From the NCBI GenBank assembly GCA_028690215.1, contig JAQVBQ010000001.1, positions 1 through 64,000 on the forward strand: a DNA stretch of 64,000 bases. The letters run 5' to 3'. This DNA is from Bacteroidales bacterium (GTDB lineage Bacteria > Bacteroidota > Bacteroidia > Bacteroidales > UBA932). Positions within the stretch are counted from its first letter, which is position 1, and the number at the start of each line of letters is the position of its first letter. The notes below the pieces were generated by a model that saw only the letters and a list, made by a program, of their open reading frames with translations, made no database searches and was not told the DNA's origin. The position numbers and the translations under genes are program-made. Shown piece by piece: positions 1 through 64,000 of the stretch.

Positions 1-20
1 GCCGGAGCGGGAGTTAGGAG

Positions 21-198
21 CAATTGAAGCCATAAAGCCGAAAAAGACCTTGATTTTTTAGCCGTTTCGCAGCGTGTTTTCAGGAAAAAGTGCGAGGACC
101 GTTCAACGACCGAAGGGAGGCGTTCCGCAGCACCCTGAAAACACGCAAGAAACGGCGTTAAGAAAAATCAGCGTCTTTGAGGTTTATGACTTCAATGC
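21..198 (+). repeat. Palindromic repeat family A, copy A1: long imperfect inverted repeat with conserved loop
   Basis: gcgtgttttcagg (72-84) pairs perfectly with cctgaaaacacgc (134-146). gccgtttc (61-68) pairs with gaaacggc (149-156), tgattttt (51-58) with aaaaatca (163-170), and attgaag..cataaa with tttatg..cttcaat further out. The loop at 85-133 recurs at 2865-2913. Confidence 0.85.
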
Positions 199-384
199 GA
201 CTGAGGATGGACAGCCCTGAGACGATATATCTCCAATATATAAAGCGGCCACAGAGAACAAATAAACACTCGTAACGAAACTTATAGTGCTCGTTTTGTT
301 TCAATTCACTCGCCGTAGACTGTCACATCGAAACAAATTCAGAAAAATAATTTTCGTTTTTGTATATCGTAAAATAATTTTAGA

Positions 385-392
385 TAAATTTG
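385..392 (+). promoter_or_regulatory. Bacteroidetes-type -7 box (TAAATTTG) upstream of glpK
   Basis: Matches TAnnTTTG; a TTTG at 359-362 is a possible -33 box; glpK ATG at 420. Confidence 0.5.
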
Positions 393-419
393 TTCTAACA
401 CACCCGCAAAACAAATAAC

Positions 420-1922
420 ATGTCAGATCAATTTGTACTTACACTGGACGAGGGAACTACAAGCGCACGCACAATCCTATTCAACAAAAAAGGAGAAATT
501 GTCGCATCAAGCCAAAAAGAGTTCAGACAAATCTATCCGAAACCAGGATGGGTAGAACACGATCCGGAAGAGATCTGGAAATCACAGTCAGGATCAGCAC
601 ACAAAGTTATTGAAGAGGCAAGCCGTTTCAATGCGAAAGTCGCATGCATAGGCATAACAAACCAACGCGAAACCACAGTCGTATGGGACAGAGAGACCGG
701 AGAGCCAGTCTATAATGCAATAGTCTGGCAAGACAGAAGAACATCGGAGTATTGCGACGGATTGAAGGGCGAAAAGTGGGCCGAAATCATAAAGTACAGA
801 ACAGGACTGATACTCGATTCATATTTTTCGGCAACCAAACTCAGATGGATACTGAACAACGTTGAAGGCGCCATGGAGAAGGCAAAGGCAGGAAAACTCG
901 CTTTCGGAACCATTGACACCTGGCTGATATGGAAACTTACAAACGGCAAGGTACATGTCACAGACGTGAGCAACGCGAGCCGTACAATGATGTACAATAT
1001 TCGCACCCTTTCATGGGACAAGGAACTTCTGGAACTGTTCGGAATCCCGGAGAGTATTCTTCCCGAGGTAAAATCCTCTTCGGAAGTTTACGGTTACACC
1101 ACAAAGGATCTTTTCGGAGTGGAAATACCGATTTCCGGCATTGCAGGCGACCAGCAGGCAGCAACATTCGGGCAGATGTGCTTTGAAAAAGGAGCTGTCA
1201 AGAACACATACGGAACCGGTTGTTTCATGCTTTGCAACACAGGCAGCGAGATTGTCAGCTCCGGAAACAATATGGTGACCACTATCGGATGGCAGATTAA
1301 CGGCCAAACGGTATATGCACTTGAGGGCAGTATCTTCACCGGCGGCTCAATAGTACAATGGTTGCGAGATGAACTCGGCATCATCAAATCCTCTTCCGAG
1401 GTAGAGGCTCTGGCGGCAAAGGTTTCAGACAATGGCGGCGTTTATCTTGTTCCGGCTCTTACAGGCCTCGGCGCTCCGCATTGGGATCAGTATGCCAGGG
1501 GAATGATTATCGGCCTCACAAGGGGTTCCAATGCATCTAATATAGCCCGTGCGGCATTGGAGGGAATAGCTTTTCAGACTTATGACGTTCTTGAGGCAAT
1601 GCAAGAGGATCTCGGTTCTCCTATAAAAGAGCTTAGAGTTGACGGCGGAGCTGCGGTGAATAATCTGCTGATGCAGTTCCAGGCAGACATTCTCGGAATA
1701 CCTGTTTATCGTCCGGTGATTTTCGAGACTACTGCATTGGGAGCGGCCTATCTGGCAGGTCTTGCAACAGGTTTCTGGAAAGATCTGGAAGAGATTAAGG
1801 GGCAGAAGGCAATAGAGAGGACTTTTGTGAAGCAGATGGAGGACAATAAGAGCAAAGAGCTTATAAAAGGATGGCGTAAGGCTCTTTCGAGGGCAAAGAG
1901 CTGGGTTGAACCTGAAAAATAA
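420..1922 (+). CDS. glpK: Glycerol kinase
   Basis: FGGY kinase features: [65 protein letters not shown]. Confidence 0.97.
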
Positions 1923-1934
1923 AATACAAAATAT

Positions 1935-2672
1935 ATGGGAGAATTTTTAGCTGAACTAATAGGCACAATGGTGCTTATCCTTCTTGGCAACGGAGTTGTT
2001 GCCAACGTAGTTCTTAAAGGGACAAAGGGAAATAACGGCGGATGGATAGTTATTACCATGGGATGGGGAATGGCCGTCTTTACCGGAGTCATTATCGCCG
2101 GCCCGATATCGGGAGCCCACCTGAATCCTGCTGTTACAATCGGCCTTGCTCTTGCCGGACAGTTTGCCTGGTCAAAAGTTGCAATGTTCATAGTCGCCCA
2201 GCTTATCGGTGCATTTTTGGGTGCATTTCTTGTTTGGGCTTTCTACAGACACCACTTTGCAGCCACAGAGGACAAGGACGCCATTATCAGTTGTTTTTGC
2301 ACAAAACCAGCTATCAGAAAAATTCCAAATAATTTCCTTTCGGAGTTGATTGGAACTTTTGTACTGGTATTTGTAATATTTTACGTACAGGGTGCCTGCC
2401 TTACATGCGACACAATGCCTGATGTCAAGATCGGGCTCGGCAGCGTCGGGGCGTTGCCTGTGGCCCTGGTAATTGTCGCTATCGGACTCTCTCTCGGGGG
2501 AACTACCGGATATGCAATCAATCCTGCACGTGACTTCGCTCCAAGACTAATGCACTCAATACTCCCGATAAAAGCCAAGGGGGAGAGTGAGTGGAGCTAT
2601 TCTTTTGTTCCGGTTGTGGCACCGCTTGTTGGAGCCGCTATTGCTGCCGGACTCTATCTCCTAATAAGTTAG
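1935..2672 (+). CDS. glpF: Glycerol uptake facilitator / aquaporin (MIP family)
   Basis: Two NPA motifs (SGAHLNPAVTIG, GYAINPARDFAPR); adjacent to glpK. Confidence 0.95.
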   Translation: MGEFLAELIGTMVLILLGNGVVANVVLKGTKGNNGGWIVITMGWGMAVFTGVIIAGPISGAHLNPAVTIGLALAGQFAWSKVAMFIVAQLIGAFLGAFLVWAFYRHHFAATEDKDAIISCFCTKPAIRKIPNNFLSELIGTFVLVFVIFYVQGACLTCDTMPDVKIGLGSVGALPVALVIVAIGLSLGGTTGYAINPARDFAPRLMHSILPIKAKGESEWSYSFVPVVAPLVGAAIAAGLYLLIS

Positions 2673-2790
2673 GAAGGTGACGGACCTGATAACCCTGATT
2701 AATTTTAGGTTAGTAATTATGGGTTGTTATGGAGCTCCCGCAAGGGAGCAAAACGAAAGGACGACTATTATAAGTCGCCCTTTTTATTTT
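2673..2790 (+). terminator. Stacked hairpins ending in an intrinsic terminator downstream of glpF
   Basis: gctccc-GCAA-gggagc (2734-2749) is a GNRA-capped hairpin. It is followed by aaaggacgact..agtcgccctttttatttt (about 2757-2790). Weaker stems lie upstream (aggt-gacgg-acct; ataaccc..gggttgt). Confidence 0.65.
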
Positions 2791-2800
2791 CATTATTTGA

Positions 2801-2976
2801 CTATAACAGCATAATCATCGGGTACTGTGTTTTTTCTTAACGCCATTTCTTGCCGGTTTTCAGGGTGCTCCGGAACGCCTCCCTTCGGTCGTTGAACGGT
2901 CCTCGCACTATTTCCTGAAAACCGACTGCGAAAAAGGCTAAAAAAACAACGTACCCTTCTGATTAGCTGTTAAGCT
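2801..2976 (-). repeat. Palindromic repeat family A, copy A2 (inverted relative to A1)
   Basis: cggttttcagg (2854-2864) pairs with cctgaaaaccg (2914-2924). Outer pairs: gggtac (2820-2825)/gtaccc (2951-2956) and taacagc (2804-2810)/gctgtta (2966-2972). The loop is 47/49 identical to the A1 loop when reverse-complemented. Confidence 0.85.
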
Positions 2977-3010
2977 CAAATACCTCTAATAAAGTCTGTC
3001 TTGTTATTTA

Positions 3011-3931
3011 TCAACGCACATCCTTAACGATTGCGCACCTTTCAACACCGTACCAGGAGCCGAGGAAGAGTTTGCCGCCGATCTTGTCATGCACCAGAAA
3101 GCCTGCAGGAAGTTTTCCGTCGGGAGCATAGTGAACAAAGTAGTATCTGGTGCTGCTGTATTTCAGTTTACCGTTCCTGGCAATAAACGCAGTCTGGCCA
3201 TAATCAAGCTTGTTGGCAAAAGCCCAATCGTCAATATTCCTGATTCTTTTAAGGTCCTCCCAGTCTGCTATCACACACTTACCGCGGAACTCTCTTCTGA
3301 TCTGCTCATCCAGATCCATCCGGTCGCTATATCTGTTAAGAGTCACATTCAGACCACCCATATCTCCCGGACGATTTCTGTCATCGTCTCTATAACTATT
3401 TCCCTTGCTTGCAAGTATGTGGCAGTAATCCCCGTACCATGACCCGAGGAATAATTTCCCGGCAATTTTGTCATGCACCAGGAAACCTGAAGGAACACGT
3501 CCGTTTGGTGAAAAGAGGAAGAAATATACCCTGCTGCCGCTCTGAATGAAACGTCCGTTGTTTTTTACATAATATTTGCGACCCGGGATGAGCTTGGTTG
3601 AATAAATCCAACTGTCAATATCTCTGATTTGCTTTATATCATTCCATTCAGCCAATCTGAAATCGGGACCGAACTCATATGTAACCGCCTCGTCGATATT
3701 GATATCTTTCTCTATATAGGCTCCGATCGATGCCCTGAACTCTTGTCTCATATTCCTGTCATCATGCCTTTCTTGCTGCGGGTTGTTGCGGTACATTCCG
3801 CGTTCCTGAGCAATAGTGACAGTACTTGTGCCTGAAATGGTCAAAAATGCGACGAGGGAGATTACCGCCCCCTTAAAAAATAGATTAGTCTTTAATTTCA
3901 TTACTGATTTTAGATTGGTTATTATTCTCAT
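3011..3931 (-). CDS. Secreted protein with two tandem homologous domains, function unknown
   Basis: N-terminal hydrophobic signal-like segment. Internal duplication: PNGRVPSGFLVHDKIAGKLFLGSWYG versus PDGKLPAGFLVHDKIGGKLFLGSWYG. Confidence 0.75.
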   Translation of the reverse strand: MRIITNLKSVMKLKTNLFFKGAVISLVAFLTISGTSTVTIAQERGMYRNNPQQERHDDRNMRQEFRASIGAYIEKDINIDEAVTYEFGPDFRLAEWNDIKQIRDIDSWIYSTKLIPGRKYYVKNNGRFIQSGSRVYFFLFSPNGRVPSGFLVHDKIAGKLFLGSWYGDYCHILASKGNSYRDDDRNRPGDMGGLNVTLNRYSDRMDLDEQIRREFRGKCVIADWEDLKRIRNIDDWAFANKLDYGQTAFIARNGKLKYSSTRYYFVHYAPDGKLPAGFLVHDKIGGKLFLGSWYGVERCAIVKDVR

Positions 3932-3952
3932 GCAAAATTAACAAAATCGGCC

Positions 3953-4870
3953 TTATTTAATGTAGTCAGGTGACACCGGGTCTCCATCAAAGAACTCACC
4001 TTTCTTGCCCAAAGAGATTGCCCAACGGTCAATCCATGATATCCCCCACTTCCCATAGCTTGTCACTTTGCTGTTGTATGCCTCATCCCGTAATGCCGTA
4101 TCCATGTCCACGAATTCACATCCATTCCGCTTGTACATCGAGGCAAGGGAATCAAGGTAAACAGCGTTCAACAGACTCGAGTGGATAAGGAGTATCTGAG
4201 GAATCTTCCGTCCGAACAAGGCTATCGATTGTCTCTCGTAATAATGCAATTTCTTTTCCATGTACTCGATGTAATCGCGCCCTATCCTATTCATCAGAAG
4301 AGTATCCTTGACAACACTTGCCTTATTGTATGCGAGGGCAAAGAGGTAGTCTTCATTATCTATTGTGACGGGAGCCACTTTATATCCATGCTCTTTAAGA
4401 AAAAGATCTAAAGAGTCAGCCTTGGCTTTTGTTTCCCCTACATGAAGGAATGGATGCCGGAAATACTTAATGCTTTTACCTGACTCAGACAATATCTCCT
4501 TAAGAATCTTCTCCCCTCTTAAAATATCAGAAGTGTACTCCTTGCAGGAAGTCGTATTATAATCCGGATGGGAATATGTGTGATTTCCCAGTTCCAGTCC
4601 ACTCTTTATCCATTTTTTGAGCAACTCCTTCTGATATCTGCCCCCATCTGCCTCTTTGCGCATTTTCCCTTCATTTACAAATCCAATGGCCGGGATTTCA
4701 TTTTTTACCAAAGAGTTCATAATAGAGTTGAAAATCTGTTTTTGATAATTGGAGTCTTTAATTCCATAAGAGACGACAGGCATGTCGTCTATGGAAAAAC
4801 AGATTTGTGCTTTTTGTCCTGATGCTACCGTTGATATCAGCAGCAATAGTATGATTACCAGTTTTTTCAT
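3953..4870 (-). CDS. Polysaccharide deacetylase (NodB-like) family protein
   Basis: CFSIDDMPV, GLELGNHTYSHPDYN, YFRHPFLHVG motifs; signal peptide. Confidence 0.85.
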   Translation of the reverse strand: MKKLVIILLLLISTVASGQKAQICFSIDDMPVVSYGIKDSNYQKQIFNSIMNSLVKNEIPAIGFVNEGKMRKEADGGRYQKELLKKWIKSGLELGNHTYSHPDYNTTSCKEYTSDILRGEKILKEILSESGKSIKYFRHPFLHVGETKAKADSLDLFLKEHGYKVAPVTIDNEDYLFALAYNKASVVKDTLLMNRIGRDYIEYMEKKLHYYERQSIALFGRKIPQILLIHSSLLNAVYLDSLASMYKRNGCEFVDMDTALRDEAYNSKVTSYGKWGISWIDRWAISLGKKGEFFDGDPVSPDYIK

Positions 4871-4909
4871 TAAGACTAATAACTATAATTAATAATGTGT
4901 AAGATACAC

Positions 4910-4993
4910 TTTTAACTTTTAACTCTTAACTTTTAACTCTTAACTTTTAACTCTCAACTTTTAACTCCTCACTCTTCACTCTCAACTCTCAAC
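4910..4993. repeat. Heptanucleotide tandem array, 12 units of T(T/C)(T/C)(T/C)(A/C)AC type
   Basis: Read in register: ttttaac ttttaac tcttaac ttttaac tcttaac ttttaac tctcaac ttttaac tcctcac tcttcac tctcaac tctcaac. Confidence 0.9.
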
Positions 4994-6577
4994 TCATAAT
5001 CTCATCACCCTCCCCGCTCCTATCTCTCGGACAAAATAGCTGTCGTGCGACACCACAAGCAGTGTTCCTTTGTAGTTTCTGACTGTATCTGTAAGTATGC
5101 GCAAGCTTGAGATGTCCAGATTGTTGGTTGGCTCGTCAAGAATAAGAATATCAGGTATCTGGTTTGAAATCATAAGACAACACAAATAGAGACGCATCCT
5201 CTCTCCCCCACTCAATACACGGCAGTTTTTGTCCCACACATCTTTGGGAAACAATGCCCTGTTGAGCCTTATCTTTACCTCATGCTCCGGCAAGTTGGAA
5301 ACATTATAGCGATTAGCAAGTCCAAGTACAGTCATGTCTACATTTACCTCTCTGTACTCCTGGTCAAGATAGAGATATGAGAAAGAGGCACGCTCTATCT
5401 CGCCGGAGGCAGGTTCGAGCTTTCCTGTAATAAGGTTGATCAATGTTGTCTTTCCTGATCCGTTGTCACCCAGGATATGAATCCTCTCTCCACTGAAAAT
5501 CTCGAAATCGAGAGGGTTATTCCAGAACGGGACTCCTTTGCTGAACTCATAATTAAGACCTCGGGCGGAGATGAGTCGCTTGCCCTTATGCAGCCCTGCA
5601 TCTTCAACATCAAGTTTCATCTCTACCCTTCCTATCTTTTGCGACCTGAGGTCGGTCAACTTTTCCCGGCTCTGCTGAACAATCTTTTCGTGTTTCTCCT
5701 TAAGTTTTGCATCTGTATTCTCTCCCCTGTTCGATACCGTTTTCCTCAGAATGCGGATAATCTGAGACTTGTTGCGTTCTCCGCGCCCAACCCTTTTTTC
5801 CTGCCGCTGCTTCACCTCCTGAGCCATCTTCCTTACCTCACGCAATCTCTTCTCCTCATTGTGAATCTTCTCCTGCAATGAGTTCTCCTCCAGACTCCTC
5901 GCCTCACTGTAAAAATAGAAATCTCCCCCATATATCCTGAGCCCTTTCGGGGTCAGCTCCATTGTCGTCTTTATACGTTCCAGAAGGCTCACATCATGGC
6001 TGACAATTATGATGGATGCCTTTACGCTGTCTATATAATCATAAAGAATCTCTCTCGCGGTATAGTCAAGATGGTTTGTAGGTTCATCCATCAATATTAC
6101 CTTCGGATTGTGTATATCCAGCCCGGCAAGGAATACCTTGGTCTTCTCCCCTCCACTGAGATTGTCGAAATCATCGGTCAGCCGGATATTTGACAACCCC
6201 CATTTTGCAAAGGCTTTTTCGCAGCGTGACTCAATATCCCAGTCATCGGAAAGGGTGTCATAATCGGATTGTGAGGTGCTTCCACCGGTTATTGCATGAA
6301 GAGCTTGCAGTTTTTCAGCAACTTTCAGAAACTGCGCGACATATTTCCCCGTTGGGACCACATTCTGTGGAATGTAATAGGGCTCTGAAGAGAACTGTAT
6401 GCTTCCATCAGATTGCCTCAACTCTCCGGCAATGACTCTCAGGAGTGTGGATTTTCCTGTCCCGTTGTCTCCGATAATGGAGACAGTGCTGTTATCAGCC
6501 ACAGAAAAGCTGATGTGTTCAAATATAGTGTTTTGATTTTGGTAGTGATACGAAATATCACTGACAATTATACTCAT
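4994..6577 (-). CDS. ABC-F family ATP-binding protein
   Basis: Two Walker A motifs (GDNGTGKST, GDNGSGKTT), LSGGEKTK and LSGGERMR signatures, DEPTNHLD/DEPTNNLD, charged inter-domain linker, no TM segments. Confidence 0.93.
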   Translation of the reverse strand: MSIIVSDISYHYQNQNTIFEHISFSVADNSTVSIIGDNGTGKSTLLRVIAGELRQSDGSIQFSSEPYYIPQNVVPTGKYVAQFLKVAEKLQALHAITGGSTSQSDYDTLSDDWDIESRCEKAFAKWGLSNIRLTDDFDNLSGGEKTKVFLAGLDIHNPKVILMDEPTNHLDYTAREILYDYIDSVKASIIIVSHDVSLLERIKTTMELTPKGLRIYGGDFYFYSEARSLEENSLQEKIHNEEKRLREVRKMAQEVKQRQEKRVGRGERNKSQIIRILRKTVSNRGENTDAKLKEKHEKIVQQSREKLTDLRSQKIGRVEMKLDVEDAGLHKGKRLISARGLNYEFSKGVPFWNNPLDFEIFSGERIHILGDNGSGKTTLINLITGKLEPASGEIERASFSYLYLDQEYREVNVDMTVLGLANRYNVSNLPEHEVKIRLNRALFPKDVWDKNCRVLSGGERMRLYLCCLMISNQIPDILILDEPTNNLDISSLRILTDTVRNYKGTLLVVSHDSYFVREIGAGRVMRL

Positions 6578-6590
6578 GACAATTAATTAA

Positions 6591-6676
6591 AAGGCCTTTA
6601 AAAAGGCAGTTAAACCTAATCTCTTATTCTTTACTTTAAGGTTTAATGAAACCTTTAATTAACCGTTAACTCTCAT
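6591..6676 (-). promoter_or_regulatory. Putative attenuator leader of the ABC-F gene: MRVNG leader ORF (6659-6676), competing hairpins, terminator-like hairpin
   Basis: Leader RNA has ATGAGAGTTAACGGTTAA, then AAGGTTT-CATT-AAACCTT (6638-6655). An alternative helix pairs TTAAACCT with AGGTTTAA (6639-6646 with 6610-6617). GCCTTTTTAAAGGCCTTTTAATTAATT follows (hairpin at 6594-6607). Confidence 0.55.
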
Positions 6677-6698
6677 TGGTATAATTTTAATATTTACG

Positions 6699-6706
6699 CA
6701 AATATA
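6699..6706 (-). promoter_or_regulatory. Bacteroidetes-type -7 box (TATATTTG) for the ABC-F transcript
   Basis: Reverse complement of caaatata; 23 nt upstream of the MRVNG leader ORF. Confidence 0.45.
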
Positions 6707-6782
6707 TAAAATTTTTCCAACGGAGAAGTTCTGTTGTTCTTACTTGTTTTTTGTATATTTATATATTTAAAAATTAGAAATT

Positions 6783-8288
6783 ATGCTGGATTCAGAAAAA
6801 AGAATGTATGTGGCGCATGGTAAGGCACCTATATACATAAACCCGAAGATGGTCAACAGACATGGTCTTATAGCCGGTGCCACAGGAACAGGAAAGACAG
6901 TCAGCCTTCAGGTATTGGCAGAAACTTTCAGTGAAGCCGGTATACCATGTTTCATGGCCGACATGAAGGGGGACCTCTCAGGTATAAGTCAGCCGGGTAC
7001 GAGCAACAAATTTATAGAGGCACGGATAGCCGAATTTGGCCTTAAGACTCCAGTATTTCAAAGTTGTCCTGTAAGGTTCTTCGATGTATTCGGACAACAG
7101 GGGCATCCAATGAGGACTACCATATCTGAAATGGGTCCTCTCCTGCTTGCAAGGCTTATGGAGTTGAATGAGACCCAAGCAGGTGTGTTGAATATTGTAT
7201 TCAGGATAGCTGATGAAAAACAGATGTTGCTTATAGATATAAAAGATCTCAGGGCAATGCTCGATTGGGTATCCAAAAATGCCAAGGAGTTCACCTCTCT
7301 ATATGGAAATATATCCTCATCGAGTATCGGAGCAATACAGCGTGCATTATTAAGCATGGAGAGCCAGGGAGCAGACAAGTTTTTTGGGGAACCTGCATTC
7401 AACATCTTTGATCTCATCCAGAATGAAAATGGGAAAGGGGTCCTGAATATACTTGCAGCCGACAAGCTGATGATGGCACCGAAGCTATACTCTACATTCC
7501 TGTTATGGCTGCTTTCAGAGCTTTACGACCAGCTTCCTGAAGCCGGAGACCTGCCTCTTCCAAAGCTAGTATTCTTCTTTGATGAGGCACATATGCTTTT
7601 TGAGGATGCCCCGAAGGCCCTTACTGACAAGATAGAACTGATTGTAAGGTTGATACGTTCAAAAGGTGTTGGTGTATACTTTATAACTCAATCACCGTCT
7701 GATATCCCGAATGATATACTGGGACAACTCGGTAACAGAGTACAACACGCCCTCAGAGCATTCACCCCTCAGGACCAAAAGGTGGTCAGGGCTGCTGCTG
7801 AGACATTCAGGGCAAATCCGGCTTTCAAGACAGAGGATGCCATTCTTGAGTTGGGAACAGGAGAGGCATTGGTCTCATTCCTGGATGAAAAGGGCTCGCC
7901 ATCTGTAGTTGAACGGGCGAAAATGCTTTTCCCGCTGAGCAGCATCGGTGCAATCACGCCGGAACAGAGATCTGCGTTTATCAAAGGGTCCCGATTGTAT
8001 GGAATATATGAAAGAAGCTTCGACAGAGAGTCTGCTTATGAAATTATTACCGACCAGCAACTTGTTGAAAAAAGGAGGGCAGAACAGGAACGGATTGATA
8101 AGGAGCGGGAGGCAGAAGAGATACGCATTGAAAAAGAGCGAATGGCGGAGGAGAGAAGAGTGGGAAGAGGTCGCTCTACAAGCAGGTCTCCTCTTGACAG
8201 GGCTATTGGTTCTGCAGCAACAAGCATTGGAAGAAGTGTCGGTACACAGATTGTCCGAGGGATCCTCGGAGCTATTTTTAAAAAATAA
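6783..8288 (+). CDS. HerA-like/DUF853 ATPase
   Basis: [20 protein letters not shown] Walker [16 protein letters not shown] Walker [15 protein letters not shown]; basic/coiled C-terminus. Confidence 0.88.
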
Positions 8289-8350
8289 TATCCGGCCTTT
8301 GTAATATAATCCTGCATTTTACGACTAATATCAGAAAAAGAAAAAGCACG

Positions 8351-8833
8351 ATGGATATTGACAGGCAAAAGGAGTTCGTTGAGTTAGTCGAGAGCAATAA
8401 GGGGATAATTTATAAGGTCAGCCTTTTATATTCCGATGACTCGGAGAGCCATAATGACCTCTTTCAGGAGGTGATTGTTAATCTATGGAGGGCTTATCCT
8501 CGCTTCCGGGGCGAGTGTAAGGTCCAGACATGGATTTACAGGATAGCTCTCAACACCTGTGTAAGTTTTCTGAGAAAGAGTAAATCAAAACCATCCATGC
8601 TTCCTATCTCGCCAAACATTGAAGTGTTTGCAGAAGAGTCTGACTTTGCGAGGGTAAAGGAGCTATACAGGATGATTGACTCTCTCAACAAAATCGACAA
8701 GGCACTGGTACTCCTCTATCTGGAAGATAAATCCCACGAGGAGATTTCGCAGATTGTGGGTATATCAAGATCCAATGTTGCCGTCAGGCTTTTCCGCATC
8801 AAAGAGCGGCTGAAGAGTATGTCTAACAATTAA
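8351..8833 (+). CDS. ECF RNA polymerase sigma factor
   Basis: DLFQEVIVNLWRAYPRFRGECKVQTWIYRIALNTC (region 2) and HEEISQIVGISRSNVAVRLFRIKERLK (region 4). Confidence 0.93.
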   Translation: MDIDRQKEFVELVESNKGIIYKVSLLYSDDSESHNDLFQEVIVNLWRAYPRFRGECKVQTWIYRIALNTCVSFLRKSKSKPSMLPISPNIEVFAEESDFARVKELYRMIDSLNKIDKALVLLYLEDKSHEEISQIVGISRSNVAVRLFRIKERLKSMSNN

Positions 8834-8844
8834 AATGCACAAAA

Positions 8845-9432
8845 ATGGAACTTGATGAAATAAAGAGCAACTGGCAGGAAATTTCCGAAAAACTGGAAAA
8901 GTCGGAGGCACTGAATAAAAAGCTGATTGTAAACCTGGCAAAGAAGAGTGTGAGGTCGACTAAAGATAAACTGGAGAGGTTTGAATATTTTTTTCTCAGT
9001 CTCTCCCTTATCTGCGCGATTATTAACATTATGCTAATAGTAGTAAGCGATGGTACTTTTATTAAATATGGTACCCTATATGTAGTCCTCGCTGTTTTCG
9101 TGCTTGATGCGGCCTGGCAGGTATATAAGATATGTCTTTTAAACAGGATTGACTATGAGCGGTGTAATATGGTTGAGCTTATTGAACGGACAACACGTTT
9201 CAGGTTTCTTACTCAAGCCCGTTTGGTTGTGGGAATGCTCCTTCTTGTACCGATTATGGCTTTAATTGCATACTTGCAAAAGGATATGCTTAACAGCGAA
9301 ATGTTGACCGGAGCTCTGTTCGGGGGATTGGTAGGTGCTTTTATGGGTCTGTGGGCTACAGCAAAGCACTGGAAGAATATTAACAACTTGCTTGCGGATC
9401 TTAAAGAGTTAAAAGAGTATGAAAGAGTTTAA
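8845..9432 (+). CDS. Membrane protein, possible regulatory partner of the upstream sigma factor
   Basis: Soluble N-terminus and about four TM segments; immediately downstream of the ECF sigma gene. Confidence 0.55.
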   Translation: MELDEIKSNWQEISEKLEKSEALNKKLIVNLAKKSVRSTKDKLERFEYFFLSLSLICAIINIMLIVVSDGTFIKYGTLYVVLAVFVLDAAWQVYKICLLNRIDYERCNMVELIERTTRFRFLTQARLVVGMLLLVPIMALIAYLQKDMLNSEMLTGALFGGLVGAFMGLWATAKHWKNINNLLADLKELKEYERV

Positions 9433-9661
9433 GAAACACGACTCCCTCGGGAAAGCCGACAAGGTTATGTCAGTTATATTCTTGTCCGGCACTCTGCTTT
9501 TCGGCTTGTCGGCATTAGTGAGGATCTTTTTTATAGAAGATCACAACTTCCCGCTGATTATGATTATTCTGCAAATTGTATCCACATTTTTCCTGCTCAT
9601 CTCTGCAGGTTGGTGTCTGGGAAGGTGGGTGAATCCGTACGGGATTCTTATGAAGAAATAA
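9419..9661 (+). CDS. Small membrane protein of unknown function
   Basis: Overlaps the upstream CDS by 14 nt; two predicted TM segments. Confidence 0.6.
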   Translation: MKEFKKHDSLGKADKVMSVIFLSGTLLFGLSALVRIFFIEDHNFPLIMIILQIVSTFFLLISAGWCLGRWVNPYGILMKK

Positions 9662-9663
9662 TT

Positions 9664-9786
9664 AGTGGCACAGATTTTTGCATTTACTTCATTATAAACA
9701 CATTGCTAAAAACCACCGATGCAAAATCCCCCAGCTTAAAGACACATGTATCTGCAAATCAAATAAATGCAAAAATCTGTGCCACT
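9664..9786. repeat. Palindromic repeat family B, copy B1
   Basis: 23-bp perfect inverted repeat agtggcacagatttttgcattta (9664-9686) / taaatgcaaaaatctgtgccact (9764-9786). Confidence 0.9.
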
Positions 9787-10226
9787 GAAACCAAATCCTC
9801 AGGAGAAAGATAAAGCTGCAGCCCGCGCTTGCCTGCGCTTACATAAATCTTGTCGAAATTTTTGCATGAGTGGTGAATGTATGTGGGAAAGTGCTTCTTC
9901 ATTCCAATCGGAGAACAGGCTCCTCTGATATAACCGGTTACAGAGAGGAGATCCTTCATCGGAATCAGGTCACAATTCTTATTGCCCGATACCTTTGCGG
10001 CAAGTTTGAGGTCCAGTTCATCAGCTCCCGGAATCACACAAACGAAATAACCGCTCTTGTCGCCTTTGAGGACAAGTGTCTTGAAAACCTTCTCCACCGG
10101 CTCTCCGAGCTGCTCTGCAACGTGAACGGCGCTAAGATCCTCCTCATCCACCTCGTAGGGGATCAATTCATATTCAATAGCTGCCTTGTCAAGGAGTCTG
10201 GCAGCATTTGTCTTCTCAATTTTCAT
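9759..10226 (-). CDS. ybaK: YbaK/EbsC-family aminoacyl-tRNA deacylase, C-terminus provided by repeat B1
   Basis: TLVLKGDKSGYFVCVIPGADELDLKLAAKVSGNK, GYIRGACSPIGMKK, YVSAGKRGLQLYLSPEDLV; the last residues VAQIFAFI read through the B1 arm. Confidence 0.93.
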   Translation of the reverse strand: MKIEKTNAARLLDKAAIEYELIPYEVDEEDLSAVHVAEQLGEPVEKVFKTLVLKGDKSGYFVCVIPGADELDLKLAAKVSGNKNCDLIPMKDLLSVTGYIRGACSPIGMKKHFPTYIHHSCKNFDKIYVSAGKRGLQLYLSPEDLVSVAQIFAFI

Positions 10227-10866
10227 GTTTTTTTACCATGGCCACAGCCCTTGCAGGAGATCCGTCACTATCCTTGATTTTGAGAGGAAGACAAACTAAT
10301 GTGAAATTTTTACCCATCAATTTATCAAGGTTGCAAAGGTTTTCAATTATGATCATATCGCTGCCGAGAAGCAGCTTGTGATTGACCAGATCCTGAGCAG
10401 AGACCGGGTCTGCAGAGATTGAGTCGTACCCGACACCTTTCAGGTTACGTTGAGTCAGCCAGATTGCGGCCTCGTGAGTCAATACCGGGAAATCCCTGTA
10501 GTAATCCTCACTCCCCCATTTTGAATCCCATCCTGAATAAAATAGAAGAAAATCAACCTGAGTCATCTCCTCCTCATACCGTGAAACAAAAGTCTCATCA
10601 ATAATGCCCCCGGGACAGACACTTACATCTATCACCATAGCTTCACCAACGAACTTGTCTGCCCCAAACTTGTCAAGAGATTTCTTACCTGCAAGTATAT
10701 GACAAGGAGCATCAATATGGGTTCCTGTGTGAGAATAGAAGGTTATGAGCTTCTCTGCGAATCCCTCCCACTCAACACTTGTGGCCTGTAATATAGTTGG
10801 CTGCCCGGTGCCCGGATAAACCGGCATCTCAGACGAAATGGTCTGAGTAAGGTCAATAATCTTCAT
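10216..10866 (-). CDS. Cyclase family protein (kynurenine formamidase-like)
   Basis: SHTGTHIDAPCHI motif, IIDLTQTISSEMPVYPG start. Confidence 0.9.
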   Translation of the reverse strand: MKIIDLTQTISSEMPVYPGTGQPTILQATSVEWEGFAEKLITFYSHTGTHIDAPCHILAGKKSLDKFGADKFVGEAMVIDVSVCPGGIIDETFVSRYEEEMTQVDFLLFYSGWDSKWGSEDYYRDFPVLTHEAAIWLTQRNLKGVGYDSISADPVSAQDLVNHKLLLGSDMIIIENLCNLDKLMGKNFTLVCLPLKIKDSDGSPARAVAMVKKHEN

Positions 10867-10872
10867 TCTTCT

Positions 10873-11220
10873 CTATTTACCTATTGAGGCCTGATCAGGA
10901 TAAATCTCAAATATTTTGCTGAAACCGGAAATGTCAAAAATCTCCTTGATTGAGTTCTGCATACCAAAGAGTTTGAACTTGCCTCCTGAGGCCATCATCT
11001 TTTTCTGGATAACCAAAAAGACCCTAAGCCCCGAGCTGCTGATGTAGTTCATTTCAGAGCAATCCATAAGGATTGTCTTAATTTCATCTGTAATAGCGTT
11101 ATTGACCGAGCTCTCAAACTCCCCGTAATTTGTGGTATCCACCCTTCCCTCGATCTTTAACAGTACTTCACTACCGTTTTTCTCTGCTGTAAGTTTCATG
11201 TCAGTAAATATTTTATACAA
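10873..11220 (-). CDS. STAS-domain anti-sigma factor antagonist
   Basis: EGRVDTTNYGEFES..ILMDCSEMNYISSSGLRVFLVIQKKM. Confidence 0.9.
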   Translation of the reverse strand: MYKIFTDMKLTAEKNGSEVLLKIEGRVDTTNYGEFESSVNNAITDEIKTILMDCSEMNYISSSGLRVFLVIQKKMMASGGKFKLFGMQNSIKEIFDISGFSKIFEIYPDQASIGK

Positions 11221-11238
11221 ATATATTTATAAATTCAA

Positions 11239-14184
11239 TCAATCACCCAGTAACTTCAAAGATAACATAATCTGATCCTTTCCGCCAAATCCCTTTTCAA
11301 ATCTCCGAGCGTAACCGACAGACCATGTTGTTTTAAGATACGAGAAAGCAACCACCTGAATATCAAGCTGTGCACCAAGGTTAAAAAGGTGCCTTATCTT
11401 ATCACTCTTGTCAAAATCTGTCATAAGATGTGTTGTAAAAAGAGCGGTTTTTATGAATGTCGGATACAACCATGTCGTTCCAACATTATTCAGGCGAATG
11501 GGACGAAGGTTCAACTCACCCATAGTCTTTACATAGTTGTATGCCGGAACCTCATCGATCTCAGCACCCGGAAAGGCCAGCACATTGCGGTACTGTTCTG
11601 ATGGCTGCCAATCCACATAGTTGTTCCGGAATCCTCCGAAGTAAAAATGTGAAAGGCCTGAAGACCTCTTCCCGAACGAGAGCCCTATGCTGTTGCGGAT
11701 CCAGAAACTGGAGTTACGGATAAAAGGTATAAGGAATCCCGCATCCTGACTGGAAACCACTGACGGATAAAACTTTTTCTGTGCGAGATATTGTGTAGAA
11801 CTTATCTCCCAACTGTAACCCTTCTCTTCCATAACACCTCCGAGACTCTTTCTGAACTTTGAAATTCCATAGGAGATAGTTGCAGCCTGCATGCTGCGTA
11901 TTGGCGTACCTACGTTCTGATATTGTGGCAAAACCTCCAGATCTCCGTAGGTGTGTACTCCGAAGCTGTACCAACTCTTCTTTGGAGATTTCAGAGAGTT
12001 ATCCTTTTTGTAATCCAGACCTATCGAGTAGCCTGCACGGCTTCTCCTTGTGGGTCCGAAAATGTCGTAGAAGTGGGTTTTGTTGTAATTGGCAGTAAGT
12101 TGCCAGTTCCAGTACTTCCACTCCAGCATCGCATGTATCTTTTGTTTCGTCTCATAGTTGCTCCATGGAGAAACAGCTATAAATATATTCAGGTTGCTTA
12201 GTCCTATCGGATCTCTCCAGTCCATGCGGTAACCTGCTGCAATAGTCTTCTTGTACCCGCCCAGATCAGGATAGGCAGACGAGAATCTCATCTCCTTCAA
12301 CGGAGAATAGCTTGACTCCACAGCGTTGATTGTGTCGCCGTCAATCCGGGAAGCCGGAGGTAATGACCACTTCTCAACCATTGGACACTTTTCGTGAATC
12401 CTGTTTCCCAAAAAGGAGATTGCATTTGCATCCTCGATTACCTTTGCCGGAATAGTCCCCGGAATCATACCGTCCCTGTGAAACTTGAGTACAATCAGAG
12501 AGTCCCTGCTGATCTGTACGGGCATGAACATTCCTGTTTCAGTGTTTGACAAAAGCTCGAATCTCTTGTCTGACAGATTGATGCGCCAGACATTTGAAAC
12601 GCCGGTATAATATGATGTCCCGACAACAGAGCTGTCGTTATCCGCAAACTTGAACTGGCTCAGCGTGTTATCACTCATTGAGTAGAGAGTTTCCATGTTC
12701 TGTTTCCCCTTTTCGAGCTCTTTAATGTCTATCATTACCAGAGACTGCTCTCCCTTCACTCCCGAGAGCGATGCAATCAGCTTCTCCCCGCTTCCGGAAA
12801 TGTCAAGGTCGAAAAAAACTTTGCCAAAAGGTGCTGTGTACATTGGAATCACCTTGTCGTAAGGTTCGGGAATCATGACAAGAATTGAGTATCCGTTATC
12901 ATGTTGTACACCCCAGATGCTGTTGTCAGCCCCGTTGAACACGAGCTCGCCGGTTCTTGTCATCTCTTTCAGAATCCTCTTTTTCCCGGTTTTGATATCT
13001 ATCTCAACAAGACTCCGGTACTTTGCATTGTTCTCTGTTATAAAAAGCTTCTCCCTCTTCTGGTCGTAAGCAAGATGCGTTGTGTAATACAACTCGGGAG
13101 AGTCCAGAACGGCAAGTTTCCTGATTTTTCCGGAATAACGGTCAATCTCTACTACCTGAGATATGGCTCCGGGATGGTTCACAGCAGCATATATCTTGCC
13201 TGTCGTGCCGTTGTATGCAAACCTTGAGACACTGCCGAGAGGCTTTGCTGTAACAGGATTAAATTCTGTCAAAGGGTACTCTTTTATTGTAGCTATATTC
13301 TCCTTCTGGAACTCATTCTCCCAACTCTTCCAATCATTCCAGACACCTCTTACCGATTTTCCGTAGACCTTTCTGAACTGACCGGCATAGAATGATTTGC
13401 TGTCATCACTCCTGTTGTAAAACTGCAATAACTTGTCAATTCCGTATTTATCGGCAAGATATGACACAAACCGGGTCCCGTAGAGGTAAGAGTTTGCCCC
13501 GACCTGAAAATCTATGGTTGTACCCTCTGTCTCAAGCCCTACCAGAGAGTAGAGAGGCTTCTCCTCATTGATTATGCTGCGGAAATACATCTCGTCATAG
13601 TTGCCCATAGCTCTACCGAGTCCACCGGACATCCATGTCTCCATAAAGCAGGCAATCCCCTCGTGATACCATCGGGGAGAGTACCATCTCGGCGCTGTCA
13701 GGTAGCTCCATACAGCAGAGAGAGGCATCTCCTCGTCTCTTCTGATCTTCCCCATCATAAGCCGTCTGAACATAAGGTCTCGTTTGTTTGGCTTATCTGC
13801 CATGACGACATGGGTGAGTTCGTGGTTGAAGAGCCATTGAAACCTCTCACTCGATGGGATGATACTAAATGCAAAGCTGTATGGTTCAATTCCCAACTGA
13901 ACCTGGTTGAATGGCATAATCAGAGCACCACCATGCCCCATATCCTGAAAATCATTCAGAATGACATAGGTGGTAGTGTCTCTGTAACCCCACAAATCGG
14001 AATGAAACCTCATTGCATTGCGAAACGTCTGGGATACATGGGGGACAAGATTTGTGTACCTCTTCCCGAAATATATCAGGTCCAGGTTGTCAACCTTATG
14101 TTGTTGAATCATCTGAGCCTTAATACTTCCTGAGCAGATAAGCAAAGCAACAGGTAACAATACCTTTAGAATCGTCTTGTTCAA
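11239..14184 (-). CDS. Large secreted protein with gluzincin-like protease region and beta-propeller-like/outer-membrane C-terminus
   Basis: Signal peptide, NHELTHVV then WYHEGIACFMETW spacing, propeller-like repeats, beta-rich C-terminus. Confidence 0.7.
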   Translation of the reverse strand: MNKTILKVLLPVALLICSGSIKAQMIQQHKVDNLDLIYFGKRYTNLVPHVSQTFRNAMRFHSDLWGYRDTTTYVILNDFQDMGHGGALIMPFNQVQLGIEPYSFAFSIIPSSERFQWLFNHELTHVVMADKPNKRDLMFRRLMMGKIRRDEEMPLSAVWSYLTAPRWYSPRWYHEGIACFMETWMSGGLGRAMGNYDEMYFRSIINEEKPLYSLVGLETEGTTIDFQVGANSYLYGTRFVSYLADKYGIDKLLQFYNRSDDSKSFYAGQFRKVYGKSVRGVWNDWKSWENEFQKENIATIKEYPLTEFNPVTAKPLGSVSRFAYNGTTGKIYAAVNHPGAISQVVEIDRYSGKIRKLAVLDSPELYYTTHLAYDQKREKLFITENNAKYRSLVEIDIKTGKKRILKEMTRTGELVFNGADNSIWGVQHDNGYSILVMIPEPYDKVIPMYTAPFGKVFFDLDISGSGEKLIASLSGVKGEQSLVMIDIKELEKGKQNMETLYSMSDNTLSQFKFADNDSSVVGTSYYTGVSNVWRINLSDKRFELLSNTETGMFMPVQISRDSLIVLKFHRDGMIPGTIPAKVIEDANAISFLGNRIHEKCPMVEKWSLPPASRIDGDTINAVESSYSPLKEMRFSSAYPDLGGYKKTIAAGYRMDWRDPIGLSNLNIFIAVSPWSNYETKQKIHAMLEWKYWNWQLTANYNKTHFYDIFGPTRRSRAGYSIGLDYKKDNSLKSPKKSWYSFGVHTYGDLEVLPQYQNVGTPIRSMQAATISYGISKFRKSLGGVMEEKGYSWEISSTQYLAQKKFYPSVVSSQDAGFLIPFIRNSSFWIRNSIGLSFGKRSSGLSHFYFGGFRNNYVDWQPSEQYRNVLAFPGAEIDEVPAYNYVKTMGELNLRPIRLNNVGTTWLYPTFIKTALFTTHLMTDFDKSDKIRHLFNLGAQLDIQVVAFSYLKTTWSVGYARRFEKGFGGKDQIMLSLKLLGD

Positions 14185-14202
14185 AACAGAGGAAATTCAA
14201 AA

Positions 14203-15177
14203 TTAAATCCTATTCATTCCCAAGCTCTCCATATCGTTGACGAGTCCTAAGGTTTCGCTGTCAAAAGCTATGAGACCAAGCTTTTCGACATCATAAATCC
14301 CTAGATGCTCAATATCCATCATTCCCAAAGAGGATGCGTCCAAATATATAATGTTCAGTTTCTCAAAACTATCAAACCCTAATTTTTCCTGATCTGTAAA
14401 ACCTGCTCCAAGACGCTCAGAATCTTCTATCTCTATACCTTTTAGAGACTCCATGTCCTTAGTGATGCTCTCCTCTATGTTTATCCCGCCGGCTGCAGGC
14501 ATAACGCTTCCGAACATAACCTTTTTGTCAAAGTATTTCATAAGAACCTTGTCCTGGAAAACAAGGGCATTGCCAACCTGATTTCTCACCAATAGGTCGT
14601 GGGCTAGCTTTATCTGCTTGTCGGCAGATTTCTCTTTTGTAATATATTGCTCAAGACCTGAAATAAGATTCAACACAGCATTGTTGCCATAATTCATCTG
14701 TGCAATAGTCTCTTTTGCCCTGGTAACAGAGTGCCTGAGAAGTACCGGATTGATCCCCTTTGCATTGCTGCACGCAACAACGGTTAAAAGAAAGTTTGGT
14801 TTTGATGTTTCCAGAAATGTCCTGAACTTCTCCACGCTTGATAGCAATTCAGGATTTTTAGCCTTGAAGTTTTTCTCTTTTTCGATCTCTGCTGCTGCCT
14901 GATTTAAGACCGCCGAAAGCTGGACAGCCTTCACATACTGCAACTGCATATATTTCATTATATTGCTTGCCATAAGCGTATCAGTAACAATCTGATCCCT
15001 GAGGCGGATATCCTCCTCCGAGGCTTTTGCATTCCGGTAATTATTCACTTTTCCTACCGTTCCTGAAAGTTCATCACTGTCTATCTTAGGGTAATTAACA
15101 GATATCCCGATCAGAAAACCGGCCACTAAAGCCAGTAAAATTGCAGATGCAACAAAAATGTTACTTTTAGTTTTCAT
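14203..15177 (-). CDS. Single-pass membrane/secreted protein with C-terminal degenerate xLG repeats
   Basis: N-terminal hydrophobic segment; C-terminus SERLG/QEKLG/FEKLN/SSLG/EHLG/EKLG/ETLG/ESLG. Confidence 0.7.
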   Translation of the reverse strand: MKTKSNIFVASAILLALVAGFLIGISVNYPKIDSDELSGTVGKVNNYRNAKASEEDIRLRDQIVTDTLMASNIMKYMQLQYVKAVQLSAVLNQAAAEIEKEKNFKAKNPELLSSVEKFRTFLETSKPNFLLTVVACSNAKGINPVLLRHSVTRAKETIAQMNYGNNAVLNLISGLEQYITKEKSADKQIKLAHDLLVRNQVGNALVFQDKVLMKYFDKKVMFGSVMPAAGGINIEESITKDMESLKGIEIEDSERLGAGFTDQEKLGFDSFEKLNIIYLDASSLGMMDIEHLGIYDVEKLGLIAFDSETLGLVNDMESLGMNRI

Positions 15178-15183
15178 AGATGT

Positions 15184-16137
15184 TTATTTTAATAAGTTAA
15201 GTTTCCATAAATCCCGGTAATTCATACTCAGCAAAGGCATGAGAGTTATCTCACCCACCTTCCCTATTCTCTTTTTGAGAGCCTTTAGTTCTGCCAGCTT
15301 TATATCAATATCATCCTCAACAACCACGGGAAAATCATTCTCGCGGAGCATCAGGTTTCTTTTTGCCTTTATAGAGAGTTCCAGATAAAGCTGTATATAA
15401 CAATATAAATCCAGTATACTCTCCGGAGGAAAGCTTGTTTTAAGGGAGTCAAGATATTTACCGGCCTTGGTTGAGAGCATCTCTCCCCTGTTCATCATGT
15501 TTAGCAGGGCTACCTCACTGCTGAACTCCACCTCAAGCCAATTATGCAACTTCTGTTCTGAATATCTGAAGATAAGAATGAACAGTGCTGCAAGCAATAC
15601 GACTATTCCCAATGTCTGCAAAACAGGGTTTATGTAGAAAAGATTGAATGTGTAATGAATTATAGAAACAGCAATAAAAGCTAAGATCAGAAAGACGATT
15701 CCATTTTTGTCAAGATTCTTGCCAAAAACAACAATCATTGCCACTATTGCGGTACAGCCGCCATGCATGAATGCAGTGCCGAATCCCCTTATTATCCATG
15801 TCAGGATAGATGCTTCCGGCATGGCATGGAGGTAGAATAGATTTTCGGCTAGTGCAAATCCGGCTCCTGATGCAAACCCGTATATGGCGGCATCAATTAT
15901 GAATCCCACTTTTCCTCTCCTGATAAGATATAATACAAATGACGCTTTCAGCAGCTCCTCTGCCATGGGTGCAAATATGGGATGTGAGACTTTTAGAAGG
16001 TATAAAAGAATGGCAATCAGAGCGCCCCACATCAGTGAAGCAAAAAGTACCCCTTTGAATACCAGCTTAAAGCTATCCAAAAGAAATAAGAAAAACAGGA
16101 AAACGAGTACAGGGAATATACTGAAAAGGATCTCCAT
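15184..16137 (-). CDS. PrsW family intramembrane metalloprotease
   Basis: FAPMAEELLKASF, GFASGAGFALAENLFY and FGTAFMHGG motifs, multiple TM segments. Confidence 0.9.
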   Translation of the reverse strand: MEILFSIFPVLVFLFFLFLLDSFKLVFKGVLFASLMWGALIAILLYLLKVSHPIFAPMAEELLKASFVLYLIRRGKVGFIIDAAIYGFASGAGFALAENLFYLHAMPEASILTWIIRGFGTAFMHGGCTAIVAMIVVFGKNLDKNGIVFLILAFIAVSIIHYTFNLFYINPVLQTLGIVVLLAALFILIFRYSEQKLHNWLEVEFSSEVALLNMMNRGEMLSTKAGKYLDSLKTSFPPESILDLYCYIQLYLELSIKAKRNLMLRENDFPVVVEDDIDIKLAELKALKKRIGKVGEITLMPLLSMNYRDLWKLNLLK

Positions 16138-16173
16138 ATATCATTTTTACCCTATAAATATAAGGAGATTTTT

Positions 16174-16956
16174 TCAGAGAGAGAGTTTCTCCTTGAGGAA
16201 TTTGTATCCGGTTGTACTTGCCTTGAGAGTGTTGCCATCCTTCAGGTATACGTTGTAGCTCTCTTTTCCGAATAGCTCGACCCTGGCAATAACCTCCGAG
16301 TTGACAATGCATGAGCGGTGAATCCTGACAAATGCAGGAGGAAGGTGTGACTCGAAGTACTTCATTGTCTGCTCCTTTATATACCTCCCCTTTGCTGTTA
16401 CAAGTATGACATAATCACCATAAGCCTGGATGTAGTGAACCTCTTCCACATGTACAATGTGTATCTGAGTACCCTCCTTGACCGATATCCTTGAGACAAG
16501 ATCCTCCTCGGGAGATGGTGCTACAGCCTCCTTAAGCTCCTGTTCAACCTCGGTCATCTGAGATTTTCCAACAATCTGGCCATACCACATCAGCAGAACA
16601 ACCCAGCAGAATATACCATATATCACCATCAGCGGAACCTGTACGAGAAAGTGTTTCGGCTGCTCTATGCCACACAACAGAAGGGCCACAAATGCCCCGG
16701 TGAGGCTAACAAGCAGCACCAGAATTGCCATCACCACCTTACCCGGAATCGAGGAGATGTAGCTGTTGATGTACCAGTACATGTACCCGGAGGCGGCCTG
16801 GATAAGTCCGAAAGTCATGCCGGCCGCCGCCGCACTGCACAATGAGAGACCACCGTAATAGAAAATCAGGAACGAGAGCAGCAATGCGGATAAAAGCGCT
16901 ATTGCCACTCCAGATTCTCTCCTGACCAATGTTTCTGTTAAAGGGTGTTGACTCAT
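16174..16956 (-). CDS. LytTR-domain transcriptional regulator with membrane-embedded N-terminus
   Basis: VEEVHYIQAYGDYVILVTAKGRYIKEQTMKYFESHLPPAFVRIHRSCIVN; four TM segments N-terminal. Confidence 0.9.
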   Translation of the reverse strand: MSQHPLTETLVRRESGVAIALLSALLLSFLIFYYGGLSLCSAAAAGMTFGLIQAASGYMYWYINSYISSIPGKVVMAILVLLVSLTGAFVALLLCGIEQPKHFLVQVPLMVIYGIFCWVVLLMWYGQIVGKSQMTEVEQELKEAVAPSPEEDLVSRISVKEGTQIHIVHVEEVHYIQAYGDYVILVTAKGRYIKEQTMKYFESHLPPAFVRIHRSCIVNSEVIARVELFGKESYNVYLKDGNTLKASTTGYKFLKEKLSL

Positions 16957-16973
16957 TCTTTTTCTTTAATATA

Positions 16974-17726
16974 TCAGCTTTTGATCTCTATTCCGCCAAA
17001 GGTGTTGCTTCCCCTGATTATCAACTTGTGCTCGAAATCAATGTTCTCCCTTGAGGTGAAACGTTTGTCATCACTACCTCCGGCAACGTTGCTGGTCTTG
17101 ATATCGACAAACCATGAAGATGGAACATATATCTCAATACCACCGAATGTGCTGTCAAGGTCTATATAGGTCTCCGGTGCGGCCAGAGATGTACGTCTGA
17201 GATCAAGCACTGTTCCGCCGAATGTGTTTGAAATCTTTGCACCCTTGAACACAGGATCCAGGACAATCTGGCGTACCGATCCGAATGTGTTGGAAGAGGT
17301 TACAAAACCATCATCGTTTCTGGAAACGCCCCCTCCATTGTTCTGCGATCTGTCTCTCCTGTATGTTCCGCAGCAGGTGCCACTCTTTCCTATGTTGAAA
17401 AGCAAGCCTACACCCACTATTACAAAGATAACAGGCCAATATGTGCCGAGCCAGTCATGAGGATATCCGATGACTCTAGGCAGAAGGAAAAATGCGCCGA
17501 TGCCTACCAGAATAAATCCAGCAGTGTCGTTTCTCTTGATAAACTGGCTGATTCCAATTACTATAAGTAGCATCTGCCATGATATCAATATACGGAACAG
17601 GTTGTAATCCACCAGACCCATATTTCTGCCTATCAGCAGGACTCCGACGGCAATAAAGCATAAGGCGACAAGTAAGGGGTTCAGCCATCCCTGGTTAAAT
17701 CTCCTTGGTTTTTCAATTACATGCAT
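16974..17726 (-). CDS. LiaF/DUF5668-type membrane protein
   Basis: Several TM segments followed by repeated FGG motifs (SNTFGGTVLDLRR, STFGGIEIYVPSSW, SNTFGGIEIKS). Start placed at MHVIEK rather than the ORF start at 17786. Confidence 0.78.
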   Translation of the reverse strand: MHVIEKPRRFNQGWLNPLLVALCFIAVGVLLIGRNMGLVDYNLFRILISWQMLLIVIGISQFIKRNDTAGFILVGIGAFFLLPRVIGYPHDWLGTYWPVIFVIVGVGLLFNIGKSGTCCGTYRRDRSQNNGGGVSRNDDGFVTSSNTFGSVRQIVLDPVFKGAKISNTFGGTVLDLRRTSLAAPETYIDLDSTFGGIEIYVPSSWFVDIKTSNVAGGSDDKRFTSRENIDFEHKLIIRGSNTFGGIEIKS

Positions 17727-17900
17727 AATCGTGTTTGTTTTAAAGTTTGATGCAAAAGTATCCCCCGCTGCCGCCCGGAACAACACTTTTTCGTCATTTT
17801 ACGGCAAAAAATCGTTGAATCGCCGGATTTCCCCGATAAAAATAGAAAATTATATGGTACTTTTAGCATTCAAAATCACATTTAAACACAATCAGGTCAG

Positions 17901-18314
17901 ATGAAAAGAGCTATATTTACCATTGCAGCCATATTGTTATGCCTTACACTCAAGGCACAATACAACAAAGAGATTATAAGAGAGGTATTAATGCAGAGCG
18001 ACACCACTTACTCCGGTCAGAATATTAACTTTCCTGCAGGAAATGCCGCAATCTCGATAACTAAAGTAATAATCCCCAAAGGTACCTCAACAGGTTGGCA
18101 CAAACATGAAAACCATGTTTTTGCTTATGTAAAGCAGGGAACACTTACTCTTGAAGTTGAAAACGGATGCAACAGGGAGTTCAAACAAGATTCCACAATC
18201 GCCGAGGTTGTTAACCTGTCGCACAATGGTGTGAACCGAGGAGATGAAGATGTGGTTCTGATCGTATTCCAGACTTTGCCGGGTAAGAACCGGACGTTGC
18301 CGGGCAAGAAGTAG
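17901..18314 (+). CDS. Secreted cupin-domain protein
   Basis: PKGTSTGWHKHENHVFAYVKQGTLTLEVENG; signal peptide. Confidence 0.85.
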   Translation: MKRAIFTIAAILLCLTLKAQYNKEIIREVLMQSDTTYSGQNINFPAGNAAISITKVIIPKGTSTGWHKHENHVFAYVKQGTLTLEVENGCNREFKQDSTIAEVVNLSHNGVNRGDEDVVLIVFQTLPGKNRTLPGKK

Positions 18315-18316
18315 TC

Positions 18317-19678
18317 TCAGACGATTTTATCCACCCATTTTTTCTTGGAGTCTGTATAAGGAGGGTATTTAAGATCGAACTCTCCCTTGTTGGGCTTCTC
18401 GAAAACCGGTTTCTGGTGAGAAAAAGTCATAAATCCGAATTTTCCGTGGTAGTTTCCTGTTCCTGAATTCCCAACTCCTCCGAAAGGGAGTTTGTCGTTT
18501 GCAATGTGCATTATAGTGTCATTGATGCAACCACCGCCGAATGAGATTTTGTCTACAAAACTTCTCTTCTGCTTTTCATCATTTGAGAAAAGATATGCAG
18601 AGAGCGGTTTCTCGAAGGAGAGTATTTTATCAAGTATCTCTTCGAAATTTGTAAACCCGATAACCGGCAATAGTGGTCCGAAGATCTCTTCCTGCATCAC
18701 GGGATCACCCCACCCTACATTATTCATAATAGTAGGTTGGATATAAAGTGTCTCTTGCTTGAATCCTCCACCGTATACGACCTTTGAACTCTCAATCATT
18801 TTAACTACCCGTTCAAAATTGCGACTGTTGATAATTTTCACATAGTTATCAGAGCCGTCCACATAATTGGAACTCTCAATCCTCTCCTTTATAAGCTCCA
18901 GCAACCTCTCCTGCACACACTCCTCCACCAGCAGATAGTCAGGAGCAATGCAGGTCTGCCCTGCGTTAAGGAATTTTCCCCAAACAATCCTTTTCGCAGC
19001 AATCTTGAGATCAGCACTCTTTGTGACAATAACGGGAGACTTTCCTCCAAGCTCCAGTGTAACAGGAGTCAGATTCTTCGCCGCTGCCTCATACACTATC
19101 TTGCCCACCTTGGTACTTCCGGTAAAAAATATCTTGTCATAGGAAAACTTCAGCAGCTCAGTGGTCTCCTCTACCCCACCCTGAACTACATAGAGAAACT
19201 CCGGCGGGAAGTTGTTATTGATTATCTCCGCCATGACCCTCATGGTGTTGGCCGGCAACTCACTTGGCTTGATAATACATGTGTTTCCTGCAGCCACAGC
19301 TGTTATCACCGGCAGCAGTGTAAGCTGATACGGATAATTCCACGCCCCGATTATCAATGTGCATCCCAAAGGCTCACAATAGATCCTGCTCTTCCCGGGA
19401 AAATTTATCATATTGGTCTTCACCCTCTCAGGTTTGCTCAATCTGGAGATGTTCTTCATGAAATAGTCTATCTCAGCATACATTATACTGAGTTCCGTCG
19501 TATATGTGTCAAATTTAGATTTAGCAAAATCCTCATATATAGCCTCATAGAGCTTATCCTCATTTGCCTTGAGCAACCCCTTCAGCTTCAGAAGCTGCCT
19601 CTTTCTGAATACAATCTCTTTAGTTTGCTGCGACCTGAAAAAGGCCTGCTGCGATTGAAATATTGACTGGAGATTCAT
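18317..19678 (-). CDS. Aldehyde dehydrogenase family protein
   Basis: VTLELGGKSPVIV, GKFLNAGQTCIAPDYLLV, EEIFGPLLPV motifs. Confidence 0.95.
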   Translation of the reverse strand: MNLQSIFQSQQAFFRSQQTKEIVFRKRQLLKLKGLLKANEDKLYEAIYEDFAKSKFDTYTTELSIMYAEIDYFMKNISRLSKPERVKTNMINFPGKSRIYCEPLGCTLIIGAWNYPYQLTLLPVITAVAAGNTCIIKPSELPANTMRVMAEIINNNFPPEFLYVVQGGVEETTELLKFSYDKIFFTGSTKVGKIVYEAAAKNLTPVTLELGGKSPVIVTKSADLKIAAKRIVWGKFLNAGQTCIAPDYLLVEECVQERLLELIKERIESSNYVDGSDNYVKIINSRNFERVVKMIESSKVVYGGGFKQETLYIQPTIMNNVGWGDPVMQEEIFGPLLPVIGFTNFEEILDKILSFEKPLSAYLFSNDEKQKRSFVDKISFGGGCINDTIMHIANDKLPFGGVGNSGTGNYHGKFGFMTFSHQKPVFEKPNKGEFDLKYPPYTDSKKKWVDKIV

Positions 19679-19720
19679 TTTTTTCGGTTTTAATACACAT
19701 TAAAATTAGTTAATTATTTT

Positions 19721-19835
19721 TAGTGGCACAGATTTTTCTATATACCAAAATATCAATAATATAAATAAGTGAATGTTCTATTTGAGCATGTATATCTTGC
19801 CGATTGTGAGGAAAATAGAAAAATCTGTGCCACTA
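19721..19835. repeat. Palindromic repeat family B, copy B2
   Basis: 20-bp perfect inverted repeat tagtggcacagatttttcta (19721-19740) / tagaaaaatctgtgccacta (19816-19835), extended outward by about 3 bp of T/A. Confidence 0.9.
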
Positions 19836-19845
19836 AAATTTTCTC

Positions 19846-19853
19846 TATCTTTG
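19846..19853 (+). promoter_or_regulatory. Bacteroidetes-type -7 box (TATCTTTG) immediately downstream of B2
   Basis: Matches TAnnTTTG; 22 nt before the S9 peptidase ATG. Confidence 0.5.
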
Positions 19854-19875
19854 TACCAAATAACCCAACAAGAAA

Positions 19876-22479
19876 ATGAGTTCCACTATAGCAAAAATGC
19901 TGCTTTCTGCAGCTATCTTTATCCCGGCCACATTTATAAACAACAGCAATCTTCAGGCTCAGGGCAAACAGCTTGACAGTACGGTTTTTGAAACATGGAG
20001 GACATGTGAGTCTTTGACAATCGCGGAAGATGCCTCATGGAATATTGCAGCATATAAGAGCAAGAAAGAGGGGACGATCCTCGTAGTCAAGATTGACAAG
20101 CTCAGATTAAAAAAGGAGATAAAGGGGGGTAAGGATGTGGAGATGATTGACGGACAAAAGTCTGCCATATTTTTTGTAAAGGATACTCTCTATTGCATCA
20201 ATGGTATTAACGGAAAAATAGATACTCTTGGCTTTACTAAAAGTGCAGTAGTAGACAAGAAATCACCTTTTATAACTTATATGAAGGGCAAGACCCTCTA
20301 TCTTAAAAACTCCTCAGACGGCAGGATAGACTCAATTCAACAGGTTCAAAAGAGATTATTTGCAACACCGGAAATGTTGGTAGTCCTCTCAGGTCAGAAT
20401 GGTACACGAACAATTACAGCTCTCAACCTGAAAGGTAAGAAGGGCATTGAGAAGAGCATCCTCTACACCGGAGATCTCTACATAGATGGAATATCATCAA
20501 GCAAAAACGGGAAAACTCTGGTTTTCTATTCCGACAAGGATTCGCTTTTCAAAGACCCAAGAATTTCGGCTATCGATATAAAGACCAAATCATTTACCAC
20601 TTTCAACTTAGAGAAGAGCGTGTTCCCTCAGAACAGGATATTCAACATAAAGAAAGGTGTTGAATTCTCCTCTGACGAGAGTTATCTCAAATTTGAGATT
20701 GCATTGGTGACCGATTCAGTGGCAAAACCTAAGGGTAAAGTGGCAAAACCTGCCTATGAGTATGAATTGTGGAGATGGAACGACACACTTATTCCCCTCA
20801 AGCAAAAGAAAGGGCCTACTCAGTTTGAAAAAAGTCTGAAATCTGTCTACTACCCTCAGACAAATAAATTTATTGTGCTTTCAACAGGAAAGGGCGTTTT
20901 TCTGCAGGTTGAGGATGAATCACCATACGGGTTTGAATTTGATGAGACTCCACATAGAATGACTGCTGACTGGGAAGATCCAACTCCAAGAGATTATTGG
21001 TGCACAGATATTAAAACAGGAGAGAGAAAGATGCTTCTCCGAAAATTCAAGGGTGGTTTCGCAATTTCTCCGAGGACTCCTCATATGTTTATTTTTGAAC
21101 CGGAAGCTGCGGCCTGGTTTATCCTGGATATCAAGAGCGGTGAGAAAGTATGCATATCAGACCTTTTACCATACCCTGTAATCAACGAGGAGTTTGATCA
21201 GCCGCAGCCTGCCGGAAACTACGGACAAGCGGGGCTTTCAAACGACAACCAGTACTTCATTGTCTATGATAAGTACGATGTCTGGGCACTTCCTACTTCA
21301 GGAATAGGAGAACCAATATCTGTTACAAACGGATACGGCAGGAAAAACAATATCCGGTTGAGAGTTCTTAAACTCGAGGAGAAGGGAGAAAAGAAGATAG
21401 GCATTAATCTTAAAGAGGATATCTTTCTTGAGTCAACCAACCTTGATAATATGCATAACGGATTTTACAAGGTAAGCATTGGAAAAGACCCTGTTATACT
21501 TCTCGAGGATGCATGTAAATTCACTTTCAACAGAAAGCTCGGCAAGAACAATTATATTGTAAAACGCGAGAGATTTGAGGAGGCTCCTGACTTCTGGCTT
21601 ACAGACAAGAATTTCAGACTTCTCATGAGACTCACAGACCTGAACGAGCAGACCAAAAACTACGCCATCGGCACCTCTGAGGTGATTAAATGGAAGGACA
21701 GTGCCGGTGTTGAGCAAAAGGGCGTACTTTACACTCCGGAGGGATATGATTCGACCAAGAGATATCCGGTGATTGTCTATTTTTATGAGACCATGACTCA
21801 GGATGCATTTAAATTCTATGTACCTGAGCCGACAGAGTCTACAATTAATCCGACAATGTTCGTAAGCCGCGGATATGTGGTCTTTATGCCTGACATTCAC
21901 TACGAAATCGGATGGCCGGGTAAAAGTTGCGTCAATGCAGTTGTCAGCGGCACCGAACACATTATAAACAAAGGCATTGCAGATCCGGAGAGAATCGGAG
22001 TACAGGGCCACAGTTGGGGAGGATACCAGGTAGCATTCCTGATCACCCAGTCGGACATCTTTAAATGTGCCTGCTCGGAGACAGCTGTTGCAAACATGAC
22101 CTCTGCCTATACCGGTATAAGAAGTACTGCCGGAGCACCTAGGATGTTTATGTACGAGTGCACACAGAGCCGCATCGGAGGCAGTCTGTGGGAAAAACAG
22201 GAGAACTACATAAAGAATTCGCCCGCTTTCTATCTGGATCAGGTGACAACACCACTTCTCTCGAGACACTGTGATGCAGACGAGGCTGTCCCTTATTCTC
22301 AGGGACTTGAGCTATTCCTTGGTCTCAAGAGGCTTGGCAAGGAGGTGTGGATGTTCAACTACAAGGGTGTAGGGCACAATATCCGCCCTTGGGAGGTCAA
22401 AATGGACTGGTCAAGGAGGATGGATGAGTACTTTGACTACTATCTGATGGATAAGCAAAAACCATCCTGGATGAAGTGA
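19876..22479 (+). CDS. S9 family serine peptidase (prolyl oligopeptidase-like)
   Basis: IGVQGHSWGGYQVAFLITQ nucleophile motif, DADEAVPYSQGLEL, GHNI; N-terminal propeller. Confidence 0.93.
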   Translation: MSSTIAKMLLSAAIFIPATFINNSNLQAQGKQLDSTVFETWRTCESLTIAEDASWNIAAYKSKKEGTILVVKIDKLRLKKEIKGGKDVEMIDGQKSAIFFVKDTLYCINGINGKIDTLGFTKSAVVDKKSPFITYMKGKTLYLKNSSDGRIDSIQQVQKRLFATPEMLVVLSGQNGTRTITALNLKGKKGIEKSILYTGDLYIDGISSSKNGKTLVFYSDKDSLFKDPRISAIDIKTKSFTTFNLEKSVFPQNRIFNIKKGVEFSSDESYLKFEIALVTDSVAKPKGKVAKPAYEYELWRWNDTLIPLKQKKGPTQFEKSLKSVYYPQTNKFIVLSTGKGVFLQVEDESPYGFEFDETPHRMTADWEDPTPRDYWCTDIKTGERKMLLRKFKGGFAISPRTPHMFIFEPEAAAWFILDIKSGEKVCISDLLPYPVINEEFDQPQPAGNYGQAGLSNDNQYFIVYDKYDVWALPTSGIGEPISVTNGYGRKNNIRLRVLKLEEKGEKKIGINLKEDIFLESTNLDNMHNGFYKVSIGKDPVILLEDACKFTFNRKLGKNNYIVKRERFEEAPDFWLTDKNFRLLMRLTDLNEQTKNYAIGTSEVIKWKDSAGVEQKGVLYTPEGYDSTKRYPVIVYFYETMTQDAFKFYVPEPTESTINPTMFVSRGYVVFMPDIHYEIGWPGKSCVNAVVSGTEHIINKGIADPERIGVQGHSWGGYQVAFLITQSDIFKCACSETAVANMTSAYTGIRSTAGAPRMFMYECTQSRIGGSLWEKQENYIKNSPAFYLDQVTTPLLSRHCDADEAVPYSQGLELFLGLKRLGKEVWMFNYKGVGHNIRPWEVKMDWSRRMDEYFDYYLMDKQKPSWMK

Positions 22480-22527
22480 TATTTTTACTGTTTGATAAAT
22501 AAATAGTTGATTGTGGATTTATTGTCG

Positions 22528-22535
22528 TACCTTTG
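22528..22535 (+). promoter_or_regulatory. Bacteroidetes-type -7 box (TACCTTTG)
   Basis: TTG at 22507-22509, 18-nt spacer, TACCTTTG; upstream of the DEAD-box helicase. Confidence 0.6.
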
Positions 22536-22591
22536 CGTTCTATACAAAAAGGCCGGCGTTCTATACGGCTGAATATTTCCAAAAATCATAA

Positions 22592-23716
22592 ATGACATTT
22601 AACGAACTGAACATTATTGAGCCTATATTGAAGGCTCTCACCGTAGAGGGTTATACTACCCCTACACCAATCCAGGAACAGGCTATTCCAATTATTCTAA
22701 ATAATTCCGACATATTAGGCTGCGCTCAGACAGGAACAGGAAAGACCGCGGCATTTTCGATCCCTATTTTGCAAAAGCTCTACAGAAATGTAAAGCAGGG
22801 AAGAGATAAAGAGATCAAGGCACTTGTACTGACACCCACAAGGGAACTCGCAATACAGATAGGAGAAAGCTTTGAAGCTTACGGTAAGTACACATCACTC
22901 CGCCACACCGTCATATTCGGGGGTGTTGGGCAGAGACCGCAGACTGACGCCATAAGAAACGGTGTAGATATACTGATAGCCACACCGGGCAGGCTTCTTG
23001 ACCTGATAAACCAGGGCTACATAAATCTTAAAAAAATTGACTTCTTTGTCCTTGATGAGGCAGACAGAATGCTTGACATGGGATTTATCCATGATATCAA
23101 GAGAATTCTGCCCCTTCTCCCGGCAAACAAGCAGACCCTCTTCTTCTCGGCCACAATGCCACAAGAGATTGCCTCGCTTGCAAACTCAATATTGAAGAAT
23201 CCTAAGAAGGTTGCAGTCACTCCTGTGTCATCAACTGTTGACACAATTGACCAATACCTTCTCTATGCAGGGAAAAAGGAGAAAACAGCACTGTTGATTG
23301 ACCTTCTGAAAGATAAAAGCAAAAAATCCGTTTTGGTCTTCTCCCGCACAAAACATGGTGCAGATAAAATTGCAAAGTCACTCTGCAATGCAGGTATAGG
23401 AACCGCAGCTATTCATGGTAACAAGTCACAGAACGCAAGGCAAAGTGCACTGCTCAATTTCAAGAGCCACAAGACCCGCGTCCTGATAGCCACAGACATT
23501 GCTGCTCGTGGTATTGATATCGACCATCTCTCACATGTCATAAATTATGACCTCCCTGAGGTGCCTGAAACATACGTTCACAGAATCGGAAGAACCGGCA
23601 GGGCCGGTAACAGCGGTATTGCCATGTCATTCTGCGACCCTATGGAAGAGATTAGCAGACTGAAGGATATCCAGAAACTTATAGGCAGGAAGATTCCTGT
23701 GCTTGCTGACAGGTAA
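22592..23716 (+). CDS. DEAD/DEAH-box RNA helicase
   Basis: AQTGTGKTAAF, PTRELAIQI, VLDEADRMLDMGF, FSATMP, HRIGRTGRAG. Confidence 0.97.
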   Translation: MTFNELNIIEPILKALTVEGYTTPTPIQEQAIPIILNNSDILGCAQTGTGKTAAFSIPILQKLYRNVKQGRDKEIKALVLTPTRELAIQIGESFEAYGKYTSLRHTVIFGGVGQRPQTDAIRNGVDILIATPGRLLDLINQGYINLKKIDFFVLDEADRMLDMGFIHDIKRILPLLPANKQTLFFSATMPQEIASLANSILKNPKKVAVTPVSSTVDTIDQYLLYAGKKEKTALLIDLLKDKSKKSVLVFSRTKHGADKIAKSLCNAGIGTAAIHGNKSQNARQSALLNFKSHKTRVLIATDIAARGIDIDHLSHVINYDLPEVPETYVHRIGRTGRAGNSGIAMSFCDPMEEISRLKDIQKLIGRKIPVLADR

Positions 23717-23717
23717 T

Positions 23718-25265
23718 CTATCTGTCAATAGAGAAATCATATTTTCTTATAAGCTCTATCAGAGATTTTTCCGGGATCAGTGTATTGAACTGACCCCAGA
23801 ATTTCTCGTCATAGACATAAGATTGCTCAGAGAAGAAGTCTCTAGTCGAAACTCTCTCCTCTGCTGAAAATCTTTTTACATTTACGGTATCTGTCTCACA
23901 GTTTGCCATTTCGAACCAGACATGGACATTCGAACCGAAAATCTTTCCCCTCTTTTTCATTCTCAGATCCAGATCGGCTCTTACATGGTTAATGTAATAC
24001 TTCCCGCTATACGGAGCATAGGAGACCTCATACCTGGCGCTTAACGGTGTTGCCTTTACGTGTCTGCTCTGCTTAAGCACCAGAGTCTCTGATGATTTGT
24101 GCACATAAGCCGGGTTAATCTCAAAGGTAGCCTTGAGTAAAGCGTAATTCTCGGCATCAACATATAATTTCCCCGTAAAGAGCGGATCCGTAACATCCTC
24201 CTTCTGTGCAAAAGAGAATACCCACACCCTCCTATTGTCCAGTACGGTTATGTCTGTATGGGTAAAATCATAGTAATGGTTGTACTGAAGGTCCAGAAAA
24301 TCGGGCAGATTTTTTACCAAATCGAGCATTTGACAAGAGTTGATGCTGGACTTGAGTCTTGTCACCAATGTGTCATTGTATCCCGGAGATGTAAGCCTGC
24401 GCATCTTCAATATCTTCACCTGTTCACTTGAAAGGGATCCCTGAATGCCGGTCTTGTATACCTTAAGAACCGCCTCGGTCAGGTTAAATCCATTCTTGTT
24501 CTCCATCCCCTCACGGAAGAACGTGGTCATATAGACAGGTCTGATCTGATTATTCTCCTCCCTGCGCCTGAGCATCTCGCGCAAAGCTGTCTTAGGGTCA
24601 ATAATCCGCACCACAATCTCCTGAAGAGGTATTACCTTCTGGTCAAGAAAGATGTCAATATTATGCCCTGCAATCAATGATGCATCGATTAGTCTGTTCA
24701 GGTATCCCATGTGTGATATCCTGATCAGGGAAGTAGAGAGTGAGTCGGGAATCTTGAGCATAAACTCTCCGTTTCGGTTTGAGAGGGCAGCCATAGAACT
24801 TCCCTCTACATTTACAGTCCCATAAATCACCGGTTCTCCGGTTATCCGATCCACCAATTTTCCCCTTATAACAAGCATGCTGTCAATTTGGATGACAGGT
24901 TCGGTAACTGCCTCCGGAGTATCCTTTACATATGGCAAATAGATCAGGAGGTAGCTCCCCTGTATCCTCAGCTCAATATTATCGTTACCTGTAATCTTCC
25001 TGACAAGATCCCGCAAATGATAATCACCGGGAACCACCCGGACTTTTTTCTCATTATCTACAAGTTCGCTGTCATAAATGAAATAGTATCCTGTAAGATC
25101 TGAAACCCTGTTGATCATCTGGTACACTGTCCCTTTTTTCATATCAAAACGAACATTGATCTCCGAAGGGTCCGGGGTTGTCTGCTCCTGTGCCCGCAGG
25201 AATTGCGGGCGAAACTGCATGGCGCAGCATATAAGCAAGACAATCAGGATATATTTTTTACTCAT
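23718..25265 (-). CDS. STN-domain plus carboxypeptidase-regulatory-like protein without a TonB-dependent barrel
   Basis: N-terminal STN-like segment (VRFDMKKGTVYQMINRVSDLTGYYFIYDSELVDN), then GKLVDRITGEPVIYGTVNVEGSSMAALSNRNGEFML, then a domain shared with 26701-27963. Confidence 0.8.
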   Translation of the reverse strand: MSKKYILIVLLICCAMQFRPQFLRAQEQTTPDPSEINVRFDMKKGTVYQMINRVSDLTGYYFIYDSELVDNEKKVRVVPGDYHLRDLVRKITGNDNIELRIQGSYLLIYLPYVKDTPEAVTEPVIQIDSMLVIRGKLVDRITGEPVIYGTVNVEGSSMAALSNRNGEFMLKIPDSLSTSLIRISHMGYLNRLIDASLIAGHNIDIFLDQKVIPLQEIVVRIIDPKTALREMLRRREENNQIRPVYMTTFFREGMENKNGFNLTEAVLKVYKTGIQGSLSSEQVKILKMRRLTSPGYNDTLVTRLKSSINSCQMLDLVKNLPDFLDLQYNHYYDFTHTDITVLDNRRVWVFSFAQKEDVTDPLFTGKLYVDAENYALLKATFEINPAYVHKSSETLVLKQSRHVKATPLSARYEVSYAPYSGKYYINHVRADLDLRMKKRGKIFGSNVHVWFEMANCETDTVNVKRFSAEERVSTRDFFSEQSYVYDEKFWGQFNTLIPEKSLIELIRKYDFSIDR

Positions 25266-26112
25266 ATATCAATATAGCATCCTCTTTGGTCTCATATTTC
25301 AAATTCAGGGCTATACAAATCATTTGTGCTATCGATTCCGGTGAATTGTCAGTAAAAGTTGCGGTCAGCCTACGCTCTTCGAGCGTTTTGTCAACGGAGA
25401 TAGTGACTCCCTGAGCACCGCTGTTTGTCATTCTGTTTATAACATTGATCACATCAGCAAGTCTTTCGTCCTTGAAGTGTATCTGATCTGAATATCTTGA
25501 AAACTGTGTTATGTCAATTGTAGGTACTACTTTGAGAGACTTCTCATTTACCGTTGCGGTCTCTCCTGCTGCCACCTTGCCGCTTGATCCACCAGATCTT
25601 AGAGTAACCTGTACTAGACCTGTCCTGACTGAGAGTGACGGAGCCAAGGTGTCTGTTGTCCTTACATTGAACGAAGTCCCGAGAACCTTAATCTCCATAA
25701 CGTTTGCATCTATTATGAAAGGTGCATTTTTATCTTTGGCAACCTCAAAAAAGGCATCTCCCTTAAGTTTTATCTCTCTTTTCTCTTTATCAAATTTTGA
25801 AGGATATGTAATCTGTGACCCTGAAGCCAGATATACCACAGACCCGTCTGCGAGGGTCTTAACCAGTGTTGTGCTTTCACTGTTGCTGAGTATCATCATC
25901 TCTCTCTTTGAACCGGAGAGATCGGAGAGAATGTAAATTGTTGCACAGGCTATCAGAACCAAGGAGGCTGCAAGGCTGAGAGCAAATCTTCCTTTGAATG
26001 AATAGCCCTCTCTTCTCACAGCATTATCATCCAACAGACCGTCCCTCTCAAGTCGATCGTGAAGCTTGTCCCATGCAAGGTCTGTCATTCTTTTGTTTTC
26101 TGCTGAGTTCAT
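25258..26112 (-). CDS. FecR family anti-sigma factor
   Basis: KTLADGSVVYLASGSQITYPSKFDKEKREIKLKGDAFFEVAKDKNAPFII, VLGTSFNVR. Confidence 0.95.
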   Translation of the reverse strand: MNSAENKRMTDLAWDKLHDRLERDGLLDDNAVRREGYSFKGRFALSLAASLVLIACATIYILSDLSGSKREMMILSNSESTTLVKTLADGSVVYLASGSQITYPSKFDKEKREIKLKGDAFFEVAKDKNAPFIIDANVMEIKVLGTSFNVRTTDTLAPSLSVRTGLVQVTLRSGGSSGKVAAGETATVNEKSLKVVPTIDITQFSRYSDQIHFKDERLADVINVINRMTNSGAQGVTISVDKTLEERRLTATFTDNSPESIAQMICIALNLKYETKEDAILIYE

Positions 26113-26657
26113 AATAATTCCGTATGTAATTCTATCTCTTTCCGTATTGTCTTGAGAGCTTTGGTTATCTCTGCCTCTATGGTCTTAACCGAGAGTGAGA
26201 GTGCCTCGGCAATCTCTGTATATTTTTTATTCTCGAAACGATGCATTCTGAATATCTCAACTCTTCTTCGGGGCATCTTAGTCATGCTTTTTTTGAGTAT
26301 CTCCTCCAGCTCCCTCAACTCCAGCATCTCCTGACCATCCGGCTGGCTGTCATATCCCCAGACCTCGTTTCTCCCTTTAAATCTTTCATCAACCTTTTCA
26401 TGTTCCAGGTATTGAAGAGAACGGTTTCTCACCGATCTGTAGAGGTATCCCTTTAACGAGTGCATTATCTGCAGACTCTCCCTCTCCTTCCAGATGTAGT
26501 AGAAAAGATCCTGTATTATCTCCTCCGAAACATCTCTTCTCCCTGTGATTCCTGCTGAATAAAGGAGAAGAGGGGTATAGACTGACTTGAAAAGTGTCTC
26601 GAAAGCCTCAATATCCCCCTCCTTTATTCTCTTTATGATGAACAGTTCCTGAACCAT
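26109..26657 (-). CDS. FecI-like ECF sigma factor
   Basis: IKEGDIEAFETLFKSVYTPLLLYSAGITG; KYTEIAEALSLSVKTIEAEITKALKTIRKE; adjacent to FecR. Confidence 0.95.
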   Translation of the reverse strand: MVQELFIIKRIKEGDIEAFETLFKSVYTPLLLYSAGITGRRDVSEEIIQDLFYYIWKERESLQIMHSLKGYLYRSVRNRSLQYLEHEKVDERFKGRNEVWGYDSQPDGQEMLELRELEEILKKSMTKMPRRRVEIFRMHRFENKKYTEIAEALSLSVKTIEAEITKALKTIRKEIELHTELL

Positions 26658-26700
26658 TTTGAATTAGTAAAACTTACTCAAATATACAAAAAGGAACTGT

Positions 26701-27963
26701 TTAATTCTTAATTGATTTTCTCAGTTTGTTTACAGCGCTCTCAAGTGACTGTTCAGGCTCAATGATGTTGTAGTCTTCCCAGAAGTTCTCGTCATAGAAG
26801 TTGTCTACCTTATCTGAGAGTGAGTATGCGTCATTGAATGCATATTTTCTAGGAGCCTTGAGAAGAAGTTTGTCAGATCTCTTTGTTACTACAGTCTCTG
26901 AAACAATGGTGTAGTTTGTTGAGAACAGACGTCTCTTCCAGTCGCATTTGAAGCGCAGCTCACTTCTTACATAGTTCAGATAGCTCTTGTCACCCATCCT
27001 CTTGTAGTTAACCATAAAGGATACCTCCTCCGGTTTGAATCTCAGGCTGAATGGTTTTTTCTTCAAAATCATCTGTGTTGCCTTGTTCTTGTCGTCCATG
27101 CTTAGGCTGAACTCCACCCTTGAGAATGTCAGTGTTTCCCTGTCAATATAGTACTTACCAAAGTATAGAGGGTAAGGAAGTACAACCTGTGGCTCAAAGC
27201 TGACAACGTAGTGAGGTCTGTCGTCTATCATGACAGGAAGCTCCATTCTGTAGTAATAATCGCTCATGTTAATATTTGTGAGCATCAGATCTGGATTCTT
27301 CACAGCGTCGATATATATTGAGAGGTTTGGACCTCCAAGGAGTTTAACCAGAAGAGTATCATCCATTTTTGGAGATATGATTCTTCTGCCCTTGTATACT
27401 TGTACAAGATCTCCCTCAAGTCTCTGGTCATTGTATTTAGTCTTGTATATCTCAACTATAGCCTCAGCAACGTTGACGAAAGTGCTTCTCTTTTTGATTG
27501 TTTCTCTATAAAAACCTGAGAGAAGATTGTCCCCGTTACTGTAGTTATCTCCAATTCTGTTTATTGCCTCCTGTACAAGCTCTGCAGGATCTTTTCCAAG
27601 AATTGTTATGGCCTCAAGAATATTTTCCTTCGGAGTAAGATAGACAACCAGTTTCTCAATCTTCACGCCTTTTACGGGAATCACCTCTGTCTGGTAACCT
27701 AGACGTGATACCTCAATCGATTCGGCTTTAAGGTCGTTTTTAATCTTGATGGAAAATTCGCCGTCCTTGTTAGCAACGGTTCCAATGTTTGTACCGGTTA
27801 TCGAGATATTTGCATACTCGAGTATCCTATTTGTCGTTTTGTCCTTTACAACACCCTTAACCACATAAAAATCTTTATCGGCTTGGGCCCAGGCTGGTGT
27901 AATTATAGAAATGGACAATGCTACCAACATTAGCCTGAAGAAAAGATTAAATCTTGTTTTCAT
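26701..27963 (-). CDS. Carboxypeptidase-regulatory-like domain protein, paralogous to the C-terminal part of 23718-25265
   Basis: GVVKDKTTNRILEYANISITGTNIGTVANKDGEFSIKI; shared FYDENFWEDYNIIEPEQSLESAV ending. Confidence 0.82.
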   Translation of the reverse strand: MKTRFNLFFRLMLVALSISIITPAWAQADKDFYVVKGVVKDKTTNRILEYANISITGTNIGTVANKDGEFSIKIKNDLKAESIEVSRLGYQTEVIPVKGVKIEKLVVYLTPKENILEAITILGKDPAELVQEAINRIGDNYSNGDNLLSGFYRETIKKRSTFVNVAEAIVEIYKTKYNDQRLEGDLVQVYKGRRIISPKMDDTLLVKLLGGPNLSIYIDAVKNPDLMLTNINMSDYYYRMELPVMIDDRPHYVVSFEPQVVLPYPLYFGKYYIDRETLTFSRVEFSLSMDDKNKATQMILKKKPFSLRFKPEEVSFMVNYKRMGDKSYLNYVRSELRFKCDWKRRLFSTNYTIVSETVVTKRSDKLLLKAPRKYAFNDAYSLSDKVDNFYDENFWEDYNIIEPEQSLESAVNKLRKSIKN

Positions 27964-28202
27964 ATTTGTCTGAATTAAAGTTTACAATCCGTTTACACAT
28001 TAAAGACCGGCAACTGAAGAAATACCCTATTACTTTTTTACATTTTCCCCCGATTTTGCAATCGTGTAATTATTTTATTAAATTTACTATAATATTGCAT
28101 GTGTTGTTTGATGTGCCGGGATAATGCCGTATGATTACCTTCATGCACCGCTTTCCTAAAAGAATATTCTGTACCAGATATTATAAACTAACACACAATT
28201 CA

Positions 28203-28739
28203 ATGGACACTAATGCTGAAATTCTTGTCGATAAAAGAACTATCGATGAGATTATTTCCAAAAATGAGGGAAAGCCGGGAAAGCTGCTCACTGCCATGGA
28301 AGAGATTCAGGAGGCAAATGAGTACAAATTCCTAGACCCTCAGAGTATGGATTATCTATCCTCCCGGACAAAGGTGCCACTTTCACAGATCTACAGCGTG
28401 GCTACCTTTTACTCTTTTTTCAACCTGAAACCTCAGGGCAAGCATACCATAATTGTGTGCAGAGGCACAGCCTGTCACACAAAGGGCTCTAAGGTTCTAC
28501 TTGACGACCTGGATGCACTTCCGGGCTGCAAGGAGGCTTTTGAAGCAGGTGAAACCTGTTTCACTACTGAAGACAGACAAATAACAGTCAAAACCGTTGC
28601 CTGTTTCGGACAGTGTGCTCTTGCACCTGTTGTGGCAGTAGATGGTATTATCTACAGTAATGTTACATCTGAGAAGATTATGAAGTTATTACAAAACCTT
28701 AGGGAGGACAAAAAAGATGAAAATATCAAACTTTGCTAG
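28203..28739 (+). CDS. NuoE-like 2Fe-2S subunit of NADH-dependent hydrogenase (HydC)
   Basis: CRGTACHTKGS, TVACFGQCALAPVV. Start placed at MDTNAEILV rather than the ORF start at 28131. Confidence 0.92.
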   Translation: MDTNAEILVDKRTIDEIISKNEGKPGKLLTAMEEIQEANEYKFLDPQSMDYLSSRTKVPLSQIYSVATFYSFFNLKPQGKHTIIVCRGTACHTKGSKVLLDDLDALPGCKEAFEAGETCFTTEDRQITVKTVACFGQCALAPVVAVDGIIYSNVTSEKIMKLLQNLREDKKDENIKLC

Positions 28740-31700
28740 TTTGGACGGCATCCGTAAGAAGGCAGCCGCCAAGATCCTTCCCGACAAGCCATATATCGCC
28801 ATCGGTATGGGTACCTGCGGGATAGGAAGGGGCGCAGAGGTCCTCTATGACAGTTTTGAACGCATAATTAAAGAGAGAGGACTTGACATAATTTTGAAAA
28901 AAACCGGGTGCTTCGGCTTTTGCGCCGAAGAGCCTCTTGTTAACGTCTATATTCCGGGAAAACCCCTGGTTATTTTGCACAGGGTATCGGAGGTGGATGT
29001 AATTCCCGTAATCTCCGGCATACAGAAGGGCATAATGCCTTTCAGAAATGTTCTTTGCCGTATTGAGGAGTGGGATTTTATTACAGGCAAGTATGAATTC
29101 GGAAAGGGTCTTCCCGAGCATCCGCTCTGGAACGAAATACCTTTCTTCAAATGGCAGAAAAAGATTGTACTCCGCAACTGTGGGCTGATTGTTCCTGATG
29201 ACATAGAGGAGTATATTGCTGTCGGGGGATATTTTCCTCTGCATAGTGTACTTACAGGTAAATCACCCAAGGATGTGATTGATGAGGTGAAAATTTCCAA
29301 ACTCCGCGGACGCGGGGGGGCTGGGTTCCCTACAGAACAGAAATGGGAGTTGATGGCCAGGGTAAATGCTGAACAAAAATATGTTATCTGTAATGCAGAC
29401 GAGGGTGACCCGGGGGCTTTCATGAACAGAAATGAGATTGAGAGCGACCCGTTCATGCTTCTTGAGGGTATGACCATAGGTGCATACGCTATGGGGGCAT
29501 CAAAAGGGGTTGTCTATATCAGAGCCGAGTATCCACTTGCAGTCAAGCGTCTTAAGGGTGCAATAGATCAGGCCAAGTCTCTCGGTCTTCTGGGACAAAA
29601 CATTATGGGTACCCATTTCAATTTTGATATTGATATTGTTGAGGGAGCAGGTGCTTTTGTCTGCGGAGAGGAGACAGCTCTTATACGCAGTATAGAGGGA
29701 AGGGCCGGAAGACCAACTCCAAGGCCGCCTTATCCGGCTGTAAAGGGTGTATTCGGATTCCCTACCAACATAAACAATGTTGAAACATGGTGTAATATTC
29801 CTGTTGTTATGTCAAAGGGTGGCGCATGGTTCACCGGGACAGGAACAGAAAAGAGCGCAGGGACAAAGGTCTTCTCGCTTGTAGGCAAGGTAAAGAACAC
29901 CGGGCTGGTGGAGCTTCCGTTGGGTTCAACTCTGGAGACGATTGTCTTCAAAATCGGCGAAGGTACAGGCAGTCAGAAAAGGGTGAAGGCTGTACAGAGC
30001 GGAGGACCTTCCGGAGGGTGTATTCCGGTAGACTATCTCAAGACTCCTGTGGATTATGAGTCCCTTAATGCACTGGGTGCTATTATGGGTTCAGGAGGCA
30101 TGGTTGTTATGGATCAGGACAACTGTATGGTCGATGTTGCCAGGTATTTTACAGAGTTCTCGAATTCTGAATCCTGCGGAAAATGTACCCCTTGTCGTGA
30201 AGGTCTTGCTCAGACACTTGAGATATTGAAGAAATTCACAAACGGTACAGCTGTCGAACAAGACATAAGCACACTTGAGGAGCTGGGCAAGGTCATTAAA
30301 GCTACAGCACTCTGCGGTCTTGGCCAGACAGCGCCGAATCCCGTACTCACAACCCTCAGATACTTCAAGGATGAGTATGACCACCACATGATAGAGAAGA
30401 AGTGTGAACCGGGAATTTGCCAGGATCTCTTTACTGCCCTCTGTGAAAACAGTTGCCCGATGCACATGAATATTCCGAGATACCTGCAGCTTCTCAAAGA
30501 GGATAAGCTGGAGGAGGCATTTGAGTCAACTTTGAGGGATAATCCGCTTCCTTCGACAATCGGGCGTATCTGCCACTTCCACTGTCAGATGAAGTGCCGC
30601 AGGGAAGGTATCGATGCCCCTGTGTCACAGGGCGAGATTCACCGTTATATCTCCGACACAATCTATGCAGAGGGTAAGACCAGAAAGATATATGACAGAA
30701 TTATCAGTGAAAAGATGCCTCCTACATACAAGAAGATAGCTGTCATCGGAGGAGGCCCTGCCGGGCTCACCGCGGCTTATTATCTTGTAAGGCTCGGACA
30801 TGATGTGACTGTATATGATTCCGAAACAGAAGCCGGAGGAGTACTCAGATGGGGAATTCCTAAGTACAGGCTTCCTCTTGATGTCCTTCAACGGGAGATA
30901 GAGTTTATCAGAGAGCTGGGTGTCAAATTCGTTTTCAACACTGCAGTAGGGAAAGATATCTCCATGGAACAGCTAGAGCATAACAATCATGCCGTCATCA
31001 TCGCAGTCGGTGCAAACAAAGACACCGAGCTTCAGATACCTGGCTGTAAGCTGAACGGAGTTATTTCCGGAATGGAGTTTCTAAAGGATGTATCTCTGGG
31101 TAAGAAACCTGAATTGGGACACCATGTCGTGATAGTAGGTGCCGGCAACGTTGCTATCGATGCGGCCCGCACGGCTCAGAGATTCGGATCAGAAGTAACA
31201 GTAGTATATAGGAGACTCAAGGCTGACATGCCTGCAAACAAAGATGAGATTAAGGAGGCCGAGAATGAAGGTGTTAACTTCCTATTCCTCTGCAATCCTG
31301 ACGAGATCCTTGCTGACGCAAATGATAAGGTCAGGGGAATTAATCTGATGAAGATGGCATGCGGTGAGATTGATCTTTCTAACAGACGCAAACCTGTTCC
31401 TACCGGTGAAAGTTTCACAATAAACTGCGACACAGTAATTATGGCCATTGGAGAGGAGGTTGAGGCCGGTTTTGCAAAGGAACACGGAATCAAGACTCTG
31501 AGCAATGGTAATATCTATGTTGATCACTTCACTCAGGAGACATCACGCCCTAAATTCTATGCTATAGGAGATGCCACTACCGGCCCTGCAACAGCTGCAG
31601 AGGCAATGGGACTTGCAAAGAAGGCCGCAGAGATTGTCGACTACAAGCTGATGGACAAGAGACGTTTCCACAGACTCTTCAGAGAGTTTGAGTACAGCGA

Positions 31701-31881
31701 TGAGGTTCCTCTCAAACCTGAAGGCGGAAACCGCCACTACTCTGTAAAACGGCCGCTCGAAGAGAGGATTGGCAACTTCAACGAGATCAGTCTCGGTTAC
31801 ACACCGGCACAAGCCTATGCCGAAGCAGCAAGGTGCCTGCGTTGCGATGTCCGTACTACCGTCAAAAAAGAGGAGGAATAA
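28717..31881 (+). CDS. NuoF/HydB-type flavoprotein fused to a GltD/NfnB-like FAD-dependent oxidoreductase
   Basis: NuoF features (SKLRGRGGAGFPTEQKW, CNADEGDPGAFMNR, SCGKCTPCREG) followed by SCPMHMNIPRYLQLL, AVIGGGPAGLTAAYYL, GGVLRWGIPKYRLP, VVIVGAGNVAIDAARTAQRFG. Confidence 0.95.
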   Translation: MKISNFASLDGIRKKAAAKILPDKPYIAIGMGTCGIGRGAEVLYDSFERIIKERGLDIILKKTGCFGFCAEEPLVNVYIPGKPLVILHRVSEVDVIPVISGIQKGIMPFRNVLCRIEEWDFITGKYEFGKGLPEHPLWNEIPFFKWQKKIVLRNCGLIVPDDIEEYIAVGGYFPLHSVLTGKSPKDVIDEVKISKLRGRGGAGFPTEQKWELMARVNAEQKYVICNADEGDPGAFMNRNEIESDPFMLLEGMTIGAYAMGASKGVVYIRAEYPLAVKRLKGAIDQAKSLGLLGQNIMGTHFNFDIDIVEGAGAFVCGEETALIRSIEGRAGRPTPRPPYPAVKGVFGFPTNINNVETWCNIPVVMSKGGAWFTGTGTEKSAGTKVFSLVGKVKNTGLVELPLGSTLETIVFKIGEGTGSQKRVKAVQSGGPSGGCIPVDYLKTPVDYESLNALGAIMGSGGMVVMDQDNCMVDVARYFTEFSNSESCGKCTPCREGLAQTLEILKKFTNGTAVEQDISTLEELGKVIKATALCGLGQTAPNPVLTTLRYFKDEYDHHMIEKKCEPGICQDLFTALCENSCPMHMNIPRYLQLLKEDKLEEAFESTLRDNPLPSTIGRICHFHCQMKCRREGIDAPVSQGEIHRYISDTIYAEGKTRKIYDRIISEKMPPTYKKIAVIGGGPAGLTAAYYLVRLGHDVTVYDSETEAGGVLRWGIPKYRLPLDVLQREIEFIRELGVKFVFNTAVGKDISMEQLEHNNHAVIIAVGANKDTELQIPGCKLNGVISGMEFLKDVSLGKKPELGHHVVIVGAGNVAIDAARTAQRFGSEVTVVYRRLKADMPANKDEIKEAENEGVNFLFLCNPDEILADANDKVRGINLMKMACGEIDLSNRRKPVPTGESFTINCDTVIMAIGEEVEAGFAKEHGIKTLSNGNIYVDHFTQETSRPKFYAIGDATTGPATAAEAMGLAKKAAEIVDYKLMDKRRFHRLFREFEYSDEVPLKPEGGNRHYSVKRPLEERIGNFNEISLGYTPAQAYAEAARCLRCDVRTTVKKEEE

Positions 31882-31883
31882 TC

Positions 31884-33656
31884 ATGGAAAATAATAATGT
31901 GAATATAACCGTAGACGGCAGGGGATATCAAGTACCGGCCGATTCTACCATTCTTGAGGCCTGCCGTGGCATAGGGATACAGATACCGTCACTATGTTAT
32001 ATGAAAGATGTCTCCAGCAATGCATCCTGCGCTGTATGCGTGGTTGAGGTAAAGGGAGCAAAAGCCCTTGTACGTTCATGCATAAGCAATGTAGCAGAGG
32101 GGATGGAGATAAAGACCCACTCTCCGCTTGTAGATCAGGCCAGAAAAATCAATCTTGAACTCATACTCGCCAACCACCCGAAAGACTGCCTTATTTGCGA
32201 GAGGAATGGCAACTGCGAGTTGCAGGACCTTACAGCAACCATAGGTATAAAGGAGACTCTCTTTACAAGGACTAAACCTGCAGGTAAGGTGGATGACACA
32301 TCTGTATCGCTTCTGAGAACACCTGAAAAGTGTATTTTATGCGGAAGATGCGTTGCTGTGTGCTCTCAGGTACAGACTGTACATGCAATCGACTTTACAG
32401 GTAGGGGACTCAAGACTAAAATCTCCACCTATCTGGACAAAGGTCTCGGCAATGTTGCCTGCACCAACTGCGGTCAATGTGCCCTTGTGTGCCCTACTGC
32501 TGCAATAACCGAAAAAGATGAGTCCAGGAGTGTTTTCAACGAGATATACAACGAGAACAAGTATGTAATTGTACAGACAGCCCCAGCTATCCGTGTAGGT
32601 ATAGGTGAGGCAATGGGTATGGAATACGGTGCCCTTGTCACAGGTAAAATGGTTGCTGCTCTTAGAAGAGTGGGATTTGACAAGGTTTTCGACACCCAGT
32701 TCACTGCAGACCTTACAATCATGGAGGAGGGGTTTGAGCTAATACATCGTATTAAGAATAAAGGTGTTTTACCTATGGTTACATCCTGCTCTCCGGGCTG
32801 GATAAAATTCATAGAACACTTTTTCCCGAAATCCCTTGATCACCTTTCAACATGCAAATCTCCCCAGCAGATGTTTGGAGCAGTTGCAAAGACCTACTAT
32901 GCAGAGAAGCTTGGAATTGATCCGAGGAAGATTGTCGTTGTCTCAATCATGCCTTGTACCGCCAAGAAGTTCGAGTGCAAAAGACCTGAGATGAAGTCAG
33001 CTTTTGATTACTGGAAAGAGAAGATGGGACTCAGTGAAAGCGAGTCATTCTTCGATGTTGACTATGTGCTTACAACCAGAGAACTGGCAAGGATGTTCAG
33101 GCAATCCGGCATCGATTTCAAGAATCTGCCTGAAGAGGAGTTTGACGAACCGCTCGGAATATCTACCGGTGCCGGAGTTATTTTTGGTGCCACCGGAGGT
33201 GTGATGGAGGCTGCCGTTCGCACCGCCTATGAGGTTCTGACCGGGAAACCTCTTCCAAAAATTGACCTCAATGTTGTCAGAGGATTCGAGGGTATTAAGG
33301 AGGCTGAACTTGACATTGACGGTCTGAAGCTGAAGGTTGCCGTAGCCCACACCCTAAAAAATGCCCGCACATTGCTGGATCAGATTGAGGAGGGAAAATC
33401 TCCTTATGCTTTCATAGAGGTTATGACCTGCCCTGGAGGATGTCTGGGGGGTGGTGGACAATCAATCCCTACCACATGGGAGATCCGGCAAAAGAGAGCC
33501 GACTCGATTTACAAGGAGGACTCTCTCAAACCGATCCGTAAATCACATGAAAATCCGGCCATTAAAGCTATTTATGATGAATTTTTAAAAGAGCCTCTTG
33601 GCCATCACTCTCACGAACTGCTCCATACCAAGTACACTGAGCGTGGAATATTCTGA
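31884..33656 (+). CDS. [FeFe] hydrogenase catalytic subunit (HydA-type, NADH-dependent)
   Basis: 2Fe-2S N-terminus, ferredoxin-type CXXCGRC, H-cluster motifs TSCSPGWIKF, MPCTAKKFECKRPE, EVMTCPGGCLGGGGQ. Start placed at MENNNVNITVDGRGY. Confidence 0.95.
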   Translation: MENNNVNITVDGRGYQVPADSTILEACRGIGIQIPSLCYMKDVSSNASCAVCVVEVKGAKALVRSCISNVAEGMEIKTHSPLVDQARKINLELILANHPKDCLICERNGNCELQDLTATIGIKETLFTRTKPAGKVDDTSVSLLRTPEKCILCGRCVAVCSQVQTVHAIDFTGRGLKTKISTYLDKGLGNVACTNCGQCALVCPTAAITEKDESRSVFNEIYNENKYVIVQTAPAIRVGIGEAMGMEYGALVTGKMVAALRRVGFDKVFDTQFTADLTIMEEGFELIHRIKNKGVLPMVTSCSPGWIKFIEHFFPKSLDHLSTCKSPQQMFGAVAKTYYAEKLGIDPRKIVVVSIMPCTAKKFECKRPEMKSAFDYWKEKMGLSESESFFDVDYVLTTRELARMFRQSGIDFKNLPEEEFDEPLGISTGAGVIFGATGGVMEAAVRTAYEVLTGKPLPKIDLNVVRGFEGIKEAELDIDGLKLKVAVAHTLKNARTLLDQIEEGKSPYAFIEVMTCPGGCLGGGGQSIPTTWEIRQKRADSIYKEDSLKPIRKSHENPAIKAIYDEFLKEPLGHHSHELLHTKYTERGIF

Positions 33657-33741
33657 CCCTATTAACCCAAAATATGCCCCAAAGTACTAATTACTTAAAT
33701 CAACCTTAAAAAACGGTTGAAAAGAACAAGCGGAAGCAGGG

Positions 33742-33776
33742 TGGCAAAAAAAAAATTTTTTTGCCACTCTTTTTTA
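33742..33776 (+). terminator. Strong intrinsic terminator after the hydrogenase operon
   Basis: gtggcaaaaaaa-aaa-tttttttgccac, 12-bp perfect stem at 33742-33768, followed by tctttttt. Confidence 0.75.
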
Positions 33777-33875
33777 GTGGCACTGATTTTTCTAATTCGC
33801 TGAAATACTGACAAATACATATTACATAGTTATAAGTGTTGATAATATGCGAATTAGAAAAATCAGTACCACTAT
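33776..33875. repeat. Palindromic repeat family B, copy B3
   Basis: 26-bp inverted repeat with one mismatch: tagtggcactgatttttctaattcgc (33776-33801) / gcgaattagaaaaatcagtaccacta (33850-33875). Confidence 0.9.
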
Positions 33876-33928
33876 AAGTAACATGGTATAATTTATGTAA
33901 TCAGAAAATCAACCAAAACATCAAAATC

Positions 33929-34630
33929 ATGAAGAAGATATTGACCGCAATCGTAATTTTGATTGCAACAACTGCTCTTTCGGCTCAGGATAAGAACTTT
34001 ATTGATCAAAATTACATAGAGATCAATGCCTCAGCCACTAAGGAGGTTTCTCCAGATGAGATCTTCGTAAGTATCACCATTGAAGAGAAGGACAATAAAA
34101 GTAAGTCCCTGGAAAAGCAGGAGAAGGAGATGTTTGCTAGGTTGAAAGCACTGGGGATAGATCTTGAAAAAGATATGCTGGTCAAAGATATGGCTACCCA
34201 GGTGCAGGAGTATATTCTTAGAAAAAATACAGTCGTAACCTCAAAGTCTTACCAACTCAAGATAACCAGTACAGATATGCTGATTAAGGTTTTCAAAGAG
34301 CTGGAGAAACTTTCCATTCCGAATGTTTCCATTGTAAAGACAGATGTATCTGACAAGGAGAAGGTAAAGAACGAAGTTATGATAATGGCTTCGGAAAAGG
34401 CTAAAAGCAGGGCAGAGATACTTGCAAACTCTTTTGGCAAAAAGCTTGGTAAAGCAATCTACATACAGCATAACGAAGGATATCAGAGAGACATTGTAAT
34501 CAGAGGGATGTATGCATTAGGTGCTAAGGCGGCTGATGTGAATGTAGCTGAAGATTATGCAGGACCGGATCTTGCCTTTGGCAAAATCAGCTTTACCCAG
34601 AATATCTTTGTGAGATTCTCTCTGGAATAA
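33929..34630 (+). CDS. SIMPL (DUF541) domain secreted protein
   Basis: IEINASATKEVSPDEIFVSITIEEKDNKSKSLEKQEKEM; signal peptide. Confidence 0.85.
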   Translation: MKKILTAIVILIATTALSAQDKNFIDQNYIEINASATKEVSPDEIFVSITIEEKDNKSKSLEKQEKEMFARLKALGIDLEKDMLVKDMATQVQEYILRKNTVVTSKSYQLKITSTDMLIKVFKELEKLSIPNVSIVKTDVSDKEKVKNEVMIMASEKAKSRAEILANSFGKKLGKAIYIQHNEGYQRDIVIRGMYALGAKAADVNVAEDYAGPDLAFGKISFTQNIFVRFSLE

Positions 34631-34659
34631 CCTTAAACTAAACAAAAGACTCCCTATTA

Positions 34660-36018
34660 ATGACTTCCAGAAGAAGACGCCGTCACCCGGTTAAAATTTC
34701 CGGGCTAATACTTACTTTCATAATTATAACCGCACTCCTTTTATTTACAAAATCGCTACTCACAAAAGAGCAGAGCAGTGAGGAACCGGAATACAAGGAA
34801 CCGCTGCAAGCCCTGAACCATATTTTATCAAATGAAAAATCGGAGTTGCCGGAGACAAAGAAGCTGGATGGTTACATCAGGCAGTTCATGCGCCAGTGGG
34901 GGATTAAAGGGGCATCTGTTGCCATAATGAAGGATGAGCGTCTTATCTATGCTAAAGGATATGGTTGGGCAGATGAGGAGGACTCTTTAAAAACAGAGGT
35001 TCGCCACATTTTCAGGATTGCATCTGTTTCGAAACTGATTACTGCGGCAACAGTTATGAAGCTGGTTGAAAAGGGCATTCTCTCACTGGACCAGAAGCCT
35101 TTTGCAAAGGGTGGGCTTATGGATATACCTGAATTCAGTGAGATTAAGGATAAGCGTGTCAGAGATATAACAATAGAGGAGTTGCTCAGGCACAGGGGAG
35201 GTTTCTCACGAAGAGGCGGTGACCCTATGTTTATCCCTAACATTATCCGTAACAGGATGAATTTAGACTCAGCCCCGAAAACAGACGACATTATACGATA
35301 TGTTCTCAGCCGGAATCTCAGTTATGAGCCGGGTAACGGGACTAAATACTCGAATTTCGGATATGTTCTGCTTTCCAGGATAATCGAACAGGCTACCGGG
35401 ATTCCCTACGAGTCTTATGTGAAGAATGTAATCCTGGCACCTATTGGCATATATGACATGCATATTGCACGCAATTTCCACGAACAGAAGTTTCCGAACG
35501 AGGTGAGATATTATGAGCCCCACGACGAGTTGTTGGTCGAATCGTTTGACGGGAGTGGAGTAATGCGTCCTAAATGTTACGGTGGAAATGATGTTGCCGG
35601 TTTGTTGGGTGCAGGAGGATGGGTTGCCTCACCAAGCGAACTCATCCGATTCATTGCATCAATAGATGGCAGGCCGACAATACCGGACATCCTATCCCCT
35701 GAGAGCATAAAAATCATGATGACAGCTGATCCGCAACATTTACCGATAGGCTGGGCTAAAGCCCGCCCGAACGGTGACTGTACAAGGACCGGCACTCTTT
35801 CTGGTATAAGCGCAATGCTGAAATGTCAGAAAGATGGGTTGACATGGGTATTTCTTGCAAACACCAGTTCATGGAAGGGGGCTCGCTTCCCGAGAATTGT
35901 AGAGGGGATGTTCAATAAGGCATTTTCAAGGATAGACTCACTGCCTCAGAGAGATCTTTTCGGAGTTACCTCTGATGAGTACTCTGAAACAGATCTCCAA
36001 TCAGAAGGTGAAGAGTAA
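34660..36018 (+). CDS. Serine hydrolase of the beta-lactamase/PBP4* (class C) family
   Basis: FRIASVSKLITAATVMKL (SxxK), KYSNFGYVLLSRIIEQATG (YxN). Confidence 0.93.
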   Translation: MTSRRRRRHPVKISGLILTFIIITALLLFTKSLLTKEQSSEEPEYKEPLQALNHILSNEKSELPETKKLDGYIRQFMRQWGIKGASVAIMKDERLIYAKGYGWADEEDSLKTEVRHIFRIASVSKLITAATVMKLVEKGILSLDQKPFAKGGLMDIPEFSEIKDKRVRDITIEELLRHRGGFSRRGGDPMFIPNIIRNRMNLDSAPKTDDIIRYVLSRNLSYEPGNGTKYSNFGYVLLSRIIEQATGIPYESYVKNVILAPIGIYDMHIARNFHEQKFPNEVRYYEPHDELLVESFDGSGVMRPKCYGGNDVAGLLGAGGWVASPSELIRFIASIDGRPTIPDILSPESIKIMMTADPQHLPIGWAKARPNGDCTRTGTLSGISAMLKCQKDGLTWVFLANTSSWKGARFPRIVEGMFNKAFSRIDSLPQRDLFGVTSDEYSETDLQSEGEE

Positions 36019-37285
36019 TCTCTGATATCTTTGCCTGATAGACCGCCTCCAGCATTCTGTCGGATGCATCAAGATATGAGAGCTGAATGTCACGGAATTC
36101 AATTCCCGAGAGACCTCCCAGACGGTATTTCTCCATTGCTGCCTCAAGGTTGAAATATGCTGTCTCCTTGTTCTCTCTCTCAAATCCCACCATACGGATA
36201 TTGTTTATATACAGATTGTAAAGTGAACGCAGATTGCTCTCAAGATCCTGTTTCTCCCTTTCGAGATTCAATCTTGAATTTTCCTGAAGGATTTTTGCAT
36301 TTTTAATCTTTCGATTTACCTCCAGCCCGTCAAATAAAGGGACAGAGAGATTCAGCCCGAAATTATATCCGTTATAGCGATCAAATTTAGAGGGATAATA
36401 ATTGTTGTCATAGAGATTGTAGTTGTATCCGGCCGAAAGATCCAACACCGGATACCTTGAGGATTTTGCAATTTTCAGATCGAGACCTGCCACCCTCTCC
36501 CCTGCCTTAGCCGCCAGTACAGATGTATTGTTTTCCATGCCTTTTCCCAGCAGGTAATCAAGACTCATTACAGGCTCCGGCAATATAGTATCTTTGATTA
36601 TATAATTCGAGCCTGTAGGAACATTCATGAGCCGGAAAAGCTCAATATAGGCATTCTTGAGATTCTCTCTCTGTAGCAACAGCTGCGATGAGTCACTGTT
36701 AAGGTTAATCTTTGCCTGTTTATACTCTAGCCCTGAATCTTTACCGATTCTGTACCTTGTCAGGGCCTGATTGTACCTTGTATCAGAAATTCCCAGGAGT
36801 TGATCCAGCAATTTAACGCGATTTTGAAGACTTATTATCTTGAAATACTGAGCAGAAACATCCATAACCAGATTCTCCACAACAGAGCGGAACGCATACT
36901 CGCCCTTCCTGAGCAACTCTACTTGTTTATCTCTCTCGGCAAACATCGAGAATCCGTCAAACAATCTCCAGTTCAATGTTGCACTGCTGAGAATGGTTGT
37001 TGATTTTGATATTCCTTCAGAAACCGAGCCCTGTTGATTGTATGCCCTTTCATTGAGCTCAGTTGTTGTCTGCTTTGACCCGAGTGTCACAGAGGGCAGA
37101 AAAGGGGCAAGAGTTACGTTATTCTTTGATATCTCCAGTTCGTTTGAGGAGATAATAACAGAGTAGTTGTCCTTGAGGGCAACTGCTATGCACTGTTGCA
37201 ATGTTACAGGCTCCGGCTCCTGAGCCCCGGCTGTAAGGCCAAGAATCAACACAGTGGCGAGAGTTATGTATCTTTTTCTATTCAT
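35966..37285 (-). CDS. TolC family outer-membrane efflux protein
   Basis: VTLQQCIAVALKDNYSVIISSNELEISKNNVTLAPFLPSVTL; LNLSVPLFDG; operon with RND pump. Confidence 0.93.
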   Translation of the reverse strand: MNRKRYITLATVLILGLTAGAQEPEPVTLQQCIAVALKDNYSVIISSNELEISKNNVTLAPFLPSVTLGSKQTTTELNERAYNQQGSVSEGISKSTTILSSATLNWRLFDGFSMFAERDKQVELLRKGEYAFRSVVENLVMDVSAQYFKIISLQNRVKLLDQLLGISDTRYNQALTRYRIGKDSGLEYKQAKINLNSDSSQLLLQRENLKNAYIELFRLMNVPTGSNYIIKDTILPEPVMSLDYLLGKGMENNTSVLAAKAGERVAGLDLKIAKSSRYPVLDLSAGYNYNLYDNNYYPSKFDRYNGYNFGLNLSVPLFDGLEVNRKIKNAKILQENSRLNLEREKQDLESNLRSLYNLYINNIRMVGFERENKETAYFNLEAAMEKYRLGGLSGIEFRDIQLSYLDASDRMLEAVYQAKISEITLHLLIGDLFQSTHQR

Positions 37286-40200
37286 TTATATCTTTAAGAT
37301 CTTTTGAGGATGAAATGTAGGAGTACATCGCAGGAATAATGTAGAGTGTGAAGAATGTCGCAAATACGAGACCTCCGGCAACGGCAACGCCCATTGCCAC
37401 ACGGCTCTCAGCGCCTGCTCCTGTTGCGTATACCATCGGAAGTATACCGAGTATTGTGGAGAGACTGGTCATAAGTATCGGTCTGAAACGTGATGCCGAA
37501 GACTCGAGTATCGCCTTTTGCTTATCAATGCCGGCAATCCTTCTCTGGTTTGCAAATTCAACAATAAGGATTCCATTCTTTGAGACAAGCCCGATAAGCA
37601 TTATGAGTCCTATCTCACTGAATATGTTCATTGTCTGTGAAGCAAGCTTCATGCACAAAAGTGCACCTACAAGAGCCAAAGGAACAGTGAGCATTATTAC
37701 AAGAGGGTCCCTGAAGCTTTCAAACTGCGCAGAAAGAACGAGATATATCAACACAAGAGCAAGCACGAATGCAAAAAAGAGGCTGGATGTACTCTCGACA
37801 AAATCCTTTGACTGTCCGGACAAGGCTGTTGAGAAGCTGTCCGGATTGAGTACCTTATCTGCAATCCTGTCCATCTCCTCGATTCCCTGGCCTAAGGTGT
37901 AGCCATGTTCCAGGGATGCGGAGACGGTTGCTGCAACAAAGCGGTTATACCTGTACAATTGCGGCGGCATGCTGCTCTCCTCCATTTTTATGAGATTGTC
38001 GAGAGGAATAAGGTCTCCTGTGTCATTCCTAACAAAGATATTTGCCATGTCAAGCGGCTTGTTTCTGTCGCTCTGGTTTATCTCGCTTAATATCTGGTAC
38101 TGCTTGCCGTTCCTGATGAAATAGCCTATTCTCTGCTCACTCATTGTCAGCTGAAGGGTCTGGGCTATGTTCTGAATAGATATTCCCATTAACGAGGTCT
38201 TATCCCTGTCTATCGATATGCTCAGCTCCGGCTTTGTAAACCTCAGGTTGACATCCGAATTTGAAAATATATCGCTCGGTGCAACTTCAGACATAAATAC
38301 CGGCAGGACACTCTTGAGGGAGTCAAGGTTTTTTGCCTGGATCACATATTGAACCGGCATGCCGCCCCTTCTTCCACCAAATGTCTGCTGTTGGGTAACA
38401 AAGCTTTTTGCCCCTGTCATCCTGGCCACCTTAGGGGAGAGCTCATCTGCTATATCCTGCTGCTTCCTTGACCTTTTATCCGGTTGTACCAAAGAAAGCT
38501 GGAAGTTAGATCTGTTTGAACCGCCCATGCCTACCATCTGCAGAGCTCTATCTTTCTCCGGGACCGATGCGTCAATCATATCCCACATCTGATCTGAATA
38601 ATCAAGCATATAGTAGAATGTTGCACCCTCCTGTGCAGTACTCGAGACAGTTATCATAGACCTGTCCTCAAGAGGAGCCATCTCTGATGGGATGCTAACC
38701 CATAACCAGACTATCACTCCGGTTGTTATCAGAAGGAACAGCGGAGCGAGCCACTTTCTTGACATAAACCACTGCAATGAACTCCTGTATGCTCCATTCA
38801 ACCAAATAAAGAATGGTTCTGTCTTTCTGTAGAATGCACCTTCATTGACACCAGCCTTTATCATCTTTGAAGTGATCATCGGGGTGAATGTGAGTGCCAC
38901 AAAACAAGATATCAGCACGGACCCGGCTATAACCACAGAGAACTCCCGGAACAGACGTCCGGTAACACCCTGCAGGAATACAATCGGGAAGAATACGGAA
39001 ACGAGGGTAATAGTTGTTGCTATAATCGCAAAGAAAATCTCTTTTGAACCCTCGATGCTTGCCTCTTTTGGAGAAACCCCTCTCTCAATCTTTGTGTAGA
39101 TGTTCTCCATAACCACAATAGCATCATCCACAACAAGGCCTATCGAGAGTACAATGGCAAGAAGAGTGAGAATATTGATGGAGAAACCGGCGAGGTACAT
39201 TATAAAGAAGACACCTACCAATGATATTGGGATTGCCAGCACCGGTATGAGTGTAGTTCTCCAGTTCCTGAGGAACAGGAATATAATCAGAACTACCAGG
39301 AAGAATGCTTCCATGATAGTCGATTTCACCTCACTGATCGAATCCCTTATAAAGATCGTATTATCAAAACCTACCCCTACCTCGATATCCTCAGGAAGTG
39401 ACTTTTTTAGCTCATCAATTGCCTTCTCGGCATCATCCACAATATTGATATAGTTGGCACCCGGCTGAGGTATCAGCACACAGGCAACCATAGGGACACC
39501 GTTTCTCTTCAGTATTGATCTTGTATTCTCGGCATCTACCTCCGCAACTCCGATATCTGAGAAACGTACTATCCTGCCCTCATTTTTGGAAATAATCAGG
39601 TTGTTGAAATCTTCAATGGTCTTGAGACGGCCCAATGTTCTTACGGTAAGCTCCATTGTCGATCCCATAATGGTTCCTGAAGGTAATTCGACATTTTCCC
39701 TATTGACAGCTGTCCTGACATCAAGTGGAGTCACCTTGTAGGCAGCCAGTAAAAGAGGATCCATCCTTAGTCTTACAGAATATCTTTTTGATCCCCAAAC
39801 ATTAACACTACTTACACCGCTGATTGTCTGAAGCCTCTCCTTGAAGTTTACCTCCGCATACTCGCTGAGGTCTATGATATCTCTTGTCTGGCTCTGCAAA
39901 GTAACAGAGTATATAGGCTGAGCATCTGCATCGGATTTTTCCACAACCGGTGCATCTATATCCTGAGGCAGTCTCCGCATTGCTCCTGAGACCTTATCTC
40001 TGACATCATTTGCAGCAGTCTCAAGATCAACCTCAAGGTTGAACTCTATGTTTATTGAACTTTGACCGTCACGACTGGTGCTGGAGATGGCACGTATGCC
40101 CGGTATTCCGTTAACTGCAGCCTCCAGAGGTTCTGTAATCTGAGTCTCAATAACATCTGCGTTAGCGCCGGGGAAGGAGCATCTGACAGATATAACCGGG

Positions 40201-40325
40201 TTGTCCACACTCGGGTAATCCCTTACTCCCAGCGAAACATACCCTATAGCCCCGAATATCATGATCACGAGGCTCATTACGGTTGTAAATACCGGCCTTT
40301 TGATGGAGGTTGTGGATAGACTCAT
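37278..40325 (-). CDS. RND family efflux transporter permease (AcrB-like)
   Basis: SIKRPVFTTVMSLVIMIFG, LPSGTIMG, LLAIVLSIGLVVDDAIVVMENI, GLVSKNGILIVEFANQ. Confidence 0.97.
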   Translation of the reverse strand: MSLSTTSIKRPVFTTVMSLVIMIFGAIGYVSLGVRDYPSVDNPVISVRCSFPGANADVIETQITEPLEAAVNGIPGIRAISSTSRDGQSSINIEFNLEVDLETAANDVRDKVSGAMRRLPQDIDAPVVEKSDADAQPIYSVTLQSQTRDIIDLSEYAEVNFKERLQTISGVSSVNVWGSKRYSVRLRMDPLLLAAYKVTPLDVRTAVNRENVELPSGTIMGSTMELTVRTLGRLKTIEDFNNLIISKNEGRIVRFSDIGVAEVDAENTRSILKRNGVPMVACVLIPQPGANYINIVDDAEKAIDELKKSLPEDIEVGVGFDNTIFIRDSISEVKSTIMEAFFLVVLIIFLFLRNWRTTLIPVLAIPISLVGVFFIMYLAGFSINILTLLAIVLSIGLVVDDAIVVMENIYTKIERGVSPKEASIEGSKEIFFAIIATTITLVSVFFPIVFLQGVTGRLFREFSVVIAGSVLISCFVALTFTPMITSKMIKAGVNEGAFYRKTEPFFIWLNGAYRSSLQWFMSRKWLAPLFLLITTGVIVWLWVSIPSEMAPLEDRSMITVSSTAQEGATFYYMLDYSDQMWDMIDASVPEKDRALQMVGMGGSNRSNFQLSLVQPDKRSRKQQDIADELSPKVARMTGAKSFVTQQQTFGGRRGGMPVQYVIQAKNLDSLKSVLPVFMSEVAPSDIFSNSDVNLRFTKPELSISIDRDKTSLMGISIQNIAQTLQLTMSEQRIGYFIRNGKQYQILSEINQSDRNKPLDMANIFVRNDTGDLIPLDNLIKMEESSMPPQLYRYNRFVAATVSASLEHGYTLGQGIEEMDRIADKVLNPDSFSTALSGQSKDFVESTSSLFFAFVLALVLIYLVLSAQFESFRDPLVIMLTVPLALVGALLCMKLASQTMNIFSEIGLIMLIGLVSKNGILIVEFANQRRIAGIDKQKAILESSASRFRPILMTSLSTILGILPMVYATGAGAESRVAMGVAVAGGLVFATFFTLYIIPAMYSYISSSKDLKDINE

Positions 40326-41434
40326 TCGGACTTCAGATTTGTTGGGGTTATTGAGTTGCCTTCGCGGAGCTGCATTAGACCTGTTGTGATAACAGTGTCA
40401 CCTTTTTCAATCCCGGAAATAATTTCCATCATATCAACTGTCCTGAGTCCGGTCCTTACCTGTACCATTGTGGCTTTACCATCCCTGAGCAACCATACAG
40501 AGTGACCCTTGACTCCTGAGACGACAGCCTGATTAGGCACATAAACGCTCAGCGCATTTTTCTGTGAACTTATACTCACCTTGGCATACATACCCGGTCT
40601 GAGTAATCCGCGACTGTTATCAAATCTTGCCCGCAACATCAAAGTACGAGTCTTTACATCAACCTCGGGGTCCATGGCATATACCTGCGCGTGAAAAGGC
40701 TCACTCATACCCTCTACAGTGAAGTTGACTGTTGTGCCGATAAGTTTGTTCCTGACATATTTCTCAGGAATAGAGAACTCAAGTATCATGTGGGCAACGT
40801 CAACTATTGTGGCAACCTTGGAATTTTGAACCAACATGGCTCCCAGACTGATATTTCTGAATCCTATGACTCCGTCGAACGGTGCCCTTATCTTCATCTT
40901 CTCAATCTTTATCTTAAGCTGCTCTATATCCTGCTTTAGCACATTAAATTCTGTTGATACCTGATCATAATCCTCCCTGCTGACAGCCTCTTTGCTGAGA
41001 AGAATCTTCTGTCTCTCAAGCTTTTCCGACAAGAGTGTGTGCTGATACTCAGCCCTTAATAACTGCGCCTGTAGTTCATCATCGTTGAGTTTGACCAGCA
41101 CCTCTCCCCTACGGACATATTGTCCCTCCTTAAAGTTGATGCTCACGACCCTGCCCGAAAGCTCACTTGCCATCTCCACTCTCTCCCTGGCTATAAGGGT
41201 GCCGGGAAGTGTAAGCCCATCCTCGGATCTTTGCAGGTCTGCAATATATACAGAGACAGGAAGAGACCTTTTATCGCCTCCTCCCTTTTTGGATTTTTCT
41301 CCCTTTGAACCGGAAGAAATATCTCCATTACCCATCTTTACTTCGGAGTAAAATGAGTTATAGATAATTATTGCTAAAACTAGTAAAACCGGAATACTGA
41401 TATAAGTTATATACCTCTGCCTCTTTTTCATCAA
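40322..41434 (-). CDS. RND efflux periplasmic adaptor subunit
   Basis: LSGRVVSINFKEGQYVRRGEVLVKLNDDELQAQL; IRAPFDGVIGFRNISLGAML. Confidence 0.95.
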   Translation of the reverse strand: MMKKRQRYITYISIPVLLVLAIIIYNSFYSEVKMGNGDISSGSKGEKSKKGGGDKRSLPVSVYIADLQRSEDGLTLPGTLIARERVEMASELSGRVVSINFKEGQYVRRGEVLVKLNDDELQAQLLRAEYQHTLLSEKLERQKILLSKEAVSREDYDQVSTEFNVLKQDIEQLKIKIEKMKIRAPFDGVIGFRNISLGAMLVQNSKVATIVDVAHMILEFSIPEKYVRNKLIGTTVNFTVEGMSEPFHAQVYAMDPEVDVKTRTLMLRARFDNSRGLLRPGMYAKVSISSQKNALSVYVPNQAVVSGVKGHSVWLLRDGKATMVQVRTGLRTVDMMEIISGIEKGDTVITTGLMQLREGNSITPTNLKSE

Positions 41435-41500
41435 AACTTTATCTTAGTGTTGTATTTGACAATAAAGATAGCAAATGGTTTAAAGATTCCGCAACAACAA

Positions 41501-41671
41501 TTACTTGGCGTGAGAGCCGTCGCACCAAGGTTTATTGCCGGATTTGCCGCATCTGCATATATAGCAGTTACTTTTCTGCTCCTCCTTACCGTCAGGATGG
41601 ATTACCACAACTGTTCCCTCGACCTTGAGGGGACCGTTCTGGATTAACTTCAGTTTAACATCTGTACTCAT
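41501..41671 (-). CDS. CDGSH iron-sulfur domain protein (56 aa, absent from the supplied ORF track)
   Basis: Manual translation: MSTDVKLKLIQNGPLKVEGTVVVIHPDGKEEQKSNCYICRCGKSGNKPWCDGSHAK*; contains CxCGxSxNKPWCDGSH. Confidence 0.93.
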   Translation of the reverse strand: MSTDVKLKLIQNGPLKVEGTVVVIHPDGKEEQKSNCYICRCGKSGNKPWCDGSHAK

Positions 41672-41701
41672 AGTCGTAGAAATTTTTTGAGGTTAAATCC
41701 C

Positions 41702-41709
41702 TATATTTG
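41702..41709 (+). promoter_or_regulatory. Bacteroidetes-type -7 box (TATATTTG)
   Basis: TAnnTTTG, 17 nt before the ATG at 41727. Confidence 0.5.
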
Positions 41710-41726
41710 CAAATATAATAATAAAA

Positions 41727-42278
41727 ATGTTCAGAAAACTAAAAGTTTACGAACTAGGAAGGCTATCCGGAGAAGAATTTAAAAGTGCCCCTAAGAGCCC
41801 GATAGTTATAGTCTTAGACAATATACGAAGCCAACACAATATAGGAGCGGCATTCCGTACTGCAGACGCATTTGCGGCGGAAGAGATTATACTTTGCGGC
41901 ATTTGTGCCACCCCTCCTAATGCCGAGATTCATAAATCCGCACTTGGGGCAGAGGAGAGTGTTGAATGGAGGTATGAAGAGGATGCCGTAAAAGTTGTAA
42001 AGGGGCTGAAAGAGAAGGGTTATATAATACTTACAGCCGAACAGACAGAGAACTCCACATCGCTGGAAGACCTCAGGGTTGATTGTTCAAAAAAATATGC
42101 AATTGTGTTCGGGAATGAGGTAAAAGGTGTCCAACAGGAGGTTGCAGACCTTAGCGATATAGTTGTCGAGATACCACAGGAGGGTACGAAACACTCACTT
42201 AATGTCTCAGTGAGCATTGGAATTATTCTTTGGGAGCTTTTCAGTCAGATACGAGCTACAGCAAGAAAAACAGAGTGA
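41727..42278 (+). CDS. SpoU/TrmH family RNA methyltransferase
   Basis: VIVLDNIRSQHNIGAAFRTADAF, AIVFGNEVKGV, IPQEGTKHSLNVSVSIGIILWE. Confidence 0.95.
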   Translation: MFRKLKVYELGRLSGEEFKSAPKSPIVIVLDNIRSQHNIGAAFRTADAFAAEEIILCGICATPPNAEIHKSALGAEESVEWRYEEDAVKVVKGLKEKGYIILTAEQTENSTSLEDLRVDCSKKYAIVFGNEVKGVQQEVADLSDIVVEIPQEGTKHSLNVSVSIGIILWELFSQIRATARKTE

Positions 42279-43231
42279 AGCGCGACTGTGATTATTATCC
42301 ATAACCTCTCCGAAACCTCGGGAGAGAGTCCTGCGAAACTGTATCCGAGCCCGTTATGGCGACAATAGTTGAGGCAATCGCCGCAATATGTACATGTCAT
42401 ACCCACCTTCCCGTTCTTAACAGCCGTATCATTCAAAGCCATATAGCTGCAGCCTTTTATGCAAGCATTACACTTGGTACAGTCAGAGGTGAATCTGAAC
42501 CTGAAAGGGGAGATATATTTAATATGACTGACAATTGTACCTATAGGGCAATAGTGGGTGCAATGGAACATTACCCCCTTTCTTAGTGAAATCAAAGATA
42601 TGACCAGAAGCCCTGCAACTCCGGTCAGAATAGCCAAAAGGGTCGTCGTTCCTGACGAGGCTCTTACAAATCTCAAAACCAGGGCAACTATAACTATTAT
42701 CAGTAATATTGAATATTTTACAACCGGGATAATCACTGATTTTCTATCTCTTTTACCTCGGCCGGCTCTTGAAGCAACTGCATCCAGAGAGCCGAAATAA
42801 CAGAGTTGGCTGCACCATGCTGGTCCTGCAATCAGAACGGTACTGAAGAAGATTATAATCATGAACCATGAGCTGAATCTATATAGCGGACCTGCAAGTA
42901 TGATTGCAGGAACAGGAACATGCAGCTTGCCTGTCAATAGGAAGAGAGAGTCGACACAAAGGCCCAATACCAACTGGGAGTAAAAGACGACTGTAAATAG
43001 TACCCAGGAATAGATCCTCCATTTGCTTCTGCGCTCTCTGAACTGCATATTGTACGAAAGAAGGATACTGTAAAGAGTGATAATGGTCACCTGTATCCAC
43101 CCCCCATTATGGATAAACCGCTCTGCAAGCAGTAGCGGTTTATCCGGGATGGCCTGAACAATCGTCAGAAGAGAAAATACGACTAAGCCGACGATTGCTG
43201 GTATTTGTATGTTCCGATTACTTATCAGCAC
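42245..43231 (-). CDS. Membrane 4Fe-4S ferredoxin-type protein (NapH/NosR-like)
   Basis: CTKCNACIKGCSYMAL, CTYCGDCLNYC, HYCPIGTIVSHI, multiple TM segments. Confidence 0.85.
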   Translation of the reverse strand: MLISNRNIQIPAIVGLVVFSLLTIVQAIPDKPLLLAERFIHNGGWIQVTIITLYSILLSYNMQFRERRSKWRIYSWVLFTVVFYSQLVLGLCVDSLFLLTGKLHVPVPAIILAGPLYRFSSWFMIIIFFSTVLIAGPAWCSQLCYFGSLDAVASRAGRGKRDRKSVIIPVVKYSILLIIVIVALVLRFVRASSGTTTLLAILTGVAGLLVISLISLRKGVMFHCTHYCPIGTIVSHIKYISPFRFRFTSDCTKCNACIKGCSYMALNDTAVKNGKVGMTCTYCGDCLNYCRHNGLGYSFAGLSPEVSERLWIIITVALHSVFLAVARI

Positions 43232-45716
43232 TCAAAATTTTCTCCATATAGCGTGCCAGATATGCGTAGTGTGCGTCTGAGAGATAGTCACCTGTCTTGA
43301 TACCCTTTATATGTTTGAGGGTTTTGATTATCTGACTGTATGCAACGCCCGATGCCTCTGTCATATCCTTAGGATTTGAGGTGATTACAGGAGGACCGAA
43401 GAAAGAGAATGAATTGGCTCCTGTGAAAAGATCACAAAGGCCAATTACATATGCCTTCTGAAGTATCCTGTCGTATGAATCTGTGACTTTTTTCTTCCAT
43501 ACAACTTTGTCAAGAGAAGAGAACATATCCTCAGCAGTGTATGCAGCTTTACCATACTTTCTTTCAGCAGAGGTAAGGTTCATTATCACCCTTTTGCTTA
43601 GCATTGATCCTAAAGCAGCACTGTAAGCACGTTCAATATAGATTTCAGGGCGGCTGACAAATTTGTCCATATAATTATTCGGGATGAGCCAAACCGGAGC
43701 ATTCTCAAATAGATGCTTGTTAAGGAAATCCATTGCCTCCTGTTGTCTCTCCTTTTCTACAACTCTGTAAACATCACCCTCCATCTCAACAGTCTTAGGA
43801 TCTTCATATACACCACCTATCCATTTGGCAACATGACCGATATAGCGGCGGAACTGGTTGGCTACCTCGCCATGCATTGTCCTGAGATTGGTATAATCTT
43901 CATTTGGTTCTTTGGTCCACTCTGCAAGGCCATTCATCACAAACTTCAGGTTTTTGATTCCGAGCTCATTAGCCTTCATCTGGTTTTCACCTAGGTCTTC
44001 GCTCTGAAGTCTAGGATCATTCTGACTCGATTCAGTACCGAATAGGAAGTAAGGATTCTTTGTCTTCTCAATTATCCATTTATTGATCTTAGGAAGCTCG
44101 TTTTTAGGATTGTCAATCTCAGGGAATCTCCTGTAACCCCACTCTATAGCCCATAGGTCATAGTGGCTGATTCTAGGGAAAAGGAGGTTTCTGTCAATCT
44201 TGTCCTCTGGTTGTGCAACATAGTTGAACCTTGAGTAGTCCATGATTGATATTGTATGGCCGTTTTCCTTAAGGAATTCAGGGTCTCTGAGCTGCTCGAC
44301 TGTATAGTGGCTTGTGCCTCCGAAGTTGTGTCTAAGTCCGAGAGTATGTCCCACCTCATGAGATGAGACGAATCTTATAAGCTGTCCCATAAGTTCTGTG
44401 TCAAACTCCATCTTTCTTGCTGATGGGTCAACAGGACCGCACTGAAGCATGTACCAGTTCCTTACAAGGGACATTACATTGTGATACCAGTTTACATGGC
44501 TCTCGATAATCTCACCTGAACGAGGGTCGCTTACGTGAGGGCCGCTTGCATTAGGAGTCGCAGAGGCTTTGTATACAATTGCGCAATATCTTGCATCTTC
44601 CAGCGACCATGTCGAATCCTGCTCCTTTGTAGGGGCAACCTTTCCCATTATCGCATTCTTGAAGCCTGCTTTCTCGAAAGCGACCTGCCAGTCGTTCACA
44701 CCCTGTATAAGATATGGAACCCACTCCTTAGGGGTGGCAGGATCTATATAATAAATTATTGGTTTTGCAGGTTCAACAAGTTCGCCTCTCTTATACTTTT
44801 CAAGATCTTCAGGTTTTGGTTCAAGTCTGAAACGGGTTATAAGCGAAACTTTCTCAACACCTTGAGGATTCCTGTCAAAGTCAGTATAGTTCTCTGTAAA
44901 GTAACCTACCCTGCTGTCCGCATATCTTGCAACCATAGGAACCTTAGGAAGAAGTACAAATGAGTTGTTTATCTCGAATGTAGCATTATCCCCTCCGCTG
45001 GTTTTCTGATATGTCTTGACACTCTTAATCTCGGTATTTATCGGATATGTCCTGACAGCCGAGAGATAAGAGGTCTCCTTCTGGATACCACCCAACTTGA
45101 ATTCTGTTTTTGATCTCTTTGTGAAGAATAGCATCTCAGAGTCGCCATTGAAGAGGTCTGTTATATCAATTATATTATCTTTTTTGTCTTCAGATAGAGC
45201 CTTGATCTCAAATGATGCAGCTATCGGCTCTGTATTTGATTTTACAACCGATACAAACATAGAGCTGGAACTGTCTGAACGTTCTCTGTTTAAAACCTTC
45301 CTGAGGAAAATCTTGTTATTGGGTCCCTTTTCAAAACGGTAGACTCCCTGGTTAATCTGGTCCCCGGCATAACCCTCAAAATCTGTGCGTACTCCTGAAG
45401 CTCCAAGTGATATTCTTGTTACCATCATAAGGTCTCTTCCCAAGAGAGAATCATTGATGTTGATAAAGAATTTATTATCCTGATTGTAGACTGTTGTCAT
45501 ACCCTTCATTATATGGGCATCAGATTTAATAAACTTCTCAATTGTCTGAGGCGCTTTTTCAGGGCCCTTCTTTGTAGAGTCGGCAGCCGAAGTTTTTACC
45601 TCTGTCTGCTGTAGCTTTGCAATACTTCCCTTTGTTTTTTGGGCTGGAAGAGTGGTGCTCAGACACACAATAAGTGCGAATGTGAGCAGGGTTCTTAATG
45701 AAATGGTTTTTGACAT
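43218..45716 (-). CDS. Zinc-dependent metalloprotease (DUF5117/DUF5118-type)
   Basis: SSHEVGHTLGLRHNFGGT; PATPKEWVPYLIQGVNDWQVAFEKAGFKNAI; signal peptide. Confidence 0.92.
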   Translation of the reverse strand: MSKTISLRTLLTFALIVCLSTTLPAQKTKGSIAKLQQTEVKTSAADSTKKGPEKAPQTIEKFIKSDAHIMKGMTTVYNQDNKFFININDSLLGRDLMMVTRISLGASGVRTDFEGYAGDQINQGVYRFEKGPNNKIFLRKVLNRERSDSSSSMFVSVVKSNTEPIAASFEIKALSEDKKDNIIDITDLFNGDSEMLFFTKRSKTEFKLGGIQKETSYLSAVRTYPINTEIKSVKTYQKTSGGDNATFEINNSFVLLPKVPMVARYADSRVGYFTENYTDFDRNPQGVEKVSLITRFRLEPKPEDLEKYKRGELVEPAKPIIYYIDPATPKEWVPYLIQGVNDWQVAFEKAGFKNAIMGKVAPTKEQDSTWSLEDARYCAIVYKASATPNASGPHVSDPRSGEIIESHVNWYHNVMSLVRNWYMLQCGPVDPSARKMEFDTELMGQLIRFVSSHEVGHTLGLRHNFGGTSHYTVEQLRDPEFLKENGHTISIMDYSRFNYVAQPEDKIDRNLLFPRISHYDLWAIEWGYRRFPEIDNPKNELPKINKWIIEKTKNPYFLFGTESSQNDPRLQSEDLGENQMKANELGIKNLKFVMNGLAEWTKEPNEDYTNLRTMHGEVANQFRRYIGHVAKWIGGVYEDPKTVEMEGDVYRVVEKERQQEAMDFLNKHLFENAPVWLIPNNYMDKFVSRPEIYIERAYSAALGSMLSKRVIMNLTSAERKYGKAAYTAEDMFSSLDKVVWKKKVTDSYDRILQKAYVIGLCDLFTGANSFSFFGPPVITSNPKDMTEASGVAYSQIIKTLKHIKGIKTGDYLSDAHYAYLARYMEKILSADK

Positions 45717-45728
45717 AATATTATTTTA

Positions 45729-46004
45729 TCAGGGATTCATCAGATCTGTATTCTGAAAACTCAGAATTTCATAGATAGAGTCGATAGCATAGGCTGCAGG
45801 GCCTGTCGGATTGAGGAATTTTGCTTTGTTAAGGGCGTTTATGGCCTCTCCCCACAATTGTTCTCTTCTTAACAATCCGCCTAACATATACCAAGCGGTG
45901 TCGTTTTCAGGTTCTCTCTCCAGGAATTCCAGCAACTCTTCGTGTGCCTTCTGGAGGCTTCCCTCTCTGAGGGTTTGTTCAATTTCGAGCAAACTCTTTT
46001 TCAT
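45729..46004 (-). CDS. Small TPR-repeat protein
   Basis: EREPENDTAWYMLGGLLRREQLWGEAINALNKAKFLNPTGPAAY. Confidence 0.8.
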   Translation of the reverse strand: MKKSLLEIEQTLREGSLQKAHEELLEFLEREPENDTAWYMLGGLLRREQLWGEAINALNKAKFLNPTGPAAYAIDSIYEILSFQNTDLMNP

Positions 46005-46024
46005 AACTTGAATTTTTAGGGCAA

Positions 46025-46624
46025 CTATACCAACCCTGCAAAACCCATAAATGCAAGGGCAAGTATACCTGCGGTAATAAGTGCTATCGGTGTACCTTTG
46101 AAAGCCTTGGGAACATTGTTCAGTTCCAATTGTTCCCTCAGACCGGCAAAGAGTACCATTGCTAAACCAAATCCAACTGCACTGGCTGTTGAATAAACTA
46201 CAGCCTCAGCTAAATTTAACATATGCGGGTCTCCACCAAATGCGAATTCCTTTGAAACAACAATGATTGCAAGACCCAACACACAACAGTTGGTTGTAAT
46301 TAACGGAAGAAATATACCTAATGCCTGATACAAAGAGGGGCTGATTTTTTTGAGAATTATCTCAACCATCTGTACAAGAGCTGCAATAACAAGGATAAAC
46401 GCCACTGTCTGCATGAACTCAATGCCAAGGGGAATCAGAACATAGTATTGAAGAAGGTATGTTACAAGAGTAGATAGTGCTATTACAAATACCACAGCTC
46501 CGGACATTCCGGCAGCTGTGCTGATTTTATTAGATACACCCAGGAAAGGGCATATACCCAGAAATTGCGATAGTAGTACGTTGTTAACGAATACGGCAGC
46601 TATTATTATAATTATGTATTCCAT
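46025..46624 (-). CDS. rnfA: Rnf complex subunit RnfA
   Basis: [27 protein letters not shown]; operon position. Confidence 0.95.
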
Positions 46625-46629
46625 ACTCT

Positions 46630-47223
46630 TTACTTATCTGTGAATTTTGATTTGTACATATTAAACAGGACCATCAGGTATCCAAGAACCATAAAGGCTC
46701 CCGGTGCCAGGACAAAAGCAAGCATTCCGTCACCATCTATCAGTTTAAAACCGAATATTGACGCTGTACCCAGAAGCTCTCTGACAGCTCCTAAAACAGT
46801 AAGTGACAATGTAAAACCGAGCCCGATACCAATGCCGTCCAGTGCAGAATCCAAGACTGTATTCTTTGAGGCAAAAGCCTCCGCCCTTCCTAAAACTATA
46901 CAGTTAACAACTATAAGAGGTATGAATATTCCCAATGTCTGGTAAAGCCCCGGTGTATAGGCTTGCATCAACAGTTGAAGTACTGTGACGACAGCGGCAA
47001 TAAGTACAATGTATACAGGAATCCTTACCTTGTCAGGAACCTGTTTGGCAACAAGTGAAATCAGCACGTTTGAGAAGATCAGGACGAAAGTTGTAGCCAC
47101 TCCCATACCTAATCCGTTTATTGCCGAGGTTGTAGTCGCAAGTGTAGGGCACATACCCAGCACTAAAACGAATGTAGGATTGTCTTTTACAAATCCTTTT
47201 GTTATAAGGCTTAACTTACTCAT
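46630..47223 (-). CDS. rnfE: Rnf complex subunit RnfE
   Basis: [48 protein letters not shown]. Confidence 0.95.
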
Positions 47224-47818
47224 TTACTGCCTCCTTTTCTGTTTTGTCTGCCACACATAGTTTAAATACCTCGTATGCAGAGGTCATTGCTCCGCAAAAA
47301 GCTCTTGAAGATATAGTCGAAGCTGTGATTGCATCAACATCTCCTCCGTCTTTCTTAACCAAGAGTTTGAAATCAGCTGGATTCTTCCCGTTAAACTGAA
47401 GGCTGAAATCGCTTTTTCCTGCAACCATCTTGTCTCCCAGACCAGGAGTTTCGGAGTGGTTGAGTACAACTGTATTTATTATTGTACCGTCCATGCTGAA
47501 ACCTACCATCAGAGTTACTCTTCCGCCAAATCCGGCATTTGAGAATGTCTCTATTGCATAGCCAATTGTCTCTCCTCCCTTAACGGCGGGATATACTTTA
47601 TATTGAGAGCCGTTGTACTCTTTTGTGAAAGCCTCTCCGTTAGGGTCGTTGTCAAAAGGTGGAACCACACCGGCTATGGATTGGTTTATCTTTGCCAGCT
47701 GTGCAGCCTCAATCGGCTCTTTTGTCAGAACATATGCCCCGCCCAGCAGAGCAGATGATGCAAGACAGATAAGTGTAAGCACCATCACCATATTCTTTAA
47801 TGTAGACTCTCTAGCCAT
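47216..47818 (-). CDS. rnfG: Rnf complex subunit RnfG (FMN-binding)
   Basis: NHSETPGLGDK and DAITASTISSRAF flavinylation-type motif. Confidence 0.95.
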   Translation of the reverse strand: MARESTLKNMVMVLTLICLASSALLGGAYVLTKEPIEAAQLAKINQSIAGVVPPFDNDPNGEAFTKEYNGSQYKVYPAVKGGETIGYAIETFSNAGFGGRVTLMVGFSMDGTIINTVVLNHSETPGLGDKMVAGKSDFSLQFNGKNPADFKLLVKKDGGDVDAITASTISSRAFCGAMTSAYEVFKLCVADKTEKEAVNE

Positions 47819-48812
47819 TCTTTACCTCCTTTCCGAAATATGCCGGTTTCATGAACTTGTTGATCAGTGGTACAAAAGCATTCATAATAAGGATTGCGAA
47901 CGATATTCCCTCAGGATATGATCCGAAGTACCTTATCAGGACTGTGATTATTCCTATTCCCACTCCATATAGTATCATACCTTTCTTGCTCATAGGAGAT
48001 GTCACATAGTCTGTGGCCATAAATATGGAGCCTAACAATATACCTCCTGAGAGGATATTAAAGAGAGGATCTGTGTACTGTTCCGGATTGACAACCCAGA
48101 AGATACCTGTGAATAGTGCTACTGTAATTATGATTGAAAGAGGAATATGTACTGAAATCACCCTTCTGTATAGAAGATATGCAAAACCTATTAGTAGTGC
48201 CAGTGCCGATACCTCGCCGACAGAGCCTCCTATCTTACTGAAGAGCATCTGCATATAAGAGAAATTGTGTGTCTGGAATATCTGTTCCAATGACAAGCCT
48301 TGTGCAAGTCCCTCTTTTACAATTGAAAGGGCTGTTGCCCCTGAGGAGGCATCTATACCCTCCCTGAACCATGATGCCGGTATTGTCCAATCCGTCATTA
48401 GCACCGGAAAGGATACCAGGAGGAATACTCGGCCGACAAGCGCAGGATTGAATAGATTCTGGCCAAGCCCGCCGAATGTAAGTTTGGCAACACCTATGGC
48501 AACTATTGAGCCGATAAGCATAAGCCACCATGGTGAGTTTGGAGGCAGGTTCAGTGCCAAAAGCAATCCTGTTACCGCTGCCGAATAATCACCAATTGTA
48601 ACAGTACACTTTATTAGATATCTCTGAATTACATATTCAACTGCAACACATGTCACAACTCCGACAAGGGCCAGTTTTATTGCCGAGAATCCGAAGAAAT
48701 ATATGGATACCAACAATGAGGGCACCAGGGCGATGATGACATCTCTCATAAGGCTCTTGGTGGTCTGTGGACCATGTATGTGGGGAGCCGGAGATACAAG
48801 TAATTTTTTCAT
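47811..48812 (-). CDS. rnfD: Rnf complex subunit RnfD
   Basis: SPAPHIHGPQTTKSLMRDVIIALVP; DASSGATAL flavinylation-type motif; ATDYVTSPMSKKGM. Confidence 0.95.
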   Translation of the reverse strand: MKKLLVSPAPHIHGPQTTKSLMRDVIIALVPSLLVSIYFFGFSAIKLALVGVVTCVAVEYVIQRYLIKCTVTIGDYSAAVTGLLLALNLPPNSPWWLMLIGSIVAIGVAKLTFGGLGQNLFNPALVGRVFLLVSFPVLMTDWTIPASWFREGIDASSGATALSIVKEGLAQGLSLEQIFQTHNFSYMQMLFSKIGGSVGEVSALALLIGFAYLLYRRVISVHIPLSIIITVALFTGIFWVVNPEQYTDPLFNILSGGILLGSIFMATDYVTSPMSKKGMILYGVGIGIITVLIRYFGSYPEGISFAILIMNAFVPLINKFMKPAYFGKEVKNG

Positions 48813-48845
48813 CCGTAAATTATTAAATTATCCAATCCTTATTCT

Positions 48846-50183
48846 CTACTTTTTTGGCCTGCTTCTCATGATTTTCAAGACTTTAGCCTTGGAAAGCCTT
48901 ATGGTGTCCAGTAATGGAATGTTTGCAGGACATGAATAGAGGCAACATCCGCACTCAATACAATCCTGAACCATGTTCTCCTCCAGCTCCTCCATCCTGT
49001 CGGCTCTTGCCAGTCTGTTGAGCAGATATGGCTGTAACCCCATCGGACAAGCTTCGACACACTTTGCACACCTGATACAGTTTCTTTCGTGACCTCTCTT
49101 TGTCTCCTCTTCTGTCAGCAAAAGAAGGCCGGAAGTACTTTTTACAGATGCGGCATCCATACAGGCAACAGCTTTTCCCATCATCGGACCTCCGCTGATA
49201 AGCTTGACTGCATCTTTCGGGAATCCGCCGATTGCAAACATCATTGTATCAAATGTTGTCCCCACTCTGAGCCTGAAGTTACGCTGTTCAGTCATACATT
49301 TTCCTGTAACTGTGACTATTCCGTCAATAAGAGGTTTGTTTTTCTGAACTGCTTCATATACTGCAAGTGCTGTTCCAACATTCTGGACAACAGCGCCGGT
49401 ATCTATAGGCAAACCCATTGAAGGTACCCTTCTTCCGGTTATTGCATCAATAAGCTGCTTCTCACCTCCTTGCGGATATCTCTTTTTCAATGATACAATC
49501 TTTATATCGGGATAGCCTTTCTCAGCAATGCTTTTCATGCTCTTTACAGCCTTTGGCTTATTCTCCTCTATGCCCACATAAGCCTTTGACACACCAAGAG
49601 CCTTCATCATGATTCTCACACCGATGAGTATCTCTTCAGGATTTTCCAACATTATCCTATAGTCTGATGTAAGATATGGCTCACACTCGGAACCGTTTAT
49701 AAGCAGCACATCAGCCACCTTACCCGGAGGAGGGGTCAGCTTAATATGTGTCGGGAAGGCCGCTCCGCCCAGACCAACAACGCCGCACTCTGCTATTCTC
49801 TTTATTATCTCCTCTTTCCCGAGTTTGATATCCCGGACAATCTCATTGCTTCTGTCAATAGTCTCAATCCATTCGTCCCCTTCAACATCTACAACTACAT
49901 GTTGAACCGGATTCCCGGCAAGGTCAGGTAACATCTCAACTGATCTTACTGTTCCTGATACAGATGAGTGAATATTACCGGAGATGAAACCGGAAGCCTT
50001 TGCTATCAACTGCCCTACCTTAACTTTGTCACCTTTAGCCACTATTGGTTCAGCCGGTGCACCAAGATGCTGCGACATAGAAATATATGCTGTCTCCACC
50101 AACGGGAAGTTCTCTATAGCCGCATCTTTGGATATTTTATTGTCGTGAGGATGAATTCCTCCTATTGAAAATGTTTTGCTCAT
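48846..50183 (-). CDS. rnfC: Rnf complex subunit RnfC
   Basis: CIRCAKCVEACPMGLQPY, CIECGCCLYSCPANIPLLD; GLGGAAFPTHIKL. Confidence 0.96.
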   Translation of the reverse strand: MSKTFSIGGIHPHDNKISKDAAIENFPLVETAYISMSQHLGAPAEPIVAKGDKVKVGQLIAKASGFISGNIHSSVSGTVRSVEMLPDLAGNPVQHVVVDVEGDEWIETIDRSNEIVRDIKLGKEEIIKRIAECGVVGLGGAAFPTHIKLTPPPGKVADVLLINGSECEPYLTSDYRIMLENPEEILIGVRIMMKALGVSKAYVGIEENKPKAVKSMKSIAEKGYPDIKIVSLKKRYPQGGEKQLIDAITGRRVPSMGLPIDTGAVVQNVGTALAVYEAVQKNKPLIDGIVTVTGKCMTEQRNFRLRVGTTFDTMMFAIGGFPKDAVKLISGGPMMGKAVACMDAASVKSTSGLLLLTEEETKRGHERNCIRCAKCVEACPMGLQPYLLNRLARADRMEELEENMVQDCIECGCCLYSCPANIPLLDTIRLSKAKVLKIMRSRPKK

Positions 50184-50193
50184 ATCCTCTCAA

Positions 50194-51051
50194 TTACTGT
50201 TCAACCAATGGAGAATCCTCCTTTTTTGGAACCCTTACAGGGAAGTTAACCTCCCATATGGCATGTGTCGGGCACTCGACTACACATTTACGGCAAAGCT
50301 TACATTTATTATAGTCTATGTAAGCAAGGTTGGATGTTATGGTAATTGCATCGTAGGCACAAACCTTCTGACACTTTGTACATCCAATACATGCAACCGC
50401 ACAAGCCTTCTTGGCAACCCCGCCTTTATCTTTATTCACACAGGACACAAAAATTCGCCTGCTCTTTATACCCTTATTTCTCAGTTCTATTATCATCTTA
50501 GGGCAAGCCTTCACACAAGCCCCGCATGCAGTACATTTATTCTCGTCAACCTCAGGAAGACCTGTCCTCGGATCCATTTTAATTGCATCAAACTGACAAG
50601 AGAGTACACAATCACCGTGACCAAGGCATCCATACTTACATGCCGTATCACCCGAGTAGAACGAAGCCATCACTGCACATGATGAAAAACCATCATAGTT
50701 ATTTGTTTTGGGTCTGTTATCGCAGTTCCCGTTACATCTCACAACTGCCACCTGAGGGGTCTTTTCTGCCACCTCCATACCGAGATACTTTGCAACCTGC
50801 TTCATAACCTCATTTCCACCTACCGGGCAGAAATTCTTTTCAAGGTTTTCAGCTTTAACACATGATTCTGCAAAAGCCCTGCAGCCGGCAAAACCGCAAC
50901 CTCCGCAGTTGGCACCGGGGAGAATTGCCTGAACATCGTCAATCCTTGGGTCTTCCTCAACCTTAAACTTCTGGGCGACGAAATAGAGTATCAGCGCCAG
51001 AAGGATGCCGAGAATACTTAAGGACAAGATCGTAAACAATACAGTATTCAT
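50194..51051 (-). CDS. rnfB: Rnf complex subunit RnfB
   Basis: ILPGANCGGCGFAGCRAFAESC; several CxxCxxCxxxC ferredoxin motifs. Confidence 0.96.
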   Translation of the reverse strand: MNTVLFTILSLSILGILLALILYFVAQKFKVEEDPRIDDVQAILPGANCGGCGFAGCRAFAESCVKAENLEKNFCPVGGNEVMKQVAKYLGMEVAEKTPQVAVVRCNGNCDNRPKTNNYDGFSSCAVMASFYSGDTACKYGCLGHGDCVLSCQFDAIKMDPRTGLPEVDENKCTACGACVKACPKMIIELRNKGIKSRRIFVSCVNKDKGGVAKKACAVACIGCTKCQKVCAYDAITITSNLAYIDYNKCKLCRKCVVECPTHAIWEVNFPVRVPKKEDSPLVEQ

Positions 51052-51482
51052 TATTTATCTAATTTCTCTAAAGTAAATACAAATTCCTTTTTTATTCTAT
51101 CCTTTAGAAGGTAAATGATTAAAAAGTAGAAGGCTAAGGCACCTATAATGGACAGACCTATTAGTATCTCCGAAACTTTAAAAGTTGACAAAAGTAGCAA
51201 TAAAAACAAAAGAATGATCAAAGGAATCAAATAAGATAGCCATAGGGCCTTAAAACCCAAACTCCTTTTCAGGACTACCTTAACCCTCTCTCCCTTCTCG
51301 TATAAATCAAATCCATTTGCCGGTATCTGAATAACACCACTCTCCGAATCCGCTGCACTGCACATGCCTTTTGCCCCACATGATGAACACGCTGATTGGC
51401 GCACCATCTCCACTGAGACAAAATTTTGATCTACATCAATTACAACGCCCTCATGCTCAACATTATCATTTTTTTTGCTCAT
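51051..51482 (-). CDS. rseC: SoxR-reducing system protein RseC family
   Basis: SACSSCGAKGMCSAADSESGVI, two TM segments, upstream of rnfB. Confidence 0.92.
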   Translation of the reverse strand: MSKKNDNVEHEGVVIDVDQNFVSVEMVRQSACSSCGAKGMCSAADSESGVIQIPANGFDLYEKGERVKVVLKRSLGFKALWLSYLIPLIILLFLLLLLSTFKVSEILIGLSIIGALAFYFLIIYLLKDRIKKEFVFTLEKLDK

Positions 51483-52279
51483 TTTATCTTGCTTTTTAAT
51501 GGATATTTTAAATTTGAAAACTCTGTAAGTCTTGCCATTATATCTCCCACCTGTATTGGTGTCTCTATCTGGAGAGGAACCCTGTTTTCGTCAGCCGACA
51601 ACCAGATAACAATGTTCTCGCTACCCTTGAATACATTTCCCGACAGAGCTGCCACCTCGATTTTGTATGTGTTGAAAACACCAAGCCCGATTACTTTTTT
51701 AACCTCCCTACCACTATATGTATACTTAATTGTGTAAAGTTTACCATCAAGGGCGAAACTCGCTTTAGAGGCCTCGCCAAGACTCTTTGTGGAAAAATTC
51801 TCGTTTCTTATGGCATATATAAGAGAGAGCAAGTCGTATGTCTTTGTCTGGACTTTGTGGAGAGTATCTCTATAGGGAGCCTCCCTCTTTTTAAAAGATG
51901 CCTTTATTCTGTTATCCTTAAGGAAATAGATATGATTCTTCATCTTATACTTACCCTCAAGGACATCCCTGTAAAAATAGAGAGGGACCACCCCTTCCGG
52001 GTAGAAACGGGATTCATAGTAATCCCTTACCTTAAAAAAGATATCATAGAATTTGAAACTCCTTCCGTTTGCCTTGGCCACGTAATACAGCCCAGAGCTA
52101 TCTTTCATCTGATCGATTGTGAAAACGACATCACCCACATCAGTATTTATGGAGGCCCACTGATATCTTAACAGATAACGCAATCTCTCTCCGGGACCGA
52201 ATGCCTGAAGACTCTCCTTTTGTGCAAAACCCTCGACATTGAGGAGAAGTATGACAATCAATGAGAGGAGCCTTTTCAT
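51479..52279 (-). CDS. DUF3108-family secreted protein
   Basis: PGERLRYLLRYQWASINTDVGDVVFTI; VPLQIETPIQVGDIMARL. Confidence 0.82.
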   Translation of the reverse strand: MKRLLSLIVILLLNVEGFAQKESLQAFGPGERLRYLLRYQWASINTDVGDVVFTIDQMKDSSGLYYVAKANGRSFKFYDIFFKVRDYYESRFYPEGVVPLYFYRDVLEGKYKMKNHIYFLKDNRIKASFKKREAPYRDTLHKVQTKTYDLLSLIYAIRNENFSTKSLGEASKASFALDGKLYTIKYTYSGREVKKVIGLGVFNTYKIEVAALSGNVFKGSENIVIWLSADENRVPLQIETPIQVGDIMARLTEFSNLKYPLKSKIK

Positions 52280-53782
52280 CTAAAAATCCTTGTCAAATTC
52301 TGAGTTTGACATAAACTCGGCACCATTCATCTTTGATGAGAAGGTCTCTATCCTGTCATTTGAGAATACATCCATATCAAGCTTGGCATCTGTGGAATCC
52401 ACAAACCTCACCTCAGAGTGGCGGAATTTCATCTGTACATCCCTTACTTCACCGTTTCTGTGCTTAGCTATGATTATATCTGTCAAACCGACCAGTTCCG
52501 GATGCTCTTCAGAAGATGCATAATAGTCCGGTCTATGAATGAACATTACAATATCGGCATCCTGCTCAATTGCACCCGACTCACGAAGGTCGCTCAACTG
52601 AGGCCTCTTGGTGCCACCTCTTGTCTCTACGGCACGACTCAACTGAGAAAGTGCTATTATCGGAATATTCAACTCTTTTGCAATGGCTTTAAGTGAGCGT
52701 GAAATTGCAGATACCTCCTGCTCCCTCATACCCTTCAATTCAGGAGGACCTGTCATGAGCTGAAGGTAGTCAATTATGATCATTTTTACCCCTGCATTAG
52801 CTACCAGCCTCCTTGCCTTTGAACGGAACTCGTATATTGATAATGACGGGGTGTCATCTATATAAAGAGGTGCTTTCACCAATTTGTTAAGCTTTGTGTT
52901 CAGCTGTTCCCACTCATAGTCCTCCAGCTTCTTACCTCCCTTAATCTTATCCGGCTCAAGACCGGTTTCACTTATCATCAACCTCTTTGCAAGAAGCAGT
53001 GATGACATCTCAAGAGAGAAAAAGGCAACAGGCACATTGTGATCAACAGACATGTTTCTGGCCATTGTAAGGACGAATGCAGTCTTACCCATTGAAGGAC
53101 GAGCTGCAACAATAATAAGGTCTGAAGGTTGCCATCCTAAAGTAACCCTGTCAATAGAGGTATAACCCGAAGGTACTCCACTGAGTCCGTTTGCCTGAGT
53201 CTGGGTATTCTGCAAATCCTCTATGGCTTCAGATATGATATATTGAATAGCCTGTGTATCCCTCTTCATATTCCTGTCGGAAAGAGTGAATATCTTCTGC
53301 TGGGTAGAATCCAGCAGATCATCCACAGGCAGTGTGTCATCAAACGAATCTCTCTGAATCTGGTATGAGATAGATATGAGCTCTCTCTGGATATATTTCT
53401 GAAGAAGTATCTTTGAGTGGTAGTCAATATGAGCTGCAGCTCCAATCTTCATACTTAGCTGGCTAAGGTAAAGTGTACCTCCTACAGCATCAAGCTCTCC
53501 GGTTTTGTTTAGCTCCTCAGATACTGTGAATATGTCCACAGGAGCGTGTCTGGTAGCAAGGGCAACTATTGCAGAAAAAATCTTTCTGTTGCTCTCCTTG
53601 TAGAAACAGTCAGGAATCAAGGTGTCCACAACATCAGTCACAGCATCGGGCTCAAGCATCAGTGCTCCGAGTACTGCCTCTTCTATGTCTATGGCCTGAG
53701 GCGGTTTCTTACCCATCTCAAGACTAAGTACATCTATGCCTTTATCGGGATTCTCCTTCTTTTTGAACTGTGTTTTAGCCAT
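52280..53782 (-). CDS. dnaB: Replicative DNA helicase
   Basis: PPQAIDIEEAVLGALMLE, IIVAARPSMGKTAFVLTMARN, IIDYLQLM, LSQLSRAVETRGG. Confidence 0.98.
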   Translation of the reverse strand: MAKTQFKKKENPDKGIDVLSLEMGKKPPQAIDIEEAVLGALMLEPDAVTDVVDTLIPDCFYKESNRKIFSAIVALATRHAPVDIFTVSEELNKTGELDAVGGTLYLSQLSMKIGAAAHIDYHSKILLQKYIQRELISISYQIQRDSFDDTLPVDDLLDSTQQKIFTLSDRNMKRDTQAIQYIISEAIEDLQNTQTQANGLSGVPSGYTSIDRVTLGWQPSDLIIVAARPSMGKTAFVLTMARNMSVDHNVPVAFFSLEMSSLLLAKRLMISETGLEPDKIKGGKKLEDYEWEQLNTKLNKLVKAPLYIDDTPSLSIYEFRSKARRLVANAGVKMIIIDYLQLMTGPPELKGMREQEVSAISRSLKAIAKELNIPIIALSQLSRAVETRGGTKRPQLSDLRESGAIEQDADIVMFIHRPDYYASSEEHPELVGLTDIIIAKHRNGEVRDVQMKFRHSEVRFVDSTDAKLDMDVFSNDRIETFSSKMNGAEFMSNSEFDKDF

Positions 53783-53800
53783 CTAATACTCCTTTATCTT

Positions 53801-55006
53801 TCAAAATGTCATTTTATCCAAAACCCGTAAAATCTTTTCAACTGCAAAATCTATCTCATCCTCTGATATACAGAGTGGCGGTGCAATTCTGAAAGCTGTA
53901 TCGCTGGAGAGGAACCAATCTGTCATGACATCCTCCTCCAGAAGTAACCTTACAGCCCTCTCTCCTGCTCCGGGGTGACCAAGCTCAACCGCCATCAACA
54001 GTCCTGAAGACCTTATCTCCTTGACTCCCGGGTGTTTTTTTATCTTATCAGCAAACCTCTCCGATTTCTCCTCAACCTTGTCTATCCACCCTTCACGCAA
54101 TAATACTCTCAACGATGCAAGAGCTGCAGCACATGATACCGGATGCCCCCCAAATGTGGTTATGTGTCCCAATGCGGGGTTATATTGCCACTTCTCCATC
54201 AACTCCCGGGATGCAACAAGCGCACCCAACGGCATACCTCCACCCAATGCTTTTGCTAAGGTAATAATATCCGGTATAATTCCATACTTCTGGAAAGCAA
54301 AAAGTCGTCCGCAACGGCCGAACCCTGTCTGTATCTCATCTAAAATAAGGAGAGCACCAACTTCATCACATTTTTTTCTCAATGCTTCCAGATAACCGGG
54401 TATCGGAGGAATTATCCCTGCCTCACCCTGTACAGGCTCAATGATAACTGCCGCAGTCCTTCTGTTTATTAATTTTAGATCCTCTGTACTGTTGAATCTT
54501 ATATGACTTACACCCGGAATAAGAGGCCTGAAGGAGCGTTTCAACTCCTCATCCGTCATCAGGCTCATTACTCCCTGGGTACTGCCGTGGTAGCAGTTAT
54601 AGCAACTGATAATCTCTCCTCTGCCTGTAACTCGTTTCGCCAGCTTTATTGCCGCCTCGTTGGCTTCGCTTCCCGAATTGACATAATATACACTGTTCAG
54701 GCTCTCCGGCAATAATGAAGTCAGCAAGGTTGCATGCTCAACTTGTGGTGCTTGTATTACCTCCCCGTAGACCATAAGGTGCATATGGCTCTCAACCTGA
54801 CGTACCACAGCATCCATAACCTCTCTGTTTGCGTGTCCCACATTGGAGACAGCCACGCCCGAGACAAGATCCAGAATTTTCCTGCCATCAGTGCCGTATA
54901 AAAAAACGCCCTCTGCCCTATTGATCTCAAGACCAAAAGGAGAGGGGGACGTTTGAGCTACATGCCTGAAGAAAAGTTCCCTTAAAGTATAGGGCATCTT
55001 TGACAT
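53801..55006 (-). CDS. Class III pyridoxal-phosphate aminotransferase (acetylornithine/ornithine-type)
   Basis: VNSGSEANEAAIKLAKRVTGR, LILDEIQTGFGRCG, TLAKALGGGMPLGA. Confidence 0.95.
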   Translation of the reverse strand: MSKMPYTLRELFFRHVAQTSPSPFGLEINRAEGVFLYGTDGRKILDLVSGVAVSNVGHANREVMDAVVRQVESHMHLMVYGEVIQAPQVEHATLLTSLLPESLNSVYYVNSGSEANEAAIKLAKRVTGRGEIISCYNCYHGSTQGVMSLMTDEELKRSFRPLIPGVSHIRFNSTEDLKLINRRTAAVIIEPVQGEAGIIPPIPGYLEALRKKCDEVGALLILDEIQTGFGRCGRLFAFQKYGIIPDIITLAKALGGGMPLGALVASRELMEKWQYNPALGHITTFGGHPVSCAAALASLRVLLREGWIDKVEEKSERFADKIKKHPGVKEIRSSGLLMAVELGHPGAGERAVRLLLEEDVMTDWFLSSDTAFRIAPPLCISEDEIDFAVEKILRVLDKMTF

Positions 55007-55822
55007 TTATTCCTTCTCGTAGTCTGCACTTACGAGGATTCTTCCACAATATTCACAAACGATTATCTTCTTGCTGGAAGCGATATCCATCTGTCTTTGA
55101 GGTGGTATCTTATTGAAACAGCCGGCACATGCATCCCTTCTTACTGTAACCACTGCAAGGCCATTTCTTGCATTTGAACGTACCTTTTTGTATGCTGCAA
55201 GCATTCTCATATCGATTTGAGAAGCTATCTCCTCTGACTTCTTGATCAGTTCCTTCTCCTCCTTGGCTGTTTCAGCAATAATTGAGTCAAGCTCACTCTT
55301 CTTGTTCTCAAGATCTATCGCTCTCTCCTTTATTGCATCCTGTGCAGCAGCAACGGCCTCTTTCTTCTCTGCAAGCGCTAAGGTCTTCTCCTTAATAATC
55401 TTCTCAGCATGCTGAACTTCAAGACCCTGATACTCTATCTCCTTTGTAAGAGAGTCGTATTCACGGTTGTTCTTTACATTGTTTTGCTGACTAGTGTATT
55501 TTTCAATAAGAGATTTTGAATTATCCAGATCTATCTTCTTCTGGGAAACCAGCTTCTCAATCTCCTTGAGTTCAACCTGAAGATTATCAAGCCTGGTCTT
55601 AAGTCCCTGTATATCATCCTCCAGATCCTGAACCTCAAGCGGGAGCTCTCCTCTAAGAAGATGTATCTTATCTATCTTACTGTCTGTCTGTTGTAGATCG
55701 TATAAAAGACGCAGCTTTGTCTCCATACTGAGGTCACCCTCATTGGAAGTCTTCTGCAAAGAAATGAAAGTTCCTCCGTCCAGAGGGGTTTCAATAGTGA
55801 TTTTTGGTTTAGCTGTTGCCAT
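55007..55822 (-). CDS. Coiled-coil zinc-ribbon (C4-type) protein
   Basis: Long coiled coil, CAGCFNKIPPQRQMDIASSKKIIVCEYCGRIL. Confidence 0.9.
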   Translation of the reverse strand: MATAKPKITIETPLDGGTFISLQKTSNEGDLSMETKLRLLYDLQQTDSKIDKIHLLRGELPLEVQDLEDDIQGLKTRLDNLQVELKEIEKLVSQKKIDLDNSKSLIEKYTSQQNNVKNNREYDSLTKEIEYQGLEVQHAEKIIKEKTLALAEKKEAVAAAQDAIKERAIDLENKKSELDSIIAETAKEEKELIKKSEEIASQIDMRMLAAYKKVRSNARNGLAVVTVRRDACAGCFNKIPPQRQMDIASSKKIIVCEYCGRILVSADYEKE

Positions 55823-55831
55823 AATCTATTA

Positions 55832-56611
55832 TTAAAAGTAGTGTATGGGATTATTATTTTTCGCTGCAATGCGAACTGCAAATGTAGGCAATTTTTTTAA
55901 AAGAATATCTTTTATCACTTCGAGTACACCCGTCTCACTTTCATAATGACCTATATCCATTATTGTAAAGCCTTTTTCTGTGAAAAAGAGATGATATGAG
56001 ATGTCTCCTGTAATATATACCTGTGCTCCGATGTTGAAAGCGTCATCTGCAAACGAAGAGCCACTACCTCCGCAAAGGGCAACTCTGCTTACCTTATCCT
56101 TAGGAGCAGCGGAACTTTTTATACACATTACATTGAACTCTCTCTTTACTTTTTCCACAAGTTCGCCATAGGACATTGGCTGCGGAAGATCCCCGACCAA
56201 ACCTGTGCCTGTCTCTCCTGAAGGATCCGGTTTAAGAAAAGATAAATTTTCAAGACCCAGTTTCTGAGCCATTTTTCCGCTTACGCCACTGATTACTTTA
56301 TCCATATTTGTATGGAGCGAGTATATCACCAGATCTTCCTTTATAGCTTTGATGAGCATCCTTCCTGTGTTGGTATCCGGCGTAATCTGTTTTACACCCC
56401 TGAATATTAAGGGATGATGCGTAATGATCATATTTGTTCCTGTAGCAACTGCCTCTTCTATAACCTCTTCAGTACAATCAAGGGCAAGTATGGCGGATTT
56501 AACCTCCGTTCCTAAGTCTCCCACAGATAATCCTGAATTATCCCAACTCTCCTGTATGGCAGTCGGTGCAACAGATTCAAGCAACTCTATAATATCGCCG
56601 GCCTTCATCAC
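55832..56611 (-). CDS. Nif3-like dinuclear metal center protein
   Basis: NSGLSVGD, NMIITHHPLIFRGVK, SLHTNMD, ITGDISYHLF. Confidence 0.95.
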   Translation of the reverse strand: MMKAGDIIELLESVAPTAIQESWDNSGLSVGDLGTEVKSAILALDCTEEVIEEAVATGTNMIITHHPLIFRGVKQITPDTNTGRMLIKAIKEDLVIYSLHTNMDKVISGVSGKMAQKLGLENLSFLKPDPSGETGTGLVGDLPQPMSYGELVEKVKREFNVMCIKSSAAPKDKVSRVALCGGSGSSFADDAFNIGAQVYITGDISYHLFFTEKGFTIMDIGHYESETGVLEVIKDILLKKLPTFAVRIAAKNNNPIHYF

Positions 56612-56946
56612 AACGAATCTGCAATCTCTGTCAATCTGGTCTTTATGCTGTTCAGAGAGGTTATAACATCAACCCTCCGGTCAACACCGCTTTTGTTGTC
56701 CTTCATCCTGCTTGCCGCCCCTTCCAGTGTCATGCCCCGCTCTTTTACAAGATAATGGATAACCTTAAAATTTGAAACATCGTCAGCAGTGAAGAGTCTG
56801 TTTCCCTTCTTGTTCCTTGCCGGCCTGATATAATCCGGGAACTTCTGTGCCCAGAACCTTACAAGAGATGTGTTCTCATCAAGGATTTCAGCCACCTCAC
56901 CTATTGTGTAGTACAGCTTCTCTACTTTGAATTCTTTGTACGGCAT
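56608..56946 (-). CDS. MerR family transcriptional regulator
   Basis: LYYTIGEVAEILDENTSLVRFWAQKFP. Confidence 0.95.
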   Translation of the reverse strand: MPYKEFKVEKLYYTIGEVAEILDENTSLVRFWAQKFPDYIRPARNKKGNRLFTADDVSNFKVIHYLVKERGMTLEGAASRMKDNKSGVDRRVDVITSLNSIKTRLTEIADSL

Positions 56947-56965
56947 GGTTGAATATTTTAAATTA

Positions 56966-57922
56966 CTAATCCAGAGACTGACCGCTGCTCATGGCAATCA
57001 CCTTCATCTCCCGGTACTCCTCGGGAGAGAGGTCTGCAAAGAAATAATCCACAGGGTCCATAATATCATCGTTATGTAATATTTCATAGTGAAGGTGAGG
57101 AGCGAAAGAGAGACCACTGTTTCCCACACGGGCTACAACAGATCCCTGCTTTACAGGCTGGCCCTTTCTGACCAGAATATCGCCAAGGTGCGCATATTTT
57201 GTCATGTAACCGTTCTGATGTGCAATAATCAGGACATTTCCCCTACCCTTGTCGCCTGTCTTTGTAATATCCTTAACAACACCATCTGCGGTTGCCACCA
57301 CTTGAGTTCCCAAAGATGCGAGAAGATCAAGTCCTGTGTGTTCGACAGATGTCTTAAAAAAAGGATGGATTCTTTTTCCCACACCTGCTCCTGTCTGTGA
57401 AACATCCAGCCCTTTGACAGGAAGAATAGACGGAATCGATTTTACATCCGGATTGTTTTTCAGAACATTTTTTATCGCCTCAATCTTTGCATTATGTTCA
57501 ACTAGCAAAGTCTCTGCATTCTTGACCTTTGAGGCAGTCAATGCAACTAGTCGAATATCGGATGATGAATCCAGCTGTGCATAAAGACTGGCTCTGTTTT
57601 TCACGGGAAAAATATCAGGTGGTTCCGACTTGAAAATACTTTGGTATATCTCCTTATCTCTCTCCTCAAGGTTTGCAATGACATTGTCAAGGACCTCCAT
57701 CTTCTCAACCGCCTTTTTGTACTCCTGTGCCTTAAGCTGGTTCTCCTTCACAAGAAGCTCCTCCTTGGAGGTGTTGAAAAAGACCGCAACAATCAAATAA
57801 TAGAAAATGGCAAGCAGGATACTAATCAGCACATAGTTCATCACAACACGGACCTTGCCCGTGATGCCTAACTTATCCTCAACAAATTTTAACTGATCTT
57901 TATTGAATTTGTACTTACTCAT
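56966..57922 (-). CDS. M23 family metallopeptidase
   Basis: RIHPFFKTSVEHTGLDLLASLGTQVVATADGVV; HLHYEIL. Confidence 0.95.
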   Translation of the reverse strand: MSKYKFNKDQLKFVEDKLGITGKVRVVMNYVLISILLAIFYYLIVAVFFNTSKEELLVKENQLKAQEYKKAVEKMEVLDNVIANLEERDKEIYQSIFKSEPPDIFPVKNRASLYAQLDSSSDIRLVALTASKVKNAETLLVEHNAKIEAIKNVLKNNPDVKSIPSILPVKGLDVSQTGAGVGKRIHPFFKTSVEHTGLDLLASLGTQVVATADGVVKDITKTGDKGRGNVLIIAHQNGYMTKYAHLGDILVRKGQPVKQGSVVARVGNSGLSFAPHLHYEILHNDDIMDPVDYFFADLSPEEYREMKVIAMSSGQSLD

Positions 57923-57931
57923 AACATTCTA

Positions 57932-58894
57932 TTATCCCTTAGGTGTCACCATGGCAAGGAACTCATCGGGCTTAATATCTCTGTTATAGTAATTCAAAGG
58001 ATTTACAGGACGACCCTGATAGATTACCTCATAGTGGAGATGTGGTCCTTTTGACCTGCCGGTATTTCCCATCAATGCAATCTGCTCCCCTCTCCTTACC
58101 TGTCTGCCCATAACAACAAGAGTTGCCTTCAGGTGGGCATAACGGGTTTTATATCCAAAACCATGGTCAACAAGAATAAAGTTCCCGTATCCGAAGAAGT
58201 CATATCCTATTTCAACAATCTTTCCGTTTCCTGTCGCATAGACAGGTTCTCCGATAGGTCCCGAAAGGTCAATGCCTGAGTGCATCCTGTAGCGACCGTT
58301 GAAAGGATCGGGACGATATCCGAAGCTGCTTGAGAAGCGAATTCTGTGTCCGGCAACATTTATCGGGGGAATTGCAGGAACACTCAGAGCCAGTTTATCC
58401 GCGTTCTTTGCCTGAAGCAAAACTTCATCAAAAGATTTCGACTGAACGAATGCCTTTTTGTAAAGCACATCCATATTTTCAGCTGTTCTGGTCAGAATCC
58501 CCGAATTGTCAATATTTTTTAGATAGGAGTATCTGTCCACTCCTCCGAAGCCCGCATCACGCACCTCTTGAGGAATCTCCTCCATACCGAAAATAGGTCT
58601 GTAGATATAGTTGTCCCTCATCTGTAATGAGAGCAGAGAGTTGTTAGCCTCCTTAAACCTTTTGTTCATAAGGTCTAGCTTGTTTGTAAGCTCCTCTGAC
58701 TCCCTCAAAAGAGTCATCATCTTAGGTGTTTCCAGCCCGAAGTACCTCGTATAAACCAGATAATAGACTGAACTGGTAAGTATACTGAGTAGAAATATTA
58801 TAAAACCCTTTGAAAACTTGGCGCGTAACGGTATCTTGTGAATCTCGTATGCCAACGTCTCCGGATTGAATTTATATCTACGTTTTTTGGGCAT
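57932..58894 (-). CDS. M23 family metallopeptidase (paralogue)
   Basis: RPDPFNGRYRMHSGIDLSGPIGEPVYATGNGKIV; HLHYEVIYQ. Start placed at MPKKRRYKF. Confidence 0.95.
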   Translation of the reverse strand: MPKKRRYKFNPETLAYEIHKIPLRAKFSKGFIIFLLSILTSSVYYLVYTRYFGLETPKMMTLLRESEELTNKLDLMNKRFKEANNSLLSLQMRDNYIYRPIFGMEEIPQEVRDAGFGGVDRYSYLKNIDNSGILTRTAENMDVLYKKAFVQSKSFDEVLLQAKNADKLALSVPAIPPINVAGHRIRFSSSFGYRPDPFNGRYRMHSGIDLSGPIGEPVYATGNGKIVEIGYDFFGYGNFILVDHGFGYKTRYAHLKATLVVMGRQVRRGEQIALMGNTGRSKGPHLHYEVIYQGRPVNPLNYYNRDIKPDEFLAMVTPKG

Positions 58895-58946
58895 ATAAAA
58901 ATTGAGGCTAAATTTGTGCAAATTTAAATAATTTTAAATAAAAACC

Positions 58947-58954
58947 TATTTTTG
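58947..58954 (+). promoter_or_regulatory. Bacteroidetes-type -7 box (TATTTTTG) for alaS
   Basis: TAnnTTTG, 24 nt before the ATG at 58979. Confidence 0.5.
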
Positions 58955-58978
58955 TGGTCCATTTAGAACCAACCAAAT

Positions 58979-61597
58979 ATGACATCAAAAGAAATCCGAG
59001 ATAAATTTCTGACGTTTTTTGCAAGCAAACATCACGCCATAGTACCATCAGCACCGATGGTTGTTAAGAACGACCCGACGCTAATGTTCACAAATGCCGG
59101 TATGAACCAGTTCAAAGACTGGTTTTTGGGGAACTCCCCGGCCAAACACACAAGAGTGACAGACTCTCAGAAATGCCTTCGTGTAAGCGGCAAGCACAAC
59201 GACCTTGAGGAGGTTGGACACGACAGCTATCACCACACAATGTTCGAGATGCTCGGCAACTGGAGCTTCGGCGACTATTTCAAGAAAGAGGCAATCGAGT
59301 GGGCGTGGGAACTGCTCTATAATGTTTATGGAATTGATAAAGACCGGCTTTACGTCACAGTCTTTGAGGGAAGTACGGAAGACAAGATATCTGCTGATGA
59401 TGAGGCCAGGAACTTCTGGCTGCAGTATCTTCCTGCCGAGAGAATAATAAACGGGAACAAGAAGGATAACTTCTGGGAGATGGGCGATACAGGTCCATGC
59501 GGCCCTTGCAGCGAGATACACGTGGATATCCGAAACGAAGAGGACAGAAAAAAAATTGATGGTGCATCTCTTGTCAACAAGGGCAATCCTTTGGTAATTG
59601 AGATATGGAATCTCGTTTTCATCCAGTATAACAGAAAAGCAAGCGGAGAACTTGTACAGCTTCCGCAAAAACATGTTGACACAGGAATGGGGCTCGAGAG
59701 ATTGTGCATGGTTCTTCAGGGAAAACAGAGCAACTATGACACTGATCTCTTTACAACTATGATTTCCTCGATTTCCCGTCTTTGCGGGAAAAGTTATCTT
59801 GAATCACCGCAGATATCTGTTGCAATGAGGGTTATAGCAGACCATATCAGAGCTATAAGCTTCTCAATCGCAGACGGACAACTTCCGTCAAATGTCAAGG
59901 CCGGATATGTGATAAGAAGAATCCTGCGTAGAGCAGTGCGTTATTCATACACCTTCCTCGATATGGATCAGCCGTTCCTCTGCAGGCTTGTTCCGACCCT
60001 TGTGGATGATCTCGGCTCTGCATATCCAGAATTGGTGAAGCAACAGCAACTCATAGAGAAGGTAATCAGAGAGGAGGAGGAGGCATTCCTCAGGACTTTA
60101 GACAAGGGCATCCGACTCATGGACACTTTGATGGAGAAAAGCAAGGAGACCAAACTAATATCGGGAGAAGAGGCCTTTACGCTATACGACACTTATGGTT
60201 TCCCGATCGACCTCAGCGAATTGATTGCCAAGGAACACGGTTACAAGATTGATCTGACAGCATTTGAAAACGAACTGGCAAAACAGAAAGAGAGGAGCCG
60301 CAATGCAACCTCCACAGAAGAGGGAGACTGGATTGACGTTCATCCTTACAACGGGGTAATCTTTGTTGGTTACGACAAGATTGAGGAGCAGGTAAAGATT
60401 GTAAGATACAGGAAAGTAAAGGCTAAGAACAAAGAGTACTACCAGCTTGTATTTGACAAGAGTCCTTTTTACGCTGAAAGCGGAGGACAGATAGGTGATA
60501 CAGGATACATCGAATCTCCTGACGGAACAAGGACAGCTATCACCAACACCATTAAGGAGAACAATCTCATAATACATATTTCCGATACTCTTCCGGCTTC
60601 ACTGGAATCCACATTCACTGCCAGGATTGATCTGAAAAAGAGAGAGACCACTGCAAACAACCATACAGCGACCCACTTGCTTCACAAGGCGTTGAGAGAG
60701 TTGCTCGGAACACATATCGAACAAAAGGGATCACTTGTCAACTATAACTATTTCAGATTTGACTTCTCTCACTATGAAAAGATTGACGATGCAATGATCC
60801 GTCGGGTGGAAAATCGCGTGAATGAGCTGATCAGAGAGAATGCGCAGAAAGATGAGATGAGGGAGATTCCTGTGGACGAGGCAAGAAAAATGGGGGCAAT
60901 GGCACTCTTTGGAGAGAAGTACGGAGATAAGGTAAGGGTCATACGTTTCAACGACTCTATCGAACTCTGCGGAGGAACACACACATCAGCCACCGGAAAT
61001 ATCGGTTATTTCAAGATTCTTTCAGAGTCTGCAATTGCCGCAGGTGTACGAAGGATTGAGGCCACAACAGGCGAATATGCCGAAAAGATAATTGAACAAC
61101 AGGAGGATATGATCAGGACCATCAAAGGTTTGCTGAACAACAATCCAAACCCTGTATCGAGTATCCAGAAGCTTGTAGAGGAAAATGAGGCTCTGCGTAA
61201 GAGTGTTGAAGAGGAGATGAGGGAGAAGGCAAAACGTGTGAAAGATGCCCTTATCGCCAATGCCACTACAATTAATGGAATGAATATTGTAACAATGTCA
61301 GGGGTTTACCCTGCAGACTTCGTCAAGAACATTGCCTTCATGATTCACAAAGAGATGACCAAGACAGTTTTTGTCGCAGGTTGCGAGTTTGAAGGAAAGG
61401 CAAATCTCTCGCTGATGTACACTGATGACATTATCGCCATGGGATATAACGCCTCTAAAGACATCAGAGAGGCTGCTCCTCTGATCAACGGCGGAGGCGG
61501 AGGCCAAAACTTCTTCGCCAGTGCGGGAGGTAAAAAACCTGAGGGATTGGCAGCTGCCATCTCCAAATTAACAGAACTGGCTACACAACACAAGTGA
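58979..61597 (+). CDS. alaS: Alanine--tRNA ligase
   Basis: FTNAGMNQFKDWFLG, HNDLEEVGHDSYHHTMFEMLGNWSFGDYFK, NHTATHLLHKALRE, ELCGGTHTSATG. Confidence 0.99.
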   Translation: MTSKEIRDKFLTFFASKHHAIVPSAPMVVKNDPTLMFTNAGMNQFKDWFLGNSPAKHTRVTDSQKCLRVSGKHNDLEEVGHDSYHHTMFEMLGNWSFGDYFKKEAIEWAWELLYNVYGIDKDRLYVTVFEGSTEDKISADDEARNFWLQYLPAERIINGNKKDNFWEMGDTGPCGPCSEIHVDIRNEEDRKKIDGASLVNKGNPLVIEIWNLVFIQYNRKASGELVQLPQKHVDTGMGLERLCMVLQGKQSNYDTDLFTTMISSISRLCGKSYLESPQISVAMRVIADHIRAISFSIADGQLPSNVKAGYVIRRILRRAVRYSYTFLDMDQPFLCRLVPTLVDDLGSAYPELVKQQQLIEKVIREEEEAFLRTLDKGIRLMDTLMEKSKETKLISGEEAFTLYDTYGFPIDLSELIAKEHGYKIDLTAFENELAKQKERSRNATSTEEGDWIDVHPYNGVIFVGYDKIEEQVKIVRYRKVKAKNKEYYQLVFDKSPFYAESGGQIGDTGYIESPDGTRTAITNTIKENNLIIHISDTLPASLESTFTARIDLKKRETTANNHTATHLLHKALRELLGTHIEQKGSLVNYNYFRFDFSHYEKIDDAMIRRVENRVNELIRENAQKDEMREIPVDEARKMGAMALFGEKYGDKVRVIRFNDSIELCGGTHTSATGNIGYFKILSESAIAAGVRRIEATTGEYAEKIIEQQEDMIRTIKGLLNNNPNPVSSIQKLVEENEALRKSVEEEMREKAKRVKDALIANATTINGMNIVTMSGVYPADFVKNIAFMIHKEMTKTVFVAGCEFEGKANLSLMYTDDIIAMGYNASKDIREAAPLINGGGGGQNFFASAGGKKPEGLAAAISKLTELATQHK

Positions 61598-63039
61598 AAA
61601 AGATTGACCAATTCATACTAAAATCATTTTTAGGACCTTTTGTCTTAACATTTTTGATAGTCACCTTCGCCCTGCTATTACAATTCCTTTGGTTGTACAT
61701 AGATGAACTTGTGGGCAAGGGACTGGGTTTTGGTGTGATTGCCGAGTTTCTGGGATGGGGTGCGGCAACATTGATTCCTCTTGCACTTCCGCTTGCAACA
61801 TTGTTCTCATCAATCATGACTATGGGTGGATTCGGGGAGAACAGCGAGCTGCTGGCCATGAAAGCTGCCGGCATCTCATTGCCGAGAATCCTTTCACCAT
61901 TGATTGTACTCTCTTTCTTCATAAGCATAGGAGCATTCTTCGCCGCCAACAACCTTATCCCAGTGGCATACAACAACATATATGCACTCAGGGATGATAT
62001 TGGAAAGACAAAGGAGGAGATCAGGATTCCGACAGGAGTATTCTATGATGGTATTGAGGGTTACAACATCAGGATAGACAGAAGGGATAAAAAGACCGGG
62101 AACATATATGGTGTGATGGTTTACAACCACGCATCCAGGAGCAGCAACAGCCTCACAATAGCAGACTCCGGATCCATAAAGCTCACATCAGACAAGGCGA
62201 ATCTGATCTTTACACTTCACAACGGATACTCATACGAGGAGCCGTATCACAATATGTCAGATACTGCCTATGCCCTTCAAAGAATCGGATTCAACAAGCA
62301 GGAGCTGATTATCTCTCTGGAGAATTACGCTTTTAAACGCTCTGATGCAAACAGATTCAGCAAAGAGGTTATGTCGCAGAATCTTAAGCAACTCTCCCAC
62401 GCAAGGGATTCTCTTGATTCTGCCTATGTGATAGTTAAAGGAAGACAATTACAGGATCTTCTTGCATCCGGAGGCCTTACTTCGCCGAATCAGCTGGACT
62501 CCTTTCAGTTCAAACAATACCAGACAGAGTTTGATATAGACTCTCTTGCTAAGTTCGAGACCCTGTATGATGAACAACTTGCGTTGGAGGGAGCACTCTC
62601 TGCAACACTTGAGGCAACATCCGTGCTGGACAATTACCAGCTTGATGAATACCGCTACTCATATCCTCTGAGAAAAGTAAGAGTGGAACGTTTCAGAAAG
62701 TTCACACTCTCATTTGCGTGTTTCATTTTCTTCTTCATCGGGGCACCTCTGGGGGCGATTATCCGTAAAGGAGGTCTGGGAACCCCGGTTGTTGTTTCGA
62801 TGTTCTTCTTTGTCATCTACTGGGTAGTTGACATAAGCGGAAAGAAACTTGCAACGGACGGAGTTGTTACACCGGCCATGGGAACACTTATCTCAACCTT
62901 TGTCCTTCTTCCTATGGGTGTCTATCTGACATGGAAATCGACAAAGGACTCATCGCTCTTCAATGCAGAGATATATAAGAACTTCTTCAAAAGAGTTATA
63001 AGATTGAATTTTAAGAAAGAGAGATATGAGGAAGAGTGA
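61594..63039 (+). CDS. LptF/LptG family permease (YjgP/YjgQ)
   Basis: KKIDQFILKSFLGPFVLTFLIVTFALLLQFLWLYIDELVGKG; FFFIGAPLGAIIRKGGLGTPVVVSM. Confidence 0.93.
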   Translation: MKKIDQFILKSFLGPFVLTFLIVTFALLLQFLWLYIDELVGKGLGFGVIAEFLGWGAATLIPLALPLATLFSSIMTMGGFGENSELLAMKAAGISLPRILSPLIVLSFFISIGAFFAANNLIPVAYNNIYALRDDIGKTKEEIRIPTGVFYDGIEGYNIRIDRRDKKTGNIYGVMVYNHASRSSNSLTIADSGSIKLTSDKANLIFTLHNGYSYEEPYHNMSDTAYALQRIGFNKQELIISLENYAFKRSDANRFSKEVMSQNLKQLSHARDSLDSAYVIVKGRQLQDLLASGGLTSPNQLDSFQFKQYQTEFDIDSLAKFETLYDEQLALEGALSATLEATSVLDNYQLDEYRYSYPLRKVRVERFRKFTLSFACFIFFFIGAPLGAIIRKGGLGTPVVVSMFFFVIYWVVDISGKKLATDGVVTPAMGTLISTFVLLPMGVYLTWKSTKDSSLFNAEIYKNFFKRVIRLNFKKERYEEE

Positions 63040-63994
63040 TTTAAAGATAGTCTTCATGGGCACACCGGGTTTCGCTGTGGCTCAGTTGGAAAAGATTCTG
63101 GAAAACGGATTTAATGTGGTTGCTGTTGTTACGGCTCCCGACAAACCTGCCGGCAGAGGTATGGCTCTCACCAGCAGTGAAGTAAAAAAGTATGCCATAA
63201 CCAGAGATATACCTGTTCTTCAGCCGCTCTCTCTCAAAAGCGAGGAGTTCCTTGAAACACTGAAATCATATCAGGCAGATCTCTTTATAGTGGTTGCATT
63301 CCGTATGCTTCCTAAGATTGTCTGGTCAATGCCCGCTCTGGGAACATTCAACCTGCACGCTTCACTCCTGCCCGATTACCGTGGCGCAGCCCCGATAAAT
63401 CATGTAATAATCAACGGAGAGACAAAGACTGGTGTTACAACCTTCATGCTTGACGAGGAGATTGACACAGGAGAGCTCCTTAACAGAGAGGAGTGTGAGA
63501 TAGAACCTAATGACGATTTCGGCACCCTTCACGACAAGCTGATGCATATCGGAGGCGAACTTGTTGTAAAGACTATTGATGATATAATTAATGGAATAAC
63601 CGAGCCGATATTGCAGTCTTCTGTAGAGGCTCAGATGGGAGATGTCCATACAGCCCCCAAGCTGAACAAAGAGAACACAAGGATAAACTGGGAACTTCCT
63701 TCACAAAGTGTACACAACCTTGTGAGAGGGCTGAGCCCATATCCTACAGCACATACGGTTATTTCCGGAAAAGGGAAAGAGATCCCTGTAAAGATATTCA
63801 GGACATCATACAACGATCAGTCGCACGGATTGAAGCAAGGGACGATAATTTCCGACGGCAAACAGGAGCTTAAAGTAGCATGCGGGAGCGGATTTGTCAA
63901 CATTCTCGAACTCCAGATTGCAGGCAAGAAAAGAATGACAATCAAAGAATTCCTGGCAGGCTTCAGAGATTCTGAACTCTACATGTTTATCTAA
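63026..63994 (+). CDS. fmt: Methionyl-tRNA formyltransferase
   Basis: KIVFMGTPGFAV, NLHASLLPDYRGAAPINHVIINGETKTGVTTFML. Confidence 0.98.
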   Translation: MRKSDLKIVFMGTPGFAVAQLEKILENGFNVVAVVTAPDKPAGRGMALTSSEVKKYAITRDIPVLQPLSLKSEEFLETLKSYQADLFIVVAFRMLPKIVWSMPALGTFNLHASLLPDYRGAAPINHVIINGETKTGVTTFMLDEEIDTGELLNREECEIEPNDDFGTLHDKLMHIGGELVVKTIDDIINGITEPILQSSVEAQMGDVHTAPKLNKENTRINWELPSQSVHNLVRGLSPYPTAHTVISGKGKEIPVKIFRTSYNDQSHGLKQGTIISDGKQELKVACGSGFVNILELQIAGKKRMTIKEFLAGFRDSELYMFI

Positions 63995-64000
63995 TGAAAG

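Follow-up and report, generated by a model that had tools for sequence, protein, structure and literature searches.

A mini-uORF and a conserved start-site helix as a putative translational attenuator for an ARE-like ABC-F gene in Bacteroidales

The ARE-like ABC-F gene on the minus strand of the window (the whole analysed stretch of 64,000 nucleotides, part of the 153-contig Bacteroidales draft genome G000) is preceded by a leader that is best read as a real, conserved translational attenuator. It is built around a mini-uORF that resembles the uORFs of the Firmicutes VmlR and CplR systems, and its RNA design is different. Relief of the attenuator by a ribosome held at or near the uORF start codon is, in our judgement, the likely mode of action. 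The promoter box, the uORF and a long helix, P1, are conserved together with their spacing and covariation. The gene and its leader contain the following features.

4994–6577 (minus strand), ABC-F gene of 527 aa beginning MSIIVSDISYHYQ, with its ATG at 6577
6699–6706 (minus strand), Bacteroidota -7 promoter box TATATTTG (TAnnTTTG), assigned from sequence and conservation
6679–6686 (minus strand), P0 5' arm AATTATAC, a little 5' of the uORF AUG, from the minimum-energy fold and the clade consensus fold
6659–6676 (minus strand), mini-uORF ATGAGAGTTAACGGTTAA (MRVNG and stop; ATG AGA GTT AAC GGT TAA), assigned from sequence and orthologues
6652–6666 (minus strand), P1 5' arm ACGGTTAATTAAAGG, comprising uORF codons 4–5, the stop codon and the next bases, from the 15-bp helix and covariation
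6638–6655 (minus strand), P2 hairpin AAGGTTT-CATT-AAACCTT, whose 5' side overlaps that of P1, seen in the sequence
6639–6646 (minus strand), P2' 5' arm TTAAACCT, the alternative pairing of the 3' half of P2, 91% paired in 10 sequences
6610–6617 (minus strand), P2' 3' arm AGGTTTAA, complementary to TTAAACCT, with GGTTTAA invariant in 10/10 sequences
6594–6607 (minus strand), P3 hairpin GCCTTTTTAAAGGC followed by CTTTTAATTAATT, terminator-like by a consensus scan
6579–6593 (minus strand), P1 3' arm CTTTTAATTAATTGT, immediately 5' of the ABC-F start codon, from the helix search, covariation and the fold
6566–6573 (minus strand), P0 3' arm GTATAATT, within ABC-F codons 2–4, from the same folds as the P0 5' arm

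An initial annotation of this DNA had pointed to the box, the MRVNG ORF, the P2 hairpin, the 8-bp alternative helix and P3 with its tail, all of which are present on the minus strand where it had placed them; P1, the largest feature of the leader, was overlooked. This helix came from a search, made without regard to ORFs, for leader sequence able to pair with the last bases 5' of the ABC-F start codon. In the window it has 15 bp (6666–6652 with 6593–6579) and ends 2 nt 5' of the start codon, and none of 60 dinucleotide shuffles gave an equally good helix; across ten window-type leaders it has 11–15 bp and is matched by 0–3% of shuffles. An alignment of ten divergent Bacteroidales leaders demonstrates changes on both sides at 6 of 11 pairs, with 99.1% of positions paired (0/500 shuffles), whereas sliding the partner along the same alignment leaves only 21–58% pairing. 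The minimum-energy fold of the window leader (-28 kcal/mol, z = -2.8) includes P0, P1 in a slightly shifted register, P2' and P3. P0 joins positions 6686–6679 with ABC-F bases 6573–6566, appears in a nearby register in the clade consensus fold, and has one pair with both sides changed. The P1 3' arm, which is also the T-rich tail after P3, hides the ABC-F start site.

Within this leader, P2 and P2' are mutually exclusive. Covariation of the alternative helices, suggested in the initial annotation as a check, is seen for P2' at one pair, where T-A is replaced by G-C; the helix is otherwise mostly invariant. A counterpart of P2, a GTYGGTTT..AAACCGAC-type hairpin, is legible in other clade members, and the predicted balance between P2 and P2' is not uniform among them.

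Among relatives carrying the gene, Bacteroidales bacterium CF (CP006772; 83% protein identity) is the closest. Nine more distinct leaders, upstream of orthologues 50–83% identical to the window protein, have the same layout of box, five-codon uORF, P1, P2/P2', P3 and start codon. Their uORFs encode MRING, MRINN (twice), MKINN (twice), MKRDN, MRVNS, MKMNS and MKMSN, always with five codons. In the protein tree, the window-type leaders all fall into one clade of 11 rows. The earlier idea of an attenuator built on a short ORF in the leader is well supported by the uORF and mutually exclusive helices retained in orthologues and by the promoter box at its fixed distance; the conservation of the ORF and helices, on which that idea had been staked, holds. 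This conservation and the folding z-score also set the observed features apart from chance. The eleventh row of the clade, L070, has a transposase-like frame (560–1170, IS30-like by appearance) in place of the promoter and leader, ending about 20 nt 5' of the ABC-F ATG, and expression of the gene may be constitutive there. Among the 70 orthologues in the tree, 14 have a leader outside all described classes.

Most other Bacteroidota orthologues outside Bacteroides (38–48% identity) follow the same plan in a different spelling: TAnnTTTG, a uORF of 1–3 codons (mostly AUG-stop), AATTTCTTTC, about 45–60 nt, GAAAGAAATT and the ABC-F AUG. The helix between AATTTCTTTC and GAAAGAAATT has changes on both sides at 8 of 10 pairs and is 94.4% paired (0/500 shuffles). 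We assembled 37 loci with a significant P1 (matched by at most 10% of shuffles), chosen without the ORF in view. In 34 of these loci an AUG 7–14 nt 5' of the arm opens a mini-uORF that reaches its stop within five codons (7.3% expected by chance), and in 36 of the 37 TAnnTTTG ends 21–31 nt 5' of the uORF AUG, where 0.035 boxes per window would be expected. The AUG-to-arm distance has a standard deviation of 1.3 nt versus 5.8 nt for the stop-to-arm distance (38 leaders, a set partly picked with the ORF in view). By their spacing, the uORF and box put the transcription start 5' of the uORF and indicate that the start codon, and not the peptide, is the reference point. A second helix proposed for the phylum-wide class, between the uORF AUG and a conserved UAUUxUUCAU stretch, was rejected, since in that class own partners paired no better than swapped ones (p = 0.84).

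In the proposed mechanism, the uORF and its preceding bases would pair in the free RNA with the ABC-F initiation region through P0 and P1, enclosing P2' and P3, so that the paired start region would allow barely any ABC-F translation. A ribosome initiating on the uORF would unfold the leader; normally the five-codon ORF would be completed and the RNA would fold back. If the ribosome were held on or near the uORF AUG, its footprint (toeprint at about +16 from the A) would cover part of the P1 5' arm, which starts at +11 in the window, and P1 would not fully re-form, leaving the ABC-F start codon exposed. Modelling supports this exposure. With a footprint to +16 on the uORF AUG, the mean unpaired probability of the start region is predicted to rise from 0.22 to 0.53 for the window type and from 0.30 to 0.50 for the phylum type. 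It rises in 34 of 35 leaders, and more so than with equal footprints placed elsewhere in the leader, and the probability of P1 in the window clade falls from 0.64–0.98 to 0–0.31.

The likely trigger would be drugs of the peptidyl-transferase centre that halt ribosomes as they initiate or shortly thereafter (pleuromutilins, lincosamides, streptogramin A), i.e., the class countered by related ARE-ABCF proteins. We infer translation of the uORF, drug-dependent stalling on it and antibiotic induction of the ABC-F gene. Macrolide-type, peptide-specific stalling cannot be the signal in the AUG-stop members, because their uORFs form no peptide bond; agents holding a ribosome at the start codon can be. 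The argument for stalling at the start codon comes mainly from these phylum-wide members. In the window type, the P1 arm overlaps codons 4–5 and the stop codon, so later stalling within the ORF would open P1 too. For AUG-stop members the prediction is that pleuromutilins, lincosamides or streptogramin A induce the gene and that peptide-specific stallers, e.g., macrolides, do not. Whether the element belongs to a phylum-wide, undescribed class of Bacteroidota switches, whose sensor is the smallest possible uORF, often AUG-stop, reading only a ribosome held on its start codon, is in our view an evenly balanced question.

The closest parallels are found among the Firmicutes. Like vmlR of Bacillus subtilis, whose uORF has three codons (MIN), the window leader combines alternative helices with a short uORF preceding an ARE-type or ARE-like ABC-F gene. 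The toeprint on MIN lies 16 nt from the A of the AUG (PMC9226507). The VmlR MIN, CplR MR[I/M] and VmlR2 MK[L/Q] uORFs are thought to respond to PLSA drugs stalling initiating ribosomes (PMC9226507; PMC10201436). Induction by initiation-stopping drugs is a feature of vmlR (PMC9226507), and by analogy may apply to the window leader. Regulation of vmlR draws on an SD for initiation, on an intrinsic terminator and on NusG pausing in addition to translational control (PMC9226507), whereas the window leader and its relatives have a direct helix between the uORF and the start region, an AT-rich start region, no conserved terminator, and uORFs of 1–5 codons. In Clostridioides difficile, the cplR leader with its uORF MRI likewise controls an ARE-ABCF, and the uORF consensus MR[I/M] resembles the M[RK][IVM] of the window clade; its terminator hairpin also hides the SD, and a long-range helix between uORF and start site is not described in the available portion of the source (PMC10201436). 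A conserved short uORF between promoter and ABC-F gene, as in the VmlR/CplR type, is present in the window leaders and their relatives, and a uORF-regulated intrinsic terminator is not a conserved part of them (4/10 close and 9/28 phylum-wide leaders pass a lax scan).

Attenuators that work on translation offer the other comparison. Regulation of ermC relies on a longer leader peptide, in which stalling is specific to macrolides and to the peptide. As in ermC-type attenuators, a ribosome stalled on the leader ORF would free a hidden start site, and unlike in ermC the AUG-stop uORFs of the relatives exclude peptide-specific stalling. The tetQ leader of the Bacteroides element CTnDOT places a ribosome-protection gene under translational attenuation (Wang et al. 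2005, as cited in PMC5418344), as proposed for the window gene, the likeness resting on the description of the system; tetQ differs in responding to tetracycline and in encoding another kind of protection protein. The feature that defines the tetQ/ermC type, a start region held in a helix that a leader-ORF ribosome would disrupt, is found here in the covariation of P1 and in the footprint modelling. Bacteroidota make little use of Shine-Dalgarno sequences, and the leader, if its proposed function is true, would provide a case of regulated start-site masking in such a phylum.

The ABC-F protein itself is probably of the antibiotic-resistance (ribosome-protection) type. It has two ABC_tran domains with a long inter-domain linker, whose helices span residues 220–272 and 275–313 in the AlphaFold2 model (pLDDT 85). 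The nearest solved relatives by sequence are VmlR2/ExpZ, PoxtA and VmlR, and the top Foldseek matches are PoxtA and VmlR2; the housekeeping proteins YbiT, EttA and Uup follow close behind VmlR2 and PoxtA in both sequence and fold matches. The NCBIfam model NF000355 (ribosomal-protection ABC-F) scores 372.2 bits, just under its curated cut-off of 380, and orthologues from Empedobacter and Parabacteroides are annotated with its name. A Bacteroidetes-specific ABC-F subfamily, BdAF1, was described earlier (PMC6723617). Ribosome protection and resistance are putative roles of the window protein.

The same RNA switch could also serve a general sensor of translation stress, in which any stalling on the uORF, whether from slow release, initiation defects or starvation signalling, would free P1, and the ABC-F would act as a general rescue factor for stalled ribosomes instead of conferring drug resistance. 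The absence of peptide-bond formation on the relatives' AUG-stop uORFs agrees with sensing that is not peptide-specific, VmlR is induced by assembly defects as well (PMC9226507), and the window protein stays below the cut-off of the resistance model. However, the characterised proteins closest to it in sequence are of the ARE type, one member of the family lies beside the estT, floR and aadS genes on an Empedobacter plasmid, and one copy of the leader precedes a Cfr-like gene. We regard this sensor as an unlikely, if serious, alternative to drug-responsive attenuation.

Still less probable is attenuation of transcription, in which P3 with CTTTTAATTAATT would terminate and stalling on the uORF would shift P2/P2' to an antiterminator; the initial annotation had proposed terminator/antiterminator switching of this kind. 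P3 and its tail do pass the lax terminator scan in the window (0.2 expected), P2 and P2' are mutually exclusive and conserved, and termination is used by ARE-ABCF leaders of Firmicutes (PMC9226507; PMC10201436). Yet P3 is merely a 5-bp stem with a broken T-run, only the minority of close and phylum-wide leaders counted above pass the same scan, and the P2/P2' alternation leaves P3 out. The orthologues have a hairpin in the P3 position, and in most of them the P1 3' arm (CTATTAATTG) follows it in place of a U-tract. The tail that had been taken for a terminator is terminator-like in the window and is at the same time the conserved P1 3' arm. We rejected the terminator/antiterminator model as the P3 tail lacks conservation of its terminator character; the mechanism is probably not of this kind, translational attenuation fits better, and a contribution of termination is possible in individual species. 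That the helix does no more than hold down translation of ABC-F, or serves as a thermometer, with the uORF incidental, is very improbable: P1 is the strongest conserved feature and would be enough alone to repress, but the fixed distances of the AUG from the arm and of the box from the AUG speak against it.

In the sequences searched, this leader layout occurs only before the ABC-F gene or a decayed copy of it. The window and a 400-kb part of the CF genome together contain 356 ORFs of 150 aa or longer; a mini-uORF of some kind lies upstream of 167 of them, and the box, uORF and P1 occur together for only two, the two ABC-F genes. Covariance models made from the two leader classes, with 10–13 candidates scored per genome, gave 3 matches in 295 Bacteroidales genomes and 14 in 297 Bacteroidota genomes. 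Sixteen of these 17 matches precede this ABC-F gene, and within this search no leader was found before unrelated genes save at a decayed ABC-F copy. At that locus (L108, G409:C9:438698-438795), the leader precedes a 24-codon ABC-F remnant and then a gene that most resembles Cfr 23S rRNA methyltransferases (385–388 bits, under the model cut-offs; RlmN 226 bits). A PhLOPSA resistance spectrum of the Cfr type would fit the presumed signal. A Cfr-like gene as a recurrent second target was rejected, being found in 1 of 345 genomes. The exact phylum-type pattern is absent from viral contigs, and an Rfam search of seven loci gave no plausible match, the sole hits being chance ones in L034, to miRNA families and distant from the leader. 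Our search of the available literature found no earlier description of MRVNG, of uORFs of Bacteroidota ABC-F genes or of bacterial AUG-stop uORFs.

Three Empedobacter plasmids carry ABC-F orthologues with an identical phylum-type leader, among them plasmid pLPY01 of Empedobacter stercoris (L109), where the ABC-F gene lies beside estT, floR and aadS. The leader of L109 is closely like the copies L016 and L017 from Bacteroidales drafts of two families, suggesting that the gene and its leader may have moved together by horizontal transfer. If the proposed mechanism is true, the ABC-F genes of many Bacteroidota, including those of the Empedobacter multiresistance plasmids and the Bacteroides copies, would normally be silent. 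Drugs stalling ribosomes at initiation would turn them on, so that resistance could escape tests done without induction.

The Bacteroides-type leaders (L011, L021, L074, L075, L076, L087 and L088) are about 250–290 nt long. Their first uORF (e.g., MRISK and stop) has an arm, ATATCTAAGT, that pairs with ACTTAGATAT directly before an AUGUAA mini-ORF. These leaders appear to contain two uORFs, or switches, in series, with the MRISK uORF gating the AUGUAA ORF that precedes the ABC-F gene; the second mini-ORF may itself pair close to where ABC-F starts, as TCTATTTTT with AAAAATAGG in L074.

On the plus strand of the window, a terminator-like hairpin at 6718–6736 (CAACGGAGAAGTTCTGTTG followed by TTCTTACTTG) is located in the intergenic region that separates the ABC-F promoter from the divergent gene at 6783–8288, which by appearance encodes a HerA-type ATPase.
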